A DNA stretch of 64,000 bases from Phycisphaerae bacterium (lineage in GTDB: Bacteria > Planctomycetota > Phycisphaerae > Phycisphaerales > UBA1924), in contig JAUHXM010000004.1 in assembly GCA_030426605.1 (NCBI GenBank), positions 1 to 64,000 on the forward strand, in the 5' to 3' direction. The translations under genes were made by a program, and so were the position numbers. A model generated the notes under the pieces. The model was not told the origin of the DNA and did no database searches. It saw only the letters and a program-made list of their open reading frames with translations. This document shows, piece by piece, positions 1 through 64,000 of this stretch. Within the stretch, counting starts at the first letter, position 1, and every line of letters begins with the position of its first letter.

Positions 1-1
1 C

Positions 2-487
2 TCCCGCACGGCCGAGAGCACCGCGCTTTTCGCGCGCATGATCCGCAGCCTGCAGGAGCGCAGCGGGCTGCTGCCGCTGGATCGCGGTGGCGTGGCGCGG
101 GTTATTGAACAGGCGGCCCGGCGGCTGGAGGACGGCGAACGCCTTAGCCTGCACCGCCAGCACCTGGTCTCGGTCGCGGAAGTCTCGCACCAGGAGATCC
201 ACAACGTCGCCGTCCTGGGCGTCGCGGTGGTCGCCGAGACGGGCGCCCGAGCCGCGGCGGTGCTCGACCGCATCGAGCAGAAAATGCGCGGGCTGCCCGA
301 CGCCGAGTTCGGCGATGCCTGGCGTGAGATCCTCTCCGACCAGACCGGCGCGATGGGCACCCCCGACGCCATCGCCGAGCCCAAGCTCGAGCAGACCTTG
401 ACGGACGCCGACCTCGCCGACCTCGAACGCGAGATCGCCGGCACGCCCGAGATCATCCCGCTGCGCCCGCGGAGACGCGCCACGTGA
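2..487 (+). CDS. Partial CDS: Lon-like AAA lid segment joined to a DUF503 (YlxP-like) C-terminus
   Basis: The frame is open from the window edge, so the true start lies upstream. From about base 150 on, the protein (HLVSVAEVSHQE, then VLGVAVVAET and a C-terminal acidic tail) matches the second half of the small DUF503/YlxP family. That family typically sits beside infB and rbfA, and rbfA does follow directly here. The preceding ~48 residues (ALFARMIRSLQERSG, ARVIEQAARRLEDGERLS) do not look like the DUF503 N-terminus, which normally carries SLKDKR. They resemble the AAA+ lid of LonB-like proteases. It is either a real fusion or a chimeric join. Its stop overlaps the rbfA start by four bases (GTGA). 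Confidence 0.55.
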   Translation, partial: SRTAESTALFARMIRSLQERSGLLPLDRGGVARVIEQAARRLEDGERLSLHRQHLVSVAEVSHQEIHNVAVLGVAVVAETGARAAAVLDRIEQKMRGLPDAEFGDAWREILSDQTGAMGTPDAIAEPKLEQTLTDADLADLEREIAGTPEIIPLRPRRRAT

Positions 488-900
488 GCCGCCGGACGGA
501 TCAGATCAACTCGACGCTCCTCCGCGCAATCCAGGAGCGACTCGCCAGGGGCCTCGCCGACCCGCGCGTCCGCGGGCTCATCACCGTCACCGGCGTCGAG
601 GTCACGCCCGATCTGGACCGCGCGAAGGTCCGCGTCACCGTGATGCCCGAGGAGCACGAGTCGCTGGCGATGCACGGGCTCAAAGCCGCGTCGGGCAAGA
701 TCCGGCGTGATGTCGCCGAGAAGGTCTCGCTGCGGCAGATGCCTCAGCTCGATTTCCGCATCGACGAGGGCCTCAAGGAGCAGGCCAAGGTCATGGCGCT
801 GCTCGCCAAGGACCGCGCCGAACGCGACGGGCGAGAACCGACCGACACCGATCCCGATACCCCCCACGACGCCCCCCAGGACGCGGAGAAGAGCGCGTGA
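484..900 (+). CDS. rbfA: 30S ribosome-binding factor RbfA
   Basis: RbfA binds the 30S subunit during late maturation of the 16S rRNA 5' end and matters for cold adaptation. The 138-residue protein has the family N-terminus (RRTDQINSTLLRAIQERLA), the LITVTGVEVTPDLDRAKVRV strand and the PQLDFRIDEGLKEQAKV segment of the KH-type fold. After these comes an acidic, proline-rich tail of about 25 residues. It starts at GTG inside the stop of the preceding gene and its own stop overlaps the next GTG, so three genes are translationally coupled. This fits its usual place after infB and the DUF503 gene. Confidence 0.93.
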   Translation: MSRRTDQINSTLLRAIQERLARGLADPRVRGLITVTGVEVTPDLDRAKVRVTVMPEEHESLAMHGLKAASGKIRRDVAEKVSLRQMPQLDFRIDEGLKEQAKVMALLAKDRAERDGREPTDTDPDTPHDAPQDAEKSA

Positions 901-1562
901 CCCCGGACCATGCCGACACCATCAAGGAACTCGTCGTCGAGCTGGCCGCCGTCCACGGCGCCGAGCCCGCCGACCCCTCCGCGGACCTCTGCCCCGACGG
1001 GTGCGACGGGCCGCTGCACGAGCTGATCTACTCGTTCCTGCTCTGGGAGTCGAGCCACTCCAAAGCCGCCCGCGCGATCACGGCGCTGCAGGAGGCGGTC
1101 GTGGACTACAACGAGCTCCGCATCTCCTACGCCGAGGAAATCGAGCCCCTGCTCGGGGCCCGCTACCCCCGATCCGCCGAGCGATGCGCGCGCATGCGTG
1201 CGGCGCTGAACCAGGTCTACGTCCAGGAAAACGGCATGACGCTCGCGCGCCTGCGCGAGATCCCCAAGCGTGACGCCCGGACCTACCTGGGCGAGCTTGA
1301 GGGCGTGCCCCCGTTCGTCGCGTCGCGGGTCGCCGCGCTCTCGCTGGGCGTGCACGCGTTCCCGGTGGACGAGCGGATCGCCTCACTCGCGATGGACGCG
1401 GAGGTCGCCGAGCCCGGCATGGACATCGACGAGATCGCCGGGCGGTTCGAGCGGGCCCTCCGCGCGGGCGAGGCGCTGCCCGCCTACCTCGTCATCGAAG
1501 CCTCGCTCGACGCGCCCAAATCCCGCAAGAAGAAATCCAACGCCGGCTCGTCCCGGCGATAA
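897..1562 (+). CDS. HhH-GPD (endonuclease III fold) protein lacking the catalytic lysine
   Basis: A 221-residue protein with the helix-hairpin-helix glycosylase fold: LEGVPPFVASRVAALSLG corresponds to the HhH of Nth (LxGVGRKTANVVL), and FPVDERIA to the VDTHV aspartate loop. The hairpin lysine that makes the Schiff base in bifunctional Nth enzymes is missing, and there is no C-terminal Cys4 iron-sulfur loop. It could therefore be a monofunctional glycosylase, a non-catalytic DNA-binding protein or something new. The tail is basic (SRKKKSN). The start is GTG overlapping the rbfA stop (GTGA). Fold assignment is fairly sure, function is not. Confidence 0.7.
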   Translation: MTPDHADTIKELVVELAAVHGAEPADPSADLCPDGCDGPLHELIYSFLLWESSHSKAARAITALQEAVVDYNELRISYAEEIEPLLGARYPRSAERCARMRAALNQVYVQENGMTLARLREIPKRDARTYLGELEGVPPFVASRVAALSLGVHAFPVDERIASLAMDAEVAEPGMDIDEIAGRFERALRAGEALPAYLVIEASLDAPKSRKKKSNAGSSRR

Positions 1563-1580
1563 CGCACCCGGAGCAACGCC

Positions 1581-2330
1581 ATGGCCGGTCATAGCAAGTG
1601 GGCGAACATCCGCCACCGCAAGGAGCGTCAGGACAAGAAGAAGGGCGCGATGTGGTCCAAGTGCTCCAAAGCGCTGATGGCCGCCGCCCGAGCCGGCGGG
1701 CCCGACCCGGACACCAACCTCGCGCTCCGCTACGCGATCGACGAGGCCAAGTACGCCAACATGCCCAAGGACACCATCAAGCGCGCCATCGAGAAGGGCG
1801 CGGGTGCCGGCCAGGGCGACGACTTCCAGGAGATCGTCTACGAGGGCTACGGGCCCGGCGGCACCGCCATCATCGTGGACTGCCTCACCGACAACAACAC
1901 CCGCACGGTCGGCGACGTGCGCAGCATCTTCAAGAAGGGCGGCGGGTCGCTCGGCACCACCGGCTCCGTCTCCTACATGTTCCAGACCAAGGGCCAGATC
2001 ATCGTCGCCGCCGAGGGCGTGGACGAGGACACCATCATGGAGCTTGCGATCGAGGCGGGCGCCGAGGACGTCCAGTCGCCCGAGGGCGACGACGGCGCGT
2101 TCACGATCGTCACCGATCCGACCGAATTCCTCGCCGTCAAGGACGCGATCGAGGGCGCGGGCATCGAGATCGCCGAGGCGGGCATCGTCAAGCTGCCCGA
2201 CAACACGGTCGCCGTTGCCGCCGACGACGCACGCAAGGTCATGAACCTGCTCGACGCCCTCGAAGACAACGAGGACGTGCAGAAGGTCTACTCGAACGCG
2301 GATATCCCCGACGACGTGCTCGCCGAGTGA
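1581..2330 (+). CDS. yebC: YebC/PmpR (TACO1) family protein
   Basis: A 249-residue member of the YebC/TACO1 family, whose members act as translation factors at problematic stretches and have been reported as transcriptional regulators. The hallmark N-terminus MAGHSKWANIRHRKERQDKK, the NMPKDTIKRAIEKG segment and the YEGYGPGG motif are all present. Length is typical. An ATG start lies nine bases after a GGAG. The gene follows the rbfA group after 18 bases and is probably co-transcribed. Confidence 0.95.
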   Translation: MAGHSKWANIRHRKERQDKKKGAMWSKCSKALMAAARAGGPDPDTNLALRYAIDEAKYANMPKDTIKRAIEKGAGAGQGDDFQEIVYEGYGPGGTAIIVDCLTDNNTRTVGDVRSIFKKGGGSLGTTGSVSYMFQTKGQIIVAAEGVDEDTIMELAIEAGAEDVQSPEGDDGAFTIVTDPTEFLAVKDAIEGAGIEIAEAGIVKLPDNTVAVAADDARKVMNLLDALEDNEDVQKVYSNADIPDDVLAE

Positions 2331-2350
2331 CGCGACGACACGCGCTCGGC

Positions 2351-2356
2351 TAGCCT
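2351..2356 (+). promoter_or_regulatory. -10-like box TAGCCT for the DUF1643 gene
   Basis: TAGCCT ends six bases before the ATG at 2363 and there is no Shine-Dalgarno. With a normal -10 to start-site distance, transcription would begin at or next to the start codon. This is one of a recurrent set in the window. Confidence 0.45.
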
Positions 2357-2362
2357 GCCCCC

Positions 2363-2875
2363 ATGAAGGGCTGGGCCGGATTCGACCGATCGAGAGCATA
2401 CCGCTACACGCTCGGGCGCCGCTGGGCGGACGCGGGCGGCGAGGTCTGCTTCTGCCTGCTCAACCCCTCCACCGCCGATGCGCGCGTGCTCGACCCCACC
2501 CTCACCCGCTGCCTCGGGTTCGCGAAGCGCTGGGGGTTCGGTTCGATGACGGTCGTGAATGTCTTCGCGTTGCGTTCGACGGATCCCGCCGGTCTGTACG
2601 AGTCCGAAGACCCGATCGGCCCGCGCAACGACGCGGCGATCCGCCGCTCCGCCGCCCGCGCTGACCGCGTCGTCGTCGGGTGGGGCAACCACGGCGACCA
2701 CCTCGCCCGTGGTGCCGCCGTCGCCCGGCTCCTCACCAGAATCTGCGACCCGCTGTGCTGGGACGTCACCAACCCCGGGCACCCCAAGCACCCGCTCTAC
2801 CTGCGCTCCGATCAACCCGTGCGCCCGTACGACAGCGCCGCGATCGCTCAGACCTCGGGCAGTGTCAGGGCTTGA
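2363..2875 (+). CDS. DUF1643 domain protein
   Basis: A 170-residue protein matching DUF1643: CFCLLNPSTADARVLDPTLT near residue 30, SMTVVNVFALRSTDP near 62 and VVVGWGNHG near 106. The family is widespread in bacteria and phages and has no established function. The 3' end overlaps the convergent TIM-barrel gene by 28 bases, so the two transcripts are complementary at their ends. No Shine-Dalgarno precedes the ATG. Confidence 0.85.
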   Translation: MKGWAGFDRSRAYRYTLGRRWADAGGEVCFCLLNPSTADARVLDPTLTRCLGFAKRWGFGSMTVVNVFALRSTDPAGLYESEDPIGPRNDAAIRRSAARADRVVVGWGNHGDHLARGAAVARLLTRICDPLCWDVTNPGHPKHPLYLRSDQPVRPYDSAAIAQTSGSVRA

Positions 2876-3630
2876 GACCAAGCCTCCAGCGCCGCGCGGA
2901 GGCCCGCGTCCGGGTCGTGCAACCCGCGCAGATCGATCGTCACAGCGCGTACACCCGAGACCGCAAGCGCCGCGGCGTACGCCGTTACGTCCAGCCTCCC
3001 GCCCCGCGTGCCCACCGGGCACCGCCCGGCGCCGGAGATGTCCGACAGCCGCGCGTGCGCGAGGCCCGAGCCAAGACGCGCCGCGAGCTTCGCCGGGCTG
3101 TCCCCGCTCAGGATCACGCCCGGCGGGTCGATCCCAGCCAGCACGTGCTCCCGTGCCGAGTCCTCGCGCGGCGGGTGCGTGCAGTCCGCGAGCGTCGCCC
3201 CCACCCCCGCCGCGGCGATGTCCAGATCGCTGAGCACCCGATCGGGCAGTTCCTCGGGCAGCGTGACCGCGACGGTGCGCGCGTCCGCGTCCCCAGCGAG
3301 CTCGGCCAGGTCCGCCGCGAGCCCGAGCGCCCGCACCACCGCCTCCGTCGCTCTCTCGGCGTCCGCCGGGTCGATGAAGTGCTCAGCGGGGATGAGCAGG
3401 TCGAGCCCGCCGAACACGAGCCCGGCACGACGGATCGACGCCGCCAAGTCCCGCCGAGCCGACCGATCGAGCATCCGCGGGCGCACGTCCGGGCGCGTCG
3501 CGTCGAGCCGAACGCCGCGCACACCCACGGCGGACGCCCACTCGATCAACCCCCGCGTGCCGCCCGGGCCAACCCGTTCGACGCCCGTGAGCGCCACGTG
3601 CATCGAGATGTCAACGCCCAGCGTGTACAC
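2848..3630 (-). CDS. TIM-barrel protein, sugar phosphate isomerase/epimerase-like
   Basis: The protein (260 residues from GTG at 3630) looks like an AP-endonuclease-2/xylose isomerase-like TIM barrel. It has alternating strands such as LGVDISMHVALTG, VRGVRLDA, LVFGGLDLLIP and VRAVTIDLRG. Substrate and pathway are unknown. GTG at 3630 is preferred because an AACAAT box ends five bases upstream, matching the short-leader pattern of the window. ATG at 3603 is the alternative, and an extension to 3672 would run into the divergent promoter. It converges with and overlaps the DUF1643 gene. Confidence 0.6.
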   Translation of the reverse strand: MYTLGVDISMHVALTGVERVGPGGTRGLIEWASAVGVRGVRLDATRPDVRPRMLDRSARRDLAASIRRAGLVFGGLDLLIPAEHFIDPADAERATEAVVRALGLAADLAELAGDADARTVAVTLPEELPDRVLSDLDIAAAGVGATLADCTHPPREDSAREHVLAGIDPPGVILSGDSPAKLAARLGSGLAHARLSDISGAGRCPVGTRGGRLDVTAYAAALAVSGVRAVTIDLRGLHDPDAGLRAALEAWSQALTLPEV

Positions 3631-3635
3631 CCACC

Positions 3636-3641
3636 ATTGTT
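3636..3641 (-). promoter_or_regulatory. -10-like box AACAAT for the TIM-barrel gene
   Basis: On the minus strand AACAAT ends five bases before GTG at 3630. It is opposed to the TACCAT box at 3664-3669 that serves the divergent membrane-protein gene. Confidence 0.35.
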
Positions 3642-3663
3642 GCGCGCCCGCGTGGGCCGCGCG

Positions 3664-3669
3664 TACCAT
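3664..3669 (+). promoter_or_regulatory. -10-like box TACCAT for the membrane-protein gene
   Basis: TACCAT ends five bases before GTG at 3675 with no Shine-Dalgarno, so the mRNA would be leaderless or nearly so. Confidence 0.45.
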
Positions 3670-3674
3670 CACCC

Positions 3675-4274
3675 GTGAGCCCCCCCCGCTGCCCCGCCAA
3701 CCCCGTCGGCACCGTCCGCCGCGTCGTCGAGACGTCGCACCTGCTCGCGGTCGCCCTCTGGCTCGGCGCGGTCACCATGTCCGGCGTCGTCGCGGCGGTC
3801 GTGTTTCCCCTCATGCGCGATCTCGACCCAACCCTCGGTGCCTACCCCGCGTTCGAGGGTGATCACGCGATACTCGCCGGCGGGCACGTCGGCGCCCGCG
3901 TCTTCCTGATCGCGGACGTCGTGCAGTTCATCTGCGGGCTCGTCGTGCTCGCAACGACGATCGCGCTCGTGGGGTTCCTCAAACTCCCTCTGAAACGCTG
4001 GAGTTCCGCGATCCGCCTGATCGCCGTCGGCGGGGCCATCATGGTCGCGAGCTACCACGTCATGGTCCTCGCGCCGCGGATGGACGACGCCCTGAAGTCC
4101 TACTGGTCCCTCGCCGAGCAGGGCCGCACCGACGACGCCGAGGCCAAACGCGCCGAGTTCAGCGCGGACCACCCCACCGCCAGCCGCACGCTCTCGGGCA
4201 CCGCGGCATTGCTTCTCGTCGCGTTTGCCGCCGGCGCGTGGTCCGCGCAGGGCCGCGAACGGGAGACGCCCTGA
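3675..4274 (+). CDS. DUF4149-like four-helix membrane protein
   Basis: A 199-residue integral membrane protein with about four hydrophobic segments, at residues 16-38, 70-97, 112-133 and 172-192. The N-terminal pattern HLLAVALWLGAVTMSGVVA and the long polar loop before the last helix resemble DUF4149-type proteins. Function is unknown. It starts at GTG, and its TGA shares bases with the ATG of nth (TGATG), so the two are co-transcribed. Confidence 0.6.
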   Translation: MSPPRCPANPVGTVRRVVETSHLLAVALWLGAVTMSGVVAAVVFPLMRDLDPTLGAYPAFEGDHAILAGGHVGARVFLIADVVQFICGLVVLATTIALVGFLKLPLKRWSSAIRLIAVGGAIMVASYHVMVLAPRMDDALKSYWSLAEQGRTDDAEAKRAEFSADHPTASRTLSGTAALLLVAFAAGAWSAQGRERETP

Positions 4275-4993
4275 TGGCGAAGCGCCCCCACGCCGGCGCG
4301 GACAACCCGCGCGGGCTCACGGACATCCCGATCCGCATCGGGCGGGCTGAACCGGCGGACAAACGCCGCGCCAAGCGTCTCGCCGACGCGCTCGCAGAGC
4401 ACTACCCCGACGCGCACTGCGAGCTCGACTACACCTCGCCGCACGAGCTGCTCGTCGCGACCATCCTGAGCGCCCAATCGACTGACGCCGGCGTGAACAA
4501 AGCGACCCCCGGGCTGTTCAAGAAATTCCCAACGCCCGTGCACTACGCCCGCTCCACGCCCTCGGAGATCGAACCCTACATCAAGACCATCGGGCTGTTC
4601 CGCAACAAAGCCAAGTCCGTCCACGCCGCGATGAGTTCCGTCGTCGAGGACTTCGACGGCGAGATCCCCGCCACCATGGACGAACTCCTGACCCTCCGGG
4701 GCGTCGCACGCAAAACCGCGAACGTCGTCCTCGGCAACGCGTTCAACATCAACGTCGGCTTCGTCGTGGACACGCACATCCAACGCCTCGCCTGGCGGTT
4801 CGGGCTGACGGATGACGCGAAGACGCCGCCGCCCAAGGTGGAGGCCCGGCTGATGTCTCTGTTCCCGCGCGACCGGTGGTGCGACCTGAGCCACCAGATC
4901 ATCTGGCACGGGCGGCGAGCCTGCACCGCACGCCCGAACTGCGAGCACGATCACCCGATCTGCCGCACATTCGGTGTTAACTGCCCGAGCTGA
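4274..4993 (+). CDS. nth: Endonuclease III (DNA glycosylase/AP lyase)
   Basis: Nth removes oxidised pyrimidines and cleaves the abasic site. The 239-residue protein has LLVATILSAQSTDAGVNKAT, the HhH LRGVARKTANVVLGNAF with the Schiff-base lysine, and VDTHIQRLAWRFG with the catalytic aspartate. The C-terminal cysteines are CTARPNC, then PIC and VNC, spaced C-x5-C-x6-C-x6-C rather than the classical C-x6-C-x2-C-x5-C, so the iron-sulfur loop is unusual. ATG at 4274 overlaps the previous stop. Its TGA abuts the stop of the convergent gene (TGATCA). Confidence 0.92.
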   Translation: MAKRPHAGADNPRGLTDIPIRIGRAEPADKRRAKRLADALAEHYPDAHCELDYTSPHELLVATILSAQSTDAGVNKATPGLFKKFPTPVHYARSTPSEIEPYIKTIGLFRNKAKSVHAAMSSVVEDFDGEIPATMDELLTLRGVARKTANVVLGNAFNINVGFVVDTHIQRLAWRFGLTDDAKTPPPKVEARLMSLFPRDRWCDLSHQIIWHGRRACTARPNCEHDHPICRTFGVNCPS

Positions 4994-5860
4994 TCACCCG
5001 CCAGAGCTGCGCCGGCGGGCCGACTCGGTCTGCTGGCGGATCTCTTCGAGGCGCGCCTCGATCTTCGCCCGATGCTCCGTCGGCGGCAGGAACTCGTGGT
5101 CGTCGTCCACGTTCACTCGCACCGATGCGTAATCGAGGATGATCGGCTTCGTGTCGCCCTCGATGTGCTGCGTCTGGCGCGTGGGGTAGAGGACGCCGCC
5201 GATGTCCGTGTAATTCGTGTGCCCGACCTCGACACCCCGCGGCTCGAGCGTGCCCGACTCGCCCATCCGCGCAACCGAGGACTGCTCAGCGACGAAGAGC
5301 CCGGACGATTTGTCAAAGAACAGCATCCGCGCGCGCCCAGCTTCAGACACCGCGCGGATCGCCCAGACCTGCTGCCCCTTGTACTCGCCCGACCCGACGA
5401 GCTCCGTTTCCTTGTAGCGCGACTTGTACCCCGCCTCCCCGTAGAACTGCGCGGACTCGGCGAGCTCGACGAGCCGGGGCCCGTAGATCACGCGTGGCTC
5501 GCTGCCGTTGACGGTCTCCCACCCATACTCGCCGGTGTAGTAGATATCGAGCTTGGCACCGAGGGGCTCGCGGATCGAGATGTGAATCTTGTTCGGCGCA
5601 TCCGCCCAGACCTTGAGCCTCGCGGCGCTCGCGAACGCCTCGCCCTCAAACGTCCCCTCGATCCGCCGGTTGGTAATGGACCGGACCGCGTCCTCGCCGC
5701 CGATGACCTCGATGTATCGCTCGAAGATCTCGTCGGGCGTCGGGTTCGCGGCGGACTCGGGCTGCACCGCGCGGGAGAGCCCGATCGCCGACGCGCCCGT
5801 GAAGGCGACAGCGAGCAGGGCCCCGAGCAGGACGGAGCGCCGGGCGAGGGGTGCGTTCAT
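4994..5860 (-). CDS. Secreted protein with a LolA-like fold, function unknown
   Basis: A 288-residue protein with a Sec-type N-terminus (two arginines, a hydrophobic core at residues 10-25 and small residues around GASA). The mature part starts with PTPDEIFERYIEVIGGEDAV. This is a common opening of periplasmic outer-membrane-lipoprotein-sorting-like proteins that bind hydrophobic ligands in a beta half-barrel. Repeated short strands (RLKVWADAPNKIHI, RARMLFFDKSSGLFVAEQ) support that. It ends in a charged helix. A GGAGG lies seven bases before the ATG. Fold is inferred, role unknown. Confidence 0.6.
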   Translation of the reverse strand: MNAPLARRSVLLGALLAVAFTGASAIGLSRAVQPESAANPTPDEIFERYIEVIGGEDAVRSITNRRIEGTFEGEAFASAARLKVWADAPNKIHISIREPLGAKLDIYYTGEYGWETVNGSEPRVIYGPRLVELAESAQFYGEAGYKSRYKETELVGSGEYKGQQVWAIRAVSEAGRARMLFFDKSSGLFVAEQSSVARMGESGTLEPRGVEVGHTNYTDIGGVLYPTRQTQHIEGDTKPIILDYASVRVNVDDDHEFLPPTEHRAKIEARLEEIRQQTESARRRSSGG

Positions 5861-6012
5861 CGTGATCCTCCGTTCGGGCCCGACGGCCCACGGGTCATAC
5901 CGGTCCCGGGGTATCTCGGTTCGCGCCGGGTTCGGGGTCAGAACCAGTCCCCAGAACGCCCGAGATCGGGCCCGACGGGCCCAGACCGTCCGGCCCGGGG
6001 ACCCCCGAGCAA

Positions 6013-6086
6013 TACACCCGCCGCGATTCGAACGCGGAACCTCTGGCTTCGGAGGCCAGCGCTCTATCCAGTTGAGCTACGGGTGC
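6013..6086 (-). tRNA. trnR-CCG: tRNA-Arg (anticodon CCG)
   Basis: Read on the minus strand, a 74-base cloverleaf can be drawn. The acceptor is GCACCCG/CGGGTGT with discriminator A, the D-arm is AGCTCAACTGGATAGAGC, the anticodon stem CTGGC/GCCAG closes the loop CTCCGAA, and the T-arm has the TTCGAATC loop. The anticodon CCG reads CGG arginine codons, which are frequent in this genome. The 3' CCA is not encoded. Confidence 0.95.
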
Positions 6087-6132
6087 TCACGCCGGGCAAG
6101 CCGACGGCGGAGTCTACGATCGCCCCCATTCG

Positions 6133-7377
6133 ATGGCAACGACGCCCCCCACCCGAATCCGGACCCCACTCCCGGGCGTGCTCACCATCGCCTTCCTGGG
6201 CAGTCTCGGCACCGGGGGCGTCACAAATGGCGTCTTCTTTCTCACAGAATCCGCCTTCGGGTACGGGCGGACGCTGAACTACACGCTGGCGTTGTACATG
6301 GGCGTGATTTATGTCGCCGCCGCGCTCGCCGCGGGGCCGATCACGCGGGCCGCGGGCCGCCGGTCAAAACCACTCTCTTCGCGCGCCGTTCTCGCGATCG
6401 CACTCACCGCGATCGGGCTCGTCTGCTTCGTCCCACTCTGCGTCGCGATCGCGACGGGCCGCGCGCAGGCGTGGACGATCTGGCTCGTCGTCACCGTCTT
6501 CAGCCCCGCGACCGGGCTGCTCTGGCCGAGCGTGGAGGCGTACCTCTGCGGCGGGCGGCGCGGGCGAGGCCTCCGCCACGCGATCGGGAGCTTCAACATC
6601 GTCTGGGCGTCCGCGCTCGTCGCGGTCTTCTGGGGGATGGGCCCGCTCGTCGCGACGAAACCGCTCTGGGTACTCGCCGGGCTTGGGGTGGCGCACCTGG
6701 TCTCGATCTCCGTGCTCGTCGCCTTCCCGCGCGAGCCGGGCCGCCACCTCGCCCAGGAACACGCGGCACACGAGATCGACCCGGCGCGCGCCCGAAAGCT
6801 GCTCATCGTGTTCCGCACGCTGATGCCCGTGTCGTACCTCGTGCTCGCGACACTCAACCCGTTCTTCCCGCAGGCCGCGGAGGACCTCGGCGTCGCGGAA
6901 GGCTGGCGGACACCCGTTGTGAGTGTCTGGATGATCGCCCGCGTCGCCGTCTTCGCGACGCTCGGGTGGTGGCACGGCTGGCACGGGTCGCGGTCCATGC
7001 CGGTGGTCGGGTGGGGGCTGCTCGTCGCCGGGTTCGGCTCGAGTGTGCTCGGGCCCGTGCTCGCCCCAACGGTCGGGATCTGGGTGTTCGGCGCCGGGCT
7101 CGCCGCGGTGGGCGCGGGGATGAGCGTCATCTACGTCGGGTCGCTCTACTACGCGATGGAGACCGACGACGGGCACGTGGACGCCGGCGGCATGCACGAG
7201 GCCCTCGTCGGAACCGGGTACGCGATCGGCCCGATCTGCGGGCTCGGGGCCCTCTTCGCGACCCGCGGCTCGCCCCATGCGTTTGAGCCCGCGGTGCTTG
7301 CCGCGGTCGTGGTCATCTGTATCGTGGCGTCGCTCGGGGGCGTGCTCGCCGCCCGGCATGGGAATGAATTGACCTGA
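6133..7377 (+). CDS. Major facilitator superfamily transporter
   Basis: A 414-residue membrane protein with about 11-12 hydrophobic segments, starting at LPGVLTIAFLGSLGTGGV. A cytoplasmic loop of about 50 residues (FPREPGRHLAQEHAAHEIDP) splits the two halves in the usual MFS way. The loop after helix 2 (AGPITRAAGRRSK) matches the basic MFS loop 2-3. The substrate cannot be told. A TACGAT box lies 12 bases before the ATG and there is no good Shine-Dalgarno. Confidence 0.75.
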   Translation: MATTPPTRIRTPLPGVLTIAFLGSLGTGGVTNGVFFLTESAFGYGRTLNYTLALYMGVIYVAAALAAGPITRAAGRRSKPLSSRAVLAIALTAIGLVCFVPLCVAIATGRAQAWTIWLVVTVFSPATGLLWPSVEAYLCGGRRGRGLRHAIGSFNIVWASALVAVFWGMGPLVATKPLWVLAGLGVAHLVSISVLVAFPREPGRHLAQEHAAHEIDPARARKLLIVFRTLMPVSYLVLATLNPFFPQAAEDLGVAEGWRTPVVSVWMIARVAVFATLGWWHGWHGSRSMPVVGWGLLVAGFGSSVLGPVLAPTVGIWVFGAGLAAVGAGMSVIYVGSLYYAMETDDGHVDAGGMHEALVGTGYAIGPICGLGALFATRGSPHAFEPAVLAAVVVICIVASLGGVLAARHGNELT

Positions 7378-7396
7378 CCCGCGCGTTCATGCGGGT
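7377..7396 (+). terminator. Weak hairpin overlapping the MFS stop codon
   Basis: ACCCGC (7377-7382) and GCGGGT (7391-7396) can pair around an eight-base loop. There is no T-run, so termination is uncertain. The rest of the gap to 7646 is GC-rich and shows no gene. Confidence 0.25.
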
Positions 7397-7646
7397 TGGG
7401 ATGGCCGTACGGGCGGTCAACCGAACGGGCCCCCGGGCGTATACCCCCCATGGCAGCGGGTCCGAAGGGCCTGCGGTCACCCGGGAGCCTGCGCCGGCCC
7501 GATAGTGGGTCAGACGCCGAAACCCGGCTCGGTCGGCTGATCCCGAGGATCGGGGGGGCCGATCGTGGGGACGGAGAGACGCGGGCGGACACGCCCGGGG
7601 CCAGGCATCGTGTGAGCCCGGCAGGGATGCGAAGACAGGAGCCACC

Positions 7647-9932
7647 ATGACGAATCAGACGCACCGCATGACCCCCGCGAGTCTTGTCTCGCTCGGGCTC
7701 GGGATGCTCGTGCTTGCCGGATCGCCGGCAATGGGCGCGGCCGAGCCCCAAACCGTCGCCGCGGTCTCCGAACCCGTCGCGACGAGCGTCTGGTCCGCCG
7801 CCCGAAAGGGGCAGGAGACCGACTTCACGCGGTCGCTCACGCAGACCGTCGCCGAGCGTGACGGCGAGGTGAACGCCTCGTTCCGCTCATCCGTCGAGCT
7901 GCTCGAAGCGAACTTCGCGAAGCGTGAAGCGCAGCGCGCCGAGCGGCTCGCCGAGGTGGACACCGAGTTCGCCGAACACCTCGCCGAGGTCCGCGAGACG
8001 AACAGCCCGGTCGCGGTGAGCCACGCGCTCACGTCGGCCGTCGAGATGCAACTGCTCATCCGCGACGACGACAAGCTCTTCGCCGACGCACGGATCGCCG
8101 ACCTGATCCGCGTTGCAGAGGACGCGGCCCGCAACGCCGAGAGCCGCGGCGACTGGCTCATCGCCAACGAGCTCTACTACCGACTCGACACGCTGCTCGA
8201 CAAGGAAGCGAAGTACGACGAGGCGATCGCGCGCATGAGCACGCGCCTCAACATGATCCGCATGTACGCCCCCGAGCGTCTCTGGGAGCTCCGCAACGCC
8301 CGGCGCATCGCCGAGGACGAGGAGCCCCTGCCCCCGTACAACCCGTACGGCGACGACTACCGCGAGAAGCTCTCGGGCATCAAGGTCCAGATGATCTACC
8401 GGGCCCTGCTCCGCTCCGCGGGCGCGCACGTATCCGTCCGCAACGCGGACAACCCCGAGGGCGTCACCATGGGCACCCTCCTCGACGGCGGGCTCAAGGC
8501 GCTCGAGACCATGGCGGGCACGGCGGACCTGTACCCCGTCTTCCCGGGGCTCGCCGACGCGGGCGACCGGGCCCGGTTCCGCGAGACGCTCCGCTCCCTC
8601 CGCCGCGACATCGCGGACATGGGCGACGACGTCGAGCTGCGCGAGATGCGCCGCGTCCTGGAACGCACACTCGAGGCGAACCGCGACACCATCGCGATCT
8701 CCGAGGAAGCGATCCTGCACGAGTTTGGCAACGGCGCGATGGGCGTGCTCGATGATTACACCGCCGTGATCTGGCCCGACGAGCTCGCGCGGTTCCGCCG
8801 CTCGACGCAGGGCGAGTTCATCGGTGTGGGCATCCAGATCGCGCTCGACGAGCTCCTGAACATCGAGGTCGTCACGCCCCTCGAGGGCACCCCCGCCCAA
8901 CGCGCGGGCATCCGCACGGGCGACATCATCAAGAAGGTGGACGGGCTCAGCGCCGTCGGGCTCGGGCTCGACCAGGCCGTCGAGGTCATCACCGGCCCGC
9001 CCGACTCCAAAGTCAAGCTCACCGTCGAGCGTGAGGTCGAGGGTGCCGACGAGACCGAAGAAATCGAGTTCACCCTCGTCCGCAAGCGCATCGACCTGCC
9101 CAGCGTCAAGGGCTGGCGCAAGACCGGCCCCGGCGACAACGACTGGGACTGGTTCATCGACCCCCAGGGCGGCGTCGGGTACGTCCGCCTGACAGGCTTC
9201 ACCGAGGACACCACCCGCGACTTCGACCGCGCCGTCGCGACCATGAAGCAGCAGGGCCTCAGCTCGCTCATCCTCGACCTCCGATACAACCCCGGCGGGC
9301 TGCTCGACCAGGCCGTCGAGATCTCCTCACGCTTCGTTCCCGACGGGCTGATCGTCCGGACCGAGACCGGCTCGGGCATCCCGACCGGCGAGCCCCTCTT
9401 CTCGACACGCCCCTCGCGGGCCCGCTCGCTCGCCGACCTGCCCGTCGTCATCCTCGTCAACGAGGGCTCGGCGTCGGCGTCGGAGATCGTCTCGGGCGCC
9501 GTCCAGGCCGCCGCGCAGAAGGGCAAGGTCCAGGCGCTCGTCGTCGGCGAGCGGTCCTTCGGCAAGGGCTCGGTCCAGAACGTCTTCTCGCTCTCGGGCG
9601 GCGCCGCGGCGATGAAGCTCACCACGCAGTACTACCGCATCGACTCGCCGCGCCTCATCCACCGCACCCCCGGCGCGTCCGAGTGGGGCATCGACCCGGA
9701 CCTGACCGTCGAGATGCTCCCCGAGCAGCAGGTGGACGCGCTCCTCCTGCGCCGCAACTCTGATGTCCTCCCGCTCGACGAGAACGGCGACGTGATCGCC
9801 GACGCCGAACGCCCGGACCCGGACACGCTGCTCTCCGACGGCATCGACCTGCAGGTCCAGACCGCCCTGGTCCTCCTGCAGAGCCAGAACGCGGACCCGA
9901 TGCTCAAGCCCGCCGCCCTCATCGACAACTGA
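7647..9932 (+). CDS. S41-family C-terminal processing protease with PDZ domain
   Basis: A 761-residue secreted or periplasmic serine protease of the CtpA/Prc type. It has a signal peptide (hydrophobic residues 13-30), a long charged alpha-helical region at about 45-330, and a PDZ domain near 390-470 (GEFIGVGIQIALDE, AGIRTGDIIKKVDGLSAVG). The peptidase core carries GYVRLTGF, ILDLRYNPGGLLDQAVEISS, the nucleophile motif GSASASEI and the lysine motif GERSFGKGSVQN. Ser and Lys of the dyad are therefore present. The N-terminal helical region is larger than in CtpA. AGGAG precedes the ATG by seven bases, and a strong terminator follows. Confidence 0.92.
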   Translation: MTNQTHRMTPASLVSLGLGMLVLAGSPAMGAAEPQTVAAVSEPVATSVWSAARKGQETDFTRSLTQTVAERDGEVNASFRSSVELLEANFAKREAQRAERLAEVDTEFAEHLAEVRETNSPVAVSHALTSAVEMQLLIRDDDKLFADARIADLIRVAEDAARNAESRGDWLIANELYYRLDTLLDKEAKYDEAIARMSTRLNMIRMYAPERLWELRNARRIAEDEEPLPPYNPYGDDYREKLSGIKVQMIYRALLRSAGAHVSVRNADNPEGVTMGTLLDGGLKALETMAGTADLYPVFPGLADAGDRARFRETLRSLRRDIADMGDDVELREMRRVLERTLEANRDTIAISEEAILHEFGNGAMGVLDDYTAVIWPDELARFRRSTQGEFIGVGIQIALDELLNIEVVTPLEGTPAQRAGIRTGDIIKKVDGLSAVGLGLDQAVEVITGPPDSKVKLTVEREVEGADETEEIEFTLVRKRIDLPSVKGWRKTGPGDNDWDWFIDPQGGVGYVRLTGFTEDTTRDFDRAVATMKQQGLSSLILDLRYNPGGLLDQAVEISSRFVPDGLIVRTETGSGIPTGEPLFSTRPSRARSLADLPVVILVNEGSASASEIVSGAVQAAAQKGKVQALVVGERSFGKGSVQNVFSLSGGAAAMKLTTQYYRIDSPRLIHRTPGASEWGIDPDLTVEMLPEQQVDALLLRRNSDVLPLDENGDVIADAERPDPDTLLSDGIDLQVQTALVLLQSQNADPMLKPAALIDN

Positions 9933-9959
9933 GCACGCGACGAATCCCCCGCTCCCCGA

Positions 9960-9986
9960 CGCCCGGTCCCGCGACCGGGCGTTTTT
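9960..9986 (+). terminator. Rho-independent terminator after the S41 protease gene
   Basis: A nine-base perfect stem CGCCCGGTC/GACCGGGCG with a four-base loop is followed directly by five T. It isolates the protease gene from the pdh operon. Confidence 0.9.
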
Positions 9987-10021
9987 GTGCGCGGGTGCCG
10001 TTCGGGTGTTCGCACCGTGTT

Positions 10022-10051
10022 TGTCGGTCCCGAGGGGGCGACCCTACACTG
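10022..10051 (+). promoter_or_regulatory. Candidate promoter of the pyruvate dehydrogenase operon
   Basis: TTGTCG (10022-10027) and TACACT (10046-10051) are separated by 18 bases, giving a leader of about 50 bases before pdhA. It lies directly downstream of the terminator. Confidence 0.45.
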
Positions 10052-10109
10052 TGCCCGAGGCGGGCACCCTCCCACGCCCGCCCACACCTTCGACACGAGG
10101 ACCACCGAC

Positions 10110-11222
10110 ATGGCCCAGGCATCCGCCGCCCAGGATCGAAGCGCCCGCAAGCGGAAACCGGATTCGTTGTCCGCCAAGCTCCCGGACGAGACCATCCTCG
10201 AATGGCTCCGCCAGATGCAGCTCATCCGTGAGTTTGAGTCTCGGACCATGCAGGCGTACCAGCAAGCCAAAATCGGCGGGTTCTGCCACATCTACTCGGG
10301 CCAGGAAGCCTGCGCCGTCGGCACGATCGGAGCCACCGAGCACGAGGACCCCATCGTCCTCGCCTACCGCGACCACGGGCACGCCCTCGCCCGCGGCATG
10401 GACCCCAAGGCCTGCATGGCTGAGATGTTCGGCAAGCTCGAAGGCTGCGCCAAGGGCAAGGGCGGGTCGATGCACATGTTCGACCGCCCCAACCACCTCT
10501 ACGGCGGTCACGGCATCGTCGGCGCCCAAACCCCACTCGGCACCGGGCTCGCCTTCGCGAAGCGCTACCAGTGGGAAGTCATGGAAAAGGGCGGCAAGCA
10601 CGTCTGCCTGTGCTACCTCGGCGACGGCGCCGTCGATCAGGGCGCGTTCTCCGAAGCCATGAACCTGGCCAGTCTGTACTCCATCCCCGTGATCTACATC
10701 ATCGAGAACAACGGGTACTCGATGGGCACGGCCATCAGCCGCCACAGCGCGAACTCGGACAAGCTCGTCATGCGAGGCCAGTCGTTCGGCATCAAGTCCG
10801 TCGAGATCGACGGGTTCGACATCCTCGACCTCTACGACGCGTTCAAGCCCCTCGTCGACGAGTGCCGCGACCTCCAGCGGCCCGCCTTCGTGGACCTCAA
10901 GACCTACCGGTACCAGGGGCACTCGATGAGCGACCCGCAGAAGTACCGCACCAAGGACGAGGTGGACGAGTGGAAGGGCAAGGACTCGATCGCGGCTTTG
11001 GTGGACTACTGCATGAACGACCGCGGCTGCCTCGACGAGGACGGCTGGAAGGCGATGCAGAAGGAGATCAAGGACCAGGTGATGGAAGCGGTCGAGTTCG
11101 CCGAGAACGCGACGGACCCGGTGCCCGCTGAGGAGCTGGCGACGGACGTCTACGCGAACCCGCAGCCGAACCTGAGCCCGACCGAGGACTACCACCACGG
11201 GGTGAGGAACCCGTTGCTGTGA
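10110..11222 (+). CDS. pdhA: Pyruvate dehydrogenase E1 component, alpha subunit
   Basis: With the beta subunit it decarboxylates pyruvate on thiamine diphosphate and transfers acetyl to the E2 lipoyl arm. The 370-residue protein has IGGFCHIYSGQEACAVG, AYRDHGHALARG, GKGGSMHMFD and the TPP/Mg motif GDGAVDQGAF running to ENN. The conserved E1alpha phosphorylation-loop region RYQGHSMSDPQKYR is also present. ATG at 10110 is chosen because GAGG lies upstream and the N-terminal length fits. Its stop overlaps the start of a small membrane-protein gene, which in turn overlaps pdhB. Confidence 0.94.
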   Translation: MAQASAAQDRSARKRKPDSLSAKLPDETILEWLRQMQLIREFESRTMQAYQQAKIGGFCHIYSGQEACAVGTIGATEHEDPIVLAYRDHGHALARGMDPKACMAEMFGKLEGCAKGKGGSMHMFDRPNHLYGGHGIVGAQTPLGTGLAFAKRYQWEVMEKGGKHVCLCYLGDGAVDQGAFSEAMNLASLYSIPVIYIIENNGYSMGTAISRHSANSDKLVMRGQSFGIKSVEIDGFDILDLYDAFKPLVDECRDLQRPAFVDLKTYRYQGHSMSDPQKYRTKDEVDEWKGKDSIAALVDYCMNDRGCLDEDGWKAMQKEIKDQVMEAVEFAENATDPVPAEELATDVYANPQPNLSPTEDYHHGVRNPLL

Positions 11223-11374
11223 CCTGGGCGCTGATTGCGCTCGGGGGCATGTTCCTTGTCACGCTTGCACTCCGTGTCGTGCTGCTCACGACCGCGAATC
11301 CGAAGAAACCGAAACAACGCGCCAACACCCCGCCGCCGCGTGTGATCACCGTGAAAGACGAGACCTCCCGATGA
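11219..11374 (+). CDS. 51-residue membrane microprotein between pdhA and pdhB
   Basis: A short frame starts at GTG inside the pdhA stop (GTGA) and ends with TGA overlapping the pdhB ATG (ATGA), so it exactly fills the space between the E1 genes. The product has one hydrophobic helix (WALIALGGMFLVTLALRVVL, residues 3-22) followed by a basic, proline-rich cytoplasmic tail (NPKKPKQRANTPPPRV). The double four-base overlap argues for translation, because the same coupling is used by known genes throughout the window. No family is recognised. It might tether or assemble the complex at the membrane, but that is speculation. Confidence 0.65.
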   Translation: MTWALIALGGMFLVTLALRVVLLTTANPKKPKQRANTPPPRVITVKDETSR

Positions 11375-12450
11375 CCACCCTCCCCATGATCGAGTCGAAG
11401 ATCCACCCCGCCGTCGGCGAGTGGGAGCTGCCCGAGTTTGTCGCTGAGCACGAGCTGCCCAGCCGCGAGGGCGACCGGATCATCCAGTACCGCGAAGCCC
11501 TCCGCGAGGCGATGAGCCATGAGATGCGCAACGACGAGCGGGTGTTCTTGATCGGCGAAGAGGTCGCCGAGTACAACGGCGCGTACAAAGTCTCCCAGGG
11601 CATGCTCGACGAGTTCGGGCCCAAGCGGATCATCGACAGCCCGATCTCCGAGAACGGCTTCGCCGGCATGTGCATCGGCGCCGCGATGGCCGGGCTGCGC
11701 CCGATCGTCGAGTTCATGAGCTGGTCGTTCTCGCTCGTCGCGGCGGACCCGATCCTCAACAACGCCCCCAAGATGCTCTACATGTCCGGCGGGCAATGGG
11801 GATGCCCCATCGTCTTCCGCGGCAACGACGGCGCCGGCGGGCAGCTCGGCTCCACCCACTCCTGGTGCGTCGAAGGCATGTTCTCCAACGTGCCCGGCTT
11901 GAAAATGGCGATCCCGAGCAACCCGTACGACGCCAAGGGCCTGCTCGCGACGGCGATCCGCGACCCTGATCCCGTCTTCTTCCTCGAGTCCGAGCGGATG
12001 CTCGGCGACAAGGCCCACGTGCCCGAGGAGCAGTACTACATCCCCTTCGGCCGCGCCCGCAAGACCCGCGAGGGCGACGCGTGCACGCTCGTCAGCTGGG
12101 GGCGCCCGGCGAACTTCTGCCTCGACGCCGCCGAGAAGCTCGCCGAGGACGGCATCGAGTGCGACGTGCTGGACATGCGCACCATCCGCCCGCTCGATAT
12201 GGACGCGATCGTGGACTCGCTGAAGAAGACGAACCGCGTGGTCGTGGTCGATCAGTCGTGGCCGTTCGGGTCGGTTGCGTCCGAGGTCGTCTCGCAGATC
12301 TGCGAGCACGCGTTCGACCATCTCGATCACCAGCCGGTGCGGGTGAACACGCGCGACGTGCCGACGCCGTACGCGAAGGGGCTGGAGTATGAGTACCTGC
12401 CCAACCCTGAGCGGATCGCCGAGGCGGTGCGGGGCGTCGTCAACGCGTGA
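11371..12450 (+). CDS. pdhB: Pyruvate dehydrogenase E1 component, beta subunit
   Basis: A 359-residue E1beta: QYREALREAMSHEMRNDERV opens the family domain after a 35-residue N-terminal extension, followed by GEEVAEYNGAYKVSQG and IDSPISENGFAGMCIGAAMA. VFFLESERM and DMRTIRPLDMDAI (C-terminal transketolase domain) come later. It supplies the TPP pyrimidine-binding half of the active site. It starts at an ATG overlapping the upstream microprotein stop and overlaps the next GTG by four bases. No E3 (lpd) gene is in the window. Confidence 0.94.
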   Translation: MTTLPMIESKIHPAVGEWELPEFVAEHELPSREGDRIIQYREALREAMSHEMRNDERVFLIGEEVAEYNGAYKVSQGMLDEFGPKRIIDSPISENGFAGMCIGAAMAGLRPIVEFMSWSFSLVAADPILNNAPKMLYMSGGQWGCPIVFRGNDGAGGQLGSTHSWCVEGMFSNVPGLKMAIPSNPYDAKGLLATAIRDPDPVFFLESERMLGDKAHVPEEQYYIPFGRARKTREGDACTLVSWGRPANFCLDAAEKLAEDGIECDVLDMRTIRPLDMDAIVDSLKKTNRVVVVDQSWPFGSVASEVVSQICEHAFDHLDHQPVRVNTRDVPTPYAKGLEYEYLPNPERIAEAVRGVVNA

Positions 12451-13178
12451 ATCCGAAGGCGGCGGTCCTGGGTGCCACGTCGGCGGCGCAGGACCACGCG
12501 CTGCGGGTCGTGAACGCACTGTTCGCGGCGGCCGGCGAGTTCATCACCGCCGCGGTCGCGTCGTTCGTCCTCTACGGCGTGCTCGGGTGGGCGCTCGTCG
12601 TCGCGCTCGTCATCCGCATCTCGGGCGCCGAGCATTGGATCAGCTGGATCATTCTGGGTGTGCTCGCGACGGCGGCCCACGCGTTCTTCACATTCCCCGC
12701 GACCGTGTCGTTCTGCGTGATGTCCGGCGTCCGCGCCGCGGTGAAGAAGCTCCAGCTGGGCGAGACCGTGCTCGAAGGGATCGTCTCGCAAATCTTCGGG
12801 CATCGCCCGGACCTCGCCGAGACGCCCGTCGAGGAGCTCGACGAGGACGAGGTGCGGGCCGCCGCGGAGTCCGCCGCGAGTGAGATCCGCGATCGAGTCT
12901 CGCTGCTCGGGCGGGTGCGCCGGTTCCTGCTGCGCCGGGTGATCCACCGGGCGGTGAAGTACGTGCTCGGCGCGTACATGGCGCGGGTGCACAAAGCGAT
13001 CCTTGACGGCGAGGATCTGACACTCCGGGACGTGACCGCCGCCCTCGCGCGCACGATCGACGACCACCTGGCGGACCATCTCGCGTCAGCGTCCAAGCGG
13101 ACGCTGACGGTCATCATCGCGATCGAGGCCTGCGTGGTGCTGATCGCCCCGCTGCCGCTGCGGTGGTTGCCGCTCTGA
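12447..13178 (+). CDS. Membrane protein of unknown function, coupled to pdhB
   Basis: A 243-residue protein with two hydrophobic helices at about residues 33-57 and 66-95, a long charged cytoplasmic helical region (PVEELDEDEVRAAAESAASE, then LLGRVRRFLLRRVIHRAVKY) and a C-terminal hydrophobic segment at 218-235. No domain is recognised. Its GTG start overlaps the pdhB stop (GTGA), so it is translated with the E1 genes. Two membrane proteins of unknown role thus share this operon. Confidence 0.6.
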   Translation: MNPKAAVLGATSAAQDHALRVVNALFAAAGEFITAAVASFVLYGVLGWALVVALVIRISGAEHWISWIILGVLATAAHAFFTFPATVSFCVMSGVRAAVKKLQLGETVLEGIVSQIFGHRPDLAETPVEELDEDEVRAAAESAASEIRDRVSLLGRVRRFLLRRVIHRAVKYVLGAYMARVHKAILDGEDLTLRDVTAALARTIDDHLADHLASASKRTLTVIIAIEACVVLIAPLPLRWLPL

Positions 13179-13209
13179 TCGATTTCGAAGCGCGTCCGCC
13201 CGGCGGGCC

Positions 13210-13215
13210 GACAAT
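13210..13215 (+). promoter_or_regulatory. -10-like box GACAAT for the sulfotransferase gene
   Basis: GACAAT ends six bases before ATG at 13222 and no Shine-Dalgarno is present. It fits the short-leader pattern. Confidence 0.35.
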
Positions 13216-13221
13216 GGTCGC

Positions 13222-13992
13222 ATGCCGACCCCGGCGGAGATCATCGCGGGCGGGTGGAGGAGCCACATCTTCCACGCGATCGACGGGCACCCGTTCGTCA
13301 TCGCCGCGCCCGCGAAGTGCGGATGCCGGACCGTGATCCGCTTTCTCCTCCGCGCCTCGGGGGTTGATGACGCCCCGCTCACGGACCACCAAGCCCAGCA
13401 GCACGCCCACGAGTGCACGCGGCTGTCACGCCTTCCCGAAGCCGAGCGCCTCGCGCGATTGGAGCGTGGGCCCGTGTTCGCCGTCGTCCGAGACCCCCTG
13501 TCTCGGATCGCGAGCGGGTTTGCCGACCGTGTCGTGCGGATACGCCGAGCCAGGCGGAACGCACCCATGTTCGACGCGATCCGCGCCCCCGGGCACGACC
13601 CGGACATCGGCATCACCTTCCGCGAGTTCGTGCATTATCTCGCGACGACCCGCGACCAGGATCTCGACCCGCACTGGCAGCCCGTCGCGCACGTGCTCGC
13701 AGGGTCCGAGTTCGACCGTCTTGTTGACCTCGCGGGTCTGCCCGGTCTCTTGCAGGAGTTGGACGCGGCGCACGCGTTGCGCGCGAATCCGCCGTCATAC
13801 CGACCACCACGAACGGGCGCGCCGTGGGAGGGCCCCGCGCTCACGGATACAGACTCTGGCGAGCTCCGCCGGCGTGGGATCATCACACCCGCCGGCGCGC
13901 TCTACACGCCCGAACTCGAAGCGTTGGTGCTGGATCGGTACGCCGCGGACGTTGAGCTCGCGAACGCCGTACGCTTGCCGCGGGCCGGGTGA
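13222..13992 (+). CDS. Sulfotransferase family 2-like protein
   Basis: A 256-residue cytoplasmic protein with the two PAPS-binding signatures of carbohydrate-type sulfotransferases. These are a 5'-phosphosulfate loop IAAPAKCGCRTVIRFLL (residues 27-43) and a 3'-phosphate motif VFAVVRDPLSRIASGF (91-106). DPHWQPVAHVL (about 150) matches the acceptor-side HW motif. It would transfer sulfate from PAPS to a sugar or similar acceptor, which is not known. It is one of three sulfotransferases in the window. Confidence 0.75.
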   Translation: MPTPAEIIAGGWRSHIFHAIDGHPFVIAAPAKCGCRTVIRFLLRASGVDDAPLTDHQAQQHAHECTRLSRLPEAERLARLERGPVFAVVRDPLSRIASGFADRVVRIRRARRNAPMFDAIRAPGHDPDIGITFREFVHYLATTRDQDLDPHWQPVAHVLAGSEFDRLVDLAGLPGLLQELDAAHALRANPPSYRPPRTGAPWEGPALTDTDSGELRRRGIITPAGALYTPELEALVLDRYAADVELANAVRLPRAG

Positions 13993-14007
13993 GCCCGGGG
14001 GCGACGC

Positions 14008-14643
14008 GTGCCGATCGAACCGACGACGCTGCTGGTATTCGCGGGTGCCTCGCTCATCCTGAACCTCACGCCGGGCCCGGACCTGCTGTACACACTCACC
14101 CGTGCCTCGACGCGGGGCGCCCGCGCCGGCATCGCGGCGGCGCTGGGGAACTTCGCCGGCACGCTCGTGCAGATCACCGCGATCGCGCTCGGGCTCGGGG
14201 CACTGCTCGCGCAGTCCTCCGTCGCGTTCACCGCGCTCCGCTGGGCGGGGGCGGCCTACCTCCTGCTCATAGGCATCCGGATGCTCCTCACAACGCCCGC
14301 CGCACCGAGCGAGCCCGACGCCCCCGACCGGCCCGCGCACACGCTCGCCCGCGTCGGGCTCGAGGCTTTCCTCATCCACACCCTCAACCCCAAAGTGGTG
14401 GTCTTTTTCCTCGCCTTCCTCCCCCAGTTCGTGGACCCGACCCGCGGCTCACCGACGGTGCAGCTCGTCACGCTCGGGCTGTGGTACGCGCTACAGGCGA
14501 GCCTCGTGCTGGTCGTCCTCTCCTGCATCGCCGGGCGGGCCCGAACGCTGCTCGCTGGGCGTGGCGGCGTCGGGGTCTGGCTCAGGCGTGTCGCCGGGGC
14601 CGGGTTCGTCGGCCTGGGCGGCAAGCTCGCGCTGGATGCCTGA
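14008..14643 (+). CDS. LysE/RhtB family exporter
   Basis: A 211-residue inner-membrane protein with about six helices. The family opening FAGASLILNLTPGPDLLYTL (residues 11-30) contains the hallmark TPGPD, and FLIHTLNPKVVVFFLAFLPQ (125-144) carries the conserved LNPK. LysE-type exporters remove amino acids or related compounds; the substrate here is unknown. It starts with GTG 15 bases after the sulfotransferase stop, preceded by GGGGGCGACGC, so it is probably co-transcribed. Confidence 0.85.
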   Translation: MPIEPTTLLVFAGASLILNLTPGPDLLYTLTRASTRGARAGIAAALGNFAGTLVQITAIALGLGALLAQSSVAFTALRWAGAAYLLLIGIRMLLTTPAAPSEPDAPDRPAHTLARVGLEAFLIHTLNPKVVVFFLAFLPQFVDPTRGSPTVQLVTLGLWYALQASLVLVVLSCIAGRARTLLAGRGGVGVWLRRVAGAGFVGLGGKLALDA

Positions 14644-14671
14644 TTGGCGAGAAGACCCGCCCGAACCCCCG

Positions 14672-14677
14672 TACAAT
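14672..14677 (+). promoter_or_regulatory. -10-like box TACAAT upstream of the E2 gene
   Basis: A near-consensus TACAAT stands 62 bases before the E2 start, with no clear -35. It could give E2 its own transcript apart from the E1 genes. Confidence 0.35.
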
Positions 14678-14739
14678 CGCTTTCGCCCAACCACACCCCG
14701 AGCCCTTGGGGCCCAGCCCCCACCGACCCGGAGACCCGC

Positions 14740-16113
14740 ATGCCCATCGAGATCACGATGCCCCGCCTGTCCGACACGATGGAGCAGGGCACCGTCGTCA
14801 AGTGGAACGTCAGCGAGGGCGACACCGTCTCGTCCGGCGACGTGATCGCCGACATCGAGACGGACAAAGCCACGATGGAGCTCCAGTCGTTCGACGACGG
14901 CACGGTCGCCAAGCTCCCCGTCGCCGAGGGCGAGCAGGTCGCGGTGGGCACCGTGATCGCGATCCTCGCCGAGGAGGGCGAGTCCGCCGCCGACGCCGCG
15001 AAGGGGTCCGGCTCGGCAAAGAAGTCCGAGACCACCAAATCGGAGTCCGGATCAGACAAGGATTCCGACGCCGGCGCCTCGAGCGCCACCGCGACCGCCG
15101 CCCCTGCACCGAGCAGCGGCCCCGCCCCGTCGACCAACGGCGCGTCGTCGAATGGCGCCGGTTCTTCGTCTGGCGGTCGCATCTTCGCCAGCCCGCTGGC
15201 GCGCAAGCTCGCCGCGGAGAAGGGCGTGGATCTCGGCTCGCTCGCGGGCTCGGGCCCGTCCGGGCGGATCGTCAAGCGTGACGTCGAGTCCGCCGCCGGC
15301 TCGGGCGGCGCGTCCAAGGCCGCCGCCTCGGGCCCGCTCGTCGCCGGCTCGGTCAGCGCCCCGCCGCCGTTCGTCGCGGGCGACAGCGGGCTGGCCGACA
15401 AGACCGTCGAGCTCTCCAACATGCGGGCGACGATCGCCAAGCGGCTCGTCGAGTCCAAGACGACCATCCCCCACTACCAGGTCACGGTCAGCGCGCGCAT
15501 CGACGCGCTCATGGAGCTCCGCGAGCAGCTCAACGCCCAGCTCGAGCCGCAGGGCGTCAAGCTCTCCGTCAACGACTTCCTCGTCCGCGCCTGCGGCATC
15601 GCGATGCACGAGCATCCGTTCGTGAACTCCTCGTGGGTCGAGCAGGGCCCCAAGATCCAGCTGCACGGACGCGTGAACATCGGCGTGGCGATCGCGCTCC
15701 CGCAGGAACGCGGCGGCGGGCTCGTCGTCGCCACCCTGCGAGACGCCGACCGCATCGGCCTGCGCCAGATCTCCGCCGAGACGAAGCGTCTCGCCAAGAA
15801 GGCCCGCGAGAAGGGCCTCTCCATCGAGGAGATGGCCGACTCGACGTTCACGATCTCCAACCTCGGCATGTTCGGCGTCGATCACTTCACCGCGATCGTC
15901 AACCCGCCCAACGCCTGCATCCTCGCCGTGGGTCGCGCAATCGAGAAACCCTTCATCGAGCGCAACGACGAGGGCGAGCCCGAGCTCGTCATCGGTCACG
16001 AGATGTCCATGACCATCAGCTCTGACCACCGCATCGTGGACGGCGCGATGGCAGCGCAATACCTCAACTCCGTCAAGCAGCTCCTCGAGAACCCGGCGAC
16101 CCTGCTCGTCTGA
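14740..16113 (+). CDS. pdhC: Dihydrolipoamide acetyltransferase (E2 of pyruvate dehydrogenase)
   Basis: The 457-residue E2 core takes the acetyl group to CoA. It has one lipoyl domain (residues 1-78) with the lipoyl lysine K43 in ETDKATM. A flexible Ser/Ala/Gly/Pro linker follows, with a peripheral-subunit binding domain near 148-185 (FASPLARKLAAEKGVDL, GPSGRIVKRDV). A second linker leads to the catalytic domain from about 225 with the active-site DHRIVDGAM near the end. The first in-frame ATG next to GGAG is used. The E1 genes lie 2.3 kb upstream, separated by a sulfotransferase and an exporter. Its TGA overlaps the next ATG. Confidence 0.95.
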   Translation: MPIEITMPRLSDTMEQGTVVKWNVSEGDTVSSGDVIADIETDKATMELQSFDDGTVAKLPVAEGEQVAVGTVIAILAEEGESAADAAKGSGSAKKSETTKSESGSDKDSDAGASSATATAAPAPSSGPAPSTNGASSNGAGSSSGGRIFASPLARKLAAEKGVDLGSLAGSGPSGRIVKRDVESAAGSGGASKAAASGPLVAGSVSAPPPFVAGDSGLADKTVELSNMRATIAKRLVESKTTIPHYQVTVSARIDALMELREQLNAQLEPQGVKLSVNDFLVRACGIAMHEHPFVNSSWVEQGPKIQLHGRVNIGVAIALPQERGGGLVVATLRDADRIGLRQISAETKRLAKKAREKGLSIEEMADSTFTISNLGMFGVDHFTAIVNPPNACILAVGRAIEKPFIERNDEGEPELVIGHEMSMTISSDHRIVDGAMAAQYLNSVKQLLENPATLLV

Positions 16114-16691
16114 TGGCCCCCGCGCCCCCCGAGACCAAGCCGCGACGCGTCGTCCCGATCTTCGTCGGCGTGCTCCTCATCATCGCGTCGCTGGTCCTCG
16201 CCCTGATGACCGCCGGGTTCGGGTTCGGGTATCTCAACGCCGGGCTGAACAAAATGTACCTCACCGCGTCCGAGCCCGGCACGCACGCGCTCGACCTCAG
16301 GCCCGGCAGCTACGACCTCACGCGCGCGACGTCCGCACAGCCGGAGGACGCGGGCACGCTCACCATCCGCTCGACCGACCCGAGCATCGCCGCCGTCGCG
16401 CCCACGGGCGCGGGCAGTTACATCGAGATCGAGGGCGTGCGCTACGACCTACTCGCGAGCATCGACGTGACCACCCGCGAGCCCGTGAGTCTGGAGTTGG
16501 AGGGCGACCCCGCCCACTTCCCCGTCGTCGTGCGGCGGGACCAGATCACCTGGATGCAGCACACCGCCGCCGTCACCGCGGGCGTTGCCATCCTGCCCAT
16601 TGCCTGCTTGCTCACCGGTGTCGTGCTGATCATCCGCGAGAAGCAGCGCCAGACGCGGGAGCTCGTCGAGTTCGTCTCCGGCGTCCGCTGA
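16113..16691 (+). CDS. Two-helix membrane protein, unknown
   Basis: A 192-residue protein coupled to the E2 gene (TGATG). It has a helix at about residues 14-38, an extracytoplasmic beta-rich domain (GTLTIRSTDPSIAAV, GSYIEIEGVRYDLLASI) and a second helix at 151-172. A short basic cytoplasmic tail ends it. The topology suggests a small periplasmic sensor-like or scaffolding domain between two anchors. No family is recognised. Confidence 0.6.
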   Translation: MAPAPPETKPRRVVPIFVGVLLIIASLVLALMTAGFGFGYLNAGLNKMYLTASEPGTHALDLRPGSYDLTRATSAQPEDAGTLTIRSTDPSIAAVAPTGAGSYIEIEGVRYDLLASIDVTTREPVSLELEGDPAHFPVVVRRDQITWMQHTAAVTAGVAILPIACLLTGVVLIIREKQRQTRELVEFVSGVR

Positions 16692-16790
16692 GCCCGATCC
16701 CGCCACGCAGATTCCGCGAAGAACCGCCCTGAGCGGCCCCAGGGCCCGATCCGGAACAGCGGGCTCGAAATCTCGGTTTCCCATGTCACA

Positions 16791-17192
16791 ATGACCCGCG
16801 TGACCATGACTCGAACCGACCACCAACTCCGCATCGGCCCCGGCACCCCAGCCGACCCGACCGACCTGCTCGAACAGGCCCGTGCCGAGGCACGCCGGCA
16901 GGAGGAGGAGGACCGGATCGGCGCCCGCCTGGCGCGGCGTCTCTTCCTCGCGTTCGTCGCCTGCCTGATCATCGGCGTCGTCTGTTTCGTCGTGGTGCCC
17001 AACTACGCCGGGATCACGATCCCGCCGGTGGTGCCCCTGCTGAGCTTCGCGGCGATCGCGACGGGCACACTCGTCACCATGCCGCGCAACGAATCCGCCC
17101 CCAACACCGATGCCTGCGCATGCGACGACGGCAACCCCATCGGCTGCTGCCCGGGCCCGCGCCCGCTGCGAGACCCGCGCCGGGGCCCCTAA
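16791..17192 (+). CDS. Small membrane protein with a cysteine-rich tail
   Basis: A 133-residue protein with a charged N-terminal helix (LEQARAEARRQEEEDRIGAR), two hydrophobic segments at about 54-72 and 77-97, and an unusual C-terminal tail rich in cysteine and proline (ACACDDGNPIGCCPGPRP). The tail might bind metal. In-frame starts at 16800 (GTG) and 16806 (ATG) are also possible. CACAAT at 16787-16792 overlaps the first ATG and would suit those later starts. No family is recognised. Confidence 0.5.
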   Translation: MTRVTMTRTDHQLRIGPGTPADPTDLLEQARAEARRQEEEDRIGARLARRLFLAFVACLIIGVVCFVVVPNYAGITIPPVVPLLSFAAIATGTLVTMPRNESAPNTDACACDDGNPIGCCPGPRPLRDPRRGP

Positions 17193-17302
17193 CCGCGTCC
17201 TCCCGCCCCTCAGACCGCGTTCACTCGAAATTTCATCCGCCGGCAGGGCCGAGCCCGGTATGCTTAAGGAAGCGGCGGATTCGCCGGGATCGGAATCTCC
17301 GC

Positions 17303-17761
17303 GTGCCAACACAGGAACTCCTGTACGTCAGCGACCGCCCCTCCACAACGACCGACGAGCAGGTCGTGGATGGCATCGTTATGCCATCGATGCGCAAGAA
17401 CCGCGAACTCGGCATCACGGGCTGCCTCTGGTTCGGCAAGACAAGGTTCGTTCAGATCCTCGAGGGAGAGCGTGAAGCGATCGACGATCTCTACGCGAAG
17501 ATCGAACGCGATGATCGCCACCACGACGTCAGGCTGATCCACTACGGACCGATCGAATCACGCGCGTTCGATCGGTGGTCCATGCGGCTCATCAAGGGCG
17601 ACGAGCGTGACACCGTCGAGTCGATCATCGCCGAGTACGCCGTCGGTCACGCGGATACGGAAGATTCATCCGAGCCCGTCGGCGCGGCCGTCTTCACAAG
17701 CATCCGACGGAAGCTCCGGGCGCTCGCGGACGTTTCACCCTTCCCGATCGCCGGGCACTGA
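17303..17761 (+). CDS. BLUF-domain blue-light photoreceptor
   Basis: A short-type BLUF protein of 152 residues binding FAD. The conserved photocycle residues are in place: Tyr8 in LLYVSDR, Asn33 in KNRELGITG and Gln51 in RFVQILEG, with spacings like those of AppA. DRWSMRL near 98 corresponds to the conserved W/M strand. The C-terminal 45 residues have no known output domain, so it probably signals through protein partners. The start is GTG at 17303, chosen because it puts the beta-1 strand at the N-terminus. No cyclic-di-GMP enzyme is next to it. Confidence 0.85.
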   Translation: MPTQELLYVSDRPSTTTDEQVVDGIVMPSMRKNRELGITGCLWFGKTRFVQILEGEREAIDDLYAKIERDDRHHDVRLIHYGPIESRAFDRWSMRLIKGDERDTVESIIAEYAVGHADTEDSSEPVGAAVFTSIRRKLRALADVSPFPIAGH

Positions 17762-17925
17762 CGCGACCACCCCTGCTCGGACCGCCCCCGCTCGAGCCCG
17801 GCGTGGGTGAACACGCCCACGTCGCCGTGCAGGCCAGGCCCGGGTTCATCACACGGTGGATTACCCGGCAATCTTCGCCGAGCCAGAGATCGCATCGCCG
17901 CGCGTGACATTTCTGCCGGGCTGCC

Positions 17926-17931
17926 AACGAT
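17926..17931 (+). promoter_or_regulatory. -10-like box AACGAT for the DUF1275 gene
   Basis: AACGAT ends seven bases before ATG at 17939 and there is no Shine-Dalgarno. It is a weaker example of the short-leader pattern. Confidence 0.25.
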
Positions 17932-17938
17932 CCGGTGT

Positions 17939-18625
17939 ATGCCCGACCGCCACCCCAAACCGCCGGACCGCGAGCTCCCGTTCCTGTTCTCGGGCGGCGT
18001 CCTGCTGGCCGGTGTCGCGGGGTACGTGAACGTTGTCGTGCTCGCGCTGGGCGGTCCCCCGGTCACACACGTCACGGGCACGGTGTCACGCTTCAGCGCC
18101 GATCTCGGCAATCGCGACTTCACGGACGCGACGTGGGTGCTCGCAATCGTCGCCGCGTTCATCGCGGGCGCCGGCGTGAGTGGGTTCGTCCTGGGCGACC
18201 CAAGGCTGCGTCTCGGGCGACGTTACGGCGTGGCGATCCTCGCCGAGGCCGCCCTGCTCGCCGCCGCCACCGCCGTGTTCCCGATCGCGCCGCTCCCCGC
18301 GGTGCTCCTGGCCGCGGGCGCCTCGGGGCTGCAAAACGCCATGGCCTCGACGTACCGCCACCTGATCCTCCGCACCACGCACGTCACGGGCATCGCGACC
18401 GATCTCGGCTTCGAGCTCGGCCGCCGGCTCGCGGGGCATCGCGTCGCGGGTTGGCACTTCGTGCTGCTGACAGGCCTGCTTGGCGCTTTCGTCGCCGGCG
18501 GCGTGGCGGGCGCCGTCGCCCAGGCCGGGCTCGGCTCACGCGCCCTGCTGCTGCCCACCGCTCTGCTCGGCGCGGCGGGGCTCACATACTTCGCCTGGCG
18601 ACGCCTCACGCCCGGACGCGGGTGA
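17939..18625 (+). CDS. DUF1275 (YoaK-like) membrane protein
   Basis: A 228-residue protein with about six hydrophobic segments. Family features are the first helix with GVAGYVNVVVLALGG, the THVTGTVSRFSADLG stretch, a repeat of this signature in TTHVTGIATDLGFELGRRL, and ASGLQNAMASTYR in between. DUF1275 proteins are uncharacterised membrane proteins, possibly transporters. The stop is three bases from the stop of convergent prfB. Confidence 0.85.
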   Translation: MPDRHPKPPDRELPFLFSGGVLLAGVAGYVNVVVLALGGPPVTHVTGTVSRFSADLGNRDFTDATWVLAIVAAFIAGAGVSGFVLGDPRLRLGRRYGVAILAEAALLAAATAVFPIAPLPAVLLAAGASGLQNAMASTYRHLILRTTHVTGIATDLGFELGRRLAGHRVAGWHFVLLTGLLGAFVAGGVAGAVAQAGLGSRALLLPTALLGAAGLTYFAWRRLTPGRG

Positions 18626-18628
18626 CGA

Positions 18629-19739
18629 TCACCCCTTCTGAGAGCGCCGCCGCTTGAGCTCGGCATCGATAAACCCGCCGATGTCGCCGTGCATGACCAG
18701 GTCCGGGTTCATCACCTCGTAGTTCGTCCGGTGGTCCTTCACGCGGTTGTCGTAGAAAACATACGACCGTATCTGCGTGCCCCACCCGCGCTGCTCGATC
18801 TTGCCGCCGGACGCCTCGAGGATCTCACGCTCGCGCTCCTCCTCGGCCATCTGCTCGAGCTTGGCCTGCAGGATCGACAGCGCCTGCTTGCGGTTCTGCG
18901 GCATTTCCTTGTGCGTGCTCGACACCACCTGGATGCCCGTCGGCTTGTGCGTGATGCGCACGGCCGTCGCGACCTTGTTCACGTTTTGCCCGCCCGGCCC
19001 GCTGGACCTCGCGAACACGACGATGTCCAGATCGCGGTCCGGGATCTCCAGGGCTTCTTCCTCGAACTCGGGCGTCACGTCCACCGTCGCGAAGCTCGTC
19101 TGCCGCTTGCCCTGCGCGTTGAAGGGCGACACCCGCGCCAGCCGGTGCGTGCCGCGCTCGCACGCGAGGTTCCCGAACGCGTACGCCCCCTTCACGTGCA
19201 GCGTGACGGAGTCGAGACCGACCTCGGACCCGTGCGATTTCTCGACCTCCTCGACCTTCCACTTCTGCTGCTCGCAGAAGTAGAGGTACATCCGGAAGAG
19301 CATCTCGCACCAGTCGTTGGCCTCGGTCCCGCCGTCACCGGCGCTGATCGTCAGGAAGCAGTCGCGGTGGTCGTGCTTGCCGCTGAGCAGCGACTGGAGC
19401 TCGACCTTGCCCATCCGGCGCAGCAGGTCGGCGAGCTGCCCGTCCGCCTCGACGAGCAGGTCGTTGTCGCCCTCCTCGCGGCTCATCTCGTAGGCGAGCT
19501 TCGCGTTCTCAAAGTCCTCGATGACCGCACGCAGGCCCGAGACCTGGGCCTTGACAGCCTTCATCTCCGCGACGGTCTTCTGAGCCGCGTCCGGGTTGTC
19601 CCAGAAATCCGCGGCCCCCATCTTGTCCTCAAGCCCCGCGAGCTTGGTCAGCTTGGTGTCGTAGTCAAAGAGAGTCGCGGATGGTCAAGATCCGCGCCTC
19701 GAGATCGGCGATCACGTTCTGGTGGGCTTCGAGCTGCAT
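18629..19739 (-). CDS. prfB: Peptide chain release factor 2, with programmed +1 frameshift
   Basis: RF2 ends translation at UGA and UAA. The reading frame is split. A first 24-codon part starts at ATG 19739, behind GAGGAG, and runs into an in-frame TGA at 19667-19665. A second part of 345 codons follows in the +1 frame, from GAC at 19666 to the stop at 18629. The slip site CTTTGAC is exactly that of bacterial prfB. The joined product of 369 residues has the RF2 SPF motif (VSPFNAQGKRQTSF) and the catalytic GGQ (SSGPGGQNVNKV). Low RF2 thus favours frameshifting and more RF2, as known in other bacteria. Confidence 0.95.
19664..19670 (-). promoter_or_regulatory. prfB programmed frameshift site CTTTGAC
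   Basis: On the minus strand CTT TGA C: leucine codon, UGA stop, then C, with the ribosome moving to the +1 frame. The Shine-Dalgarno-like AGGGGG seen just upstream in E. coli is absent here; the preceding bases are CCGCGACTCT. Confidence 0.9.
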
Positions 19740-19794
19740 CGTGCACTCCTCTGAGCGGTCATGGTAGTCGCGAAACCGCTCATCGTCCGCCCCG

Positions 19795-19800
19795 TACCCT
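19795..19800 (+). promoter_or_regulatory. -10-like box TACCCT for the 91-residue membrane protein gene
   Basis: TACCCT ends six bases before ATG at 19807, without a Shine-Dalgarno. Confidence 0.45.
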
Positions 19801-19806
19801 TCGCCG

Positions 19807-20082
19807 ATGCAGGATCTGGTGATCGCGACAACCTCGCACGACGCCGCCCCGATGCTGCTGCGGGCGTGGTCAATGCTGCTGATCCTCGTGATGCTGGGCG
19901 TCGCGTCCGTGACGGTGCTGTGGGTGCTGTTTGTAGTCCGCCGCCAACGCGCCGGCAAGCCCCGGCGCAAACGCCACGTGACCTCCCAGCTCAGCGCCTG
20001 GGAGGAAGCCGCCGCCCGCGCCGAACCATGGGAAGGCCCCGACCCGGCGGACCTTGACGCCCTGGATGACGGCTCTACATGA
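19807..20082 (+). CDS. 91-residue single-helix membrane protein, unknown
   Basis: A small protein with one hydrophobic helix (residues 17-43, containing SMLLILVMLGVASVTVLW) followed by a strongly basic stretch (RRQRAGKPRRKRH) and an acidic tail. The topology is N-out/C-in by the positive-inside rule. It is divergent from prfB and convergent with the TPR gene. No family is recognised; coding is supported by the well-placed promoter box and helix. Confidence 0.5.
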   Translation: MQDLVIATTSHDAAPMLLRAWSMLLILVMLGVASVTVLWVLFVVRRQRAGKPRRKRHVTSQLSAWEEAAARAEPWEGPDPADLDALDDGST

Positions 20083-20100
20083 AACTCAGGATGGAGCCGC

Positions 20101-20151
20101 GAGCGTGAGCGTTCGGCCAGATACTCGTTCCCGAACCGGCCGCTCACGCTC
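20101..20151. terminator. Long inverted repeat between convergent genes
   Basis: GAGCGTGAGCG (20101-20111) and CGCTCACGCTC (20141-20151) are perfect inverted copies, and the inner GTTCGG/CCGAAC can extend the fold. It lies between the ends of the 91-residue gene and the TPR gene. There is no T-run, so it may be a bidirectional RNA-end stabiliser or a protein site. Confidence 0.5.
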
Positions 20152-20183
20152 CCGGCTTCTTCCCTCGGTGGCCTGCCAGTTCG

Positions 20184-21224
20184 TCACCCGCCCGAGCTCA
20201 ACCGCTCGACGACGCGGGCCGCGTGCTCGTGCCCGAGACGCTGCGCGTACCGCGCCAGCTCGAGCGCCCGGGCGGGGTCACCCGCACGCTCCGCCCAGAG
20301 CGCCGCGTCGAAGGCGACCTGCGGGTTGCGTGTGTCCGCGGCGTGCGCGCGTTCGTAGAGCTCGGCCGCCTCATCCGTGCGCCCGAGCATGCCGAGCGTC
20401 TCCGCCGCCGCCTTGGCGTACTCGGGCTGGACGAGCACGTCGGCGTCCAACCCGAGCAGCACACCCAACGCCTGCTCGGGCTCGCCCGCTCGTTTCATGG
20501 CGCGGGCTTCGATCAACCGCCACGCGGGCTCGTCGGGGTCCGCGTCGCGGGCCTTGCGCGCGTGCTGCATGGCGATCGCCGGCTCGTTGTTCCGGAGCGC
20601 CAGCTGCGCGAGCTGCCCCCACGCCACGGCGTTGCCCGGGTCCAACACCGTCACACGCACCAGGTTCGCCCGAGCCGCATCGAGATCACCCGCCGAGGTC
20701 TGCGCCGTCGCGAGGTAGAGCGCGTACGCCGGCTCGCCCGGGTTCGCGCTCTGCGCCGCGGCGAAGTGCTCGATCGCCAGATCCGTCTCGTCGATCGCAC
20801 CCGCGATCGTGCCGGACTGGAACTCCAGCTCCGCCGTCCGCGGTCCGATCGCCAGCGCCGCGACCATCTGGTCGTACGCCGCGCGCGTCCGCCCGGCGTT
20901 CACGAGCAACTCCGCGAGCTCGACGCGCAGCTGCTGATCGTCCGGGTATTGCGCCACGCCCTCCGTCAGCACCCTCTCGGCGGCCGACGCGTTGCCCATC
21001 CGCGCGTGCTCGTTCGCCGCGCGGACGATCACCTCGAACGTGTCCGGCGGCGCAAGACCGGGCCCCCCCGAGCTCCCGTCCCCCGGGTGCTCCTCCGCTG
21101 TCGCCGGCGTGGGCCCGCTCAGCGCGGTCCAGACAGCCCACCCCGCGACGCCCAGCCCGAGGACCAGCACGCCGACCAACGCGAGCCCGCCCGCTCCGAC
21201 CTTCCCGGTTCGTGTGTGTGCCAT
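20184..21224 (-). CDS. Membrane-anchored tetratricopeptide repeat protein
   Basis: A 346-residue protein with an N-terminal signal anchor (residues 12-34) and a Pro/Gly-rich spacer. At least six TPR-like 34-residue units follow, with recurring alanines (ANEHARMGNASAAERVLTEG, AIEHFAAAQSANPGEPAYAL, AVAWGQLAQLALRNNEPAIA). Such proteins assemble complexes on the periplasmic or cytoplasmic face of the membrane; the partner is unknown. Its -10-like box and lack of Shine-Dalgarno suggest a short leader. It is divergent from valS. Confidence 0.75.
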   Translation of the reverse strand: MAHTRTGKVGAGGLALVGVLVLGLGVAGWAVWTALSGPTPATAEEHPGDGSSGGPGLAPPDTFEVIVRAANEHARMGNASAAERVLTEGVAQYPDDQQLRVELAELLVNAGRTRAAYDQMVAALAIGPRTAELEFQSGTIAGAIDETDLAIEHFAAAQSANPGEPAYALYLATAQTSAGDLDAARANLVRVTVLDPGNAVAWGQLAQLALRNNEPAIAMQHARKARDADPDEPAWRLIEARAMKRAGEPEQALGVLLGLDADVLVQPEYAKAAAETLGMLGRTDEAAELYERAHAADTRNPQVAFDAALWAERAGDPARALELARYAQRLGHEHAARVVERLSSGG

Positions 21225-21230
21225 CGGGGA

Positions 21231-21236
21231 ACGGTA
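21231..21236 (-). promoter_or_regulatory. -10-like box TACCGT for the TPR gene
   Basis: On the minus strand TACCGT ends six bases before ATG at 21224, with no Shine-Dalgarno. Confidence 0.4.
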
Positions 21237-21294
21237 TCGGATGCCCTACCATCGCGGCTGGAACGACCCCGTTTGAGCGATCGGAGCCGCGACC

Positions 21295-24200
21295 GTGACC
21301 CAGGCCGCCGACCAAACCCCGACATCCCCCGCCCCCCTCGGCAAGACCTACCAACCCGCCGAGACCGAGCCCGCCGTCTGGCAGCGCTGGATCGACGCCG
21401 GCGCGTTCAAGGCCGACCCCAACCGCGTCACCTCGGGCGAGGCCGACCCCTACTGCATCCTCATCCCCCCGCCCAACGTCACCGCCGCCCTGCACCTCGG
21501 GCACGCGCTCAACAACACGCTGCAGGACGTCCTCGTCCGCGCGCACCGCATGATGGGGTTCGAAACGCTCTGGATGCCCGGCACCGACCACGCCGGCATC
21601 GCCACCCAGACCGTCGTGGACAAGCGCCTCAAAGCAGAAGGCAAGCCCGCGCTCGCCGAATACAAGAAGATGCAGGCTGAGGGCGGCAACGGGCGCGAGC
21701 AGTTCACCCAACTCGTCCAGGACTTCAAGGACGAGTTCGAGGCCCGCATCACGGGCCAGCTCCAGGCGATGGGGTGCAGCTGCGACTGGGACCGCCAGCG
21801 CTTCACCATGGACGCCGTCTGCGCGCGCGCCGTCCGCGAAGCCTTCTTCCGCCTGTTCAAGGAAGGCCTCATCTACCGCGGCAAGCGCCTCGTGAACTGG
21901 GACCCAGCCACCCAGACCGCGCTGTCGGACGATGAAGTCGAGAACAAGGAAATCGACGGCGCGTTCTACTACCTCCGCTATCCGTTGGTCCACCCGCCCA
22001 TGGGCGACCACGGCGGCATCGGCGACCACGACCCCGTCACCTGGGACGAGCTCGCCGCCAAGGGCTACCCCGGTGCCGATCAGCACCCCGAGGACGAGAA
22101 AGCCTGGGTCACCGTCGCGACGACGCGCCCCGAGACGTACCTCGGCGACACCGCCGTCGCCATCAACCCCAAGGACCCCCGCGCCGAGTCCCTCCGCGGC
22201 ATGCTCTGCGAGCTCCCCCTCGTCGGCCGGCGCATCCCCATCATCGAGGACGATTACGTCGTCCTCCCCGTCGCCCTCGGCGGCGACCCCAACGACCCCA
22301 AGGCCCAGATGGCGACCGGGTTCCTCAAGGTCACCCCCGCCCACGACCCCAACGACTGGGAGCTCGGGCAACGCCACGCCGGCGACATCAAATCCCGCTG
22401 CAGCGCGATGGAGCACGTCATCAACGTCATGGCGCCCGACGGCACCATCTCCGCCGACCACGGGTGGATCGACTTCGAGACCTACGGGCACAACTCGGGC
22501 GCCGAGGTCTTCATCGGCTTGAGCCGCGAGGACGCGCGCCAGAAGGTCGTCGATGAGTTCAAAGCGCGGTCCATGGGCGAGGGGAGCCTGCTCGAAGCGG
22601 TCAAGCCCCACCGCCACGCCGTTGGGCACTCGTACCGGAGTCACGTCCCGATCGAGCCCTACCTGAGCGACCAGTGGTACTGCAAGGTGACCGACGACCG
22701 CCTCCGCGGCAGCGCCCAGCGTGCCCTCCGCGCCGACCAGCGCTCCGACGCGAGCACGACGGCATGGCCCAAGTCGAAGCCCGCGGATGCTGCGGGCGAC
22801 GGCAAGATGACCATGCACCCGGCCCGGTACGCCAAGACCTACGAGACCTGGCACGACAACCTCCGCGACTGGTGCATCTCCCGCCAGCTCTGGTGGGGGC
22901 ACCGGATCCCGGTGTGGAGCGGGACCTTGACGATCGACGCCGGGGAAAATCCCGACCTCAAGGGTGACCTGATGATCAGCGGTCTGTGGGAGATTCTCCG
23001 CGGCGAGTCTCAATACTCGGCGGTCACCGTGTTCGATGAAGACGGCCTACCAGTCGATCCAATCGAAGTGCTTGACCAAGTCGATGATCGCGATCGGAGC
23101 TACACGTTCTTTGTCTGCAGCAACGGGCAACGAGCCAAGAACGAAGCGGCTCTAGAAGCCATCGGCTTCACCCACGACCCCGATGTCCTCGACACCTGGT
23201 TCTCCAGCGCGCTCTGGCCGCTCTCGACGATGGGGTGGCCCGACGCGGACGCCGCGAGCAAAGACACGGGCATCGACGACTTTGCGCAACTGCTCGGCGC
23301 CTTCAACCCCACCTCCGTCCTGTGCACGGCCCGCGAGATCATCACGCTCTGGGTCTCCCGCATGGTCATGTTCAACCGCCTGTTCATGGAGCAGGACGGG
23401 CACCCGCCCAGGCTGCCCTACAAGGACGTCTTCATCCACGCCATGATCCAGGACGGCGAGGGACGCAAGATGTCCAAGTCCCTCGGCAACGGCGTGGACC
23501 CGCTCGACATCATCCACTCGCACGGCACCGACGCGATGCGGTTCACGCTGGTCCAGATGACCACGCAGACGCAGGACGTCCGCATGCCCGTCGAGCCCGA
23601 CCCCGCGACGGGCAAGAACACGTCGCCCAAGTTCGACGCCGGTCGGAACTTCTGCAACAAGCTCTGGAACGCCGCCCGGTTCGCGATCGGGATGCTCGAC
23701 AGCGACCCGCCCCAACCCGGGATCTCGATCGACCCCGAGCAGCTTTCGCTGACCGATCGGTGGATGCTCAGTCGTTTGGCAGGCGCGACCAGCGCGATCA
23801 ACAGCGCCATCAAGAACTACCAGTTCAAGGACTACGCCGACGCGCTCTACGACCTGCTCTGGCGTGACTTCTGCGACTGGTACCTCGAAGCCGTCAAGCC
23901 CACGATCAAGACGGACGCGAACCAGCGCGCCGTCCTGCGGCTCACACTCGACGCGATCCTCCGCCTCCTGCACCCCGTCGCGCCCTTCATCACCGAAGCG
24001 GTCTACGAGCGCCTCCGCGAGATCCCGCTGCGCGAGGTCGAGGGGTTCGCGTTCGCGAGCACCAAAGCGACCGACACGCTCTGCCAGTCCGGCTGGCCCG
24101 CGCCCGAGCCGGGCCTGCGCGACGAGCCCGCCGAGGAAGCGTTCGGGCGCGTCCAGGCGCTCGTCACGACCATCCGCGAGGTACGCGCGAGCAACCAGGT

Positions 24201-24588
24201 GCCCCCCAAGCGCCGCATCACGCTCCACGCGACCGAGGCCCTCGCGGCGGACGTCGCCCGCTGGTCCCCGCTCGTCGAGACGCTCGCGGGCGTCGAGACG
24301 ATCACGACCGACGCCCCCGCCGGTGCCGCCGCGGCCTTCACCTTCGAGTCCGCCGAGCACCGCCTGTCCAACCTCGCCGACGCCGTGGACGCGTCCGTCG
24401 AGCGCGAACGTCTGAGCAAGGCACTCGCCGATCTCGACAAAGCCATCGGCGGGCTCGAAGGCCGCCTGAACAACCCCGGATACGTGGACAAAGCCCCCGC
24501 GCACCTGGTCGATCAGACCCGCGCCGAGCTCGCGCAGAAGCAGACCGACCGAGACGCACTCCGCAAGGCACTGGAGGACCTCGCGTGA
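21295..24588 (+). CDS. valS: Valyl-tRNA synthetase
   Basis: A 1097-residue class I synthetase charging tRNA-Val. The HLGH signature is at 67-70 and KMSKS at 725-729. The CP1 editing domain is recognisable (VTVATTRPETYLGDTAVAIN, VTPAHDPNDWELG), followed by anticodon-binding and C-terminal coiled-coil regions (LSKALADLDKAIGGLEGRLN). Between RIPVW (541) and DPDVLDTWFSS there are 86 residues, where E. coli has under 40 and Thermus has a Cys4 zinc module. This insert (22918-23175) has no paired cysteines and lower G+C (55-58% in sampled lines). The start is GTG at 21295. Confidence 0.95.
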   Translation: MTQAADQTPTSPAPLGKTYQPAETEPAVWQRWIDAGAFKADPNRVTSGEADPYCILIPPPNVTAALHLGHALNNTLQDVLVRAHRMMGFETLWMPGTDHAGIATQTVVDKRLKAEGKPALAEYKKMQAEGGNGREQFTQLVQDFKDEFEARITGQLQAMGCSCDWDRQRFTMDAVCARAVREAFFRLFKEGLIYRGKRLVNWDPATQTALSDDEVENKEIDGAFYYLRYPLVHPPMGDHGGIGDHDPVTWDELAAKGYPGADQHPEDEKAWVTVATTRPETYLGDTAVAINPKDPRAESLRGMLCELPLVGRRIPIIEDDYVVLPVALGGDPNDPKAQMATGFLKVTPAHDPNDWELGQRHAGDIKSRCSAMEHVINVMAPDGTISADHGWIDFETYGHNSGAEVFIGLSREDARQKVVDEFKARSMGEGSLLEAVKPHRHAVGHSYRSHVPIEPYLSDQWYCKVTDDRLRGSAQRALRADQRSDASTTAWPKSKPADAAGDGKMTMHPARYAKTYETWHDNLRDWCISRQLWWGHRIPVWSGTLTIDAGENPDLKGDLMISGLWEILRGESQYSAVTVFDEDGLPVDPIEVLDQVDDRDRSYTFFVCSNGQRAKNEAALEAIGFTHDPDVLDTWFSSALWPLSTMGWPDADAASKDTGIDDFAQLLGAFNPTSVLCTAREIITLWVSRMVMFNRLFMEQDGHPPRLPYKDVFIHAMIQDGEGRKMSKSLGNGVDPLDIIHSHGTDAMRFTLVQMTTQTQDVRMPVEPDPATGKNTSPKFDAGRNFCNKLWNAARFAIGMLDSDPPQPGISIDPEQLSLTDRWMLSRLAGATSAINSAIKNYQFKDYADALYDLLWRDFCDWYLEAVKPTIKTDANQRAVLRLTLDAILRLLHPVAPFITEAVYERLREIPLREVEGFAFASTKATDTLCQSGWPAPEPGLRDEPAEEAFGRVQALVTTIREVRASNQVPPKRRITLHATEALAADVARWSPLVETLAGVETITTDAPAGAAAAFTFESAEHRLSNLADAVDASVERERLSKALADLDKAIGGLEGRLNNPGYVDKAPAHLVDQTRAELAQKQTDRDALRKALEDLA

Positions 24589-25655
24589 GCGCACGCCGGG
24601 CGTTGTCCATCGGATCGCTCGCCCTCGCGTGCGCCGCGGTTGGCGCGTGCAGCGGCCCGAGCGGGCGTTCGCCGACGACCGCCGCGCGCGTCGCCGAGCT
24701 GAACCGTGCGGGCGAGGTCGCCGCAATGAGCGCCCGGGCGGATACGCGCAACGGCGTCATCTCCGCCGAGGCCTGGAGCTTCGAGGGCGTGCCCGGGCAG
24801 AAGCTCACCACGCCATCGTTCGAGGTCTTCACGACGGTGCAGTCGTCGCGTCTGCTCGAGCGCCTGCCCGCGTTCCTCGAGCACGCATTGAATCACTACA
24901 CCCGCGCGCTCGCCCCGCTGCCCGAGCCGAGCGGACGGCTGGAGACCTACGTCGTCGCGACGCGGCGGCAGTGGACGCGCGTAACGCGTCGGCTGATGGG
25001 CGCGGACGCGGGCGTCTACCTGCGCATCACCCGGGGCGGGTTCGCCGCCAAGTCACGCGGCGTCTACTACGACATCGGGTCCGACGAGACCCTCGCCGTC
25101 GCGGCGCACGAAGGGTGGCACCAGTACACCCAGTCCACGTTCGCCGACCCGCTGCCCGTGTGGCTCGAAGAGGGCGTCGCGACATGGATGGAGGGCTACC
25201 GCTGGGAGGGCCCGAAGCGGTCGCTCCCGGTCTTCACGCCGTGGGAGAACGCCGAGCGGTACCGCATGCTCCGCCGTGTCGCGATCGAGGGCGACGCGAT
25301 GCGCCTCGATCAGCTGCTGAGCGTGCGCCCGCAGGACGAGATCGCGACGAGCAACGACCGCGCGCTGCGCTACTACGCCCAGATCTGGGCGCTCACGCAC
25401 TTCCTCAACGAAGGCGAGGGCGGGCGCTACCGCCCGGCGCTGCAACGCATCCTGACCGACGCCGCGTCGGGGGATCTGTACGACACCGTCCGCTCGCGCC
25501 TGGGCGAGCGCGCCGCGCGCGAGGCCCGCGCCCGACGCATCGGCCCCGCCGTCCTCGCGGCGTACCTCCCCGACGTCACCGCGACCGACCTGAACCGCCA
25601 ATACCAATCGTTCGTGCGACGCGTCGCACACCCGTCGGCGATCCTCGATCGCTGA
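24585..25655 (+). CDS. Lipoprotein with a gluzincin-like metallopeptidase domain (DUF1570-like)
   Basis: A 356-residue protein starting at GTG overlapping the valS stop (GTGA). The signal peptide ends in a lipobox-like AVGAC with Cys22, so it is probably lipid-anchored. AAHEGWHQYTQSTF (about residues 168-181) supplies an HExxH zinc motif, and WLEEGVATWMEG 15 residues later supplies the third ligand glutamate, as in peptidase MA-like/DUF1570 proteins common in planctomycetes. RALRYYAQIWALTHFL is the helix usually found after it. Substrate unknown. Confidence 0.75.
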   Translation: MSARRALSIGSLALACAAVGACSGPSGRSPTTAARVAELNRAGEVAAMSARADTRNGVISAEAWSFEGVPGQKLTTPSFEVFTTVQSSRLLERLPAFLEHALNHYTRALAPLPEPSGRLETYVVATRRQWTRVTRRLMGADAGVYLRITRGGFAAKSRGVYYDIGSDETLAVAAHEGWHQYTQSTFADPLPVWLEEGVATWMEGYRWEGPKRSLPVFTPWENAERYRMLRRVAIEGDAMRLDQLLSVRPQDEIATSNDRALRYYAQIWALTHFLNEGEGGRYRPALQRILTDAASGDLYDTVRSRLGERAAREARARRIGPAVLAAYLPDVTATDLNRQYQSFVRRVAHPSAILDR

Positions 25656-25669
25656 AATCGCGGCCGGCG

Positions 25670-27790
25670 TCAGTTGGACGCGACCGCCTCACGCTCGATA
25701 TCGCCCGGCACGCCCAGGTACCGCAGCCCGCGTTCCATCACGCGCCGCACCACCGGGCCCGCGACCCAGCTGCCATAGTGCTGGCGGTTGCGCACCAGCG
25801 TCGGCCCCGGGTCATCGATCACCGCGAGCACCACGAGCCTCGTATTCTCCAGCGGCGCACCCGCGAGGAAGCTCGACTGGTGCTGGTTCTTCAGGTACCC
25901 GTTGAACCCGGGCGGGCGCTTGTGGTCTGCGGGCGTGGGCAGCGCGACCTCGCTCGTGCCCGACTTGCCGAACATCGTGTACGTCGGCTCACCCTCGTCG
26001 GCGAACCGACGCATGAGCCGGTCGTCCATGTTGCTCGCGACCCCCGCGAGAACCGCGCGCACGTGCGCGGCGGTCTCGGGCTTGAAAACGCGTTCGATGA
26101 CCACGGGCCCGCCGACGACGCCCTCGCGCTCATCCTCTCCGACCGCGGTCAGACGCAGCTCGGGCAGCGTGCCGCCCATGGCGCCGGGGCGGGCGATCGC
26201 GCAGAACGCGCGCGCCATCTGCACCGGCGTCACGCCGACCTCATACCCCATCGAGACGGACGTCTGCGTGTACTTGTTCCAACGCCCGGGAGGCGTGACA
26301 AGACCCGCCGTCTCGCCCGGCAGCTTCGTCCCCGTCGAACGCCCGAACCCGACGTCGATCAACGCCTGTCGCATCTGCTCGTGCGTCAGGCGCTCGGCGA
26401 GCTGCGCCATCCCGATGTTCGAGCTGTGCAGCAGCACCTCGTCCCATGACAGGTCGTCCTTCGGGTAGACGTCCGTGATGCGACGCCCGTACGGAGTACG
26501 CCAGTGCTTGCCCCCGGTCTTGACGATCTCATCCGCCGGCAGCACGCCGAGCTCGTACGCCCGCGACCAGATCAGCGACTTCATCGTCGAGCCCGGCTCG
26601 TACACATCCTCGACGCACCGGTTGCGCCCGAGCGACGGGTGGATCAGCCGACCCGGGTCTTCCTTGAGGAACCGGTACCGCGGACGGTCACGCGGGTCGG
26701 GCGCGAGGTCGCCGTGCGGCTTGAGGTACGCCTTCGCGCCATCGCGGTCGTGCTCCGGGTCGCGCACGAGCCACGGGAACTCCGCGAGGTTCTCGATCTC
26801 GCGGTAGATGTCCGCCATCGCGAGGATCTCCCCCGTCGCCGGATCGACCACGACAATGCGCCCGCCCGCGGCGTCCGCGTCTTCCACGCCCCGCGTGAGC
26901 TCCTCGACCGCGATGCGTTGGATCTCGACGTCGATCGATAGACGCACCGGCTCGCCCGGCGTCGGGTCGGTCCACTCGCCTCGCTCGACCCACAGCGGCC
27001 GCCCGCGCGCGTCGCGGACGTACCGAAGCCGCCCGCCACGCCCCTGCATCGCGCCGTCGAGCGCACGCTCGGCGCCGAGCAGCCCGGCGAGCTCGATCGA
27101 CCGGTCGGCATACCCGACCTTGCCCACGATCGCCGCGACGCCGTCGCCGCCCGGATACTCACGCACCGGGCGCCGCTCGAGCCACACGCCCGGGATGCCC
27201 AACGACCGCACACGCTCGGCGACCTCGACCTCCACCGCGTCACCCACCGGCACGTACCGAACGAGCGCCGGCGCGGCCGGCTGCTGATCTTCGTTGCTTG
27301 CCGTACCCGAAACCCGCGCCGCCGCGGGTGGTGCCCCGAACCCGAACTTCCGCTGCACGAGCTCGACGATGCCCGGCGCTTCGACGTCAAGCTCGGCGTC
27401 CGCGCCCAGTCCGGCGCGCACGGCGCGCCGTTCGTCGTTCAGGATCATCCGGTCGAGCAGACGCCCCCCGATCGCGCCCGGGCTCTCGCCCAACGCCTCG
27501 GCGAGCCGCACGATCGCCTCGTCAGGCGGGTCGGGCAACACCGTCGGATCCACAACCGTCTGATACGCGAACCGCGTGAGCGCAAGCGGCCGCCCGCGGC
27601 GGTCGAGCAACGCCCCGCGAGGGGCCGCGAGCGTCCGCCCGGACTCGCGCAGCTGCACGTGCTCGGCGAGCTGGTCCCCCGGCGCCATCTGCAACTGCCC
27701 GACGCGCGTGAGCAGGAGCCCGAACACGATCGTCACCGAGACCCCGACCAGGATGGACACCGCGTCGATGCGCGCCCCCGGCGAACTCAC
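25670..27790 (-). CDS. ftsI: Penicillin-binding protein, FtsI/PBP2-like transpeptidase
   Basis: A 706-residue class B PBP that crosslinks septal peptidoglycan. It has one N-terminal transmembrane helix (residues 11-31), a dimerisation domain (TLAAPRGALLDRRGRPLALT) and a transpeptidase domain. The acylated serine Ser401 sits in EPGSTMKSLIW; the SxN is in SSNIGMAQL and the KTG variant in FGKSGTSEVA. GTG at 27790 overlaps the stop of the ftsL-like gene (GTGA). No PASTA domain is present. Downstream murE/murF are absent: the next gene is convergent. Confidence 0.88.
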   Translation of the reverse strand: MSSPGARIDAVSILVGVSVTIVFGLLLTRVGQLQMAPGDQLAEHVQLRESGRTLAAPRGALLDRRGRPLALTRFAYQTVVDPTVLPDPPDEAIVRLAEALGESPGAIGGRLLDRMILNDERRAVRAGLGADAELDVEAPGIVELVQRKFGFGAPPAAARVSGTASNEDQQPAAPALVRYVPVGDAVEVEVAERVRSLGIPGVWLERRPVREYPGGDGVAAIVGKVGYADRSIELAGLLGAERALDGAMQGRGGRLRYVRDARGRPLWVERGEWTDPTPGEPVRLSIDVEIQRIAVEELTRGVEDADAAGGRIVVVDPATGEILAMADIYREIENLAEFPWLVRDPEHDRDGAKAYLKPHGDLAPDPRDRPRYRFLKEDPGRLIHPSLGRNRCVEDVYEPGSTMKSLIWSRAYELGVLPADEIVKTGGKHWRTPYGRRITDVYPKDDLSWDEVLLHSSNIGMAQLAERLTHEQMRQALIDVGFGRSTGTKLPGETAGLVTPPGRWNKYTQTSVSMGYEVGVTPVQMARAFCAIARPGAMGGTLPELRLTAVGEDEREGVVGGPVVIERVFKPETAAHVRAVLAGVASNMDDRLMRRFADEGEPTYTMFGKSGTSEVALPTPADHKRPPGFNGYLKNQHQSSFLAGAPLENTRLVVLAVIDDPGPTLVRNRQHYGSWVAGPVVRRVMERGLRYLGVPGDIEREAVASN

Positions 27791-28125
27791 GGCGTGACCC
27801 CGCCCCGAGGCGACAGCACCTCGTCCCACCCCGCCGTCTCGAGCACCGTCCGCGGGGGCAGCACCGCCGGGTTGTCGCTCGACGACACGAGCCCGTCGAT
27901 CGCGCCCGCGGCGGCGAGCTTCGCAACCATCTCCCCCACCGCCGGCGGCGTCGTGCGCGACGCGATCTCGGCGCGCAGCCGGAGCAGCCGCTCCTCATGC
28001 TCGCGGATACGCAGGCGCGTCTCCGTCAGCTCGTGCGCCGCCTGCAGGCGTGATTGACGCATCGCGAGCGTCCCGCCGCCGCAGGCGCCCAACGCCAGGA
28101 TCAACGCGACAAGCTTGGCAAACAC
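27787..28125 (-). CDS. FtsL-like cell division protein
   Basis: A 112-residue protein with an N-terminal hydrophobic helix (residues 3-21) and a heptad-like coiled coil (LTETRLRIREHEERLLRLRA), the architecture of FtsL. Its place directly upstream of the ftsI-like gene, coupled by a GTGA overlap, supports this. Sequence similarity alone would not prove it because FtsL diverges fast. The C-terminal 40 residues are an extra extension. GTG start with GGAG upstream. Confidence 0.6.
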   Translation of the reverse strand: MFAKLVALILALGACGGGTLAMRQSRLQAAHELTETRLRIREHEERLLRLRAEIASRTTPPAVGEMVAKLAAAGAIDGLVSSSDNPAVLPPRTVLETAGWDEVLSPRGGVTP

Positions 28126-28146
28126 GGGGGTCTCCGACCGGTCGCT

Positions 28147-29022
28147 CTATCGGGCCGGGATCTTGAGCTTCATGCCGACTCGGATCTCGTCGGCGTCGTC
28201 GATGAGCCCGCGGTTCGCCGCGACGATCTCCGCCGCACGGCGCGAAGACCCGAGCAACTCGGACGCGATGGCGCTGAGCGTGTCGCCCGGGCGCACCTCG
28301 TACTCGCTCGGGCCCGACGCCCGCACCGCCAAGGTCTCGCGCGGCATGTCCACTTCTTCGAGGATGGGGATGTCCAGGCGCACGCCGATGGTCAGCCCGC
28401 CGTCCGCAGAGACACGCCCGGGGTTCGCCTGCTGGATCTCGCGCCAGCGGTTCCCGTTGCCCAGATACCGCTGCGCGAGCTTGTAGAGGCTGTCGCCCGA
28501 GACGACCCGGTGCGTGACCGAGCGTGGGAGCTGCTGGCGCGTCGGCACGACCACCTCGGCGGTGCTCGGGATCTCGCTCCCCGTCGCCGACCGGGCCCCG
28601 ATCGTCCGGTTGGGCGGCACGGCGCTCTCGCCCATGCGCTGCCACACGTCGCCCGTCGCGTCGGCGAAGGCGCGGAACCGCTCGGAGATGGACGACGCCG
28701 GGTCCTCGGTCGCGGGCTCGTACGAGCCGTCGGCCAGCCCGCCCTGCTGGATGATCAGCGGGTCCGGCGTGGGCTGCGCGGTCTCGATCCGCGTCGCGAC
28801 GGGCGGCGTCTGCTCAATCCCGCGGCGCTGCGCTTCCTGGATGGCGCTCCCCAGCAGCGTCCCCGAAAACGCGACCCGGTCGTCCACCGCGGAGTCTTCC
28901 GAGACGGCGGCCTCGTCCAGGCGCGCCGTGCGCGCCCGCGACAGGTGATCCGACACCAGCACCCCCACCATGAGGATGAGGGTGAACCCGATGATGAGCG
29001 CGAGCTTGTTCTCTCTGGTCAC
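28147..29022 (-). CDS. Membrane-anchored protein with two LysM domains
   Basis: A 291-residue protein with one N-terminal helix (LALIIGFTLILMVGVLVSD), a low-complexity linker and two peptidoglycan-binding LysM domains. These start at HRVVSGDSLYKLAQRYLG (about residue 172) and YEVRPGDTLSAIASELLG (about 241). It sits between rsmH and the ftsL-like gene, a position not occupied in classical dcw clusters, so it may take part in division-site wall recognition. GTG at 29022 is used; a TTG 60 bases upstream would overlap the rsmH stop. Confidence 0.85.
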   Translation of the reverse strand: MTRENKLALIIGFTLILMVGVLVSDHLSRARTARLDEAAVSEDSAVDDRVAFSGTLLGSAIQEAQRRGIEQTPPVATRIETAQPTPDPLIIQQGGLADGSYEPATEDPASSISERFRAFADATGDVWQRMGESAVPPNRTIGARSATGSEIPSTAEVVVPTRQQLPRSVTHRVVSGDSLYKLAQRYLGNGNRWREIQQANPGRVSADGGLTIGVRLDIPILEEVDMPRETLAVRASGPSEYEVRPGDTLSAIASELLGSSRRAAEIVAANRGLIDDADEIRVGMKLKIPAR

Positions 29023-29078
29023 GGCTGCGTCCCTGCGGCTCGTGGTCAACGGGGGGCGTCGTGCCCCCCGCGTCGATC

Positions 29079-30047
29079 TCAACCCCCCGACCCGCCCTCC
29101 GGCGAGATCAGGCGCACCGCGCGCAGCTTGGCCGACCGGGAACGCGGGTTGTCCGCCACCTCGTCTTCACCCGCCTGGACCACCCCGCGCGTCACGTGCT
29201 CCGCGAGCCCGTCCGAGACGAGCGACGCGAAACAGCGCTTCACCGCGCGGTCTTCCAGGGAGTGGAACGCGATGACCGCGACCCGGGCTCCCGGCGCCAG
29301 CCACCCGTCTCCTGACGGGGCGGACGCCGCCCCCCGCCGAACCCCCGCCAGAAATCGGTCCAGGCTCCCCAGCTCGTCGTTCACCGCGATCCGGAGCGCC
29401 TGAAACGTCCGGGTGGCGGGGTGAATCCGGGGGCCCGACCCTCTGGTCGGCGGGATCGCCGAGCGGACGATCTCCGCCAGCTGCCGCGTCGTTTCGATCG
29501 GCGAATCCTGCCGCGCCGCGACAACTTTCCGGGCGACCGTTCTCGCGTGCTTCTCCTCGCCGAATTCTCGGATCAGACGCGCCAGATCCGCCTCCGGCAG
29601 TGTCCGGACCAGGTCCGCCGCCGTCATGGGCAGCCCCGGGCCCAACCGCATGTCCAGCGGCCCGTCCGCCCGGAAGCTCAGCCCACGCTCGGGGTCGTCC
29701 ATCTGTGAGCTCGCAAACCCCAGATCCGCCAGGACGAGATCCGCCCGGATGCCCCGCCCGGCCAGCGCTCGCGGCAGGTCGGCGAAGTTGCCCTCCACCC
29801 GGATCACCCGCCCGGCGTCCCCCATCACCCCCGCGACACGAGCCACCGCCCGCTCGAGGTTCGCGGGGTCGAGATCGTTGAGGACGACCCGCCCCTCGGG
29901 CCCGATCCGCGCCGCGACGTCCGCCGCGTGCCCGCCGAGCCCGGCGGTCGCGTCCGCGTACGTCTCGCCCGCGCGCGGCCCCAGCACCTCCAGCACCTCG
30001 GCGGGCAGGACCGGCACGTGCCCAAGCTGTTGCGGATCGCCGTCCAT
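29079..30047 (-). CDS. rsmH: 16S rRNA m4C1402 methyltransferase RsmH (MraW)
   Basis: RsmH N4-methylates C1402 of 16S rRNA with SAM. The 322-residue protein has HVPVLPAEVLEVLGPRAGE, the SAM loop ADATAGLGGHAADV, LADLGFASSQMDDPERGLSF (family hallmark DLGxSSxQ...RGFSF) and VIAFHSLEDRAVK. It is the first gene of a short dcw remnant: rsmH, LysM protein, ftsL-like and ftsI-like. mraZ is absent upstream; the gene instead diverges from a zinc-ribbon gene across 28 bp. Confidence 0.96.
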   Translation of the reverse strand: MDGDPQQLGHVPVLPAEVLEVLGPRAGETYADATAGLGGHAADVAARIGPEGRVVLNDLDPANLERAVARVAGVMGDAGRVIRVEGNFADLPRALAGRGIRADLVLADLGFASSQMDDPERGLSFRADGPLDMRLGPGLPMTAADLVRTLPEADLARLIREFGEEKHARTVARKVVAARQDSPIETTRQLAEIVRSAIPPTRGSGPRIHPATRTFQALRIAVNDELGSLDRFLAGVRRGAASAPSGDGWLAPGARVAVIAFHSLEDRAVKRCFASLVSDGLAEHVTRGVVQAGEDEVADNPRSRSAKLRAVRLISPEGGSGG

Positions 30048-30053
30048 CGGTGC

Positions 30054-30059
30054 AGCCTA
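30054..30059 (-). promoter_or_regulatory. -10-like box TAGGCT for rsmH
   Basis: On the minus strand TAGGCT ends six bases before ATG at 30047. Its -35 would lie inside the divergent zinc-ribbon gene, so the two promoters overlap. Confidence 0.5.
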
Positions 30060-30064
30060 CCCCG

Positions 30065-30070
30065 TACCAT
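30065..30070 (+). promoter_or_regulatory. -10-like box TACCAT for the zinc-ribbon gene
   Basis: TACCAT ends five bases before ATG at 30076. It is separated by only five bases from the opposed rsmH box. Confidence 0.5.
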
Positions 30071-30075
30071 CCGCC

Positions 30076-30453
30076 ATGCCCGACTCGGCGGACCCCTGGG
30101 TGATGATCGCGACCGCGGCCCGCAAGAGCGAAGCCCAGGAGATCGCCTACGCCCTTGACCTCCGTGGGATCACCTCGAAACAGCTCAGACTCAGCCGGGG
30201 GCTGCTCAAGGGCAAAACTGTCGCCGTGCTGGTGCTGGCGGAGGACGAAGAACGGGCGCGCGAGTCGCTCCCCTTCATCTACCAGGGCATGCAATCCCGC
30301 GCCAGCCTGCGCGCGACGACCGAGATCAACGCCTGCCCATTCTGCGGGTACGACCTCGCCGGGCTGCCGGGCAACCTGCCCTGCCCGGAGTGCGGCAAGG
30401 ACCTCTCCACCCCCGAGGCCCGCGAGGCCGCCCGCCGGGCCAGCGGGCTCTGA
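30076..30453 (+). CDS. Small zinc-ribbon protein
   Basis: A 125-residue protein. The N-terminal part (residues 8-75) is an alpha/beta domain containing ARKSEAQEIAYALDLRGITS and KTVAVLVLAEDEERARES, reminiscent of DUF2007-type signal-transducing domains. The C-terminus has a zinc ribbon with CPFCGYDLAGL and CPECGKDL. The same CxxCxYxLxGL...CPECG ribbon occurs inside the DUF418 protein of this window. Role unknown. Its TGA abuts the convergent stop (TGATCA). Confidence 0.65.
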   Translation: MPDSADPWVMIATAARKSEAQEIAYALDLRGITSKQLRLSRGLLKGKTVAVLVLAEDEERARESLPFIYQGMQSRASLRATTEINACPFCGYDLAGLPGNLPCPECGKDLSTPEAREAARRASGL

Positions 30454-31605
30454 TCACCCGTTGCCCGGGAAGCTCGGGTCGAGGAACCGCCCGTTCTCGT
30501 GGAAGACCTCCCCGTCCGCCGCGATCGTGCCGCCCGGGTGCCCGTTGCGCTGGCGCAGCTCGCAGACCATGTCCCAGTGGAGGGCCGATTCATTGGTCGA
30601 GCCGCTCTCGGGGTACCCCGCGCCGACGGCGGCGTGGAATGTCCCGCCGATCTTCTCGTCGAACAGCGTGTTGCGTGAGAAGTCCTCGATCGCGTAGTTG
30701 GTCCCGATCGCGATCTCGCCCAGGTTGCGCGCGCCCTCGTCCTGGTCGAGCATCGCGAGGAGGAACGACTCGTTCTTGCGCGCCGAGGCGTCCACGACGC
30801 GCCCGTCCTTGAACTGAAGGCGCACGCCCTCGACCTCGCGCCCATCGACGACGGCGGGGAACGAGTAGTTCACGTGCCCCTCGACGCCCTGGGGCCCAGC
30901 AAAGACCTCGCCGTCGGGGAAGTTCTCCCCACCCGAGCAGTTGATCCAGATGCCGCCGTCCACGTTCACGCGCAGGTCCGTGCCGTCGTGCCCGTCGTGG
31001 GGCGCGACCTTGAAGTGGACCTCTTTCTTCTGTTGGAGGAAGTCGCAAACGCGCTGCTGGCGTTCGCGGATCTCACGCCACGCCGCGGCGGGGTCGGGCA
31101 GGTGCAGCAGCCCCGCCTCGAACACGAATTTCTCATACGCACGCAGTGACATCTCCGCGTCCTGCGCGCTCGCGAGTGTGGGGTAGAGCGTCCCGCACCA
31201 GCGGAGGTCGCCCGACGCGGCGCGATCGAAGAACCGCTTCATGTACGGCGTGGCGGACCTGGAATGGATCGCCGCACGCTCGGGGGGGATCTTCGACTGC
31301 GACCGGGTGTTCACCTCCGCCCAGAGCCCGATGCGGACGTCCACCTTCTCGACGGCATCCATCTTCAGCGGGCTCAGGTACGCGAGTTGCTCGTCGGTCC
31401 CCTTCTCCATCAGGATGTCGTGGAGCGACTCCGGGCGGGAGTTCCAGAACGGGTGCCCGCCCGCCTCAAGGACGCGCTCGTAGACCGCTTCGACCAGCGG
31501 CATCGCGATCGGGTCGGACTGGATCATCACGAGGTCATCCTTCTTCACGCGGGTTGAGTACGTGACGATGACGTCCGCGAGGCGGTCGAGCATGGGGTGT
31601 CGCAT
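30454..31605 (-). CDS. M29-family aminopeptidase (thermophilic aminopeptidase-like)
   Basis: A 383-residue metalloaminopeptidase of clan MQ. Starting at MRHPMLDRLADVIVTYSTRV, it has the N-terminal domain of the family, the segment VDGGIWINCSGGENFPDGEV, DASARKNESFL, and the metal-ligand stretches GEIAIGTN and ESALHWDMVCEL. The His-x-Asp in the last one is the usual dinuclear-site pair. It releases N-terminal residues in the cytoplasm. GGAGG stands seven bases before the ATG. Length matches family members of about 370-410 residues. Confidence 0.9.
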   Translation of the reverse strand: MRHPMLDRLADVIVTYSTRVKKDDLVMIQSDPIAMPLVEAVYERVLEAGGHPFWNSRPESLHDILMEKGTDEQLAYLSPLKMDAVEKVDVRIGLWAEVNTRSQSKIPPERAAIHSRSATPYMKRFFDRAASGDLRWCGTLYPTLASAQDAEMSLRAYEKFVFEAGLLHLPDPAAAWREIRERQQRVCDFLQQKKEVHFKVAPHDGHDGTDLRVNVDGGIWINCSGGENFPDGEVFAGPQGVEGHVNYSFPAVVDGREVEGVRLQFKDGRVVDASARKNESFLLAMLDQDEGARNLGEIAIGTNYAIEDFSRNTLFDEKIGGTFHAAVGAGYPESGSTNESALHWDMVCELRQRNGHPGGTIAADGEVFHENGRFLDPSFPGNG

Positions 31606-31723
31606 GGGTTCCCTCCTCGGGGGCTGAACGCCCCGCCGGGCGAGCGTACGCTTTGGGCGAGGCGCACGCGGCGGCGTGCCGGTGGCGCCGGCGACGAGAC
31701 CTCCAGAGAAGACGGGAGCCGCC

Positions 31724-32371
31724 ATGCGTGCCACCACCCGAATCGGACTGATCCTCGCGGGCTGCGCCGCGGTTGTTCTTGGAATGTCGCTCCGCACCAC
31801 GACCGCCCAGGCGACCGCCGGCGACGGGCGCGGCGAGATCGCGACCGTAGACGTCATCGTCCTCATCGAGGACATGATGAAGACCGCCGAATACGCCGAG
31901 CCCCGCTCGGCGATGGAAACCCTGATGCGGCAGGAACTCACCGAGGCGGGCGAGCAGCTGACAAACCTGGAAGCCGAGATCCGCGTGATGGACCAGGCCG
32001 ACCCCTCCTTCGCGCTCAAGGTCAGCGAGTATCAGTCGCTCGCGCAGAACCTGGACAACATGACCCAGGCGAAGGCGGCGGAGTACGACCAGTCGAACGC
32101 ACGCCAGGCCGTCGCGATCTACGGGCGCGTGACAGACGCCGCGGACACCGTCGCGCAGCGGATGGGGTACCGGTACGTGATCGCGTCTCGCGCGCCCGAC
32201 GCGCCGATGGAGCCCGAGCTCGGGTTCAACGCGATGGCCCAGCAGGTGCTGTCACGCCCGATGATCTTCGGGGCGGAGAACGACGACATCACCGCCGCTG
32301 TGCGCGCCGAGCTCGGCATGCCCGAGCCCAGCGACGACGCCGATTCGGCGGAAGAGAACGCGGGCGGGTGA
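31724..32371 (+). CDS. Secreted OmpH/Skp-like protein
   Basis: A 215-residue protein with a signal peptide (residues 5-28, IGLILAGCAAVVLGMSL). A domain follows with the Skp-type opening GEIATVDVIVLIEDMM, then a long charged helical hairpin (LTEAGEQLTNLEAEIRVMDQ) and a return to strand (GYRYVIAS). Skp-type proteins chaperone outer-membrane proteins. lpxA lies close by, as skp and lpx genes do in many Gram-negatives. GGGAG precedes the ATG. The stop abuts that of lipB (TGATCA). Confidence 0.65.
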   Translation: MRATTRIGLILAGCAAVVLGMSLRTTTAQATAGDGRGEIATVDVIVLIEDMMKTAEYAEPRSAMETLMRQELTEAGEQLTNLEAEIRVMDQADPSFALKVSEYQSLAQNLDNMTQAKAAEYDQSNARQAVAIYGRVTDAADTVAQRMGYRYVIASRAPDAPMEPELGFNAMAQQVLSRPMIFGAENDDITAAVRAELGMPEPSDDADSAEENAGG

Positions 32372-33082
32372 TCACGCCCGCTCGCGGGCCCGCGATTCGA
32401 TCAGACCCGACAAGCGCTCCACGAGCGCTTTTTTGACGTCGTCCATGTTTGGGCACGCGTCGCCCAGCTCGGCGTGCATCGACGTCACCGGACGCCCCGC
32501 GAGCCCGCACGGCACGATCAGCTTGAAGTGATCGAGGTTCGTCGTCACGTTGATCGCCAGCCCGTGCAGCGAGACCCACCTGCGGACTCGGACGCCGATC
32601 GCCGCGATCTTGCGCTCGGGGTTGTCCGCTGCGTCGGGCAGCCAGACACCGGTCGCGGTGCCGTCCTGGACGGTTTCGAGCCCGAACGCGTCGAGGGTGC
32701 CGATGATCGCGCGCTCGAGCAGGCGGACGTGCTCGACGGGCTTGAGCTTCAGCCGGTTGAGATCGACGATGGGATAGCAGACGAGCTGCCCGGGACCGTG
32801 GTAGGTGATGTCGCCGCCCCGGTCGGTTTGCTGGACGTCCACGCCGTGCCTCGCGAGCATCTCGGGCGTCGCGAGCAGGTGCTCGCGTGCGGAAGGGCGT
32901 CGCGAAACCGTGACGACCGGGTCGTGCTCGACGAGGAGCAGGCGGGCGATCTCGGGGGATCCCGTGTCGCGCCCCGCGAGGACGGCTTCGTGGTGCTCCC
33001 GCTGGAGCTCGTACGCCCGGGCGTAGGGCATGCGGGCGAGGTCGTGGACGGTGATGACGGGGTCTGACAGATCTGGGGGCAC
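32372..33082 (-). CDS. lipB: Octanoyl-ACP:protein N-octanoyltransferase
   Basis: LipB moves octanoyl groups to lipoyl domains, such as that of the E2 encoded at 14740. The 236-residue protein has the family box RGGDITYHGPGQLVCYPIVD, the catalytic lysine in RKIAAIGVRVRRWVSLHG and the nucleophile cysteine in IVPCGLAGRPVTSM. The start is GTG at 33082. lipA is not adjacent. It is divergent from lpxA over a 31-bp gap holding two opposed -10-like boxes. Confidence 0.94.
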   Translation of the reverse strand: MPPDLSDPVITVHDLARMPYARAYELQREHHEAVLAGRDTGSPEIARLLLVEHDPVVTVSRRPSAREHLLATPEMLARHGVDVQQTDRGGDITYHGPGQLVCYPIVDLNRLKLKPVEHVRLLERAIIGTLDAFGLETVQDGTATGVWLPDAADNPERKIAAIGVRVRRWVSLHGLAINVTTNLDHFKLIVPCGLAGRPVTSMHAELGDACPNMDDVKKALVERLSGLIESRARERA

Positions 33083-33088
33083 GGATCG

Positions 33089-33094
33089 ATGGTA
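33089..33094 (-). promoter_or_regulatory. -10-like box TACCAT for lipB
   Basis: On the minus strand TACCAT ends six bases before GTG at 33082. The opposed lpxA box begins five bases away. Confidence 0.5.
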
Positions 33095-33098
33095 CGGC

Positions 33099-33104
33099 TA
33101 CGAT
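33099..33104 (+). promoter_or_regulatory. -10-like box TACGAT for lpxA
   Basis: TACGAT ends nine bases before ATG at 33114. Its upstream elements would overlap lipB coding sequence. Confidence 0.45.
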
Positions 33105-33113
33105 CGGGGCTCG

Positions 33114-33944
33114 ATGCCCAAGATCCACCCCACCGCGATCGTGCCGGACTCCGCCAAGCTCGCCGACGACGTCGAGATCGGGCCGTACTGCGTGCTCGAG
33201 GGCGACGTGACGCTCGGCCCGGGCGTGCGTCTGGTCGCGCACGTCTGCCTGATGGGACCGATCACAATCGGGGCCCGCACGAGCGTGTGGCCCTACGCGT
33301 GCCTGGGGTTGCCGCCGCAGGACGTGAAGTTCACGCGCGACTCGGTCACGCCGGGCGTCGTGATCGGGGAGGACTGCATCCTCCGCGAGCACATGACGAT
33401 CCACGCGGCCACGCAGGACGAGCCCACCCGCGTCGGCGACCGGTGCTTCCTCATGGGTACCACCCACGTCGCGCACGACGCGATCCTGGGCAACGACGTG
33501 ACGTTTGTGAATGGTGCCGGCGTCGCGGGGCACACGGTGATCGGCGACAAGGTGATCCTCTCGGGCTCGTGCATCGTGCACCAGTTCGTGCGTCTCGGGC
33601 GGCTGGCGATGATGTCCGGCGGGACGGCCGTGTCGGCGGACGTGCCGCCGTTCTGCGTGGTCAACGAGCGCCAGCGGCTGGGCGGGGTGAACCTCGTCGG
33701 GATGCGGCGCTCGGGGTTCGACCGGGCCGAGATCACCGCCGTGCGCGGGGCGTTCCGCGACGTCTTTCGGCGGTCGCTCTCCAAGCCGGAGATGATCGAG
33801 ATCCTCGACGAACGCGCGCACGAATTCGGCGCGCTGCGCGAGATGGCGGACTTCGTGCGCACGTCGAAACGCCCGATCTGCCCCGGGCGGGACAAGCCGC
33901 CGCGGCTGGGCGTGGCGAGCGAAGCCGAGGTCCGCGAGGCCTGA
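33114..33944 (+). CDS. lpxA: UDP-N-acetylglucosamine O-acyltransferase
   Basis: LpxA performs the first step of lipid A synthesis. The 276-residue protein has a left-handed beta-helix of hexapeptide repeats (IHPTAIVPDSAKLADDVEIG onward). The catalytic region is TTHVAHDAILGNDVTFVNGA with the essential histidine, ending VAGHTVIGD. The C-terminal helical domain is present (ITAVRGAFRDVFRRSLSK). No lpxD, fabZ or lpxB is adjacent, which is unlike proteobacteria. Presence of lipid A genes is known in planctomycetes. Confidence 0.93.
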   Translation: MPKIHPTAIVPDSAKLADDVEIGPYCVLEGDVTLGPGVRLVAHVCLMGPITIGARTSVWPYACLGLPPQDVKFTRDSVTPGVVIGEDCILREHMTIHAATQDEPTRVGDRCFLMGTTHVAHDAILGNDVTFVNGAGVAGHTVIGDKVILSGSCIVHQFVRLGRLAMMSGGTAVSADVPPFCVVNERQRLGGVNLVGMRRSGFDRAEITAVRGAFRDVFRRSLSKPEMIEILDERAHEFGALREMADFVRTSKRPICPGRDKPPRLGVASEAEVREA

Positions 33945-33970
33945 CCCTCCCGGCCCGCCCGCGTGCCCGG

Positions 33971-33976
33971 TAGTCT
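33971..33976 (+). promoter_or_regulatory. -10-like box TAGTCT for the MBL gene
   Basis: TAGTCT ends nine bases before ATG at 33986. A GGAG lies between, so here a short leader with a weak Shine-Dalgarno is possible. Confidence 0.35.
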
Positions 33977-33985
33977 GGAGCGCCC

Positions 33986-34891
33986 ATGACCGACGCCCCG
34001 CCACCAACCGAACTCGACGCCCCCCGGCGTGACGGGGTCGCGCTGCGGGTGCTGGCGAGCGGGTCACGCGGGAACTGCTCGGTGCTGGTCTCGGGCGGGT
34101 CGCCGCGCCGGGTGACGCTGATCGACGGGGGGCTCAGCCCGTCGCGGACGCGCCGGCACCTGGCGGACGTGGGCATCCAGCCCCACGAGGTGGACGACAT
34201 CGTCTTCACGCACCTGGACACGGACCACTGCCACGCGGGGTGGGTCTCGGCGTTGCGCGGGCATCTGTGGCATGCGCGGGTGCGGATGCTGCACAAGCAC
34301 CGTGGGCGCGGCGAGCGGATGGGATTGCTCACGACTCGGACCGAATTGTTCGACGAGGACGGGTTCCAACTCGGCGCGATGCGCGCGCACCCCGTGGTGA
34401 TGTCGCACGACTCGCTCGGCGTCGCGGCGTTCCGGTTCGCCGTCGATTCTCAAGACGGCGTCGCCGAGCTCGGGTTCGCGACGGACGTCGGGCGCGTGAC
34501 CCCCCGGCTCATCGACCACATGAAGGGCGTGGGCGTGCTCGCGATCGAGAGCAACTACTGCCCGCGTCTGCAGGAATCGTCCGGGCGGCCCGCGTTCCTG
34601 AAGCGTCGGATCATGGGCGGGTCGGGGCACTTGTCCAACCAGGAGTGCGCGGACGCGGTGTCGCGGATCGAGCCGCGCGGGCACGTCGTGTTTCTCCACC
34701 TGTCGCAGGAGTGCAACCGCCCGTCGCTCGTGAGCGCCGAGCACGCGGGGGGCGACATCCCGTTCACGATCTCGGACCAGCACCGCCCGACTCGCTGGGT
34801 GCCGATCCCGGCGCTGCGGCCAGTGGTCCGCACGGCGCCGGTCGTGACGGGCAACCTGTTCACCCAGTCCCGGCCCGGCTCGGTGGCGTGA
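33986..34891 (+). CDS. MBL-fold metallo-hydrolase (YycJ/WalJ-like)
   Basis: A 301-residue metallo-beta-lactamase-fold protein. It opens with LRVLASGSRGNCSVLV, typical of the WalJ/YycJ nuclease-like family, then LIDGGLSPSRTRRHLADVG and the metal motif FTHLDTDHCHAG. Further ligands come in VVMSHDS, GFATDVG and GGSGHLSNQEC. YycJ relatives are implicated in DNA processing, but that role is not shown here. Its stop overlaps the following GTG (GTGA). Confidence 0.85.
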   Translation: MTDAPPPTELDAPRRDGVALRVLASGSRGNCSVLVSGGSPRRVTLIDGGLSPSRTRRHLADVGIQPHEVDDIVFTHLDTDHCHAGWVSALRGHLWHARVRMLHKHRGRGERMGLLTTRTELFDEDGFQLGAMRAHPVVMSHDSLGVAAFRFAVDSQDGVAELGFATDVGRVTPRLIDHMKGVGVLAIESNYCPRLQESSGRPAFLKRRIMGGSGHLSNQECADAVSRIEPRGHVVFLHLSQECNRPSLVSAEHAGGDIPFTISDQHRPTRWVPIPALRPVVRTAPVVTGNLFTQSRPGSVA

Positions 34892-35805
34892 GCGCCCGCG
34901 CGGGACATCAGCCGCCACGCCGGGCGATCACGCTCGACGACCGCGACGCGCGCCCGCGGACGCAGCGTCGCGAACACGTCGTTCGGCGCGCCAGGCGAAT
35001 CTGGGCACGGCTGCTCGATGCACTGGGCTTCCGGCGGTCGTTCGTGGTCGAGGGCGTGCGGTACCGCGAGCGGACGCGTGACCCGCTCCGCCGGGCGCTG
35101 AGCCGGCGCGGTACGGGCGTGAAGGAATACGACGTCCGGTTCCCAGCGACCGCTCGCCGGAAACGCACGACGATGCTGATCCGGTGCACGAACGAGCGCC
35201 GGTTCGCGGACATCGGGCCGACGCGCCGGCCGTCGCTGTACGACGGGCTCGAGGGCGTGGTGCGCCCGGGGATGCGGCTGTTCGAGGTCGGGTGCTCGAC
35301 GGGCGCGGGGTCGGTGCGGTTGTGCGAGATGGTCGGGCCCTCGGGCGGCGTGGTCAGCGTGGACCGGGACCGGGAGTCGATCCGGTACGCCCGCCTGCGG
35401 TACCTCGAGCCCCAGCTCGCGTTCGAGATCGGGGGCGTTGAGACGCTCGTGGGCGAGCTCGAGGGGGCGTTCGACGGGGCGATCGCGGTCGATGCGCTGG
35501 AGCCGGACGACGACGTCACGCGCTCGGCGTTCGAGGAGCTGTGGCGTGTGATCCGTCCCGGCGGGTGGCTGATCGTGTTTCAGAGGGTGCTGCCGGCGGA
35601 GGTTGATCGGCTCGTGGGCAGCCTGAAGGCGGTCTGCGGCGAGGACGCGACGATCCAGGTCGGGTCCCCCCTCGCGGACGCGACGGTGCGGATCGTCGTC
35701 CAGCGGCCGATCGTGGACTCGATCGTCGGCGTGGGGCCCGACGAGGACGAGCCCGATGACCCGTGGTGGGAGACACCGCGCGATGCGGGCCCGCCGGGCG
35801 GCTAG
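34888..35805 (+). CDS. Class I SAM-dependent methyltransferase
   Basis: A 305-residue protein. The first ~100 residues are basic and arginine-rich with no known domain. Then come the SAM motif LFEVGCSTGAGSVRLCEMVG (about residues 131-150), an acidic ribose-binding position in GGVVSVDRDRES and the post-motif VIRPGGWLIVFQRVL. The acceptor is unknown. It is translated with the MBL gene by a GTGA overlap, and its TAG stop forms part of the candidate rsfS -10 box. Confidence 0.75.
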   Translation: MSARAGHQPPRRAITLDDRDARPRTQRREHVVRRARRIWARLLDALGFRRSFVVEGVRYRERTRDPLRRALSRRGTGVKEYDVRFPATARRKRTTMLIRCTNERRFADIGPTRRPSLYDGLEGVVRPGMRLFEVGCSTGAGSVRLCEMVGPSGGVVSVDRDRESIRYARLRYLEPQLAFEIGGVETLVGELEGAFDGAIAVDALEPDDDVTRSAFEELWRVIRPGGWLIVFQRVLPAEVDRLVGSLKAVCGEDATIQVGSPLADATVRIVVQRPIVDSIVGVGPDEDEPDDPWWETPRDAGPPGG

Positions 35806-35808
35806 GGT
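35803..35808 (+). promoter_or_regulatory. -10-like box TAGGGT for rsfS
   Basis: TAGGGT ends six bases before ATG at 35815 and overlaps the stop of the preceding gene. Confidence 0.35.
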
Positions 35809-35814
35809 TGCCCG

Positions 35815-36300
35815 ATGAGTGAACCCACCGACGCACAACCCAACCCGACGTCCGGCGACCAGATGATCGCCCAGGCCCGCGCCTCGCGCGTCCGATCGCC
35901 CGAGCAGCACCAGGCCGCCCGAGCGTTCGCGGTCGAGTGCGCCCAGTCGCTGCGCGACGACAAGTGCGAGCATGTCGTGATCCTGGACGTGTCAAAGGTC
36001 TCGCAGGTGACCGAGTTCGTGGTCGTGGGATCGGGCACGAGCGAGCGGCAGATGCGGGCGGCCCTCTCAAACATCAGCGAATGGGGCGACGAGCGCGGGT
36101 TCCGGACGTTCGGATCACAGGGCGATGAACGCGGCACCTGGCTGCTCGCGGACTTCGTGGACGTTGTCGTGCACGTGTTCGAGCCCAACACGCGGGCGCA
36201 CTACGACCTGGAGATGCTCTGGGGCGACACGCCGAGGGTGGACGTGCCCGACGGGCCCGGGCCCTGGGCGAAGCGAGCCAAGGGCGGGACGTCGGCGTGA
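35815..36300 (+). CDS. rsfS: Ribosomal silencing factor RsfS
   Basis: RsfS (YbeB/DUF143) binds L14 and blocks subunit joining under starvation. The 161-residue protein matches: DDKCEHVVILDVSKVSQVTE, FVVVGSGTSERQMRAALSNI, WLLADFVDVVVHVFEPNTRA and YDLEMLWGDTPRV. A 30-residue N-terminal extension precedes the domain. The usual neighbour nadD is absent. Its stop overlaps the GTG of aroB. Confidence 0.94.
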   Translation: MSEPTDAQPNPTSGDQMIAQARASRVRSPEQHQAARAFAVECAQSLRDDKCEHVVILDVSKVSQVTEFVVVGSGTSERQMRAALSNISEWGDERGFRTFGSQGDERGTWLLADFVDVVVHVFEPNTRAHYDLEMLWGDTPRVDVPDGPGPWAKRAKGGTSA

Positions 36301-37463
36301 GCGAGTCGGTGCGTGTGAAGCTCGGCGAGCGCGGGTACGACGTCGTCGTCGGGCCCGGGGCACTCGCGGAGTTGGGCGCACGCACGCGGGGGTCCGTGGG
36401 TGACGGTGCCGGGCGCGCGTTCGTGGTCATCGATGCGGGCGTGCCCGAGTCGGGCGTGACGGCGGCAACGGGATCGCTGAAGGCCGCAGGCTTTGAGCTT
36501 CGGACGCACGCGTTCGATCCGACGGAACGCATCAAATCGATCGATACCGCCACGAGGATCCTCGAGCACCTCGCGGCGACCGGGCAGGACCGCTCCGAGC
36601 CCGTGGTCGCGCTTGGGGGCGGGATCGTGGGCGATGTCGCGGGGTTCGTCGCGGCGACCTATCGGCGCGGCGTGCCGGTCATCCAGTGCCCCACCACCCT
36701 CCTCGCGATGGTGGACGCGTCTGTCGGCGGCAAGACGGGGGTGAACCTCGAACTCCCCGGGGCCAAGCTGCTCAAGAACATGGTCGGGTCGTTCCACCAG
36801 CCCGGTTGCGTCGTCGCGGACGTCTCGGTTCTGAACTCCCTCGCACCGAGGCACGTGCGGGCGGGATTCGCCGAGTGCATCAAGCACGCGATGATCGCGC
36901 AGAGCGTCTCCGGCGTGGACCTGATGGGGTGGCTCGAAGCGAACCTGGACGCGGCGCTCGCGGGCGATCCGGGTGTGCTGAGCGAGTTGGTGCGCCGGAA
37001 TGTGGCGATCAAGGCGGACGCCGTGGTCGCCGACGAGCGGGAGACGGCCCCCAGCACCGTCGGCGGGCGGGCGTTGCTGAATCTCGGGCACACCTTCGGG
37101 CACGCGATCGAGACGCTCGACGGGATCACGCCCGACGCGTCGGACCCGTCGCTCGCGCCCTTGCACCACGGGGAGGCGGTCGGGCTCGGGCTCATCGCGG
37201 CTGGCGCGTGCTCACGAGCCCTGGGGATGGTGGACGACGCGTGGGTCGCGCGCGTTCGGGCGGTCATCGACCGGGTCGGGCTGCCCACGGCGGTCGGCGG
37301 GCTGCCCGGCGATGACGAGCTCATCGAACGGATGGGGCACGACAAGAAGGTCCGGGCGGGCGTGCTGCGGCTGGTCCTGCCCGAGGGCGAGGGACGGTCG
37401 CGGGTCGTCGACGACCCGGACCGGGCGGCGGTCGTCGCGGGGCTCGGCGCGATCCGGGCCTGA
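36297..37463 (+). CDS. aroB: 3-dehydroquinate synthase
   Basis: AroB converts DAHP to 3-dehydroquinate in the shikimate pathway, using NAD and a divalent metal. The 388-residue protein has VALGGGIVGDVAGFVAATYR, VPVIQCPTTLLAMVDASVGG, KTGVNLELPGAKN-like loop text (residues 145-156) and the metal ligands in RETAPSTVGGRALLNLGHTF and GHAIE and HHGEAVGLGL. Start is GTG, coupled to rsfS (GTGA). Confidence 0.95.
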   Translation: MSESVRVKLGERGYDVVVGPGALAELGARTRGSVGDGAGRAFVVIDAGVPESGVTAATGSLKAAGFELRTHAFDPTERIKSIDTATRILEHLAATGQDRSEPVVALGGGIVGDVAGFVAATYRRGVPVIQCPTTLLAMVDASVGGKTGVNLELPGAKLLKNMVGSFHQPGCVVADVSVLNSLAPRHVRAGFAECIKHAMIAQSVSGVDLMGWLEANLDAALAGDPGVLSELVRRNVAIKADAVVADERETAPSTVGGRALLNLGHTFGHAIETLDGITPDASDPSLAPLHHGEAVGLGLIAAGACSRALGMVDDAWVARVRAVIDRVGLPTAVGGLPGDDELIERMGHDKKVRAGVLRLVLPEGEGRSRVVDDPDRAAVVAGLGAIRA

Positions 37464-37614
37464 CCCGTTCAGACCCCACACCCTGGGGAGCGCGGGGGGT
37501 CGATCGGACAATGTTGGAGGGGCTCCAAGGGCAGCCCCGATAAGTGCTTCGGCGTTGCGGCAGGAACGCGGGTTGTCCCCCCGGTTCCCGTGTCGGCGAT
37601 GGCGAGGGCTTGCG

Positions 37615-39414
37615 ATGCGCACGATCGCGATCATCAATCAGAAGGGCGGGTGTGGGAAGACCACGACCGCGATCAACCTGTCCGCTGTCTTCGCGCGTAA
37701 GGGCTTCCGCACGCTGCTGGTGGACATGGACCCGCAGGGGCACTGCGCCGCGGGTTTGGGGATCCCCGAGTCGTCGATCGAGCGGGACGTGACGGACGTG
37801 CTGCTGACGCCCGATTCGCGTCCGCTGGACGCGGACCGCGTCGTGTGGCGCGTGACGCGCGGGCTCGACCTGGTGCCGAGTCGGATGCGGCTGGCGGGCC
37901 TGGAAGCGAGCCGTGGCGGGCTGGCGAGCCTGCCGGAGAAGGAACACAGGCTGGCGCGAGCGATCGCCCGCCTCAACGAAACGACGGGCCCCGAGCCCCT
38001 GCCCAGGCCAGAGCCCGGCGAGGAGCCCAAGCCCGGGCGGTACGACGTGTGCCTGATCGATTGCCCGCCTTCGATCGGGCTGCTGACGTTCAACGCGCTG
38101 GCGGCGGCACGCGAGATCCTGGTGCCGGTCGAGACGAGCTACTTCTCGCTCCAGGGCGCGACGAAGCAGGTGTCCACGGTCAAGTCGATCGCGCGGCGGC
38201 TGGGCATTCGGATCCGCCCGCACGTGCTGGCGACGATCCACGACGGGTCGTTGCCGCTGGCGAAGGACCTGCTGCGTGAGCTCAAGGATCGGTTCGGGTC
38301 CACGGTGATCCCGTCGGTGATCCGGCAGGACCCGGTCTTGAAGGAAGCGGCGTCGTTCGGGCGTCCCGTGATCGACCACGCGCCAGAAGCACCCTCGGCG
38401 GAGGACTACCTGTCGCTGTGCGAGTGGCTGATCGAGCACGCGAACATCGAGCGCGGCGATCTGGTGGACGAGCCGGATTCGGCGCCCGTCGAGGTGCTCG
38501 CTCCCGAGCCCCGGGGGCCCGAGGTGGTGACGGTCTCGGACCCCACACCCGACGCGACCCCTACGGACCCGGCCCCATCGCGGCTGGCGAGCCGACTCGA
38601 GGAACTCTCGCGTCGGGCTCGGGCGATGCAGACGCCTCCGCGGGCGGTGAGGTCGGTCCCCACGCCGAGCGTGGACTCGGCTGCGCCGGGGGCCTCTCCC
38701 GTCATGCTCGTGCAGGGGCCGTCGGATCCGTCGGTGCTCCCCGCGGTGCTGCCCGGGCGGGCGCCAATCCGTCCCGTCGCGGAGATCGTGACGCCTGAGC
38801 CAGCCGAGATTGCCAGGGTCGTGCACGACGCTGCGGAGCCTGCGGAGTTGCCGATCGTCGAGACGCGTTCACGGACGTTCCCGTCGGCGCCTTCGGCGCG
38901 GCGCGTGAGCCCGCTGCCCGAGCCGCCGTACGTGCCCAAGCCAGAGCCCGAGCCAGAGCCCGAGATGCGGGCGCTGATCCAGGCGGCGACCGCGATGGCG
39001 CCCTCCCCGACCGCGACTGAGACGGTGCCCAAGCCCAGCTTACGTGCGTCGTTGGGCAAGCCTGTCGTGCTGGAGCTCGTCGAGACCGAGCCCGTCGAGG
39101 TGCTGGATTCGGTGCGTCGTCTCTTTGGGTGCCGGGCGACGGCGAAGGGGGCGCTCTTCGTTCAGCCGGCGACGCTGGGCACGCGGGTCCAGATCGCGGG
39201 CGAGTTCAACGGGTGGCGGCCCGAGCGGGCGCCGATGGTCCGCAACGAGGGGCTGGGCGTGTTCGAGCTGCGGCTGGACCTGCCGCCTGGGGCGTACCGG
39301 TACCGCCTGGTGATCGACGGTCGTTGGTGCACGGATGCGCACAACCCGGAGCGCGTGTGGAACGCGTTCGGTGAGGCGGACAACCTGCTGCGGGTGCCGC
39401 GCCGATCGGCGTGA
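37615..39414 (+). CDS. ParA/Soj-type ATPase fused to a C-terminal CBM48/AMPK glycogen-binding-like domain
   Basis: A 599-residue protein. Residues 1-275 form a ParA ATPase: deviant Walker A NQKGGCGKTTTAINL, LVDMDPQGHCAAG and Walker B YDVCLIDCPPSIGLLTFNAL. About 230 residues of low-complexity Pro/Glu/Ala linker follow (for example PYVPKPEPEPEPEMR). Residues ~505-595 look like a carbohydrate-binding module 48 / AMPK-beta fold: GTRVQIAGEFNGWRPERAPM, FELRLDLPPGAYRYRLVIDG and DNLLRVP. ParA ATPases position DNA or protein cargo; CBM48 domains bind alpha-glucans such as glycogen. The combination suggests ATP-driven placement of a glucan-linked structure, which is inference. No parB follows. Confidence 0.8.
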   Translation: MRTIAIINQKGGCGKTTTAINLSAVFARKGFRTLLVDMDPQGHCAAGLGIPESSIERDVTDVLLTPDSRPLDADRVVWRVTRGLDLVPSRMRLAGLEASRGGLASLPEKEHRLARAIARLNETTGPEPLPRPEPGEEPKPGRYDVCLIDCPPSIGLLTFNALAAAREILVPVETSYFSLQGATKQVSTVKSIARRLGIRIRPHVLATIHDGSLPLAKDLLRELKDRFGSTVIPSVIRQDPVLKEAASFGRPVIDHAPEAPSAEDYLSLCEWLIEHANIERGDLVDEPDSAPVEVLAPEPRGPEVVTVSDPTPDATPTDPAPSRLASRLEELSRRARAMQTPPRAVRSVPTPSVDSAAPGASPVMLVQGPSDPSVLPAVLPGRAPIRPVAEIVTPEPAEIARVVHDAAEPAELPIVETRSRTFPSAPSARRVSPLPEPPYVPKPEPEPEPEMRALIQAATAMAPSPTATETVPKPSLRASLGKPVVLELVETEPVEVLDSVRRLFGCRATAKGALFVQPATLGTRVQIAGEFNGWRPERAPMVRNEGLGVFELRLDLPPGAYRYRLVIDGRWCTDAHNPERVWNAFGEADNLLRVPRRSA

Positions 39415-39474
39415 GCGAGGGCCCGGCGGGGTGGGTATTCTGAGGTCGAGCCGTTGCGGAGGATCCGCTGAGCC

Positions 39475-41064
39475 ATGGATGAGCGAACCGGCAATTCTGA
39501 TCATCATCGCGCGTCGGGGTTCCCGAGGCTGAGCGGGCAGGGTCCCGACGGCGGGGAGTATGACGCGCTCGCAGAACTTTTCCTGGGTGACCCCGAGCTT
39601 GGGCCGAGCCCGGCGACCGGTGGGCGCGGGCTGCGGCCCGAATCGCCGCGGGTGGTCGCCAAGCCCGAGCCCGTGACGGAGGGCGGGCCCGCGCCCAAGC
39701 ACGTCGCGGAGGTCGAGCCCGCGACGCGGCGCGTCGAGGCGGTGCTGCTCGGGCATCTGCCCGTGCGGGCGTCGATCTGGGTGCGGCAGTACGCGAACGC
39801 GGTCGGGACGACCCTCAACCGCCCGGTGGGGCTGGTGCGGATGGCGTCGGACGCGTGCAGCGTGGAGCTGATCGGGCCCGGCGCGGAGCGTGTGCCGCTC
39901 GAGGATGCGCTGCCCGCCGACAGCATCGAGGACGCCGTGCGGTCGGTCTCGGCGCTGGCGGACCGGTGGATCATCCGCGTGGACGAGGTGGACGAGGAAT
40001 CGCTCGCGGAGTCGTCGGCGATCGAAGAGGTCACGATCCTCACGGGCTCGGACGAGGCGGCGGTCGTCGCGTCGTACCGGCTGGTGAAGTCCCTCGCGGC
40101 GACGTGGGACCGCGTGTTCGGCACCGAGGGCGGGCCCGAGCTCGGGCTTGCGATCATGGGGTCGAGCGGTGAGCAGGCGCTGGCGGCGGGCGAGAAGCTT
40201 GAGCGGGCGGCGGGGTCGTTCCTGAACCGACCGGTGCGTGTGACGGCACGGGTGCCCAAGGTCGGTGTGTCGTCGGCCGCGACGATCTACCGCGGGTCGG
40301 ACGTGATCGATTTCGAGACCGTGATCGAGGCGATCCGATCGGTCGAGCCGGCGCCGCTGCGCCTGACCGACGAAGCGGAGCGGGTGCTTGACGAGGGCGA
40401 GCCCGTCGAAGCGATCGAGCCCGTCATCGAGGACGCGGAAGAAGAGATCGTCTTCGAGGCGGAAGCCGTCGAGGCGACGGAGCCTGTGCGGGACTCGGTT
40501 GCGGCGATCGAGTCCGAGGGTCGCGACGAGGAAGAGACCAAGACCGAGACACCGGAGCCGGCGGACACCGCTGGGCCCGGAGCGCCGGCGGCGACGCCGG
40601 AGGAGACGACGATGACGCCCCCCGAGCAGCCGATGATCGTGACGCGGCACGTGCCGGACATCGCGCCCAAGCGGATCGAGCCGGCGATCCGCCCGGTGAC
40701 GCCCGCGCCCGCGGCGCTGATCGAGGGGTTGGGTGTGCTCGAGTCCGAGTGCCCGTACGCCACGGGCGTGACGCTCGCGGCGGACGAGCTCGGGGCGCTG
40801 CACCTGATCGCGGACGACGCGGACGGCTCAGACGAAGCGGTGCGCCAGCTGACCGCCGCCGCGACGTGGGCTTCGGCGCACGGGAAGCTGCTGCGCAAGG
40901 CCGAGCCGTCGCTCGGCGATGCCGGCCGCGAGCCGGTGCGGCACCTTCTCACGAACGACGCGAAACGCGTGCGCAACCTGCTGGACACGGACCTGAAGGT
41001 GCACCTCGTGACCGAGGTGTCGCTGGGCGGGCAGCGCGGGCGCGTCGCGATCGAGATCAACTGA
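39475..41064 (+). CDS. Large acidic protein, possibly a degenerate MinD/FlhG-like partner of the ParA fusion
   Basis: A 529-residue protein of unknown family. The middle (about residues 160-265) resembles the second half of MinD/FlhG: EVTILTGSDEAAVVASYRLV parallels the TTPEPTAITDAYALIK stretch, LGLAIMGSSGEQALAAGEKL parallels the NMV-S-EEA strand and helix, and NRPVRVTARVPKV the final strand. No Walker A is present, so it cannot bind ATP in the usual way. An acidic linker (~285-420) and a separate C-terminal alpha/beta domain (~430-529) follow. It lies 60 bases after the ParA fusion with GGAGG upstream, so the two probably work together. Homology is my inference from pattern. Confidence 0.5.
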   Translation: MDERTGNSDHHRASGFPRLSGQGPDGGEYDALAELFLGDPELGPSPATGGRGLRPESPRVVAKPEPVTEGGPAPKHVAEVEPATRRVEAVLLGHLPVRASIWVRQYANAVGTTLNRPVGLVRMASDACSVELIGPGAERVPLEDALPADSIEDAVRSVSALADRWIIRVDEVDEESLAESSAIEEVTILTGSDEAAVVASYRLVKSLAATWDRVFGTEGGPELGLAIMGSSGEQALAAGEKLERAAGSFLNRPVRVTARVPKVGVSSAATIYRGSDVIDFETVIEAIRSVEPAPLRLTDEAERVLDEGEPVEAIEPVIEDAEEEIVFEAEAVEATEPVRDSVAAIESEGRDEEETKTETPEPADTAGPGAPAATPEETTMTPPEQPMIVTRHVPDIAPKRIEPAIRPVTPAPAALIEGLGVLESECPYATGVTLAADELGALHLIADDADGSDEAVRQLTAAATWASAHGKLLRKAEPSLGDAGREPVRHLLTNDAKRVRNLLDTDLKVHLVTEVSLGGQRGRVAIEIN

Positions 41065-41144
41065 GCAAGCCGCCGTGACAATGGCGTGACCCGCGCGGGC
41101 CGATGGATGCAGTATGTTTCCATCGAGGAACCCGGAGGTCAGCG

Positions 41145-41741
41145 ATGCTTGCAAGCCTGATGGTGATGACGTGTGCGGCACTCGGCGTGGAGGGCGCTGG
41201 CTCGTGGTTGTGCGAACGCCCCGTGCCCTCGATGCTCCGCGAGTGGCGCGTCGAGGACGGCGGGAACGGGCACCGGTACTCGGTCGTCGTGACGCCCGAC
41301 GGCATCTCGTGGTCTCGCGCGGCCTACGCGGCTGAGCTGCTGGGCGGGCACCTCGTGACGCTGGAATCGCCCGAGGAGAATGCGTTCGTGTTCTCGATGA
41401 TCGTGGGCCTTGATGAGGCGTGGACCATCAACGTGCTCGACGACGGGCGGCGGTTCCAGCACGGGCCGTGGATCGGGCTCAGGCAGGATCTCGAAGCCCG
41501 CGAGCCCGCGGGCGGTTGGGGGTGGCTCAACGGGGGCACGCTTACGCACGCGCTCTGGAGCCCGCACGAGCCCAATGACCGCCAGCACGCCGAGGGCGAG
41601 GAGAACCGCGCGCACTACTTCGGGTGGGGCGACATCCGCACGCACCTCTGGAACGACATGCCCGAGACGCCCGGCGGCACGGGGGGCGAGCCCGGCCTGC
41701 GGATCACTTCGTTCGTTGTGGAGTATCCGCCCAAGGGGTAA
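41145..41741 (+). CDS. Secreted C-type lectin domain protein
   Basis: A 198-residue protein with a short signal peptide and a C-type lectin-like domain. WSRAAYAAELLGGHLVTLES (about residues 50-69) is the typical first helix region and GPWIGLRQD the WIGL core. SPHEPNDRQ contains the EPN calcium/mannose-type motif and LWNDMP the WND motif, both needed for calcium-dependent sugar binding. GGAGG lies seven bases before ATG 41145. It may bind extracellular or surface glycans. It follows the ParA-CBM48 pair but has its own ribosome site. Confidence 0.82.
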   Translation: MLASLMVMTCAALGVEGAGSWLCERPVPSMLREWRVEDGGNGHRYSVVVTPDGISWSRAAYAAELLGGHLVTLESPEENAFVFSMIVGLDEAWTINVLDDGRRFQHGPWIGLRQDLEAREPAGGWGWLNGGTLTHALWSPHEPNDRQHAEGEENRAHYFGWGDIRTHLWNDMPETPGGTGGEPGLRITSFVVEYPPKG

Positions 41742-41753
41742 GGCACGGCGCAT

Positions 41754-41779
41754 GAAAAACCCCCCGCTCACGCGGGGGG
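41754..41779 (-). terminator. Rho-independent terminator of clpX
   Basis: On the minus strand CCCCCCGC/GCGGGGGG pairs around a four-base loop and is followed by five T (AAAAA at 41755-41759 on plus). On the plus strand no T-run follows, so it mainly serves clpX. Confidence 0.85.
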
Positions 41780-41804
41780 CTCGTGTGTGATCGATGGGCG
41801 TCGG

Positions 41805-43235
41805 TCAGGCGCTGTTGGCGCGGCTCACGCGGATGTCGGCGAGCGGGCGCGGGTTCTCGATCTGGGCCTTGTCAATAACGTACTCGGCGCCCTGGTTGTC
41901 CAGGTCGGGCAGGTCGTAGACGAGGTCGATCATGATCTCTTCCATGACGGCACGCAGAGCACGGGCGCCGGTGGCGCGTTTGGTGGCCCGCTTGGCGAGC
42001 GTGTCGAGGGCGTCGTCGGTGAAGACGAGCTTGGCGCCCTCGAGGTGGAAGAGGTGCTGGTACTGGCGGACGATCGCGTTCTTGGGCTCGGTGAGGATCT
42101 GCACGAGCGCCTCGGTCGAGAGCGGCATGAGGGGTGTGATGACGGGCAGGCGGCCGACGAGCTCGGGGATGACGCCGAACTCGACGACGTCCTCGTTGCT
42201 CACCTGGCTGAGCAGCCAGTTGCGCTCGGCCTGCTGGTCGGCGAACTCGCGCTTGGACTCGTCGTTCGCACCCGCGCCGAAGCCGATGCGGGACTTGCCG
42301 AGGCGTCGGCGGATGATGTCTTCGAGGCCGACGAACGTGCCGCCGCAGATGAAGAGGACGTTCTTGGTGTCGAACTGGATGTACTGCTGCTCGGGGTGCT
42401 TGCGGCCGCCCTGCGGTGGGACGTTTGCGACGGTGCCCTCGAGCATCTTGAGCAGCGACTGCTGGACGCCCTCGCCCGAGACGTCGCGGGTGATGGAGAC
42501 GTTGTTGGAGGTCTTGCCGACCTTGTCCACCTCGTCGATGTAGATGATGCCGCGCTGGGCGGCCTCGACGTCGAAGTCGGCGGCCTGGAGCAGCTTGAGC
42601 AGCAGGTTCTCGACGTCCTCGCCGACGTAGCCGGCTTCGGTGAGCGTGGTCGCGTCGCCGATGGCGAAGGGGACCTTCAAGAGCCTCGCCATGGTCTTGG
42701 CGAGCAGCGTCTTGCCGCTGCCGGTGGGCCCGATCAGGAGGATGTTGGACTTGTCGAGCTCGATGCTGCCCGCGTCGTCGGACTCGGCGTGCAGCAGGCG
42801 CTTGTAGTGCGAGTGGACGGCGACGGCGAGCGAGCGCTTCGCTTGACGCTGCCCGATCACGTACGAATCCATGAACTCGACGATCTCGCGCGGCGAGGGG
42901 ATCTCCTGGAGGGCGCTGGCGATCGAGGAGACGCGGCGGCGCTCCTGGCGGAAGATGTTCTGGCAGAGGTCCACGCAGTTGGAGCAGACGTAGACCTCGT
43001 TGGGGCCTTCGACCATGGGGCCGACCTCGCGGGAGGTCTTGCCGCAGAAGGAGCAGGTGGTGACCTTCCGGCCGCGGAAGCCGCTGCCGCCGTCGTCGCC
43101 CCCGCCGGCACCGCCTCCCCCGCCGCCGCTGGTGTGTTTGGAGGATCCTGCGTCTCCGGAGGAGCCGGACGAGCTGGAATCGGCCATGGCCTGGGGATCG
43201 GGGATGTCACGGCCGAGGGGCTGGTCTTGGGTCAT
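41805..43235 (-). CDS. clpX: ATP-dependent Clp protease ATP-binding subunit ClpX
   Basis: ClpX unfolds substrates for ClpP. The 476-residue protein has a zinc-binding domain ([23 protein letters not shown]) and an AAA+ core with Walker [41 protein letters not shown] and Walker [14 protein letters not shown] follow, with the pore loop and the IGF loop (SRIGFGA) that docks ClpP. An unusual Ser/Gly-rich stretch (residues ~17-50, including [14 protein letters not shown]) precedes the zinc domain. ATG 43235 is used because GAGGAC lies upstream. clpP is not adjacent. Confidence 0.96.
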
Positions 43236-43483
43236 GTCGTCCTCGCGGGGGCCCTGAAACGTACTTGCTGCCGCACTGAGCCGACCATATCGGCCGGGCG
43301 ACGGTCGGCACTGGACCGGAGTCACACGGTGTCCTCAACAGGGTATTCGACCGTTCCGGTTCGAGCCATCGTGACGGCGATCGCGCTGCACGCGAGCCCG
43401 GATCGGACCGGCGTAATCGGAACATCCCCCCCTGTTTCACGTTCCGCGCCGCCGAAACGCCCGGTTGGGCCGTTCCCGGACGC
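43236..43483. other. 248-base gap upstream of clpX
   Basis: No gene is seen. A minus-strand TATGGT (43289-43284) could be the clpX -10 with a leader of about 45 bases. The rest is moderately GC-rich with no clear repeat. Confidence 0.3.
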
Positions 43484-43771
43484 TCAGGTATCGGAATCGG
43501 TCCGGCCCGCGAGCTTGTTGGCGATCGATCTTTTCGCCGCGGCGAGTTCCTCGTCGGTCAGGTCGCCCGAGGCGTGCATGCGCTCCAGGTCCTCGAAGAG
43601 CGACCGGGCCCCGGGGTTGTCGCTCCTGGGCGAGAGGAGGCGTTTGCGCATGACCATGATGACGTACCCGGCGATGAGCACGAAGACGATCAGGACCGCG
43701 ATGCGCGGCAGGACGCTGAACGCGGACGACGCGGACTGAGCGAGCGTGGTTTCTGGAGGGACGCCGTGCAT
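43484..43771 (-). CDS. Small membrane protein with a SHOCT-like C-terminus
   Basis: A 95-residue protein with one hydrophobic helix (RIAVLIVFVLIAGYVIMVMR, residues 23-42). After a short spacer comes the pattern LFEDLERMHASGDLTDEELA, then AAKRSIANKLAG, as in SHOCT domains found at the ends of small membrane proteins. Function unknown. A TAAACT box ends five bases before its ATG and overlaps the stop of the upstream gene, so it may have both its own promoter and read-through. Confidence 0.65.
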   Translation of the reverse strand: MHGVPPETTLAQSASSAFSVLPRIAVLIVFVLIAGYVIMVMRKRLLSPRSDNPGARSLFEDLERMHASGDLTDEELAAAKRSIANKLAGRTDSDT

Positions 43772-43776
43772 CCCCG

Positions 43777-43782
43777 AGTTTA
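43777..43782 (-). promoter_or_regulatory. -10-like box TAAACT for the SHOCT-like gene
   Basis: On the minus strand TAAACT ends five bases before ATG at 43771 and contains the TAA stop of the preceding gene. Confidence 0.3.
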
Positions 43783-44523
43783 TGAGCTCCGCGAGGCGAT
43801 CGCCTGTCGCAGGGGAAGCAGCAGGCTCTCGACGACGCGCTCGTCCACGATCTCCAACCCGCGCAGGGCGAGCGTGTCGAACCGGGACTGGAGGTCGTCG
43901 AGCGATGTGACGGGCTGGTAGTGGCGCATCGTGAGGTAGACGGAGATCGGCTCGTCGCGGCGTTCGGGGGTGCGCTTCGCGCCCGAGCGCGTCTTGACCT
44001 CGAAGTGCGCCTCGATCTCCGAGCCCTCATCGACGGTGAGGCCGATCAAGGGCTGGCAGTCGATGGCGGTGCCGACCGAGCCATCGATGAGCCCGCCGAG
44101 GGGCGTGTCGGCGTAGAGCGCCTCGGCGACGATCCGGTCGTGCGAGCCGGCGGCTTCCAGATCGAACCCGAAGAGCAGCTCGACGTAGTCGATATCCAAG
44201 GGGCTGATCGAGAGGTAGTACGGCGCGACCTCGAGCAGGCGGCGGTGCAGGCCGAACGCGTCCTCGTCGGTCGTCGGGTTCACAACGCCCGAGCGGACGG
44301 AGTTCGTCCGCAGCGCGAGCCAGCGGTGCGGCGTCTCGTTCTGAGCGCTCTCAAGGGCGAGCTCGTCCTTGTAGCGGCGGAACGAGCTCATGGACCCGAA
44401 CTCACGGCGGACGCGCTCGAACAACTCAAGCCCGGATTCGCGCGAGCGCGGCAGGTCGAGCTTCACCGCGATCTTCTGGTTGATGTAGAAGTCCGAGCAA
44501 AGAGCCCGGTAGCTGTCGGACAC
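43780..44523 (-). CDS. Conserved-looking cytoplasmic protein of unknown function
   Basis: A 247-residue soluble protein. No domain is recognised. It opens with SDSYRALCSDFYINQKIAVK, has RRYKDELALESAQNETPHRW near residue 50 and ISPLDIDYVELLFGFDLEAA near 110. A beta-rich segment contains DEGSEIEAHFEVKTRSGAKR. The GTG start at 44523 has a strong GGAGG seven bases upstream. It lies just upstream of the SHOCT-like gene with an eight-base gap. Planctomycete-specific proteins of this kind are common, but I cannot name one. Confidence 0.6.
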   Translation of the reverse strand: MSDSYRALCSDFYINQKIAVKLDLPRSRESGLELFERVRREFGSMSSFRRYKDELALESAQNETPHRWLALRTNSVRSGVVNPTTDEDAFGLHRRLLEVAPYYLSISPLDIDYVELLFGFDLEAAGSHDRIVAEALYADTPLGGLIDGSVGTAIDCQPLIGLTVDEGSEIEAHFEVKTRSGAKRTPERRDEPISVYLTMRHYQPVTSLDDLQSRFDTLALRGLEIVDERVVESLLLPLRQAIASRSS

Positions 44524-44607
44524 GGCGGGCCTCCTTCCCTGTCCTGTCGCTTCCTGCGAGGTTGGAGTGTACCGACCCGGGGCGCGCCGGTCAGGATCCA
44601 CGGGTTG

Positions 44608-46029
44608 TCAACATCGCGCCTTGAGCAGGGGCTGCGGGCGGAGGTAGGTCAGCGAGCGCCAGACCCACTCGGCGGGCCCGAACCGGAACACCCGCAGCCA
44701 GATAAGGCTGAACACGATGTTGACAATCCAGACGCTCACCATCACGCCCGCGAGTGCTGGGAACTGCACCTCGCCGAAGAGGCCCAGCCCGTAGGCGTAG
44801 AAGAGGGTGGTGCAGATCAATGTGTGCAGCAGGTAGTTCGAGAGGGCCATCCTTCCGACCGCGGCGAGGGGCACCGTGATGGCTCGGGCGGCGGGGGTCT
44901 TGGCGAGCAGCACCATCAGCCCGACGAACCCGAATGCCTGGAGGACACCGATCGGCTGCGCGATGGTCCGCCAGAGAACGCCTGGCTGGTCCCACCCGGC
45001 GTTCTGGATCGCGTAGTACGCCGCGAGGGTGATGGGCAGCCCGACGCCGAGCCCAACACCCGCGAGAGTGGCGTAGAAACGGGACGAGCGTTCCCCGGTG
45101 AGGACGCCCAGCTTGGTGACGCCCATGCCCACCGTCATGATGCCGGCGGTCATCCAGATCATGCCCAGCGGGAGCAGGATGATGTACATGAACGCGAGCG
45201 TGACCGCCCGGTTGGTGAACATCTGCAGATAGGTGCCGTCGCGGTACACCTCCAGCTCGGTCTGGTAGTCGCCGACGAGGTCCTCGGGCCCGATCTTGCC
45301 CGCGGAGACGGCGTAGAGCCCGAACGCGGTAAACGCGCCGATGAGCAGCGCGCCGAAGACGTAGAGCGAGGCGCCGGAGATCAGCAGCGTGCGCGGCGAC
45401 CACCGCCGGATCCACCAGAGCAGCGTGAGCCCGGTCAGGGCGTACCAGACCAGGATGTCGCCGAACCAGAGCCCGAAGGCGTGCACGAGCCCGATCGCGA
45501 GCAGCCACCCCATCCGCGCATACCAGAGCCCGGCGCCCTGCGAGAGCCTGCGTCTGACCTGTTCTGGCTGGCCGGTGTGCCCGCACTCGGGGCAGGTGAC
45601 CGTCGCCGAGGGGCTGTCCACGAGCCCGGAGAGGATGTACCTGCACTGCGTGCAGATGAGCGGCTGCGCGCGGTCGTACTTGCGGTCGAAGAAAATAACG
45701 CCCGCGCCGAAGAGGAGCGAGAACATGAACATGAACTTGCCGAGGAACACCGTGGACATGACGTCGAAACCGACGGTGTTCGCGGTGTCGTGGATCGGCG
45801 CGAGCGGGTTGGCGAGCAGGGCAATTTCGCCCATGTAGTTCGGCTCGACCATCGCCGCCTGCGGCCAGGCGAACGCGAACATGTTGGGCACGAGGATGCC
45901 CAGCAGCGCAAACCCGCGGAGCACGTCCATCGAGAAGAACCGCTCGCCCGCCGAGACCGGGCGCGGTGACGCGGGATCGACGCGTTCGGGCGCGGGTTGT
46001 GGTCGTGCGATCACGCCAGCGTCAGCCAT
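44608..46029 (-). CDS. DUF418 membrane protein with an inserted zinc ribbon
   Basis: A 473-residue multi-pass membrane protein. FSMDVLRGFALLGILVPNMF (residues 33-52) and the C-terminal block ALSNYLLHTLICTTLFY are DUF418 hallmarks. Between the early helices, right after GAGVIFFDRKYDR, sits a cytosolic zinc ribbon (CTQCRYILSGL, CPECGHTG; about residues 125-152). That ribbon is not part of DUF418 and matches the one at 30076. DUF418 proteins are related to acyltransferase-3-like membrane enzymes; the role here is unknown. The ATG lies inside the HAD gene, an overlap of 19 bases. Confidence 0.85.
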   Translation of the reverse strand: MADAGVIARPQPAPERVDPASPRPVSAGERFFSMDVLRGFALLGILVPNMFAFAWPQAAMVEPNYMGEIALLANPLAPIHDTANTVGFDVMSTVFLGKFMFMFSLLFGAGVIFFDRKYDRAQPLICTQCRYILSGLVDSPSATVTCPECGHTGQPEQVRRRLSQGAGLWYARMGWLLAIGLVHAFGLWFGDILVWYALTGLTLLWWIRRWSPRTLLISGASLYVFGALLIGAFTAFGLYAVSAGKIGPEDLVGDYQTELEVYRDGTYLQMFTNRAVTLAFMYIILLPLGMIWMTAGIMTVGMGVTKLGVLTGERSSRFYATLAGVGLGVGLPITLAAYYAIQNAGWDQPGVLWRTIAQPIGVLQAFGFVGLMVLLAKTPAARAITVPLAAVGRMALSNYLLHTLICTTLFYAYGLGLFGEVQFPALAGVMVSVWIVNIVFSLIWLRVFRFGPAEWVWRSLTYLRPQPLLKARC

Positions 46030-46709
46030 CGGAGGATCTCCTGCGTGTCCGAGAGGGTATCCACGACGCGGTCCGCGCCGGCACGGGCGAGTTCGTCGGC
46101 GTTGGTCCGTCCCGTCGCGACGCCGAGGACCCGGCAGCCGTTCATCCGCGCCGCACGGACGTCGTGGGCCGTGTCGCCGATCAGCGTGACGCGGTCCATC
46201 CCGAGCGTGACGCCCGTGCGGACCGCGTGGCGCTCGACGCCCACCGGGGGCAGGTGCTCGCGTGCGGGCGGGTCGTGCGGTGAGTCGTCACCCCAGACGT
46301 GCACGGCGAAGCGGTCCGGATCGATCCCCGCGGCGCGGAGCTTGAGCCGCCCGGACTCCTCGAAGTTGCCCGTGAGCACGCCCAACGCCTCTCGGTGCCC
46401 CGCCGCGTCCAAGGCGTCAAGCAGCGCGATCGCGCCGGGGAGCGCACGGGCGGTGCCCGGGGCGCTGATGGCACGGGCGAGGCGGGCGACGTACGCCTCG
46501 CGGAGGTTGGCGTGCGCCTCGGGCGTGGGCTCGACGCCGGACTGAGCCAACATCAGGTTCAGGATCAGCGGGTCGAGTTGCCCGCCGAAGGAGATGCCGT
46601 CGGCGTTGAAGTGGTCGCCGAAGAGAGAGCGGCCTGCTTCGACCATCGAGCGCAGCCCGACGCCCTTCGACTCGAGCAGCGTCATGTCGATGTCAAAGAG
46701 GATGAGCAC
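46011..46709 (-). CDS. HAD-superfamily phosphatase
   Basis: A 232-residue haloacid-dehalogenase-like hydrolase. Motif I is LILFDIDMTLLES (nucleophile aspartate, residue 6), motif II is GVLTGNFEES and motif IV is TLIGDTAHDVRAARM. An alpha-helical cap lies between I and II, as in phosphoglycolate phosphatase-like subfamily proteins. The substrate is unknown. GTG at 46709 is used because motif I must lie near the N-terminus. It sits between acyP and the DUF418 gene in a compact minus-strand group. Confidence 0.85.
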   Translation of the reverse strand: MLILFDIDMTLLESKGVGLRSMVEAGRSLFGDHFNADGISFGGQLDPLILNLMLAQSGVEPTPEAHANLREAYVARLARAISAPGTARALPGAIALLDALDAAGHREALGVLTGNFEESGRLKLRAAGIDPDRFAVHVWGDDSPHDPPAREHLPPVGVERHAVRTGVTLGMDRVTLIGDTAHDVRAARMNGCRVLGVATGRTNADELARAGADRVVDTLSDTQEILRWLTLA

Positions 46710-46720
46710 GGCGGTCCCCG

Positions 46721-46990
46721 TCAGCGTCTGATCTCGAAGCCCGCCTCGCCCTCGACCACCGGGAGGTCGTGCGCCGCTTCGTTGTTGATGTTTCCGGACT
46801 TGGCAGCGCGGAGGTCGGCGAGCGCGGCCTCGAGCGCGACCGGCTCGCCCTGGATCTCGAGTTGGACCGTCCCGTCGGGCTCGTTGCGGACCCATCCGGT
46901 CACGGGGTGGGCGTCGGCGCACCGCTTGGCGGTCGCGCGGAAGAAGACGCCCTGGACGCGTCCTGAATAGGTGACGGCGCGGCGGATCAC
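46721..46990 (-). CDS. acyP: Acylphosphatase
   Basis: A full 89-residue acylphosphatase that hydrolyses acyl phosphates. YSGRVQGVFFRATAKRCAD carries the phosphate loop with the catalytic arginine, and VTGWVRNEPDGTVQLEIQG the catalytic asparagine. The start is GTG at 46990. A TACAAA box ends six bases upstream with no Shine-Dalgarno. It heads the minus-strand group acyP, HAD phosphatase and DUF418. Confidence 0.92.
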   Translation of the reverse strand: MIRRAVTYSGRVQGVFFRATAKRCADAHPVTGWVRNEPDGTVQLEIQGEPVALEAALADLRAAKSGNINNEAAHDLPVVEGEAGFEIRR

Positions 46991-46996
46991 GGGGCA

Positions 46997-47002
46997 TTTG
47001 TA
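46997..47002 (-). promoter_or_regulatory. -10-like box TACAAA for acyP
   Basis: On the minus strand TACAAA (followed by T) ends six bases before GTG at 46990. Confidence 0.4.
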
Positions 47003-47095
47003 TCACGCCGAGCGGCGGTTGGGCGGTTCTCGGGCGTCCCGGGACGTGAGAACCACCCCCGGACCACGCAATCGTCACCCGTGTTTCCCGATTCA

Positions 47096-47123
47096 TTGAT
47101 CCGACCGGAACACGTGCTAGTGT
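47096..47123 (+). promoter_or_regulatory. Candidate promoter of dnaG-rpoD
   Basis: TTGATC (47096-47101) and TAGTGT (47118-47123) are spaced by 16 bases in a locally AT-richer stretch, about 250 bases before dnaG. Confidence 0.4.
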
Positions 47124-47376
47124 TTTCCCAGTCTTCCGGCGTCGAACCCCCGGGTCGCCCTCGCCTTTCGCTGCGAGCGACCAAACGACACCCGACGCCC
47201 GAGGCCGCCCCTGTGCAGACCGCGCTCGCGGGATGCCTGTCGGAGACAAGTGGGTCGGGCTCGCGAGGCCACACGGTGCCGGGATTCGGCAAGCAGCATT
47301 CGGTTCACGGACGACGCCCGCGATCAATGGGCGCACATCGTCGCGTCGGTTCGGCGCGATCACGGAGGGCAGGCTC

Positions 47377-49296
47377 ATGACGGGCCGCGACCACAACGAC
47401 GACGTGCAACGCGTTCGCGACGCGTCGGACATCGTGGCGGTCGTGGGCGAGGTCGTCTCGCTCAAGCCCAAGGGGCGTGAGTATCTCGGGCTCTGCCCGT
47501 TCCACGACGACCGCAAGCCGTCGATGTATGTCGTGCCCAACAAGCAGATCTTCCACTGCTTCGCCTGCGGGGCGGGCGGGGACGTCTTCTCGTTCGTGCA
47601 GCGGTACCACGGGCTCGATTTCGGCGAGACGCTCAAGATGCTCGCGGAGCGCTCGGGCATCGAGCTCACGCCGCGGGGCAAGCCTCAACGCGAGCGCAAT
47701 CCGAACGAGCCGGGCAAGGCGGAGCTGCTGGACACGAACCAACATGTCGCGGCGTTCTACCGGTCGCTGCTCACCCACCCGGAGCACGGCGTGCGGGCGC
47801 GCGAGCTGATCGAACGCCGCGGGATCGCGCCTGAGATGGTTGAGTCGTTCGGGCTCGGGGCATCCCCCCACATGTGGGACGGGCTCGCGAAGTTCGCGAA
47901 GCGCAAGGATCTCGATGAGCGGTCGCTGCACGCGCTGGGTCTCTTGAAGCGCCGCGACAACGGCGAGCCCTACGACGCGCTCCGTGACCGGCTCGTCTTC
48001 CCGATTCACCAGGCCCAGACGGGCAAAGTCATCGCGTTCGGTGGGCGGCGCATCAACGACGAGGACGAGCCCAAGTACCTCAACAGCCCGGAGACGATGC
48101 TCTTCGACAAGTCCCGCACGCTCTATGGCTTGCACCAGGCGAGCCGGGCGATCCAGAAGCAGGGCGTCGCGGTCATCGTCGAGGGGTACACCGATGTGAT
48201 CGCCTGCCACCAGGCGGGGGTGACGAACGTCGTCGCGACGCTGGGCACGGCGCTCACGCCCGGGCACGCGGCGATGCTCCGCCGACTCTGCTCGACGGTC
48301 GTGCTGCTTTTTGACGGTGACGAGGCCGGGCAGCGGGCGGCGGACCGGGCGTTCGAGGTGCTCTTCTCCGAGACAATCGATCTGAAAATCGCCACGCTCG
48401 CCCGCGCGACGGACGCGAAGGACCCGGACGAGCTGCTCAAGCGCGACGACGGCGCCGAGGTGTTCGGGCGCGTGATCGCGGAGGCGGACGACCTGGCGAT
48501 GTGGCACTTCGCGCGGATGCGGGACCGACTGGCCGACGCGGGCCCTGCGGCGCGGACGCGGGCGGTTGATGAGGAGCTCGCGCGACTCGTCGCGATCGGT
48601 CTCACGCGGCTGCCCCCGGTGCGCAAGCAACTGATGGTGCGTCAGATCGCGCAGGCGGCGGGCGTTGCCGAGGCAACGGTGCTGCAATCCATCCCGGGCG
48701 GCCGGGCGCGGGGCGCGGGCGTTGCGCGTCAGGATGCCGAGCCGAAGCCGGCGCGTCGCGAGCCGGACGCCCGCGAGCTTGCGCTGGCGTGCCTGTTGTG
48801 CGACGGGTCGCTGTGGGTGACGCTCGGCGGGGACCACCGGGACCGGCTGTCGGCGCACGCCTACCGTTGGCCAATGACACGAGTCGTCGCGGACGCGGTG
48901 CAGAGATTGACTTCAGACGGCATCGAGCCCGACCTCACGGCGGTGCTCGACGACCTCTCGCACGAAGCGGCGGAACACCCGGGCGCGTTCGATCCGATCG
49001 AGGCGGTGTCGTGCGCAACGATGCTCCACCAGAGCGCGTGGGCGCGGTGCGAGGGCAAGAAGGAGCGGCTCGCCGAGCTGCTGTCGAGCTGTATCGAATC
49101 GATCGAGATCGACGACGCCCTGAGCGGGCCCAAGGCCGACCCGATCGCGGCATTCGGCGAGCCGTCGCCCGAACCGGAGACGAATGAGCCGGAGTCGGCG
49201 TTGGACCGCATCAATCGGTTGCGGTCCGTGCATGAGCAGTATGGAAAGAACCCGCGGGCGCGGCTCGCGGGGGGCAGGACGGCCGAGCCTTCGTGA
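47377..49296 (+). CDS. dnaG: DNA primase
   Basis: DnaG makes RNA primers at replication forks. The 639-residue protein has the N-terminal CHC2 zinc motif (LCPFHDDRKPS, FHCFACGAGGD), the RNA-polymerase core (FPIHQAQTGKVIAFGGRRI, KYLNSPETMLFDK) and the TOPRIM glutamate/aspartates in VEGYTDVIACHQ and LLFDGDEAGQ. The C-terminal helicase-binding region is less conserved. ATG 47377 is preceded by GGAGGG. It is followed after 64 bases by rpoD, the classical macromolecular-synthesis order; rpsU is absent. Confidence 0.95.
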   Translation: MTGRDHNDDVQRVRDASDIVAVVGEVVSLKPKGREYLGLCPFHDDRKPSMYVVPNKQIFHCFACGAGGDVFSFVQRYHGLDFGETLKMLAERSGIELTPRGKPQRERNPNEPGKAELLDTNQHVAAFYRSLLTHPEHGVRARELIERRGIAPEMVESFGLGASPHMWDGLAKFAKRKDLDERSLHALGLLKRRDNGEPYDALRDRLVFPIHQAQTGKVIAFGGRRINDEDEPKYLNSPETMLFDKSRTLYGLHQASRAIQKQGVAVIVEGYTDVIACHQAGVTNVVATLGTALTPGHAAMLRRLCSTVVLLFDGDEAGQRAADRAFEVLFSETIDLKIATLARATDAKDPDELLKRDDGAEVFGRVIAEADDLAMWHFARMRDRLADAGPAARTRAVDEELARLVAIGLTRLPPVRKQLMVRQIAQAAGVAEATVLQSIPGGRARGAGVARQDAEPKPARREPDARELALACLLCDGSLWVTLGGDHRDRLSAHAYRWPMTRVVADAVQRLTSDGIEPDLTAVLDDLSHEAAEHPGAFDPIEAVSCATMLHQSAWARCEGKKERLAELLSSCIESIEIDDALSGPKADPIAAFGEPSPEPETNEPESALDRINRLRSVHEQYGKNPRARLAGGRTAEPS

Positions 49297-49360
49297 CGCT
49301 CGGTTGTGAGTGGGGACGGGCGCGACGAGGCGCTCTGTTGTGTGTTCAGGGAGCAGATCC

Positions 49361-51265
<1,905 letters not shown>

Positions 51266-51268
51266 CGC

Positions 51269-52090
51269 TCAGGCGGTCCGCTCGAACACGAGCAGGTTGG
51301 TCGCGCTACACCGCGCCGGGACGCCCATCGCCGCGGCGGCGTTGTTGACGCGCAGCAGCGCCGACCGCACCGGTCCGTTCACACGGCGTTGGATCTCGGA
51401 GCACTCGGCCGTCCACCGATGACGGAGGGTGAGCCCGCGCCTCGCGAGGAACGCCGCGACGGCGTCCAGGTCGAACCGCCAGACCCACAGACGCTCGTCG
51501 TTCATCTCGTACCAGCACCCCGGGCCGAGGTCCCGCTGCTCGAGCTCCAGCGGCTTGCGGACGGCGAACCGCCCCCACCGCTCGAGGGTGTGGTCAAACG
51601 CGGTGCTGTTGGTCAGGTGGAGCGCGAGGCGCCCGCCTGGGGCGATGATGCGGGCGAGGTTGCTCAGCGCGGCCTCGGCGTCGGGGATGTGGATCACGAC
51701 ACCCCAGCTGAACACGTGCCGGCGGGACGCGTCGGGGATATCCAGCGTCGTGAGGTCCGTCTGGCGGAAGGTGATCTTGTCGGCGACGCCCGCGGCGTCC
51801 GCCCGGCGCTGGGCTTCACCCAGCATCGTGTGCGAGAGGTCGAGCGCCTCGACGCGGTGCCCGAGCTTCGCGGCGCGGATCGCGTGCACGCCGGGCCCGC
51901 ACCCCGCGTCCGTCACGGGCCCGCCCGGGGGCACGCGCAACCGCTCGAGCATGCGCGCCACTTGTTTGTCATAGAGCCGCTCGGCGATCGGGTGGTAGTA
52001 GTCCGCGTCCCAGTCGGCGACGGTCTCGCCGCGCTCAAACACGTCGGCGTGCTCGCTGACGATCTCGGGTTGTGCGCTCGGCGACCCCAT
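51269..52090 (-). CDS. Class I SAM-dependent methyltransferase
   Basis: A 273-residue methyltransferase. Motif I is VTDAGCGPGVHAIRAAKLGH, followed by the acidic VEALDLSHTMLGEAQ and LTTLDIPDASRRHVFSWGVV. The post-motif IIAPGGRLALHLTN is clear. It belongs to the Methyltransf_11-like group, acting on a small molecule such as a lipid, quinone or sugar; the acceptor is not deducible. ATG 52090 is chosen because it gives a natural N-terminus. It is convergent with rpoD. Confidence 0.85.
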   Translation of the reverse strand: MGSPSAQPEIVSEHADVFERGETVADWDADYYHPIAERLYDKQVARMLERLRVPPGGPVTDAGCGPGVHAIRAAKLGHRVEALDLSHTMLGEAQRRADAAGVADKITFRQTDLTTLDIPDASRRHVFSWGVVIHIPDAEAALSNLARIIAPGGRLALHLTNSTAFDHTLERWGRFAVRKPLELEQRDLGPGCWYEMNDERLWVWRFDLDAVAAFLARRGLTLRHRWTAECSEIQRRVNGPVRSALLRVNNAAAAMGVPARCSATNLLVFERTA

Positions 52091-52211
52091 GGACCCATCC
52101 AGTCTGCCGCGCCCGCCGATCCGGGCCGCGATTCCACGCACGTGCGGGCCGGTCGGCGTCCGGTCGTGCCGGCCCGCGCCCGATAAACTCGTGCCGACGG
52201 AGGATATCCCC

Positions 52212-52811
52212 ATGAACGACCGGATCGTGACGCTCACCAAAGCGGTCATCGAGGCGAAGGCCGCGCTCCGAGAGGCCCAGGCCGCCGCCGAGCCCCAGCC
52301 CGTGGACGACTGGGAGCTCCGCAACCCCGACGGGTCATCGGTCAAGCTCTCCGAGCTCTTCGCGGGCAAGCCCGACCTGCTGCTCGTGCACAACATGGGC
52401 AAGAGCTGCGTCTACTGCACGCACTGGGCGGACGGGTTCCGTGGGCACGCTGGCGCGCTGAACGACCGGGCGAGCTTCGTGCTGTGCTCGAACGACGAGC
52501 CGGCGATCGTCGGCGACTTCGCCAAGTCACGCGACTGGAACTTCCGGTGCGTCTCCGGCGCGGGGTCCGGGTTTGCGCGCGCGATGGGGTACATGGACGA
52601 CGCCGGCAACCCGCACCCGGGGATCAGCGCGTTCCACAAGAACGCGGACGGCTCGATCGTGCGGACGGGCACGTCGCCGCTGGGCCCGGGCGACGACTTC
52701 TGCCCGACGTGGGCGATGTTCGACCTGCTCAAGGACGGCGTGGGCGGGTGGGAGCCGAAGTACGAGTACGGGGAGTCAGGCGGGTGCGGGAAGGGGTGTG
52801 GGTGTCACTGA
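52212..52811 (+). CDS. Thioredoxin-like DUF899-type protein
   Basis: A 199-residue thioredoxin-fold protein. The redox motif region is HNMGKSCVYCTHWADGFRG with a CxxC (CVYC). WNFRCVSGAGSGFARAMGYM and GISAFHKNADGSIVRTGTSP resemble the DUF899/AhpC-TSA-like family. A His/Cys-rich tail (GCGKGCGCH) ends the protein and might bind metal. GGAGG lies before ATG 52212. Likely a peroxidase-like or disulfide-active protein; the function is not shown. Confidence 0.75.
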   Translation: MNDRIVTLTKAVIEAKAALREAQAAAEPQPVDDWELRNPDGSSVKLSELFAGKPDLLLVHNMGKSCVYCTHWADGFRGHAGALNDRASFVLCSNDEPAIVGDFAKSRDWNFRCVSGAGSGFARAMGYMDDAGNPHPGISAFHKNADGSIVRTGTSPLGPGDDFCPTWAMFDLLKDGVGGWEPKYEYGESGGCGKGCGCH

Positions 52812-52828
52812 GCTCTACACACCCCCCA

Positions 52829-53521
52829 CTACTTGCTCTCGGGCTTCTTTTTGGATGTAGATTTCTTGGTTTTTTTCTTGCCGGTTTTCAATCGAGACAG
52901 CTGGTTTTCAGCATCTTTGATTAGCGATGGCAAGCTGTACACATACTCGACAATCGCACGAGAGAGATCGTCAAGAATCGGAATCTCAGCAGGTGTCAAC
53001 TCACCAAGCACCGCGTGAGCTCCAACATTTCGAAACCCTCTCAACTTAGCTGCTGCATCCGCAACCCGCTGAGGAATATCCCCTTGCTTTACCAACAACG
53101 ACAACCCTTCATGAAGGGTCTTGGCTGTTACACCTCTGTCAAGACAAATCAATTCAAGCAAGCGGCCTATGAGCACGCCATACGAGTTAGCATCGACAGC
53201 TCTGACACGCATTGCTGCGTCGTACGATCTCGCAATCTCATCAGGCAAGCCCGCCGGCGCCCCCGCCTGCACCGGGTACAACACTTCCATTTTGATGTCG
53301 TTTGGGTCAAAGTGATCGTGCCAAAAGTACTTGCGTAACGCAATGCCCTGACAGCTTGTGCACTCTAGCAGATCATACACAGGACCTGATTCCCAATAAG
53401 TGTGAGTGCGCTCATCTTCGTACGACTTTACTTGGGAACGAGTATGCACAAACAAATGCGCGGCATTTGCACCACAGTGTCCACAGGTTTGGGGTTTCGT
53501 ATAATTCTGTTCTTTAGCCAT
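52829..53521 (-). CDS. DUF4145 protein, AT-richer than its neighbours
   Basis: A 230-residue protein. An N-terminal zinc ribbon (TCGHCGANAA, ECTSCQG) is followed by the DUF4145 helical domain (EIARSYDAAMRVRAVDANSY, LRGFRNVGAHAVLGELTP) and a lysine-rich tail (TGKKKTKKSTSKKKP). DUF4145 often accompanies restriction or other defence genes; here it stands alone. Sampled lines have 43%, 57% and 47% G+C against about 70% around, and its codons use A/T endings unlike its neighbours, so recent acquisition is likely. A perfect TATAAT ends six bases before the ATG. Confidence 0.85.
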   Translation of the reverse strand: MAKEQNYTKPQTCGHCGANAAHLFVHTRSQVKSYEDERTHTYWESGPVYDLLECTSCQGIALRKYFWHDHFDPNDIKMEVLYPVQAGAPAGLPDEIARSYDAAMRVRAVDANSYGVLIGRLLELICLDRGVTAKTLHEGLSLLVKQGDIPQRVADAAAKLRGFRNVGAHAVLGELTPAEIPILDDLSRAIVEYVYSLPSLIKDAENQLSRLKTGKKKTKKSTSKKKPESK

Positions 53522-53527
53522 TAGAAC

Positions 53528-53533
53528 ATTATA
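53528..53533 (-). promoter_or_regulatory. Consensus -10 box TATAAT for the DUF4145 gene
   Basis: On the minus strand TATAAT ends six bases before ATG at 53521 and includes the TAA stop of putA. It is the strongest member of the short-leader promoter set. Confidence 0.55.
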
Positions 53534-56500
53534 GCTCCGGCGCAAACCCGCGCCGCATTGTGTTCTCGCTGCAGGCGCGGGGTTCGACGAACTGGAGGAG
53601 GTAGTCCTTGCCGCCGGCTTTGGAGCCGACGCCGGACATGCCGAACCCGCCGAAGGGCTGGCGGCCGACGAGGGCGCCGGTGCATCCGCGGTTGATATAG
53701 AGGTTGCCGACGCGGAACTCGCGTTTGGCGCGCTCGATGTTGGTCGGCGTGCGGGTGAAGACGCCGCCGGTGAGCTTGTACTGGTGCCCGTTGGCCATCT
53801 CGAGCGCCTCGGTGAAGCTCGACGCGTGCAGCACCGCGAGCACGGGCCCGAAGATCTCCTGGCGCGCGATCGTGTGCTCGGGCGTGACACCCGTGAAGAC
53901 ATGCGGCGGGACGACGTCCGCGTGGTAGTCGCCCGTGAAGTCGTTTGCGCCGACGAGCTCGGTAAGGCCTTCGGATTTGGCCGTCTCGATGAACTTTCGG
54001 ATGTTGCCCGCGGCCTCGGCGTCGATCACGGGGGGGACGTCGGTGCCAGGGTGCGTCGGGTCGCCGCAGACGAGGGCCTTGGTCGCACCGGCGAGGCGTT
54101 CCAGGAAGATCCGCGTGTGCGCGCCCTCGGAGCCCTCGGGGTCCACGACGATGCATCGCGAGCAGGCGGAGCACTTCTGCCCGGCGTACCCGAAGGCGGA
54201 GTAGCGGACGCCGAGGACGGCTTCGTCGAGGTCGGCCGAGCTATCGACGATGATCGCGTTCTTGCCGCCCATCTCGCAGACGACGCGCTTGACGTGGAGT
54301 TGCTCGTCGGGCGTGACGCCGGCGGCCTGGATGATGTTCAGCCCGACCGCCTTGGACCCTGTGAACGCGATGACGGCGACGCGCGGGTCGCGGACGAGCG
54401 TCGCGCCGACGGTCTCGCCCGGGCCGGCGAGGTACTGGATGACCTGCTCGGGCGGGTTGCCCGGGAAGATCTCGCGGATGGCGGCCTCGAAGATGTCGTA
54501 CATCACGCGCGCGATCGACGGTGATTGCTCGGCGGGCTTGACGACGACGGTGTTGCCCGTCACGAGCGCGGCGGCCGTCATGCCCATGCAGATCGCGAGG
54601 GGAAAATTCCAGGGCGAGATGACGGCGCACACGCCGCGGGGCTGGTACCAGGTCTCGTCGAGCTCGCCGATGAACTTGCCGAGGCGGCGCCGCTCGAAGA
54701 GCTGGACGGCCTCGCGGGCGTAGTAGGCGCAGAAGTCGATGGCTTCGCACACGTCGGCGTCCGCCTCGCGCCAGGGCTTGCGTGATTCCTTGCAGACAAG
54801 GGCGGAGAGCTCATCGCGGCGGGCACGCATCATGTTGGCGGCGCGGATGAGCACACGCGAGCGCTCGACGGGGTCGGTGTCGCGCCAGGCGGGGAAGGCC
54901 GCGGCGGCGCGCTCGACGGCGGCGGTCGCGTCCGCGGCGGTTGCGCTTTGTTCGATCGGCATGACCGTCGCGGCGTGCATCGCGCCGGCGAACGCGGCGT
55001 GCTGGGCGTGATCGGCGAAGTCGCGTGGCGCTTCGGTAAAGAACGGACGCGAGTCGCCCAGCCCCTCGACGGCGACGGACAGCTCGTGACGCTCGGGGGC
55101 GATCTCCTGGAGATTGCGCGCGGGCTCGGTGTCCGCCGCGTGGGCCGGGGCGGCGAGGAGCGCCTCGGGCGTCGCGTCGTCCAAAAACCCAGCCTTAAGC
55201 CAGCTCTCGTTGGACGTGTTCTCGAGGAGGCGGCGGACGAGGTAGGCCATCCCCGGGATCATCTCGCCGACGGGGACATACTCACGGACTCGGAGGTCCA
55301 TCTCGGCGGCGGCGTGCTTGAGCTGGTCCGCCATGCCGTGGAGCATCTGGAGCTCGATGGCCTCGCGCGGCAAGCCGCGCCGATCGAGCGCCTCGATCGC
55401 GTGGGCGATCGAGCGCACGTTGTGCGACCCGAGCGCGAGCTTGATTCCGCCCTCGCCGACGCCCTTGGGGCAGGCGTCGAGCAGGATCTCGGTCATCTCC
55501 TCGAAGCAGGCGTCGGTCTCCCACTTCTCGCCCCAGACGGGGCACGGCCAGCCCATCTGCTCGGCGTGGATGGTCTCGAAGTCCCAGTACGCGCCCTTGA
55601 CGAGGCGGACGGTGACGACGCGACCTGATTTCTTCGCCCACGCCGCGAGCCGGCGCGCGTCGTCCGGGCCTGAACGGAGGTACGCCTGCATCGCGATGCC
55701 GGCCTCGAACTCGTGGGACTCGCACGCGGTGGTGAATGCATCGAGGGTCAGGTCCTTGAGCTCGAAGTGCTCCATGTCAAAGTTGATGAGCACCCCGCGC
55801 TGCCTGGCGGCGTCCAGGATCGGGCCCACGCGGGTCATCAGGTCCGCGATCGAGTTGTCCGGGTCGATCGGGTCGAACTGGGCGCACAGGCTGGACAGCT
55901 TGATCGATACGTTCGTGCGCGGCACCGAGCCCAAGTGGTCACGCTCGAGCGTCGGGTTGCCCGGCCAGTCTTTGGTCTCGACCGCAAGGTTCTCGACGAG
56001 ATCGAGGTATTTGTCGCGGTACATGTCCGCCTCGGCGTCGGACACGCAGGCCTCGCCGAGCAAGTCCACGGAGAAGCAGATATCGTCCTTCCAGAGCTTG
56101 CGCAGGCGCGGCAGGGCGCTGGCGGCGTCCGTCCCGGCGATGAAGGTCTGGGCCATCTGGGTGATCTGGCCCGAGACCGTCCGGGTGAGCAGGCCCTTGG
56201 CGGCGCCGCCCGCCTTGACGGCGGTGCCCAGCATCGGGGGCAGCTTCACGCCGGGCTGGGTGAGGTAATCGACCAGCACCTCGTGCACCGTCTCGGGCGT
56301 GGTGAGCACCGGGAAGGTGTCCACGAAACGGAAGAGCTGGACCTTAAAGTTCTGGTCCTTCATGGACCAGTCCATCAGTTTGTCCTGGTAGAACTTGGCG
56401 CTGAGCAGCCCGGCCTTGTGCCCGCGGGCGCGTCTGAGGATGCGTTCGCCGATCTCGAATATCCGCTGCTCGATCTCCTGATCGGGGACGTTCATCGCGG

Positions 56501-56555
56501 GGACCTGCGCCGCGGGCGGCGCGATCGGGCGGCTCTTGCGCGAGAAAATGGGCAT
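53529..56555 (-). CDS. putA: Bifunctional proline dehydrogenase / 1-pyrroline-5-carboxylate dehydrogenase
   Basis: PutA oxidises proline to glutamate in two steps. Residues ~60-480 are the FAD-dependent proline dehydrogenase barrel (LINFDMEHFELKDLTLDAF, VTVRLVKGAYWDFET, LEMLHGM-type block). Residues ~520-1005 are the NAD-dependent aldehyde dehydrogenase (PWNFPLAICMGMTAAALVTG, VCEMGGKNAIIVDSSADLDE, catalytic Cys in GYAGQKCSACSR). There is no N-terminal DNA-binding domain, so it is not an autoregulator, and the length of 1008 fits short PutA enzymes. GGGAGCCC lies before the ATG. Confidence 0.94.
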   Translation of the reverse strand: MPIFSRKSRPIAPPAAQVPAMNVPDQEIEQRIFEIGERILRRARGHKAGLLSAKFYQDKLMDWSMKDQNFKVQLFRFVDTFPVLTTPETVHEVLVDYLTQPGVKLPPMLGTAVKAGGAAKGLLTRTVSGQITQMAQTFIAGTDAASALPRLRKLWKDDICFSVDLLGEACVSDAEADMYRDKYLDLVENLAVETKDWPGNPTLERDHLGSVPRTNVSIKLSSLCAQFDPIDPDNSIADLMTRVGPILDAARQRGVLINFDMEHFELKDLTLDAFTTACESHEFEAGIAMQAYLRSGPDDARRLAAWAKKSGRVVTVRLVKGAYWDFETIHAEQMGWPCPVWGEKWETDACFEEMTEILLDACPKGVGEGGIKLALGSHNVRSIAHAIEALDRRGLPREAIELQMLHGMADQLKHAAAEMDLRVREYVPVGEMIPGMAYLVRRLLENTSNESWLKAGFLDDATPEALLAAPAHAADTEPARNLQEIAPERHELSVAVEGLGDSRPFFTEAPRDFADHAQHAAFAGAMHAATVMPIEQSATAADATAAVERAAAAFPAWRDTDPVERSRVLIRAANMMRARRDELSALVCKESRKPWREADADVCEAIDFCAYYAREAVQLFERRRLGKFIGELDETWYQPRGVCAVISPWNFPLAICMGMTAAALVTGNTVVVKPAEQSPSIARVMYDIFEAAIREIFPGNPPEQVIQYLAGPGETVGATLVRDPRVAVIAFTGSKAVGLNIIQAAGVTPDEQLHVKRVVCEMGGKNAIIVDSSADLDEAVLGVRYSAFGYAGQKCSACSRCIVVDPEGSEGAHTRIFLERLAGATKALVCGDPTHPGTDVPPVIDAEAAGNIRKFIETAKSEGLTELVGANDFTGDYHADVVPPHVFTGVTPEHTIARQEIFGPVLAVLHASSFTEALEMANGHQYKLTGGVFTRTPTNIERAKREFRVGNLYINRGCTGALVGRQPFGGFGMSGVGSKAGGKDYLLQFVEPRACSENTMRRGFAPEL

Positions 56556-56623
56556 GGCTGATGGGCTCCCTCGTGGGCGACAAACCTCCGCCCGCGCGGG
56601 GATCGTAGCGACGACCGCCCGCT

Positions 56624-56629
56624 TATGAT
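56624..56629 (+). promoter_or_regulatory. -10-like box TATGAT for ribF
   Basis: TATGAT ends six bases before GTG at 56636, without a Shine-Dalgarno. No FMN riboswitch structure is seen in the 80-base gap. Confidence 0.5.
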
Positions 56630-56635
56630 CCCGCC

Positions 56636-57631
56636 GTGAGCACCCCCACCGCCATCACGATCGGGACGTTCGACGGCGTCCATGTCGGGCACGCGGCGCT
56701 CGTCGAACGATGCCGAGCGTTCGTCGGCGCGGACGGGCGCGTGATCGTGCTTTCGTTCGACCCGCACCCCGCGGCGGTGCTCGACAAGTCGCGGATGCCC
56801 CCACGCCTCACCACCCAGGCCAGGAGGGTGGAACTGCTGACCGGCCTCACCGATCGGGACGGACGCCCGTGCGGCGCGGACGAGGTTGTGATCATGGAGC
56901 CCTCGCGCGAGCTGCTCGCCCAGACGGCCGAACAGTTCGTCAAAGCGGTCGCCGAGCGGCACCGCCCCAGCGTCATCGTCGAGGGCCCGGACTTCGGGTT
57001 CGGCAAGGGGCGTTCAGGGTCGGTCGAGACGCTCCGCGGGCTGGGGCCGCGGTTCGGGTTCGAGGTGGACGTCGTCGAGCCCGTGCAGCAGGCGCTGCGG
57101 GACCAGACCGTCGTCCGGGCGTCGAGCACGGTGGTCCGATGGCTGATTGGTGAGGGGCGAGTGCGAGACGCGGCGTTGGTGCTCGGGCGGCCGTATGAGC
57201 TTCCCGGGTCGGTCGTGAAGGGCGACCAGCGCGGGCGGGAGATCGGCATCCCGACGGCGAACATTGTCAGCGCCTGCATGTCACCGGGGGACGGGGTGTA
57301 CGCCGCGATTGCGCACCTGCCCGGAGGTCGGACGCACGCCGCGGCGGTGAACATCGGCGAGCGTCCGACGTTCGATGGGCTCGCGCACCGGATCGAGGCG
57401 CACCTGTTGGACGTCGATCGCGAAGGCGACGCGTGGGCCCCATTGCCCGGGCTTCCCGAGTACGGGTGGGAGATCACGCTCGAGCTGATCGGCTGGGTGC
57501 GTGACCAGGTGCGGTTCGGCTCACCGGGCGAGCTGGTGGCGCAAATTCATCGCGACATCGAGCGCGTGCGTGCGATCATCGGGCCCATCGGCCCGACTCG
57601 CGGCGGGCACCTGCAGGGGGCGTTGGCATGA
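56636..57631 (+). CDS. ribF: Riboflavin kinase / FAD synthetase
   Basis: RibF phosphorylates riboflavin to FMN and adenylates it to FAD. The 331-residue protein has the adenylyltransferase HIGH-like ITIGTFDGVHVGHAALV, LSFDPHPAAVL, VEGPDFGFGKGRSGS and the SSTVVRWLIGEG block. The kinase domain starts at LPGSVVKGDQRGREIGIPTA, with PGDGVYAAIA and NIGERPTF. It starts an operon with the DHH phosphoesterase (ATGA overlap) and the DNA methyltransferase. Confidence 0.95.
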   Translation: MSTPTAITIGTFDGVHVGHAALVERCRAFVGADGRVIVLSFDPHPAAVLDKSRMPPRLTTQARRVELLTGLTDRDGRPCGADEVVIMEPSRELLAQTAEQFVKAVAERHRPSVIVEGPDFGFGKGRSGSVETLRGLGPRFGFEVDVVEPVQQALRDQTVVRASSTVVRWLIGEGRVRDAALVLGRPYELPGSVVKGDQRGREIGIPTANIVSACMSPGDGVYAAIAHLPGGRTHAAAVNIGERPTFDGLAHRIEAHLLDVDREGDAWAPLPGLPEYGWEITLELIGWVRDQVRFGSPGELVAQIHRDIERVRAIIGPIGPTRGGHLQGALA

Positions 57632-58689
57632 GCGACGGGTGGACGACGAACACGACGCCCGCGGAGCTCGCCGCGTGGCTGCGCGATCAGCGGGCGGTCG
57701 TGATTCTGACGCACACGAAACCCGACGGCGACGCCCTGGGATCATCGCTCGCGCTCGCGCGTGCGCTCAACCGTGCGCGTGAAACGAGCGGTGCGGCGTC
57801 CGTCGCTGAATGTTGGTACGCGGGGCCGATGCCGCCGTGGGCAACGGCTTTGATGGGCGAGACGAAACGCCGCGTGATCGAGCCGGGGCAGCCCGTGCCC
57901 GGGGCGCTCGACCCTTCGGCAGTGGTCGTGACAGACACCGGCGCGTGGGGGCAACTCGAGCCCTTCGCCGAGTGGTTGCGCCCGAGGGCTGCGGACACGG
58001 CGATCATCGACCACCACCTGAGCGGGAGCGCGGACGTCGGGGCGCGCAAACTCCTCGACACCGCCGCGGCTGCGGTCGTGCAGCCGGTGGCGCTCGTCTG
58101 CCTCGAACTGCTCGGGCTGTCGAGCCCGACCGAGCTTCCCGGGGATATCGCCGAGCCGCTCTACACCGGGCTCGCGACGGACACGGGGTGGTTCCGGCAT
58201 TCAAACATCGACCGGCGCGCGATGCACCTCGCGGGTGATCTGCTCGACGCGGGCGTGAACCATGGGCGGCTGTTCGAGTTGATCGAGCAGCAGGACCGGA
58301 CGAGCCGGCTCCGGTTGCTGCGCCGGGCGCTCGCGACGCTCGAGGTGGTGCCCGACAAACGCCTCGCGATGATGAGTTTGACGAAGACGGACTTCGACGA
58401 GGCGGGCGCCGCGCCTGGCGATTCGGGCGGGTTTGTGGACATCGCGCGGTCCGTGCGGGATATCCGGGTGACCGCGGTGCTGACGGAGGCCGAGCCGGAC
58501 GCGCCTGAGGGCCCGGTCACGAAGATCTCGATGCGTTCCAAAAGCGAGCCATACGAGGGCGACGAGCCCGTGGACGTCGCGGCGGTCTGCAGGGCCCTGG
58601 GCGGGGGCGGGCACGCGCGGGCAGCGGGTGCTCGGCTGCGGATGCCGCTGGCCGATGCGAAGGCGAAGCTGCTCGAGGCGCTCGCTTGA
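57628..58689 (+). CDS. DHH/DHHA1 phosphoesterase (NrnA-like)
   Basis: A 353-residue protein of the RecJ-like DHH family, comparable to oligoribonuclease/pAp-phosphatase NrnA. Motif I is LTHTKPDGDALGSSLALARA, motif II VVVTDTGAWGQ, motif III the eponymous IIDHHLSGSAD, and motif IV YTGLATDTGWFRHSN. The C-terminal DHHA1 has GGGGHARAAGARLRM. Manganese-dependent cleavage of short nucleotides is the usual activity. In many genomes the gene lies next to rbfA; here it follows ribF and overlaps it (ATGA). Confidence 0.88.
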   Translation: MSDGWTTNTTPAELAAWLRDQRAVVILTHTKPDGDALGSSLALARALNRARETSGAASVAECWYAGPMPPWATALMGETKRRVIEPGQPVPGALDPSAVVVTDTGAWGQLEPFAEWLRPRAADTAIIDHHLSGSADVGARKLLDTAAAAVVQPVALVCLELLGLSSPTELPGDIAEPLYTGLATDTGWFRHSNIDRRAMHLAGDLLDAGVNHGRLFELIEQQDRTSRLRLLRRALATLEVVPDKRLAMMSLTKTDFDEAGAAPGDSGGFVDIARSVRDIRVTAVLTEAEPDAPEGPVTKISMRSKSEPYEGDEPVDVAAVCRALGGGGHARAAGARLRMPLADAKAKLLEALA

Positions 58690-59594
58690 GCGCGCCGCGC
58701 GATGACAAGCCCAGACGCCCGGCGCGGGAGATACGGTCCAAAGTGGACCGGGCGCTGTCGAACGCCGGGCAACCCGAGCGGGGCATGCCGAGGAACAAGC
58801 CGGCAGGCAAGAAGGGCCCTCGCCCGGGCGAGCGCCCGCCGCTTCGGTTGTTCACGACGACCCTCTGGGAGTACCCGAGTCAGCACTACGACGACCGGTT
58901 CGGGCGGCGCGAGCAGGGCTCGAAGGACTACATCGGCGCGACGCCGAGCTGGGTGATCTGGCAACTGCTGCAGCGGTACACCGACGAGGGCGACACCGTC
59001 GTCGATCCGATGTGCGGGTCGGGCACGACGCTCGACGTGTGCGCCGACCTCAACCGGCGCGGCGTCGGGTTCGACCTCAACCCGCAGCGACCCGACATCA
59101 CCCGCGCCGACGCGCGCGAGCTGCCCATGGACCCCGAATCCGCGCATTTCGTGTTCGTCGATCCGCCCTACTCCACGCACATCGACTACTCGGACGACCC
59201 GGACTGCATCGGCAAGCTCGACGCGGGCAAGCCGGGCGAGCACGGGGCGATGGGCGAGGCGTACTACGCCGCGATGGAGGAGGTCATCGCGGAGATGGAC
59301 CGCGTGCTTGCGCCGGGCGGGCACGCCGCGATCTATGTGTCCGACTCGTTCCGCAAGGGCAAGAACAAGAGCAAGGGCGCGGGGCGCGGGCGGGCTCGGT
59401 CCGACGACGTTTTCATGCCTATCGGGTTCGAGCTCTTCGCGATCTTGCGTGACTACCTCGAGCCGGTGGACCTGATCTGCGTGGTGCGGCGCAATGAAAA
59501 GCTCTCACGCGGGAACTGGCACCAGGCCGCCCAGCGTGAGAACTTCTTCCTCCGAGGGTTCAATCACCTGATGATCGCACGGAAGCGCGGGTGA
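58686..59594 (+). CDS. DNA methyltransferase-like protein (N4/N6 type), orphan
   Basis: A 302-residue protein with the SAM motif I DTVVDPMCGSGTTLDVCADL, FDLNPQRPDITRADAREL, and the catalytic motif IV FVFVDPPYSTHIDY. The post-motif LAPGGHAAIYVSDSFRK follows. The motif order is that of amino-methylating enzymes of the DNA MTase fold. A basic N-terminal ~45 residues may contact nucleic acid. An RNA methyltransferase cannot be excluded. No restriction endonuclease gene is near. It starts at TTG overlapping the upstream stop (TTGA); an ATG in the basic region is an alternative. Confidence 0.75.
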   Translation: MSAPRDDKPRRPAREIRSKVDRALSNAGQPERGMPRNKPAGKKGPRPGERPPLRLFTTTLWEYPSQHYDDRFGRREQGSKDYIGATPSWVIWQLLQRYTDEGDTVVDPMCGSGTTLDVCADLNRRGVGFDLNPQRPDITRADARELPMDPESAHFVFVDPPYSTHIDYSDDPDCIGKLDAGKPGEHGAMGEAYYAAMEEVIAEMDRVLAPGGHAAIYVSDSFRKGKNKSKGAGRGRARSDDVFMPIGFELFAILRDYLEPVDLICVVRRNEKLSRGNWHQAAQRENFFLRGFNHLMIARKRG

Positions 59595-59600
59595 TTTGGC

Positions 59601-60695
59601 TCAGTCGGCCTGCGAGTAGCGGAACTTCTCGTCGTTCGCTTCGGTGGCCTGCTCGCGGCGTTCGTAGAGGCGGAGCGCTTCCTCGAACATGACCTTGTCG
59701 TGGCAGATCGTGATCATGCCGTGCTCGAAGTCCCACTGGATCATCTGACGCTTCTCGGTGTCCGATAGGTGCTCGAAGACCTCGCGGAAGGCGTACCACT
59801 TGAAGACGCGGGTCTTCTCGGGGTCGAAGATCCGGTGGTGGAACCGGTAATTCATGTAGAGCGCGGTGCCGACCCAGGCCATGCGTTCGAGGGCCTCATC
59901 GTCGGTCTTGAAGTCGCCCATCGCGTCGCGGGCAACGCCGCGGCCCTTGGGGACGACGGGCAGGGCCTCGCCGATGACGTGCATGTTGAACGGCGGGCGG
60001 CGCATCTGCTCGGCGAACTCGACGTAGTGGTACCGCGTGCGGAGCGGCGCCGAGGCGTCGATGCCGAACCCGGCGGCGCCGGCGCTCATGAGCCCGCCGA
60101 GCGTGGCGCGGGTGGCGTGCTGCGCCTCGAAGCCCTCGTCGCCGAGGCGGAAAGCGTCGGGGAGGTTCTTCTCCGAGTACCCGTCGAGCCCGCGGGCGTC
60201 GGTCATGTACGACCCGATGAAGTAGTAGATGCGGATGGGCTCCTGGAACTCGTCCATGATGAGGTCGTTGACGCGCTCTTGCAGCGCGATGCGCTTCTCG
60301 GCCGGGATCGAGAGCCACCCGGACGCGGGGACGTGGCTGCTCCCGCTCGTCCCCATCGGGCGGACGACAAAGAAGCTGCGCGCCCCGAGCGAGTAACCGA
60401 GCCGGAGCTCGCGGATGAACCAATCCACCCCCTCGGCGCCGCGCCAGTCGCCGCGCACGCCCGAGACGTTCTCTTCCGGGCGGATGGAGAGGTCACGCTG
60501 CCCGCCGAAGCAGTTGAGCAGCCACATCGGCTCGCGGGGCATGGTTGACAGCGGCGCGGTGTCGTAGAGCCCGATGAAGCCGGTCTCGTTGTCGGTCTCG
60601 CGCCGTGGGGCGTCGTTGTCCTCGGCGGCGCCCGCGAGACCTGTGGTCGCGCACAGGAGCGCGATCGAGCAACAGCTGACCAAGCGTCGGAACAT
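59601..60695 (-). CDS. Secreted protein of unknown function
   Basis: A 364-residue protein with a signal peptide (residues 4-23, VSCCSIALLCATTGLAGAAE). The rest has a regular alternation of strands and helices (EGVDWFIRELRLGYSLGARS, EPIRIYYFIGSYMTDARGLD, RYHYVEFAEQMRRPPFNMHV). That suggests an alpha/beta barrel such as in glycosidase-like proteins, but no catalytic signature is recognised. GGGAGG lies eight bases before the ATG. It is convergent with the DNA methyltransferase gene with a six-base gap. Confidence 0.6.
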   Translation of the reverse strand: MFRRLVSCCSIALLCATTGLAGAAEDNDAPRRETDNETGFIGLYDTAPLSTMPREPMWLLNCFGGQRDLSIRPEENVSGVRGDWRGAEGVDWFIRELRLGYSLGARSFFVVRPMGTSGSSHVPASGWLSIPAEKRIALQERVNDLIMDEFQEPIRIYYFIGSYMTDARGLDGYSEKNLPDAFRLGDEGFEAQHATRATLGGLMSAGAAGFGIDASAPLRTRYHYVEFAEQMRRPPFNMHVIGEALPVVPKGRGVARDAMGDFKTDDEALERMAWVGTALYMNYRFHHRIFDPEKTRVFKWYAFREVFEHLSDTEKRQMIQWDFEHGMITICHDKVMFEEALRLYERREQATEANDEKFRYSQAD

Positions 60696-60887
60696 GTCGG
60701 AGCCTCCCAGATGGTGTTCGCCGCGTCGGAGCCGGCGTCGCCCCCGGACCGGCCTCGGATTGGTCGGCGCGGGTTCGAAACAGACCAGCGGATACACACT
60801 GGAAATTGTCCAGCCTGCCCAGCCCAACGCGCGTGAAACGGCGCCGGTCGTGCCGGCGGGCCGCGGTTGCGCGCGTCTTGTGGTGGG

Positions 60888-62393
60888 TCAGCCGCGGTCC
60901 GAGAAGCTCGGCGTACGCAGGTGCTCCCACGGGCCCACGTGTGCGGCGTACTTTGTGTGCCGACCCGATGAGCTCTTGTACACACCCTTGCCGACCTGAT
61001 CGGTGCGGAGCGTGGCGGCCTCGCGGCGGCCGCCGCCGACGTCCAGGCAGGCGTCGTCCCACTCGAGCCTGAGCGTCTCGATCAGGCCCCGTGCGTGCGA
61101 TTCGTGGTCCGCGACCATCTCCTCGTAGGTCAGCTCGTACAGGCGCGGCGACCGCTCGAGCGTCTCGAACGCCCGCCCCCAGTGCCTGATCATTTTCGAG
61201 TATCCCTCGTAGTACGCCGCGAGCCAGTCGGGGCGGTTCGTGAACGGCGACTCGTGCTTGAAGTTGCGGAAGTAGCAGCTGAGGCAGACGTCCCGCGGGT
61301 CGCGCCGGCAGTGGATGATCGTGCCGTTCGGGTACATCGCGGCGAACAGCCCGAGCAGCGGGACGTTCATCGGCATCTTGTTCGTCACGCGCTTCGCGCC
61401 GAGACCCATGCGATCGAGTTCGGCCGAGTAGAACCGTGCGGCGTCGGCCACGATCTCGGGCGTGATCGCGTCCGGGCGGAGATCCGGGGGCAGGCGTGTC
61501 TGGCTGAGGATGCGCTGGTAGACGTTGCCGAAGACGGTCATCTCGCCGCCCATCGTCACGCGCGGGTGGCGTCCCACGGTCAGCTCAGCGAGCGTCGTGC
61601 CCGAGCGTGGCATGCCGACGATGAGGACCGCGCGGTCATCGTCGCTCGCGCCCGCCTGGAGTCTCGTGATCTGATCGGGCGTCCAGGCGTCGCAGAGCTG
61701 GTCGATCGAGCCGGACCACTTCCCGGCGTCGAACGGCTCGGTTCGCGCGTCGTTCGCGCGGACGTACGCGTCCCACGCTTCGTCGTATCGCCCGGCGCGG
61801 TCGAGCAGATCGCCGATGAGGTAGAGCATGCGCGCCCTGGTGAGCTTGTCAACGGTCGGGTTGTCCTGGTGGCGCTGGATGCGGGCGATGGCGACGTCCA
61901 CGTCGCCCGTGCGCATCGCGAGCAGGGCGTAGGCCTCATCGAGCCCGGGGTCGATGATGCCCATCCGGTCGGCGTGTTCGACCTTCTTGCGGGCATCCTC
62001 GTCGCGCTTCGCGCGAACCAGGCAATCAACGAGCAGTGCCATCGAGCGGACGTCATCGGGCGTGATCTTCTGGACGCGCTCGCACGCCGCCGCCGCCTCG
62101 CTCACACGCTCGAGCGTGTGCAGCGACATCGCGAGCATCATCGGCACCATCGGGTCCTTGGGGCGGAGCGGCTCGGCCTGCCGGAACGCGTCCACCGCCG
62201 GCTCGTGCTGGTGAGCGCGGTAGTAAGCCATCCCGAGATTCAGCAGCGCCGCGCCACGGGTGTTCGAATCCTGCGCGATCTTGGCGGCGTGGTTGAAGTC
62301 GGCCGCGGCGGGCTGCAGCCGCCCCGCCTTGAGCGCGGCGAGCCCTCGGTTGAAGTAGGCCGCGGCTTCGTTCCGGTTGGGTGGGGGCACCAT
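60888..62393 (-). CDS. TPR-sulfotransferase fusion protein (downstream copy)
   Basis: A 501-residue protein. Residues 8-220 are TPR units (AAYFNRGLAALKAGRLQPAA, LLNLGMAYYRAHQHEPAVDA, ARMLYLIGDLLDRAGRYDEA). The C-terminal half is a PAPS-dependent sulfotransferase with the 5' loop LIVGMPRSGTTLAELTVGRH and the 3'-phosphate motif IHCRRDPRDVCLSCYFRNF. VGKGVYKSSSGRHTKYAAHV near the end is shared with the neighbouring gene. The acceptor is unknown; such fusions are common in planctomycetes and some proteobacteria. The ATG is four bases after the stop of its paralogue. Confidence 0.88.
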   Translation of the reverse strand: MVPPPNRNEAAAYFNRGLAALKAGRLQPAAADFNHAAKIAQDSNTRGAALLNLGMAYYRAHQHEPAVDAFRQAEPLRPKDPMVPMMLAMSLHTLERVSEAAAACERVQKITPDDVRSMALLVDCLVRAKRDEDARKKVEHADRMGIIDPGLDEAYALLAMRTGDVDVAIARIQRHQDNPTVDKLTRARMLYLIGDLLDRAGRYDEAWDAYVRANDARTEPFDAGKWSGSIDQLCDAWTPDQITRLQAGASDDDRAVLIVGMPRSGTTLAELTVGRHPRVTMGGEMTVFGNVYQRILSQTRLPPDLRPDAITPEIVADAARFYSAELDRMGLGAKRVTNKMPMNVPLLGLFAAMYPNGTIIHCRRDPRDVCLSCYFRNFKHESPFTNRPDWLAAYYEGYSKMIRHWGRAFETLERSPRLYELTYEEMVADHESHARGLIETLRLEWDDACLDVGGGRREAATLRTDQVGKGVYKSSSGRHTKYAAHVGPWEHLRTPSFSDRG

Positions 62394-62397
62394 CGGC

Positions 62398-63906
62398 TCA
62401 GTCTCCGTCCGCGAGGTCCGCTTCGTACCGATCGACGAGGTCGCCCAGCCCGCTCAGCAACGGCGCGATGTGCGGCTCGTAGTTTGTATGCCGCCCCCGT
62501 GAGCTGGCGTAGACGCCCTTGCCCACCTGGTCGGCGCGGAGGGTCGGGGCGTCCGACGTCACGCCGACGTCCGCGACGGCGGCGTCCAGCCCGACGAACG
62601 CCTGCATCCGAGCCGCCCACGCGTCGGCGTCCGCCACGACGCGCTCGTAGAACACCTCGAGCATCGGCGGGCGGTCCAGCTCGGCGTACACCGCCCGCCA
62701 GTGGTCCATGATCTGGACGTACTGCCTGGTGAATGTCGCGAGCCAGCCGAGACGCGTCGTCCACGGATGGTCGTGCATGAAGTGGCGCGAGAAGCAGCTC
62801 AGCGCGACATCCCGCGGATCCCGCCGGCAGTGGATGACGTGGGCGTTCGGGAACAACGCCGCGATGAACCCGAGCTGCATGAGGTTGAGCGGCATCTTGT
62901 CGGCGACGCGGGCGGCGGATGCGTCCGCCTCGTCGAGGGCTTCGAGGTACCGCCCCGACGCGGCCTGCATCTGGTCCTCCGTGATGGCGTCGGCCCGCTC
63001 GTGCAGCTCGCCGCCCAGCTCCTCGCGGAGGGCGTAGACGACGTCGCGCATCCGGCGGAGCTCGCCCGCCCGCGCGACATCCGGGTGCCGCCCGACGAGC
63101 TGCTCGGTCAGCGTCGTCCCCGAGCGCGGCATGCCGACGACGAAGACGGGCCGTGCCGAGTCGCTCCCCCACCGCTGCAGCGAGCGGATGCGCTCGGGCG
63201 TCCACGCCGCGATGATGCCGTCGATGCGTGCCTGCGCGGCGGCCGCGTCGTAGGTCCCCCCCGCGGCCTCGTTGCTCTGCGCGTACGCCTCGAACGCCTC
63301 GGCGTAGCGCCCCTCGGCGTCGAGCAGGTCGCCCAACGCCGCGAGCAGCCCAGGGCGCAGCTCGCGGTCGATCCGGTCCGCATCGCGCAGGGTGGTCAGG
63401 CGCGCGATCGCGTCCGGGCGTTCCTCGGGGTTGCCCATCACGAGCCCCGCCCGCGCGAGATCGAGCCGCGAGTTCTCGAGCCCTTCCAAGTCCGCCCGAT
63501 CAAGCAACGCCCGCGCGGCGTCGTGCTGGCCCTGGCGCATGCGGACTTCGGCGAGGGCCGCCATCGCTTGGGCGCGGATGCCGGGCGGCGCTTCGAGCAG
63601 CGGCTCGTACGCCGCGGCGGCGTCCGCGTTGCGGCCCGACAGCCGCAACGCGTGCCCGCGGATCAGCCTGAGGTCCCAGTCCTCTGGCAGCCGTACGAGC
63701 GCCCGATCGATGACGTCGAGCGCTTCGTCGCGCCGGCTCGAATACACGAGCGAGGCCGACAGCATCCGCAGCACGTTCGGGAATCTCGGGTGGCGCTCGT
63801 ACCGGTCCGCGAACTCCTGCAAAAGCGGCGCGGCCTGCTCGTACCGACCCTCTCGGTAGGCGGCGCTCCCCCGATCGAGCAGGACCTGCGGCGGCTTCGG
63901 CTGCAT
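62398..63906 (-). CDS. TPR-sulfotransferase fusion protein (upstream copy)
   Basis: A 502-residue paralogue of the next gene with the same plan: TPR units in residues 10-235 (AAYREGRYEQAAPLLQEFAD, ALGDLLDAEGRYAEAFEAYA), then the sulfotransferase with FVVGMPRSGTTLTEQLVGRH and VIHCRRDPRDVALSCFSRHF. KMPLNLMQLGFIAALFPNAH and VGKGVYASSRGRHTNYEPHI are nearly the same as in its neighbour, so the pair arose by tandem duplication and then diverged strongly in the TPR part. ATG 63906 lies 13 bases after the preceding stop. Confidence 0.88.
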   Translation of the reverse strand: MQPKPPQVLLDRGSAAYREGRYEQAAPLLQEFADRYERHPRFPNVLRMLSASLVYSSRRDEALDVIDRALVRLPEDWDLRLIRGHALRLSGRNADAAAAYEPLLEAPPGIRAQAMAALAEVRMRQGQHDAARALLDRADLEGLENSRLDLARAGLVMGNPEERPDAIARLTTLRDADRIDRELRPGLLAALGDLLDAEGRYAEAFEAYAQSNEAAGGTYDAAAAQARIDGIIAAWTPERIRSLQRWGSDSARPVFVVGMPRSGTTLTEQLVGRHPDVARAGELRRMRDVVYALREELGGELHERADAITEDQMQAASGRYLEALDEADASAARVADKMPLNLMQLGFIAALFPNAHVIHCRRDPRDVALSCFSRHFMHDHPWTTRLGWLATFTRQYVQIMDHWRAVYAELDRPPMLEVFYERVVADADAWAARMQAFVGLDAAVADVGVTSDAPTLRADQVGKGVYASSRGRHTNYEPHIAPLLSGLGDLVDRYEADLADGD

Positions 63907-63919
63907 CCCCACCCGGTCC

Positions 63920-64000
63920 TCAGAAGTCGTCGCTCGGGTCATCACCCGAATCGTCACCCAGCGGGCGCTCTTCTTCGGTGATCGCCGGGCGGATCTTCTC
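63920..64000 (-). CDS. C-terminal end of an upstream gene (partial)
   Basis: An open minus-strand frame enters from the window edge and ends with TGA at 63922-63920. The visible 26 residues are acidic (ERPLGDDSGDDPSDDF at the end). The gene would be co-transcribed with the two sulfotransferases. Too little is present to identify it. Confidence 0.5.
   Translation of the reverse strand, partial: EKIRPAITEEERPLGDDSGDDPSDDF

Follow-up and report, generated by a model that had tools for sequence, protein, structure and literature searches.

A Soj-like ParA ATPase fused to an AMPK-beta-type CBM48 domain in Phycisphaerae

The window, the whole 64,000-nucleotide stretch of Phycisphaerae DNA analysed here, carries a gene that joins a ParA ATPase to a carbohydrate-binding module of family 48. 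This ParA-CBM48 fusion is real and ancient, and apparently undescribed so far; among the results listed by our literature search, with most subscription journals outside its reach, there was no paper on such a protein. From its sequence and predicted structure, the product is a Soj-like ATPase followed by a long flexible linker and a CBM48 with a conserved putative contact face, and in Phycisphaerales it is accompanied by a partner gene. The features on which the analysis draws are as follows.

35815..36300, + strand: rsfS, ribosomal silencing factor (Pfam; upstream in 49/80 family loci)
36297..37463, + strand: aroB, 3-dehydroquinate synthase (Pfam; upstream in 67/80 family loci)
37615-39414, + strand: parA-CBM fusion gene, an open reading frame of 599 aa
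37615..38454, + strand: ParA/Soj ATPase domain, residues 1-280 (Pfam, Soj sequence and structure matches)
38455..39105, + strand: disordered Pro/Glu-rich linker, residues 281-497 (low pLDDT)
38593..38631, + strand: short predicted helix in the linker, residues 327-339 (AlphaFold, orthologue consensus)
39106..39411, + strand: AMPK-beta-type CBM48, residues 498-599, core 522-595 (Pfam, PDB sequence matches, model)
39475..41064, + strand: partner gene, 529 aa, just downstream of parA in 76/80 family loci

A longer, mechanically called reading frame starts at 37312 and overlaps aroB; the start used in orthologues is the MRTIAIINQKGG methionine. GC3 in the fusion gene is 0.86–0.89 and steady across the linker (0.86), and dN/dS against a same-genus copy is 0.18 for ParA, 0.39 for the linker and 0.31 for the CBM, showing that the fusion is a single coding sequence under constraint. 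A chance or frameshift joining of ParA and CBM is ruled out by these measures and by conservation across many genomes. A recent origin from a mobile element or plasmid was also rejected: matches to plasmid records all fell short of 80% query coverage. Scanning for promoters and terminators gave nothing.

The sequence-only reading had described the N-terminal part as a Soj-type ParA with a deviant Walker A motif, and this was upheld. Pfam matched it to AAA_31 (E = 3.9e-39) and CbiA (E = 4.7e-17), its closest PDB sequence is Thermus thermophilus Soj (1wcv, E = 4.2e-41), and its AlphaFold model aligned to Soj structures with Z of 34–36 and 32–41% identity over the aligned residues. The deviant Walker A, KGGCGKTT, occupies residues 10–17, with D37 and D39 in Walker A' and D149 in Walker B; across 70 orthologues KGGxGKTT and the three aspartates are invariant. 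The AlphaFold models took 56 to 70 related sequences as their input, with no further homologues, and residue-by-residue correspondences rest on MAFFT. In fold and size the protein agrees with the Soj/ParA chromosome-segregation ATPases of T. thermophilus and Helicobacter pylori, and it has their deviant Walker A motif and catalytic aspartates. Unlike them, it adds a linker and a CBM, and its gene does not have the parB that adjoins parA in ParABS systems: a Pfam scan of the neighbours found no ParB. The genomes also keep a separate Soj-like paralogue.

The DNA-binding positions of Soj vary among the fusion proteins. In Bacillus subtilis Soj, the R189E substitution at the first DNA-binding arginine eliminates DNA binding (PMC10120649). 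In an alignment of the window protein with T. thermophilus Soj, S212 and Q238 stand where Soj has its two DNA-binding arginines, with R237 adjoining the latter. The second position, the arginine of IPRN in Soj and likewise a DNA-binding residue, is mostly F, Y or R; the first is R in families f5 and f7 and in part of the order. Since the two arginines are not retained together, nucleoid binding by the fusion ParA cannot be assumed, and positioning of cargo on the nucleoid stays unproven. Among the family's Soj-like paralogues (L004, L215–L224), the first arginine is replaced by Q, S, T, N or V and the second is kept; a simple search for ParB motifs downstream of such paralogues gave a match at just two of the loci examined.

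AlphaFold2 predicts two confident domains separated by a low-confidence linker of ~215 residues with short helices. This stretch, rich in proline and glutamate, corresponds to the proline-rich linker already noticed in the sequence. Its predicted helix reads SRAAELAxRAxxL in many orthologues and is retained by several copies that lack the CBM; in three such copies (L067, L095 and L103) the helix motif, RADE..LR...M, forms the extreme C-terminus.

For the C-terminal domain, a profile search and structure prediction both upheld the proposed AMPK-beta/CBM48 identity. AMPK1_CBM (PF16561) matched residues 522–595 with E = 2.6e-11 and 44.0 bits against a cut-off of 26.8, and the CBM_48 profile of Pfam scored barely above its cut-off. 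Among PDB sequences, the C-terminus matched AMPK beta1 (1z0n, 1.6e-8) and the SEX4/DSP4 glucan phosphatases (4.9e-7 and 6.8e-7), and the modelled domain has a pLDDT of ~97. Because the PDB-wide fold comparison concerned mainly the ParA domain, the CBM fold assignment rests on these sequence matches and on the confident model. Mutation of W100, K126, W133, L146 or T148 in AMPK beta1 in each case lowered glycogen binding (PMC2642990). The window counterparts of W100/K126/W133/L146/T148/N150 are W534/R564/W571/F585/E587/D589. Of these AMPK residues, N150 is a glucan contact too.

When 61 family CBMs were aligned to AMPK beta1, W100 was found in 61/61, a count that is partly by construction since the domains had initially been selected by an FNxW-like pattern. 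R or K occupies the K126 position in 60/61, W133 is kept in 59/61, an aromatic stands at the L146 position in 53/61, and N150 is kept in 52/61, the window protein having D where most have N. The aromatic contact residues expected from the sequence are therefore present, in the model as well as in the alignment. T148 is the exception: its position, which is no condition of Pfam membership, holds E in 39/61 and G in 12/61. Branching enzymes, too, often have FNxW, so W100 alone is weak evidence; W133, R126 and N150 carry more weight as indicators of a sugar site. The known AMPK-beta1 glucan-contact residues are largely kept, and binding of some alpha-glucan or maltooligosaccharide by the fusion CBM is plausible. 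The domain resembles the AMPK beta CBM48 in its family, PF16561, and in the residues W100, K/R126, W133 and N150; it differs from it in the usual E or G at T148 and in being attached to a ParA ATPase and not to a kinase-scaffold region. Small stand-alone AMPK1_CBM proteins also occur in some genomes (G037:C1:2749190-2749375, with similar ORFs of ~130 aa elsewhere).

A survey of homologues recovered the same fusion widely. Each of the 100 genomes in the window's family has a ParA match, which in a few is the Soj-like paralogue only. Full-length orthologues came from 77 genomes, the window included, and 69 of them keep the CBM. By Pfam scan, PF16561 was found in 69/70 aligned orthologues; seven further full-length orthologues, six of them Pfam-scanned, are without the CBM. 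Other families of the order and of the class Phycisphaerae carry the fusion too, and four members scanned from them contain PF16561, and the named records in the genome scan are mostly metagenome-assembled genomes of Phycisphaerales, Phycisphaeraceae and Phycisphaerae. A tree of 62 ParA domains splits the fusion orthologues from the Soj paralogues with SH-aLRT support of 100. The CBM label needs six changes on this tree, a quick search drawn with midpoint rooting on which gain and loss counts are approximate, and one gain followed by about five independent losses would explain the pattern. The CBM was not seen as a separate gene in the CBM-less genomes G025, G034, G085, G038, G045 and G317; G068, G017 and G008 have PF16561 matches elsewhere in the genome. 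As the CBM was lost repeatedly while ParA and the partner stayed, it must be dispensable for some functions of the pair.

The order rsfS-aroB-parA is widely kept in the family (L036–L114), linking this ParA to housekeeping genes and not to glucan genes; none of the conserved neighbours in the 80 family loci is a glucan (glg) gene. The partner protein has no Pfam or NCBIfam match. AlphaFold gives it an N-terminal helix (DALAELFLGD in the window, DALADLFLGD in most relatives), an FlhG/MinD-like domain, a disordered linker and a confident C-terminal alpha/beta domain. Its nearest folds are FlhG and FleN: for the middle domain the best Foldseek match was FlhG (4rz2, E = 1.6e-7), which VIA-align superposed with Z of 11.8 and rmsd of 4.6 over 166 residues. 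The partner shares this fold with the MinD-like ATPases FlhG and FleN, but it has no P-loop, a conserved GHLPV standing at that site, and it possesses the conserved N-terminal helix and an additional C-terminal domain. It is present in most of the order and weakly detected in f5; searches of f7 did not find it, and there the fusion occurs alone.

These observations bear on whether ParA and its P-loop-less, FlhG-like partner form a pair that regulates some process of the cell surface, of division or of the flagellum, the CBM merely modulating it according to nutrient state. Family ParA copies without the CBM still have the partner, the partner's fold points the same way, and the setting, with the housekeeping genes rsfS and aroB on the upstream side and the partner following, would suit such a pair. 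However, f7 carries the fusion without any partner, implying that acquisition of the CBM preceded the pairing or was independent of it, and no conserved flagellar or division gene stood out within ~5 kb in the 80 family loci. We regard this explanation as unlikely.

The glucan genes of the host genomes bear on the CBM ligand. The sequence-only reading had proposed a positioning system for glycogen or glucan-coated bodies; in its specific form, ParA would space glycogen granules on the nucleoid with the CBM48 gripping the granule. The domain logic and the conserved contact residues favour this, as do GlgB over cut-off in 23/100 family genomes and the alpha-glucan phosphorylase family in 72/100, the latter a sign that many of these genomes handle alpha-glucans. 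Against it, the glycogen synthase profile GlgA (TIGR02095) was over cut-off in 0/100 family genomes and 0/17 further Phycisphaerae (0/117 in total), and the Corynebacterium-type GlgA (TIGR02149) in 0/100 family genomes. The identical search detected GlgA in 10/10 other planctomycetes, our positive control, and none of those ten had a CBM-containing ParA match. CBM presence showed no association with GlgB (p = 1.0) or with phosphorylase (p = 0.42) across 77 genomes, a test of little power given only eight CBM-less genomes. With the missing glg neighbours and the unconserved DNA-binding arginine pair, this makes granule spacing on the nucleoid very unlikely. The general ligand is not the canonical glycogen that GlgA makes, and glycogen is unlikely as a general cargo; positioning of glycogen granules is possible in the GlgB-bearing minority and unlikely as the general function.

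In fifteen CBM-bearing genomes, among them the single-contig genome G037, no match to GlgB or to alpha-glucan phosphorylase passed the cut-off, so that a source of alpha-glucan is not evident there. Weaker GH13 matches exist in four of them (G059 and G073 above 200 bits, G039 and G096 above 100 bits), leaving a smaller wholly empty set of about 11, to which G037 belongs. All these presences were scored at fixed cut-offs in partly incomplete genomes, and they cover other glucan routes (GlgE, GT4, GH57) only in part. Such genomes lend weight to a protein-protein role, in which the CBM48 fold would be an adaptor to an enzyme, membrane or division component and not a sugar binder; so does the finding that AMPK1_CBM is usually the one domain of its kind that these genomes have over cut-off. 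Nevertheless, the AMPK contacts W100, R126, W133, the aromatic at 146 and N150 rank among the best-conserved positions, and we consider a purely protein-binding adaptor a possibility to be taken seriously, albeit a rather doubtful one.

Our tentative reading, which we favour while rating it slightly less likely than not, is that the fusion is a class-wide Phycisphaerae ParA acting as an ATP-switched adaptor or sensor for an alpha-glucan-like ligand bound in cis, with the partner as its regulator in Phycisphaerales. Against it stand the fifteen CBM-bearing genomes with no evident alpha-glucan source, the repeated CBM losses, the usual E or G at T148 together with the window's D at N150, the Soj arginines not being retained together, and the solitary fusion in f7. 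By analogy with other ParA proteins, the ATPase would cycle between an ATP-bound dimer and a monomer, and the CBM would bind an alpha-1,4-glucan or maltooligosaccharide. The CBM might tether the ATPase to some body or enzyme that bears glucan; alternatively, it might sense its ligand and alter the ATPase, comparable to the AMPK beta CBM on its kinase. The P-loop-less partner could occupy the regulator or effector place held elsewhere by ParB, MinE or McdB. A version in which the CBM48 enables the ParA to position, segregate or sense an oligosaccharide or an alpha-glucan body other than glycogen, under the control in Phycisphaerales of an FlhG-fold protein without an ATP site and with the sugar as the cargo signal, seems to us rather doubtful. 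The logic proposed to be shared with McdA/McdB and other ParA cargo-positioning systems is that of a ParA-type ATPase coupled to a non-DNA cargo module. In contrast to McdA/McdB, the fusion has its cargo module in cis and predicted to bind carbohydrate, the neighbour is FlhG-like, and nucleoid binding is unproven.

Known ParA cargoes are DNA and protein bodies, and fusion to a sugar module would add carbohydrate to them, or else a nutrient-gated ParA switch. The partner stands for a family so far without annotation, whose MinD-like fold is degenerate. Altogether, the fusion offers a concrete and testable entry to the little-known cell biology of Phycisphaerae.
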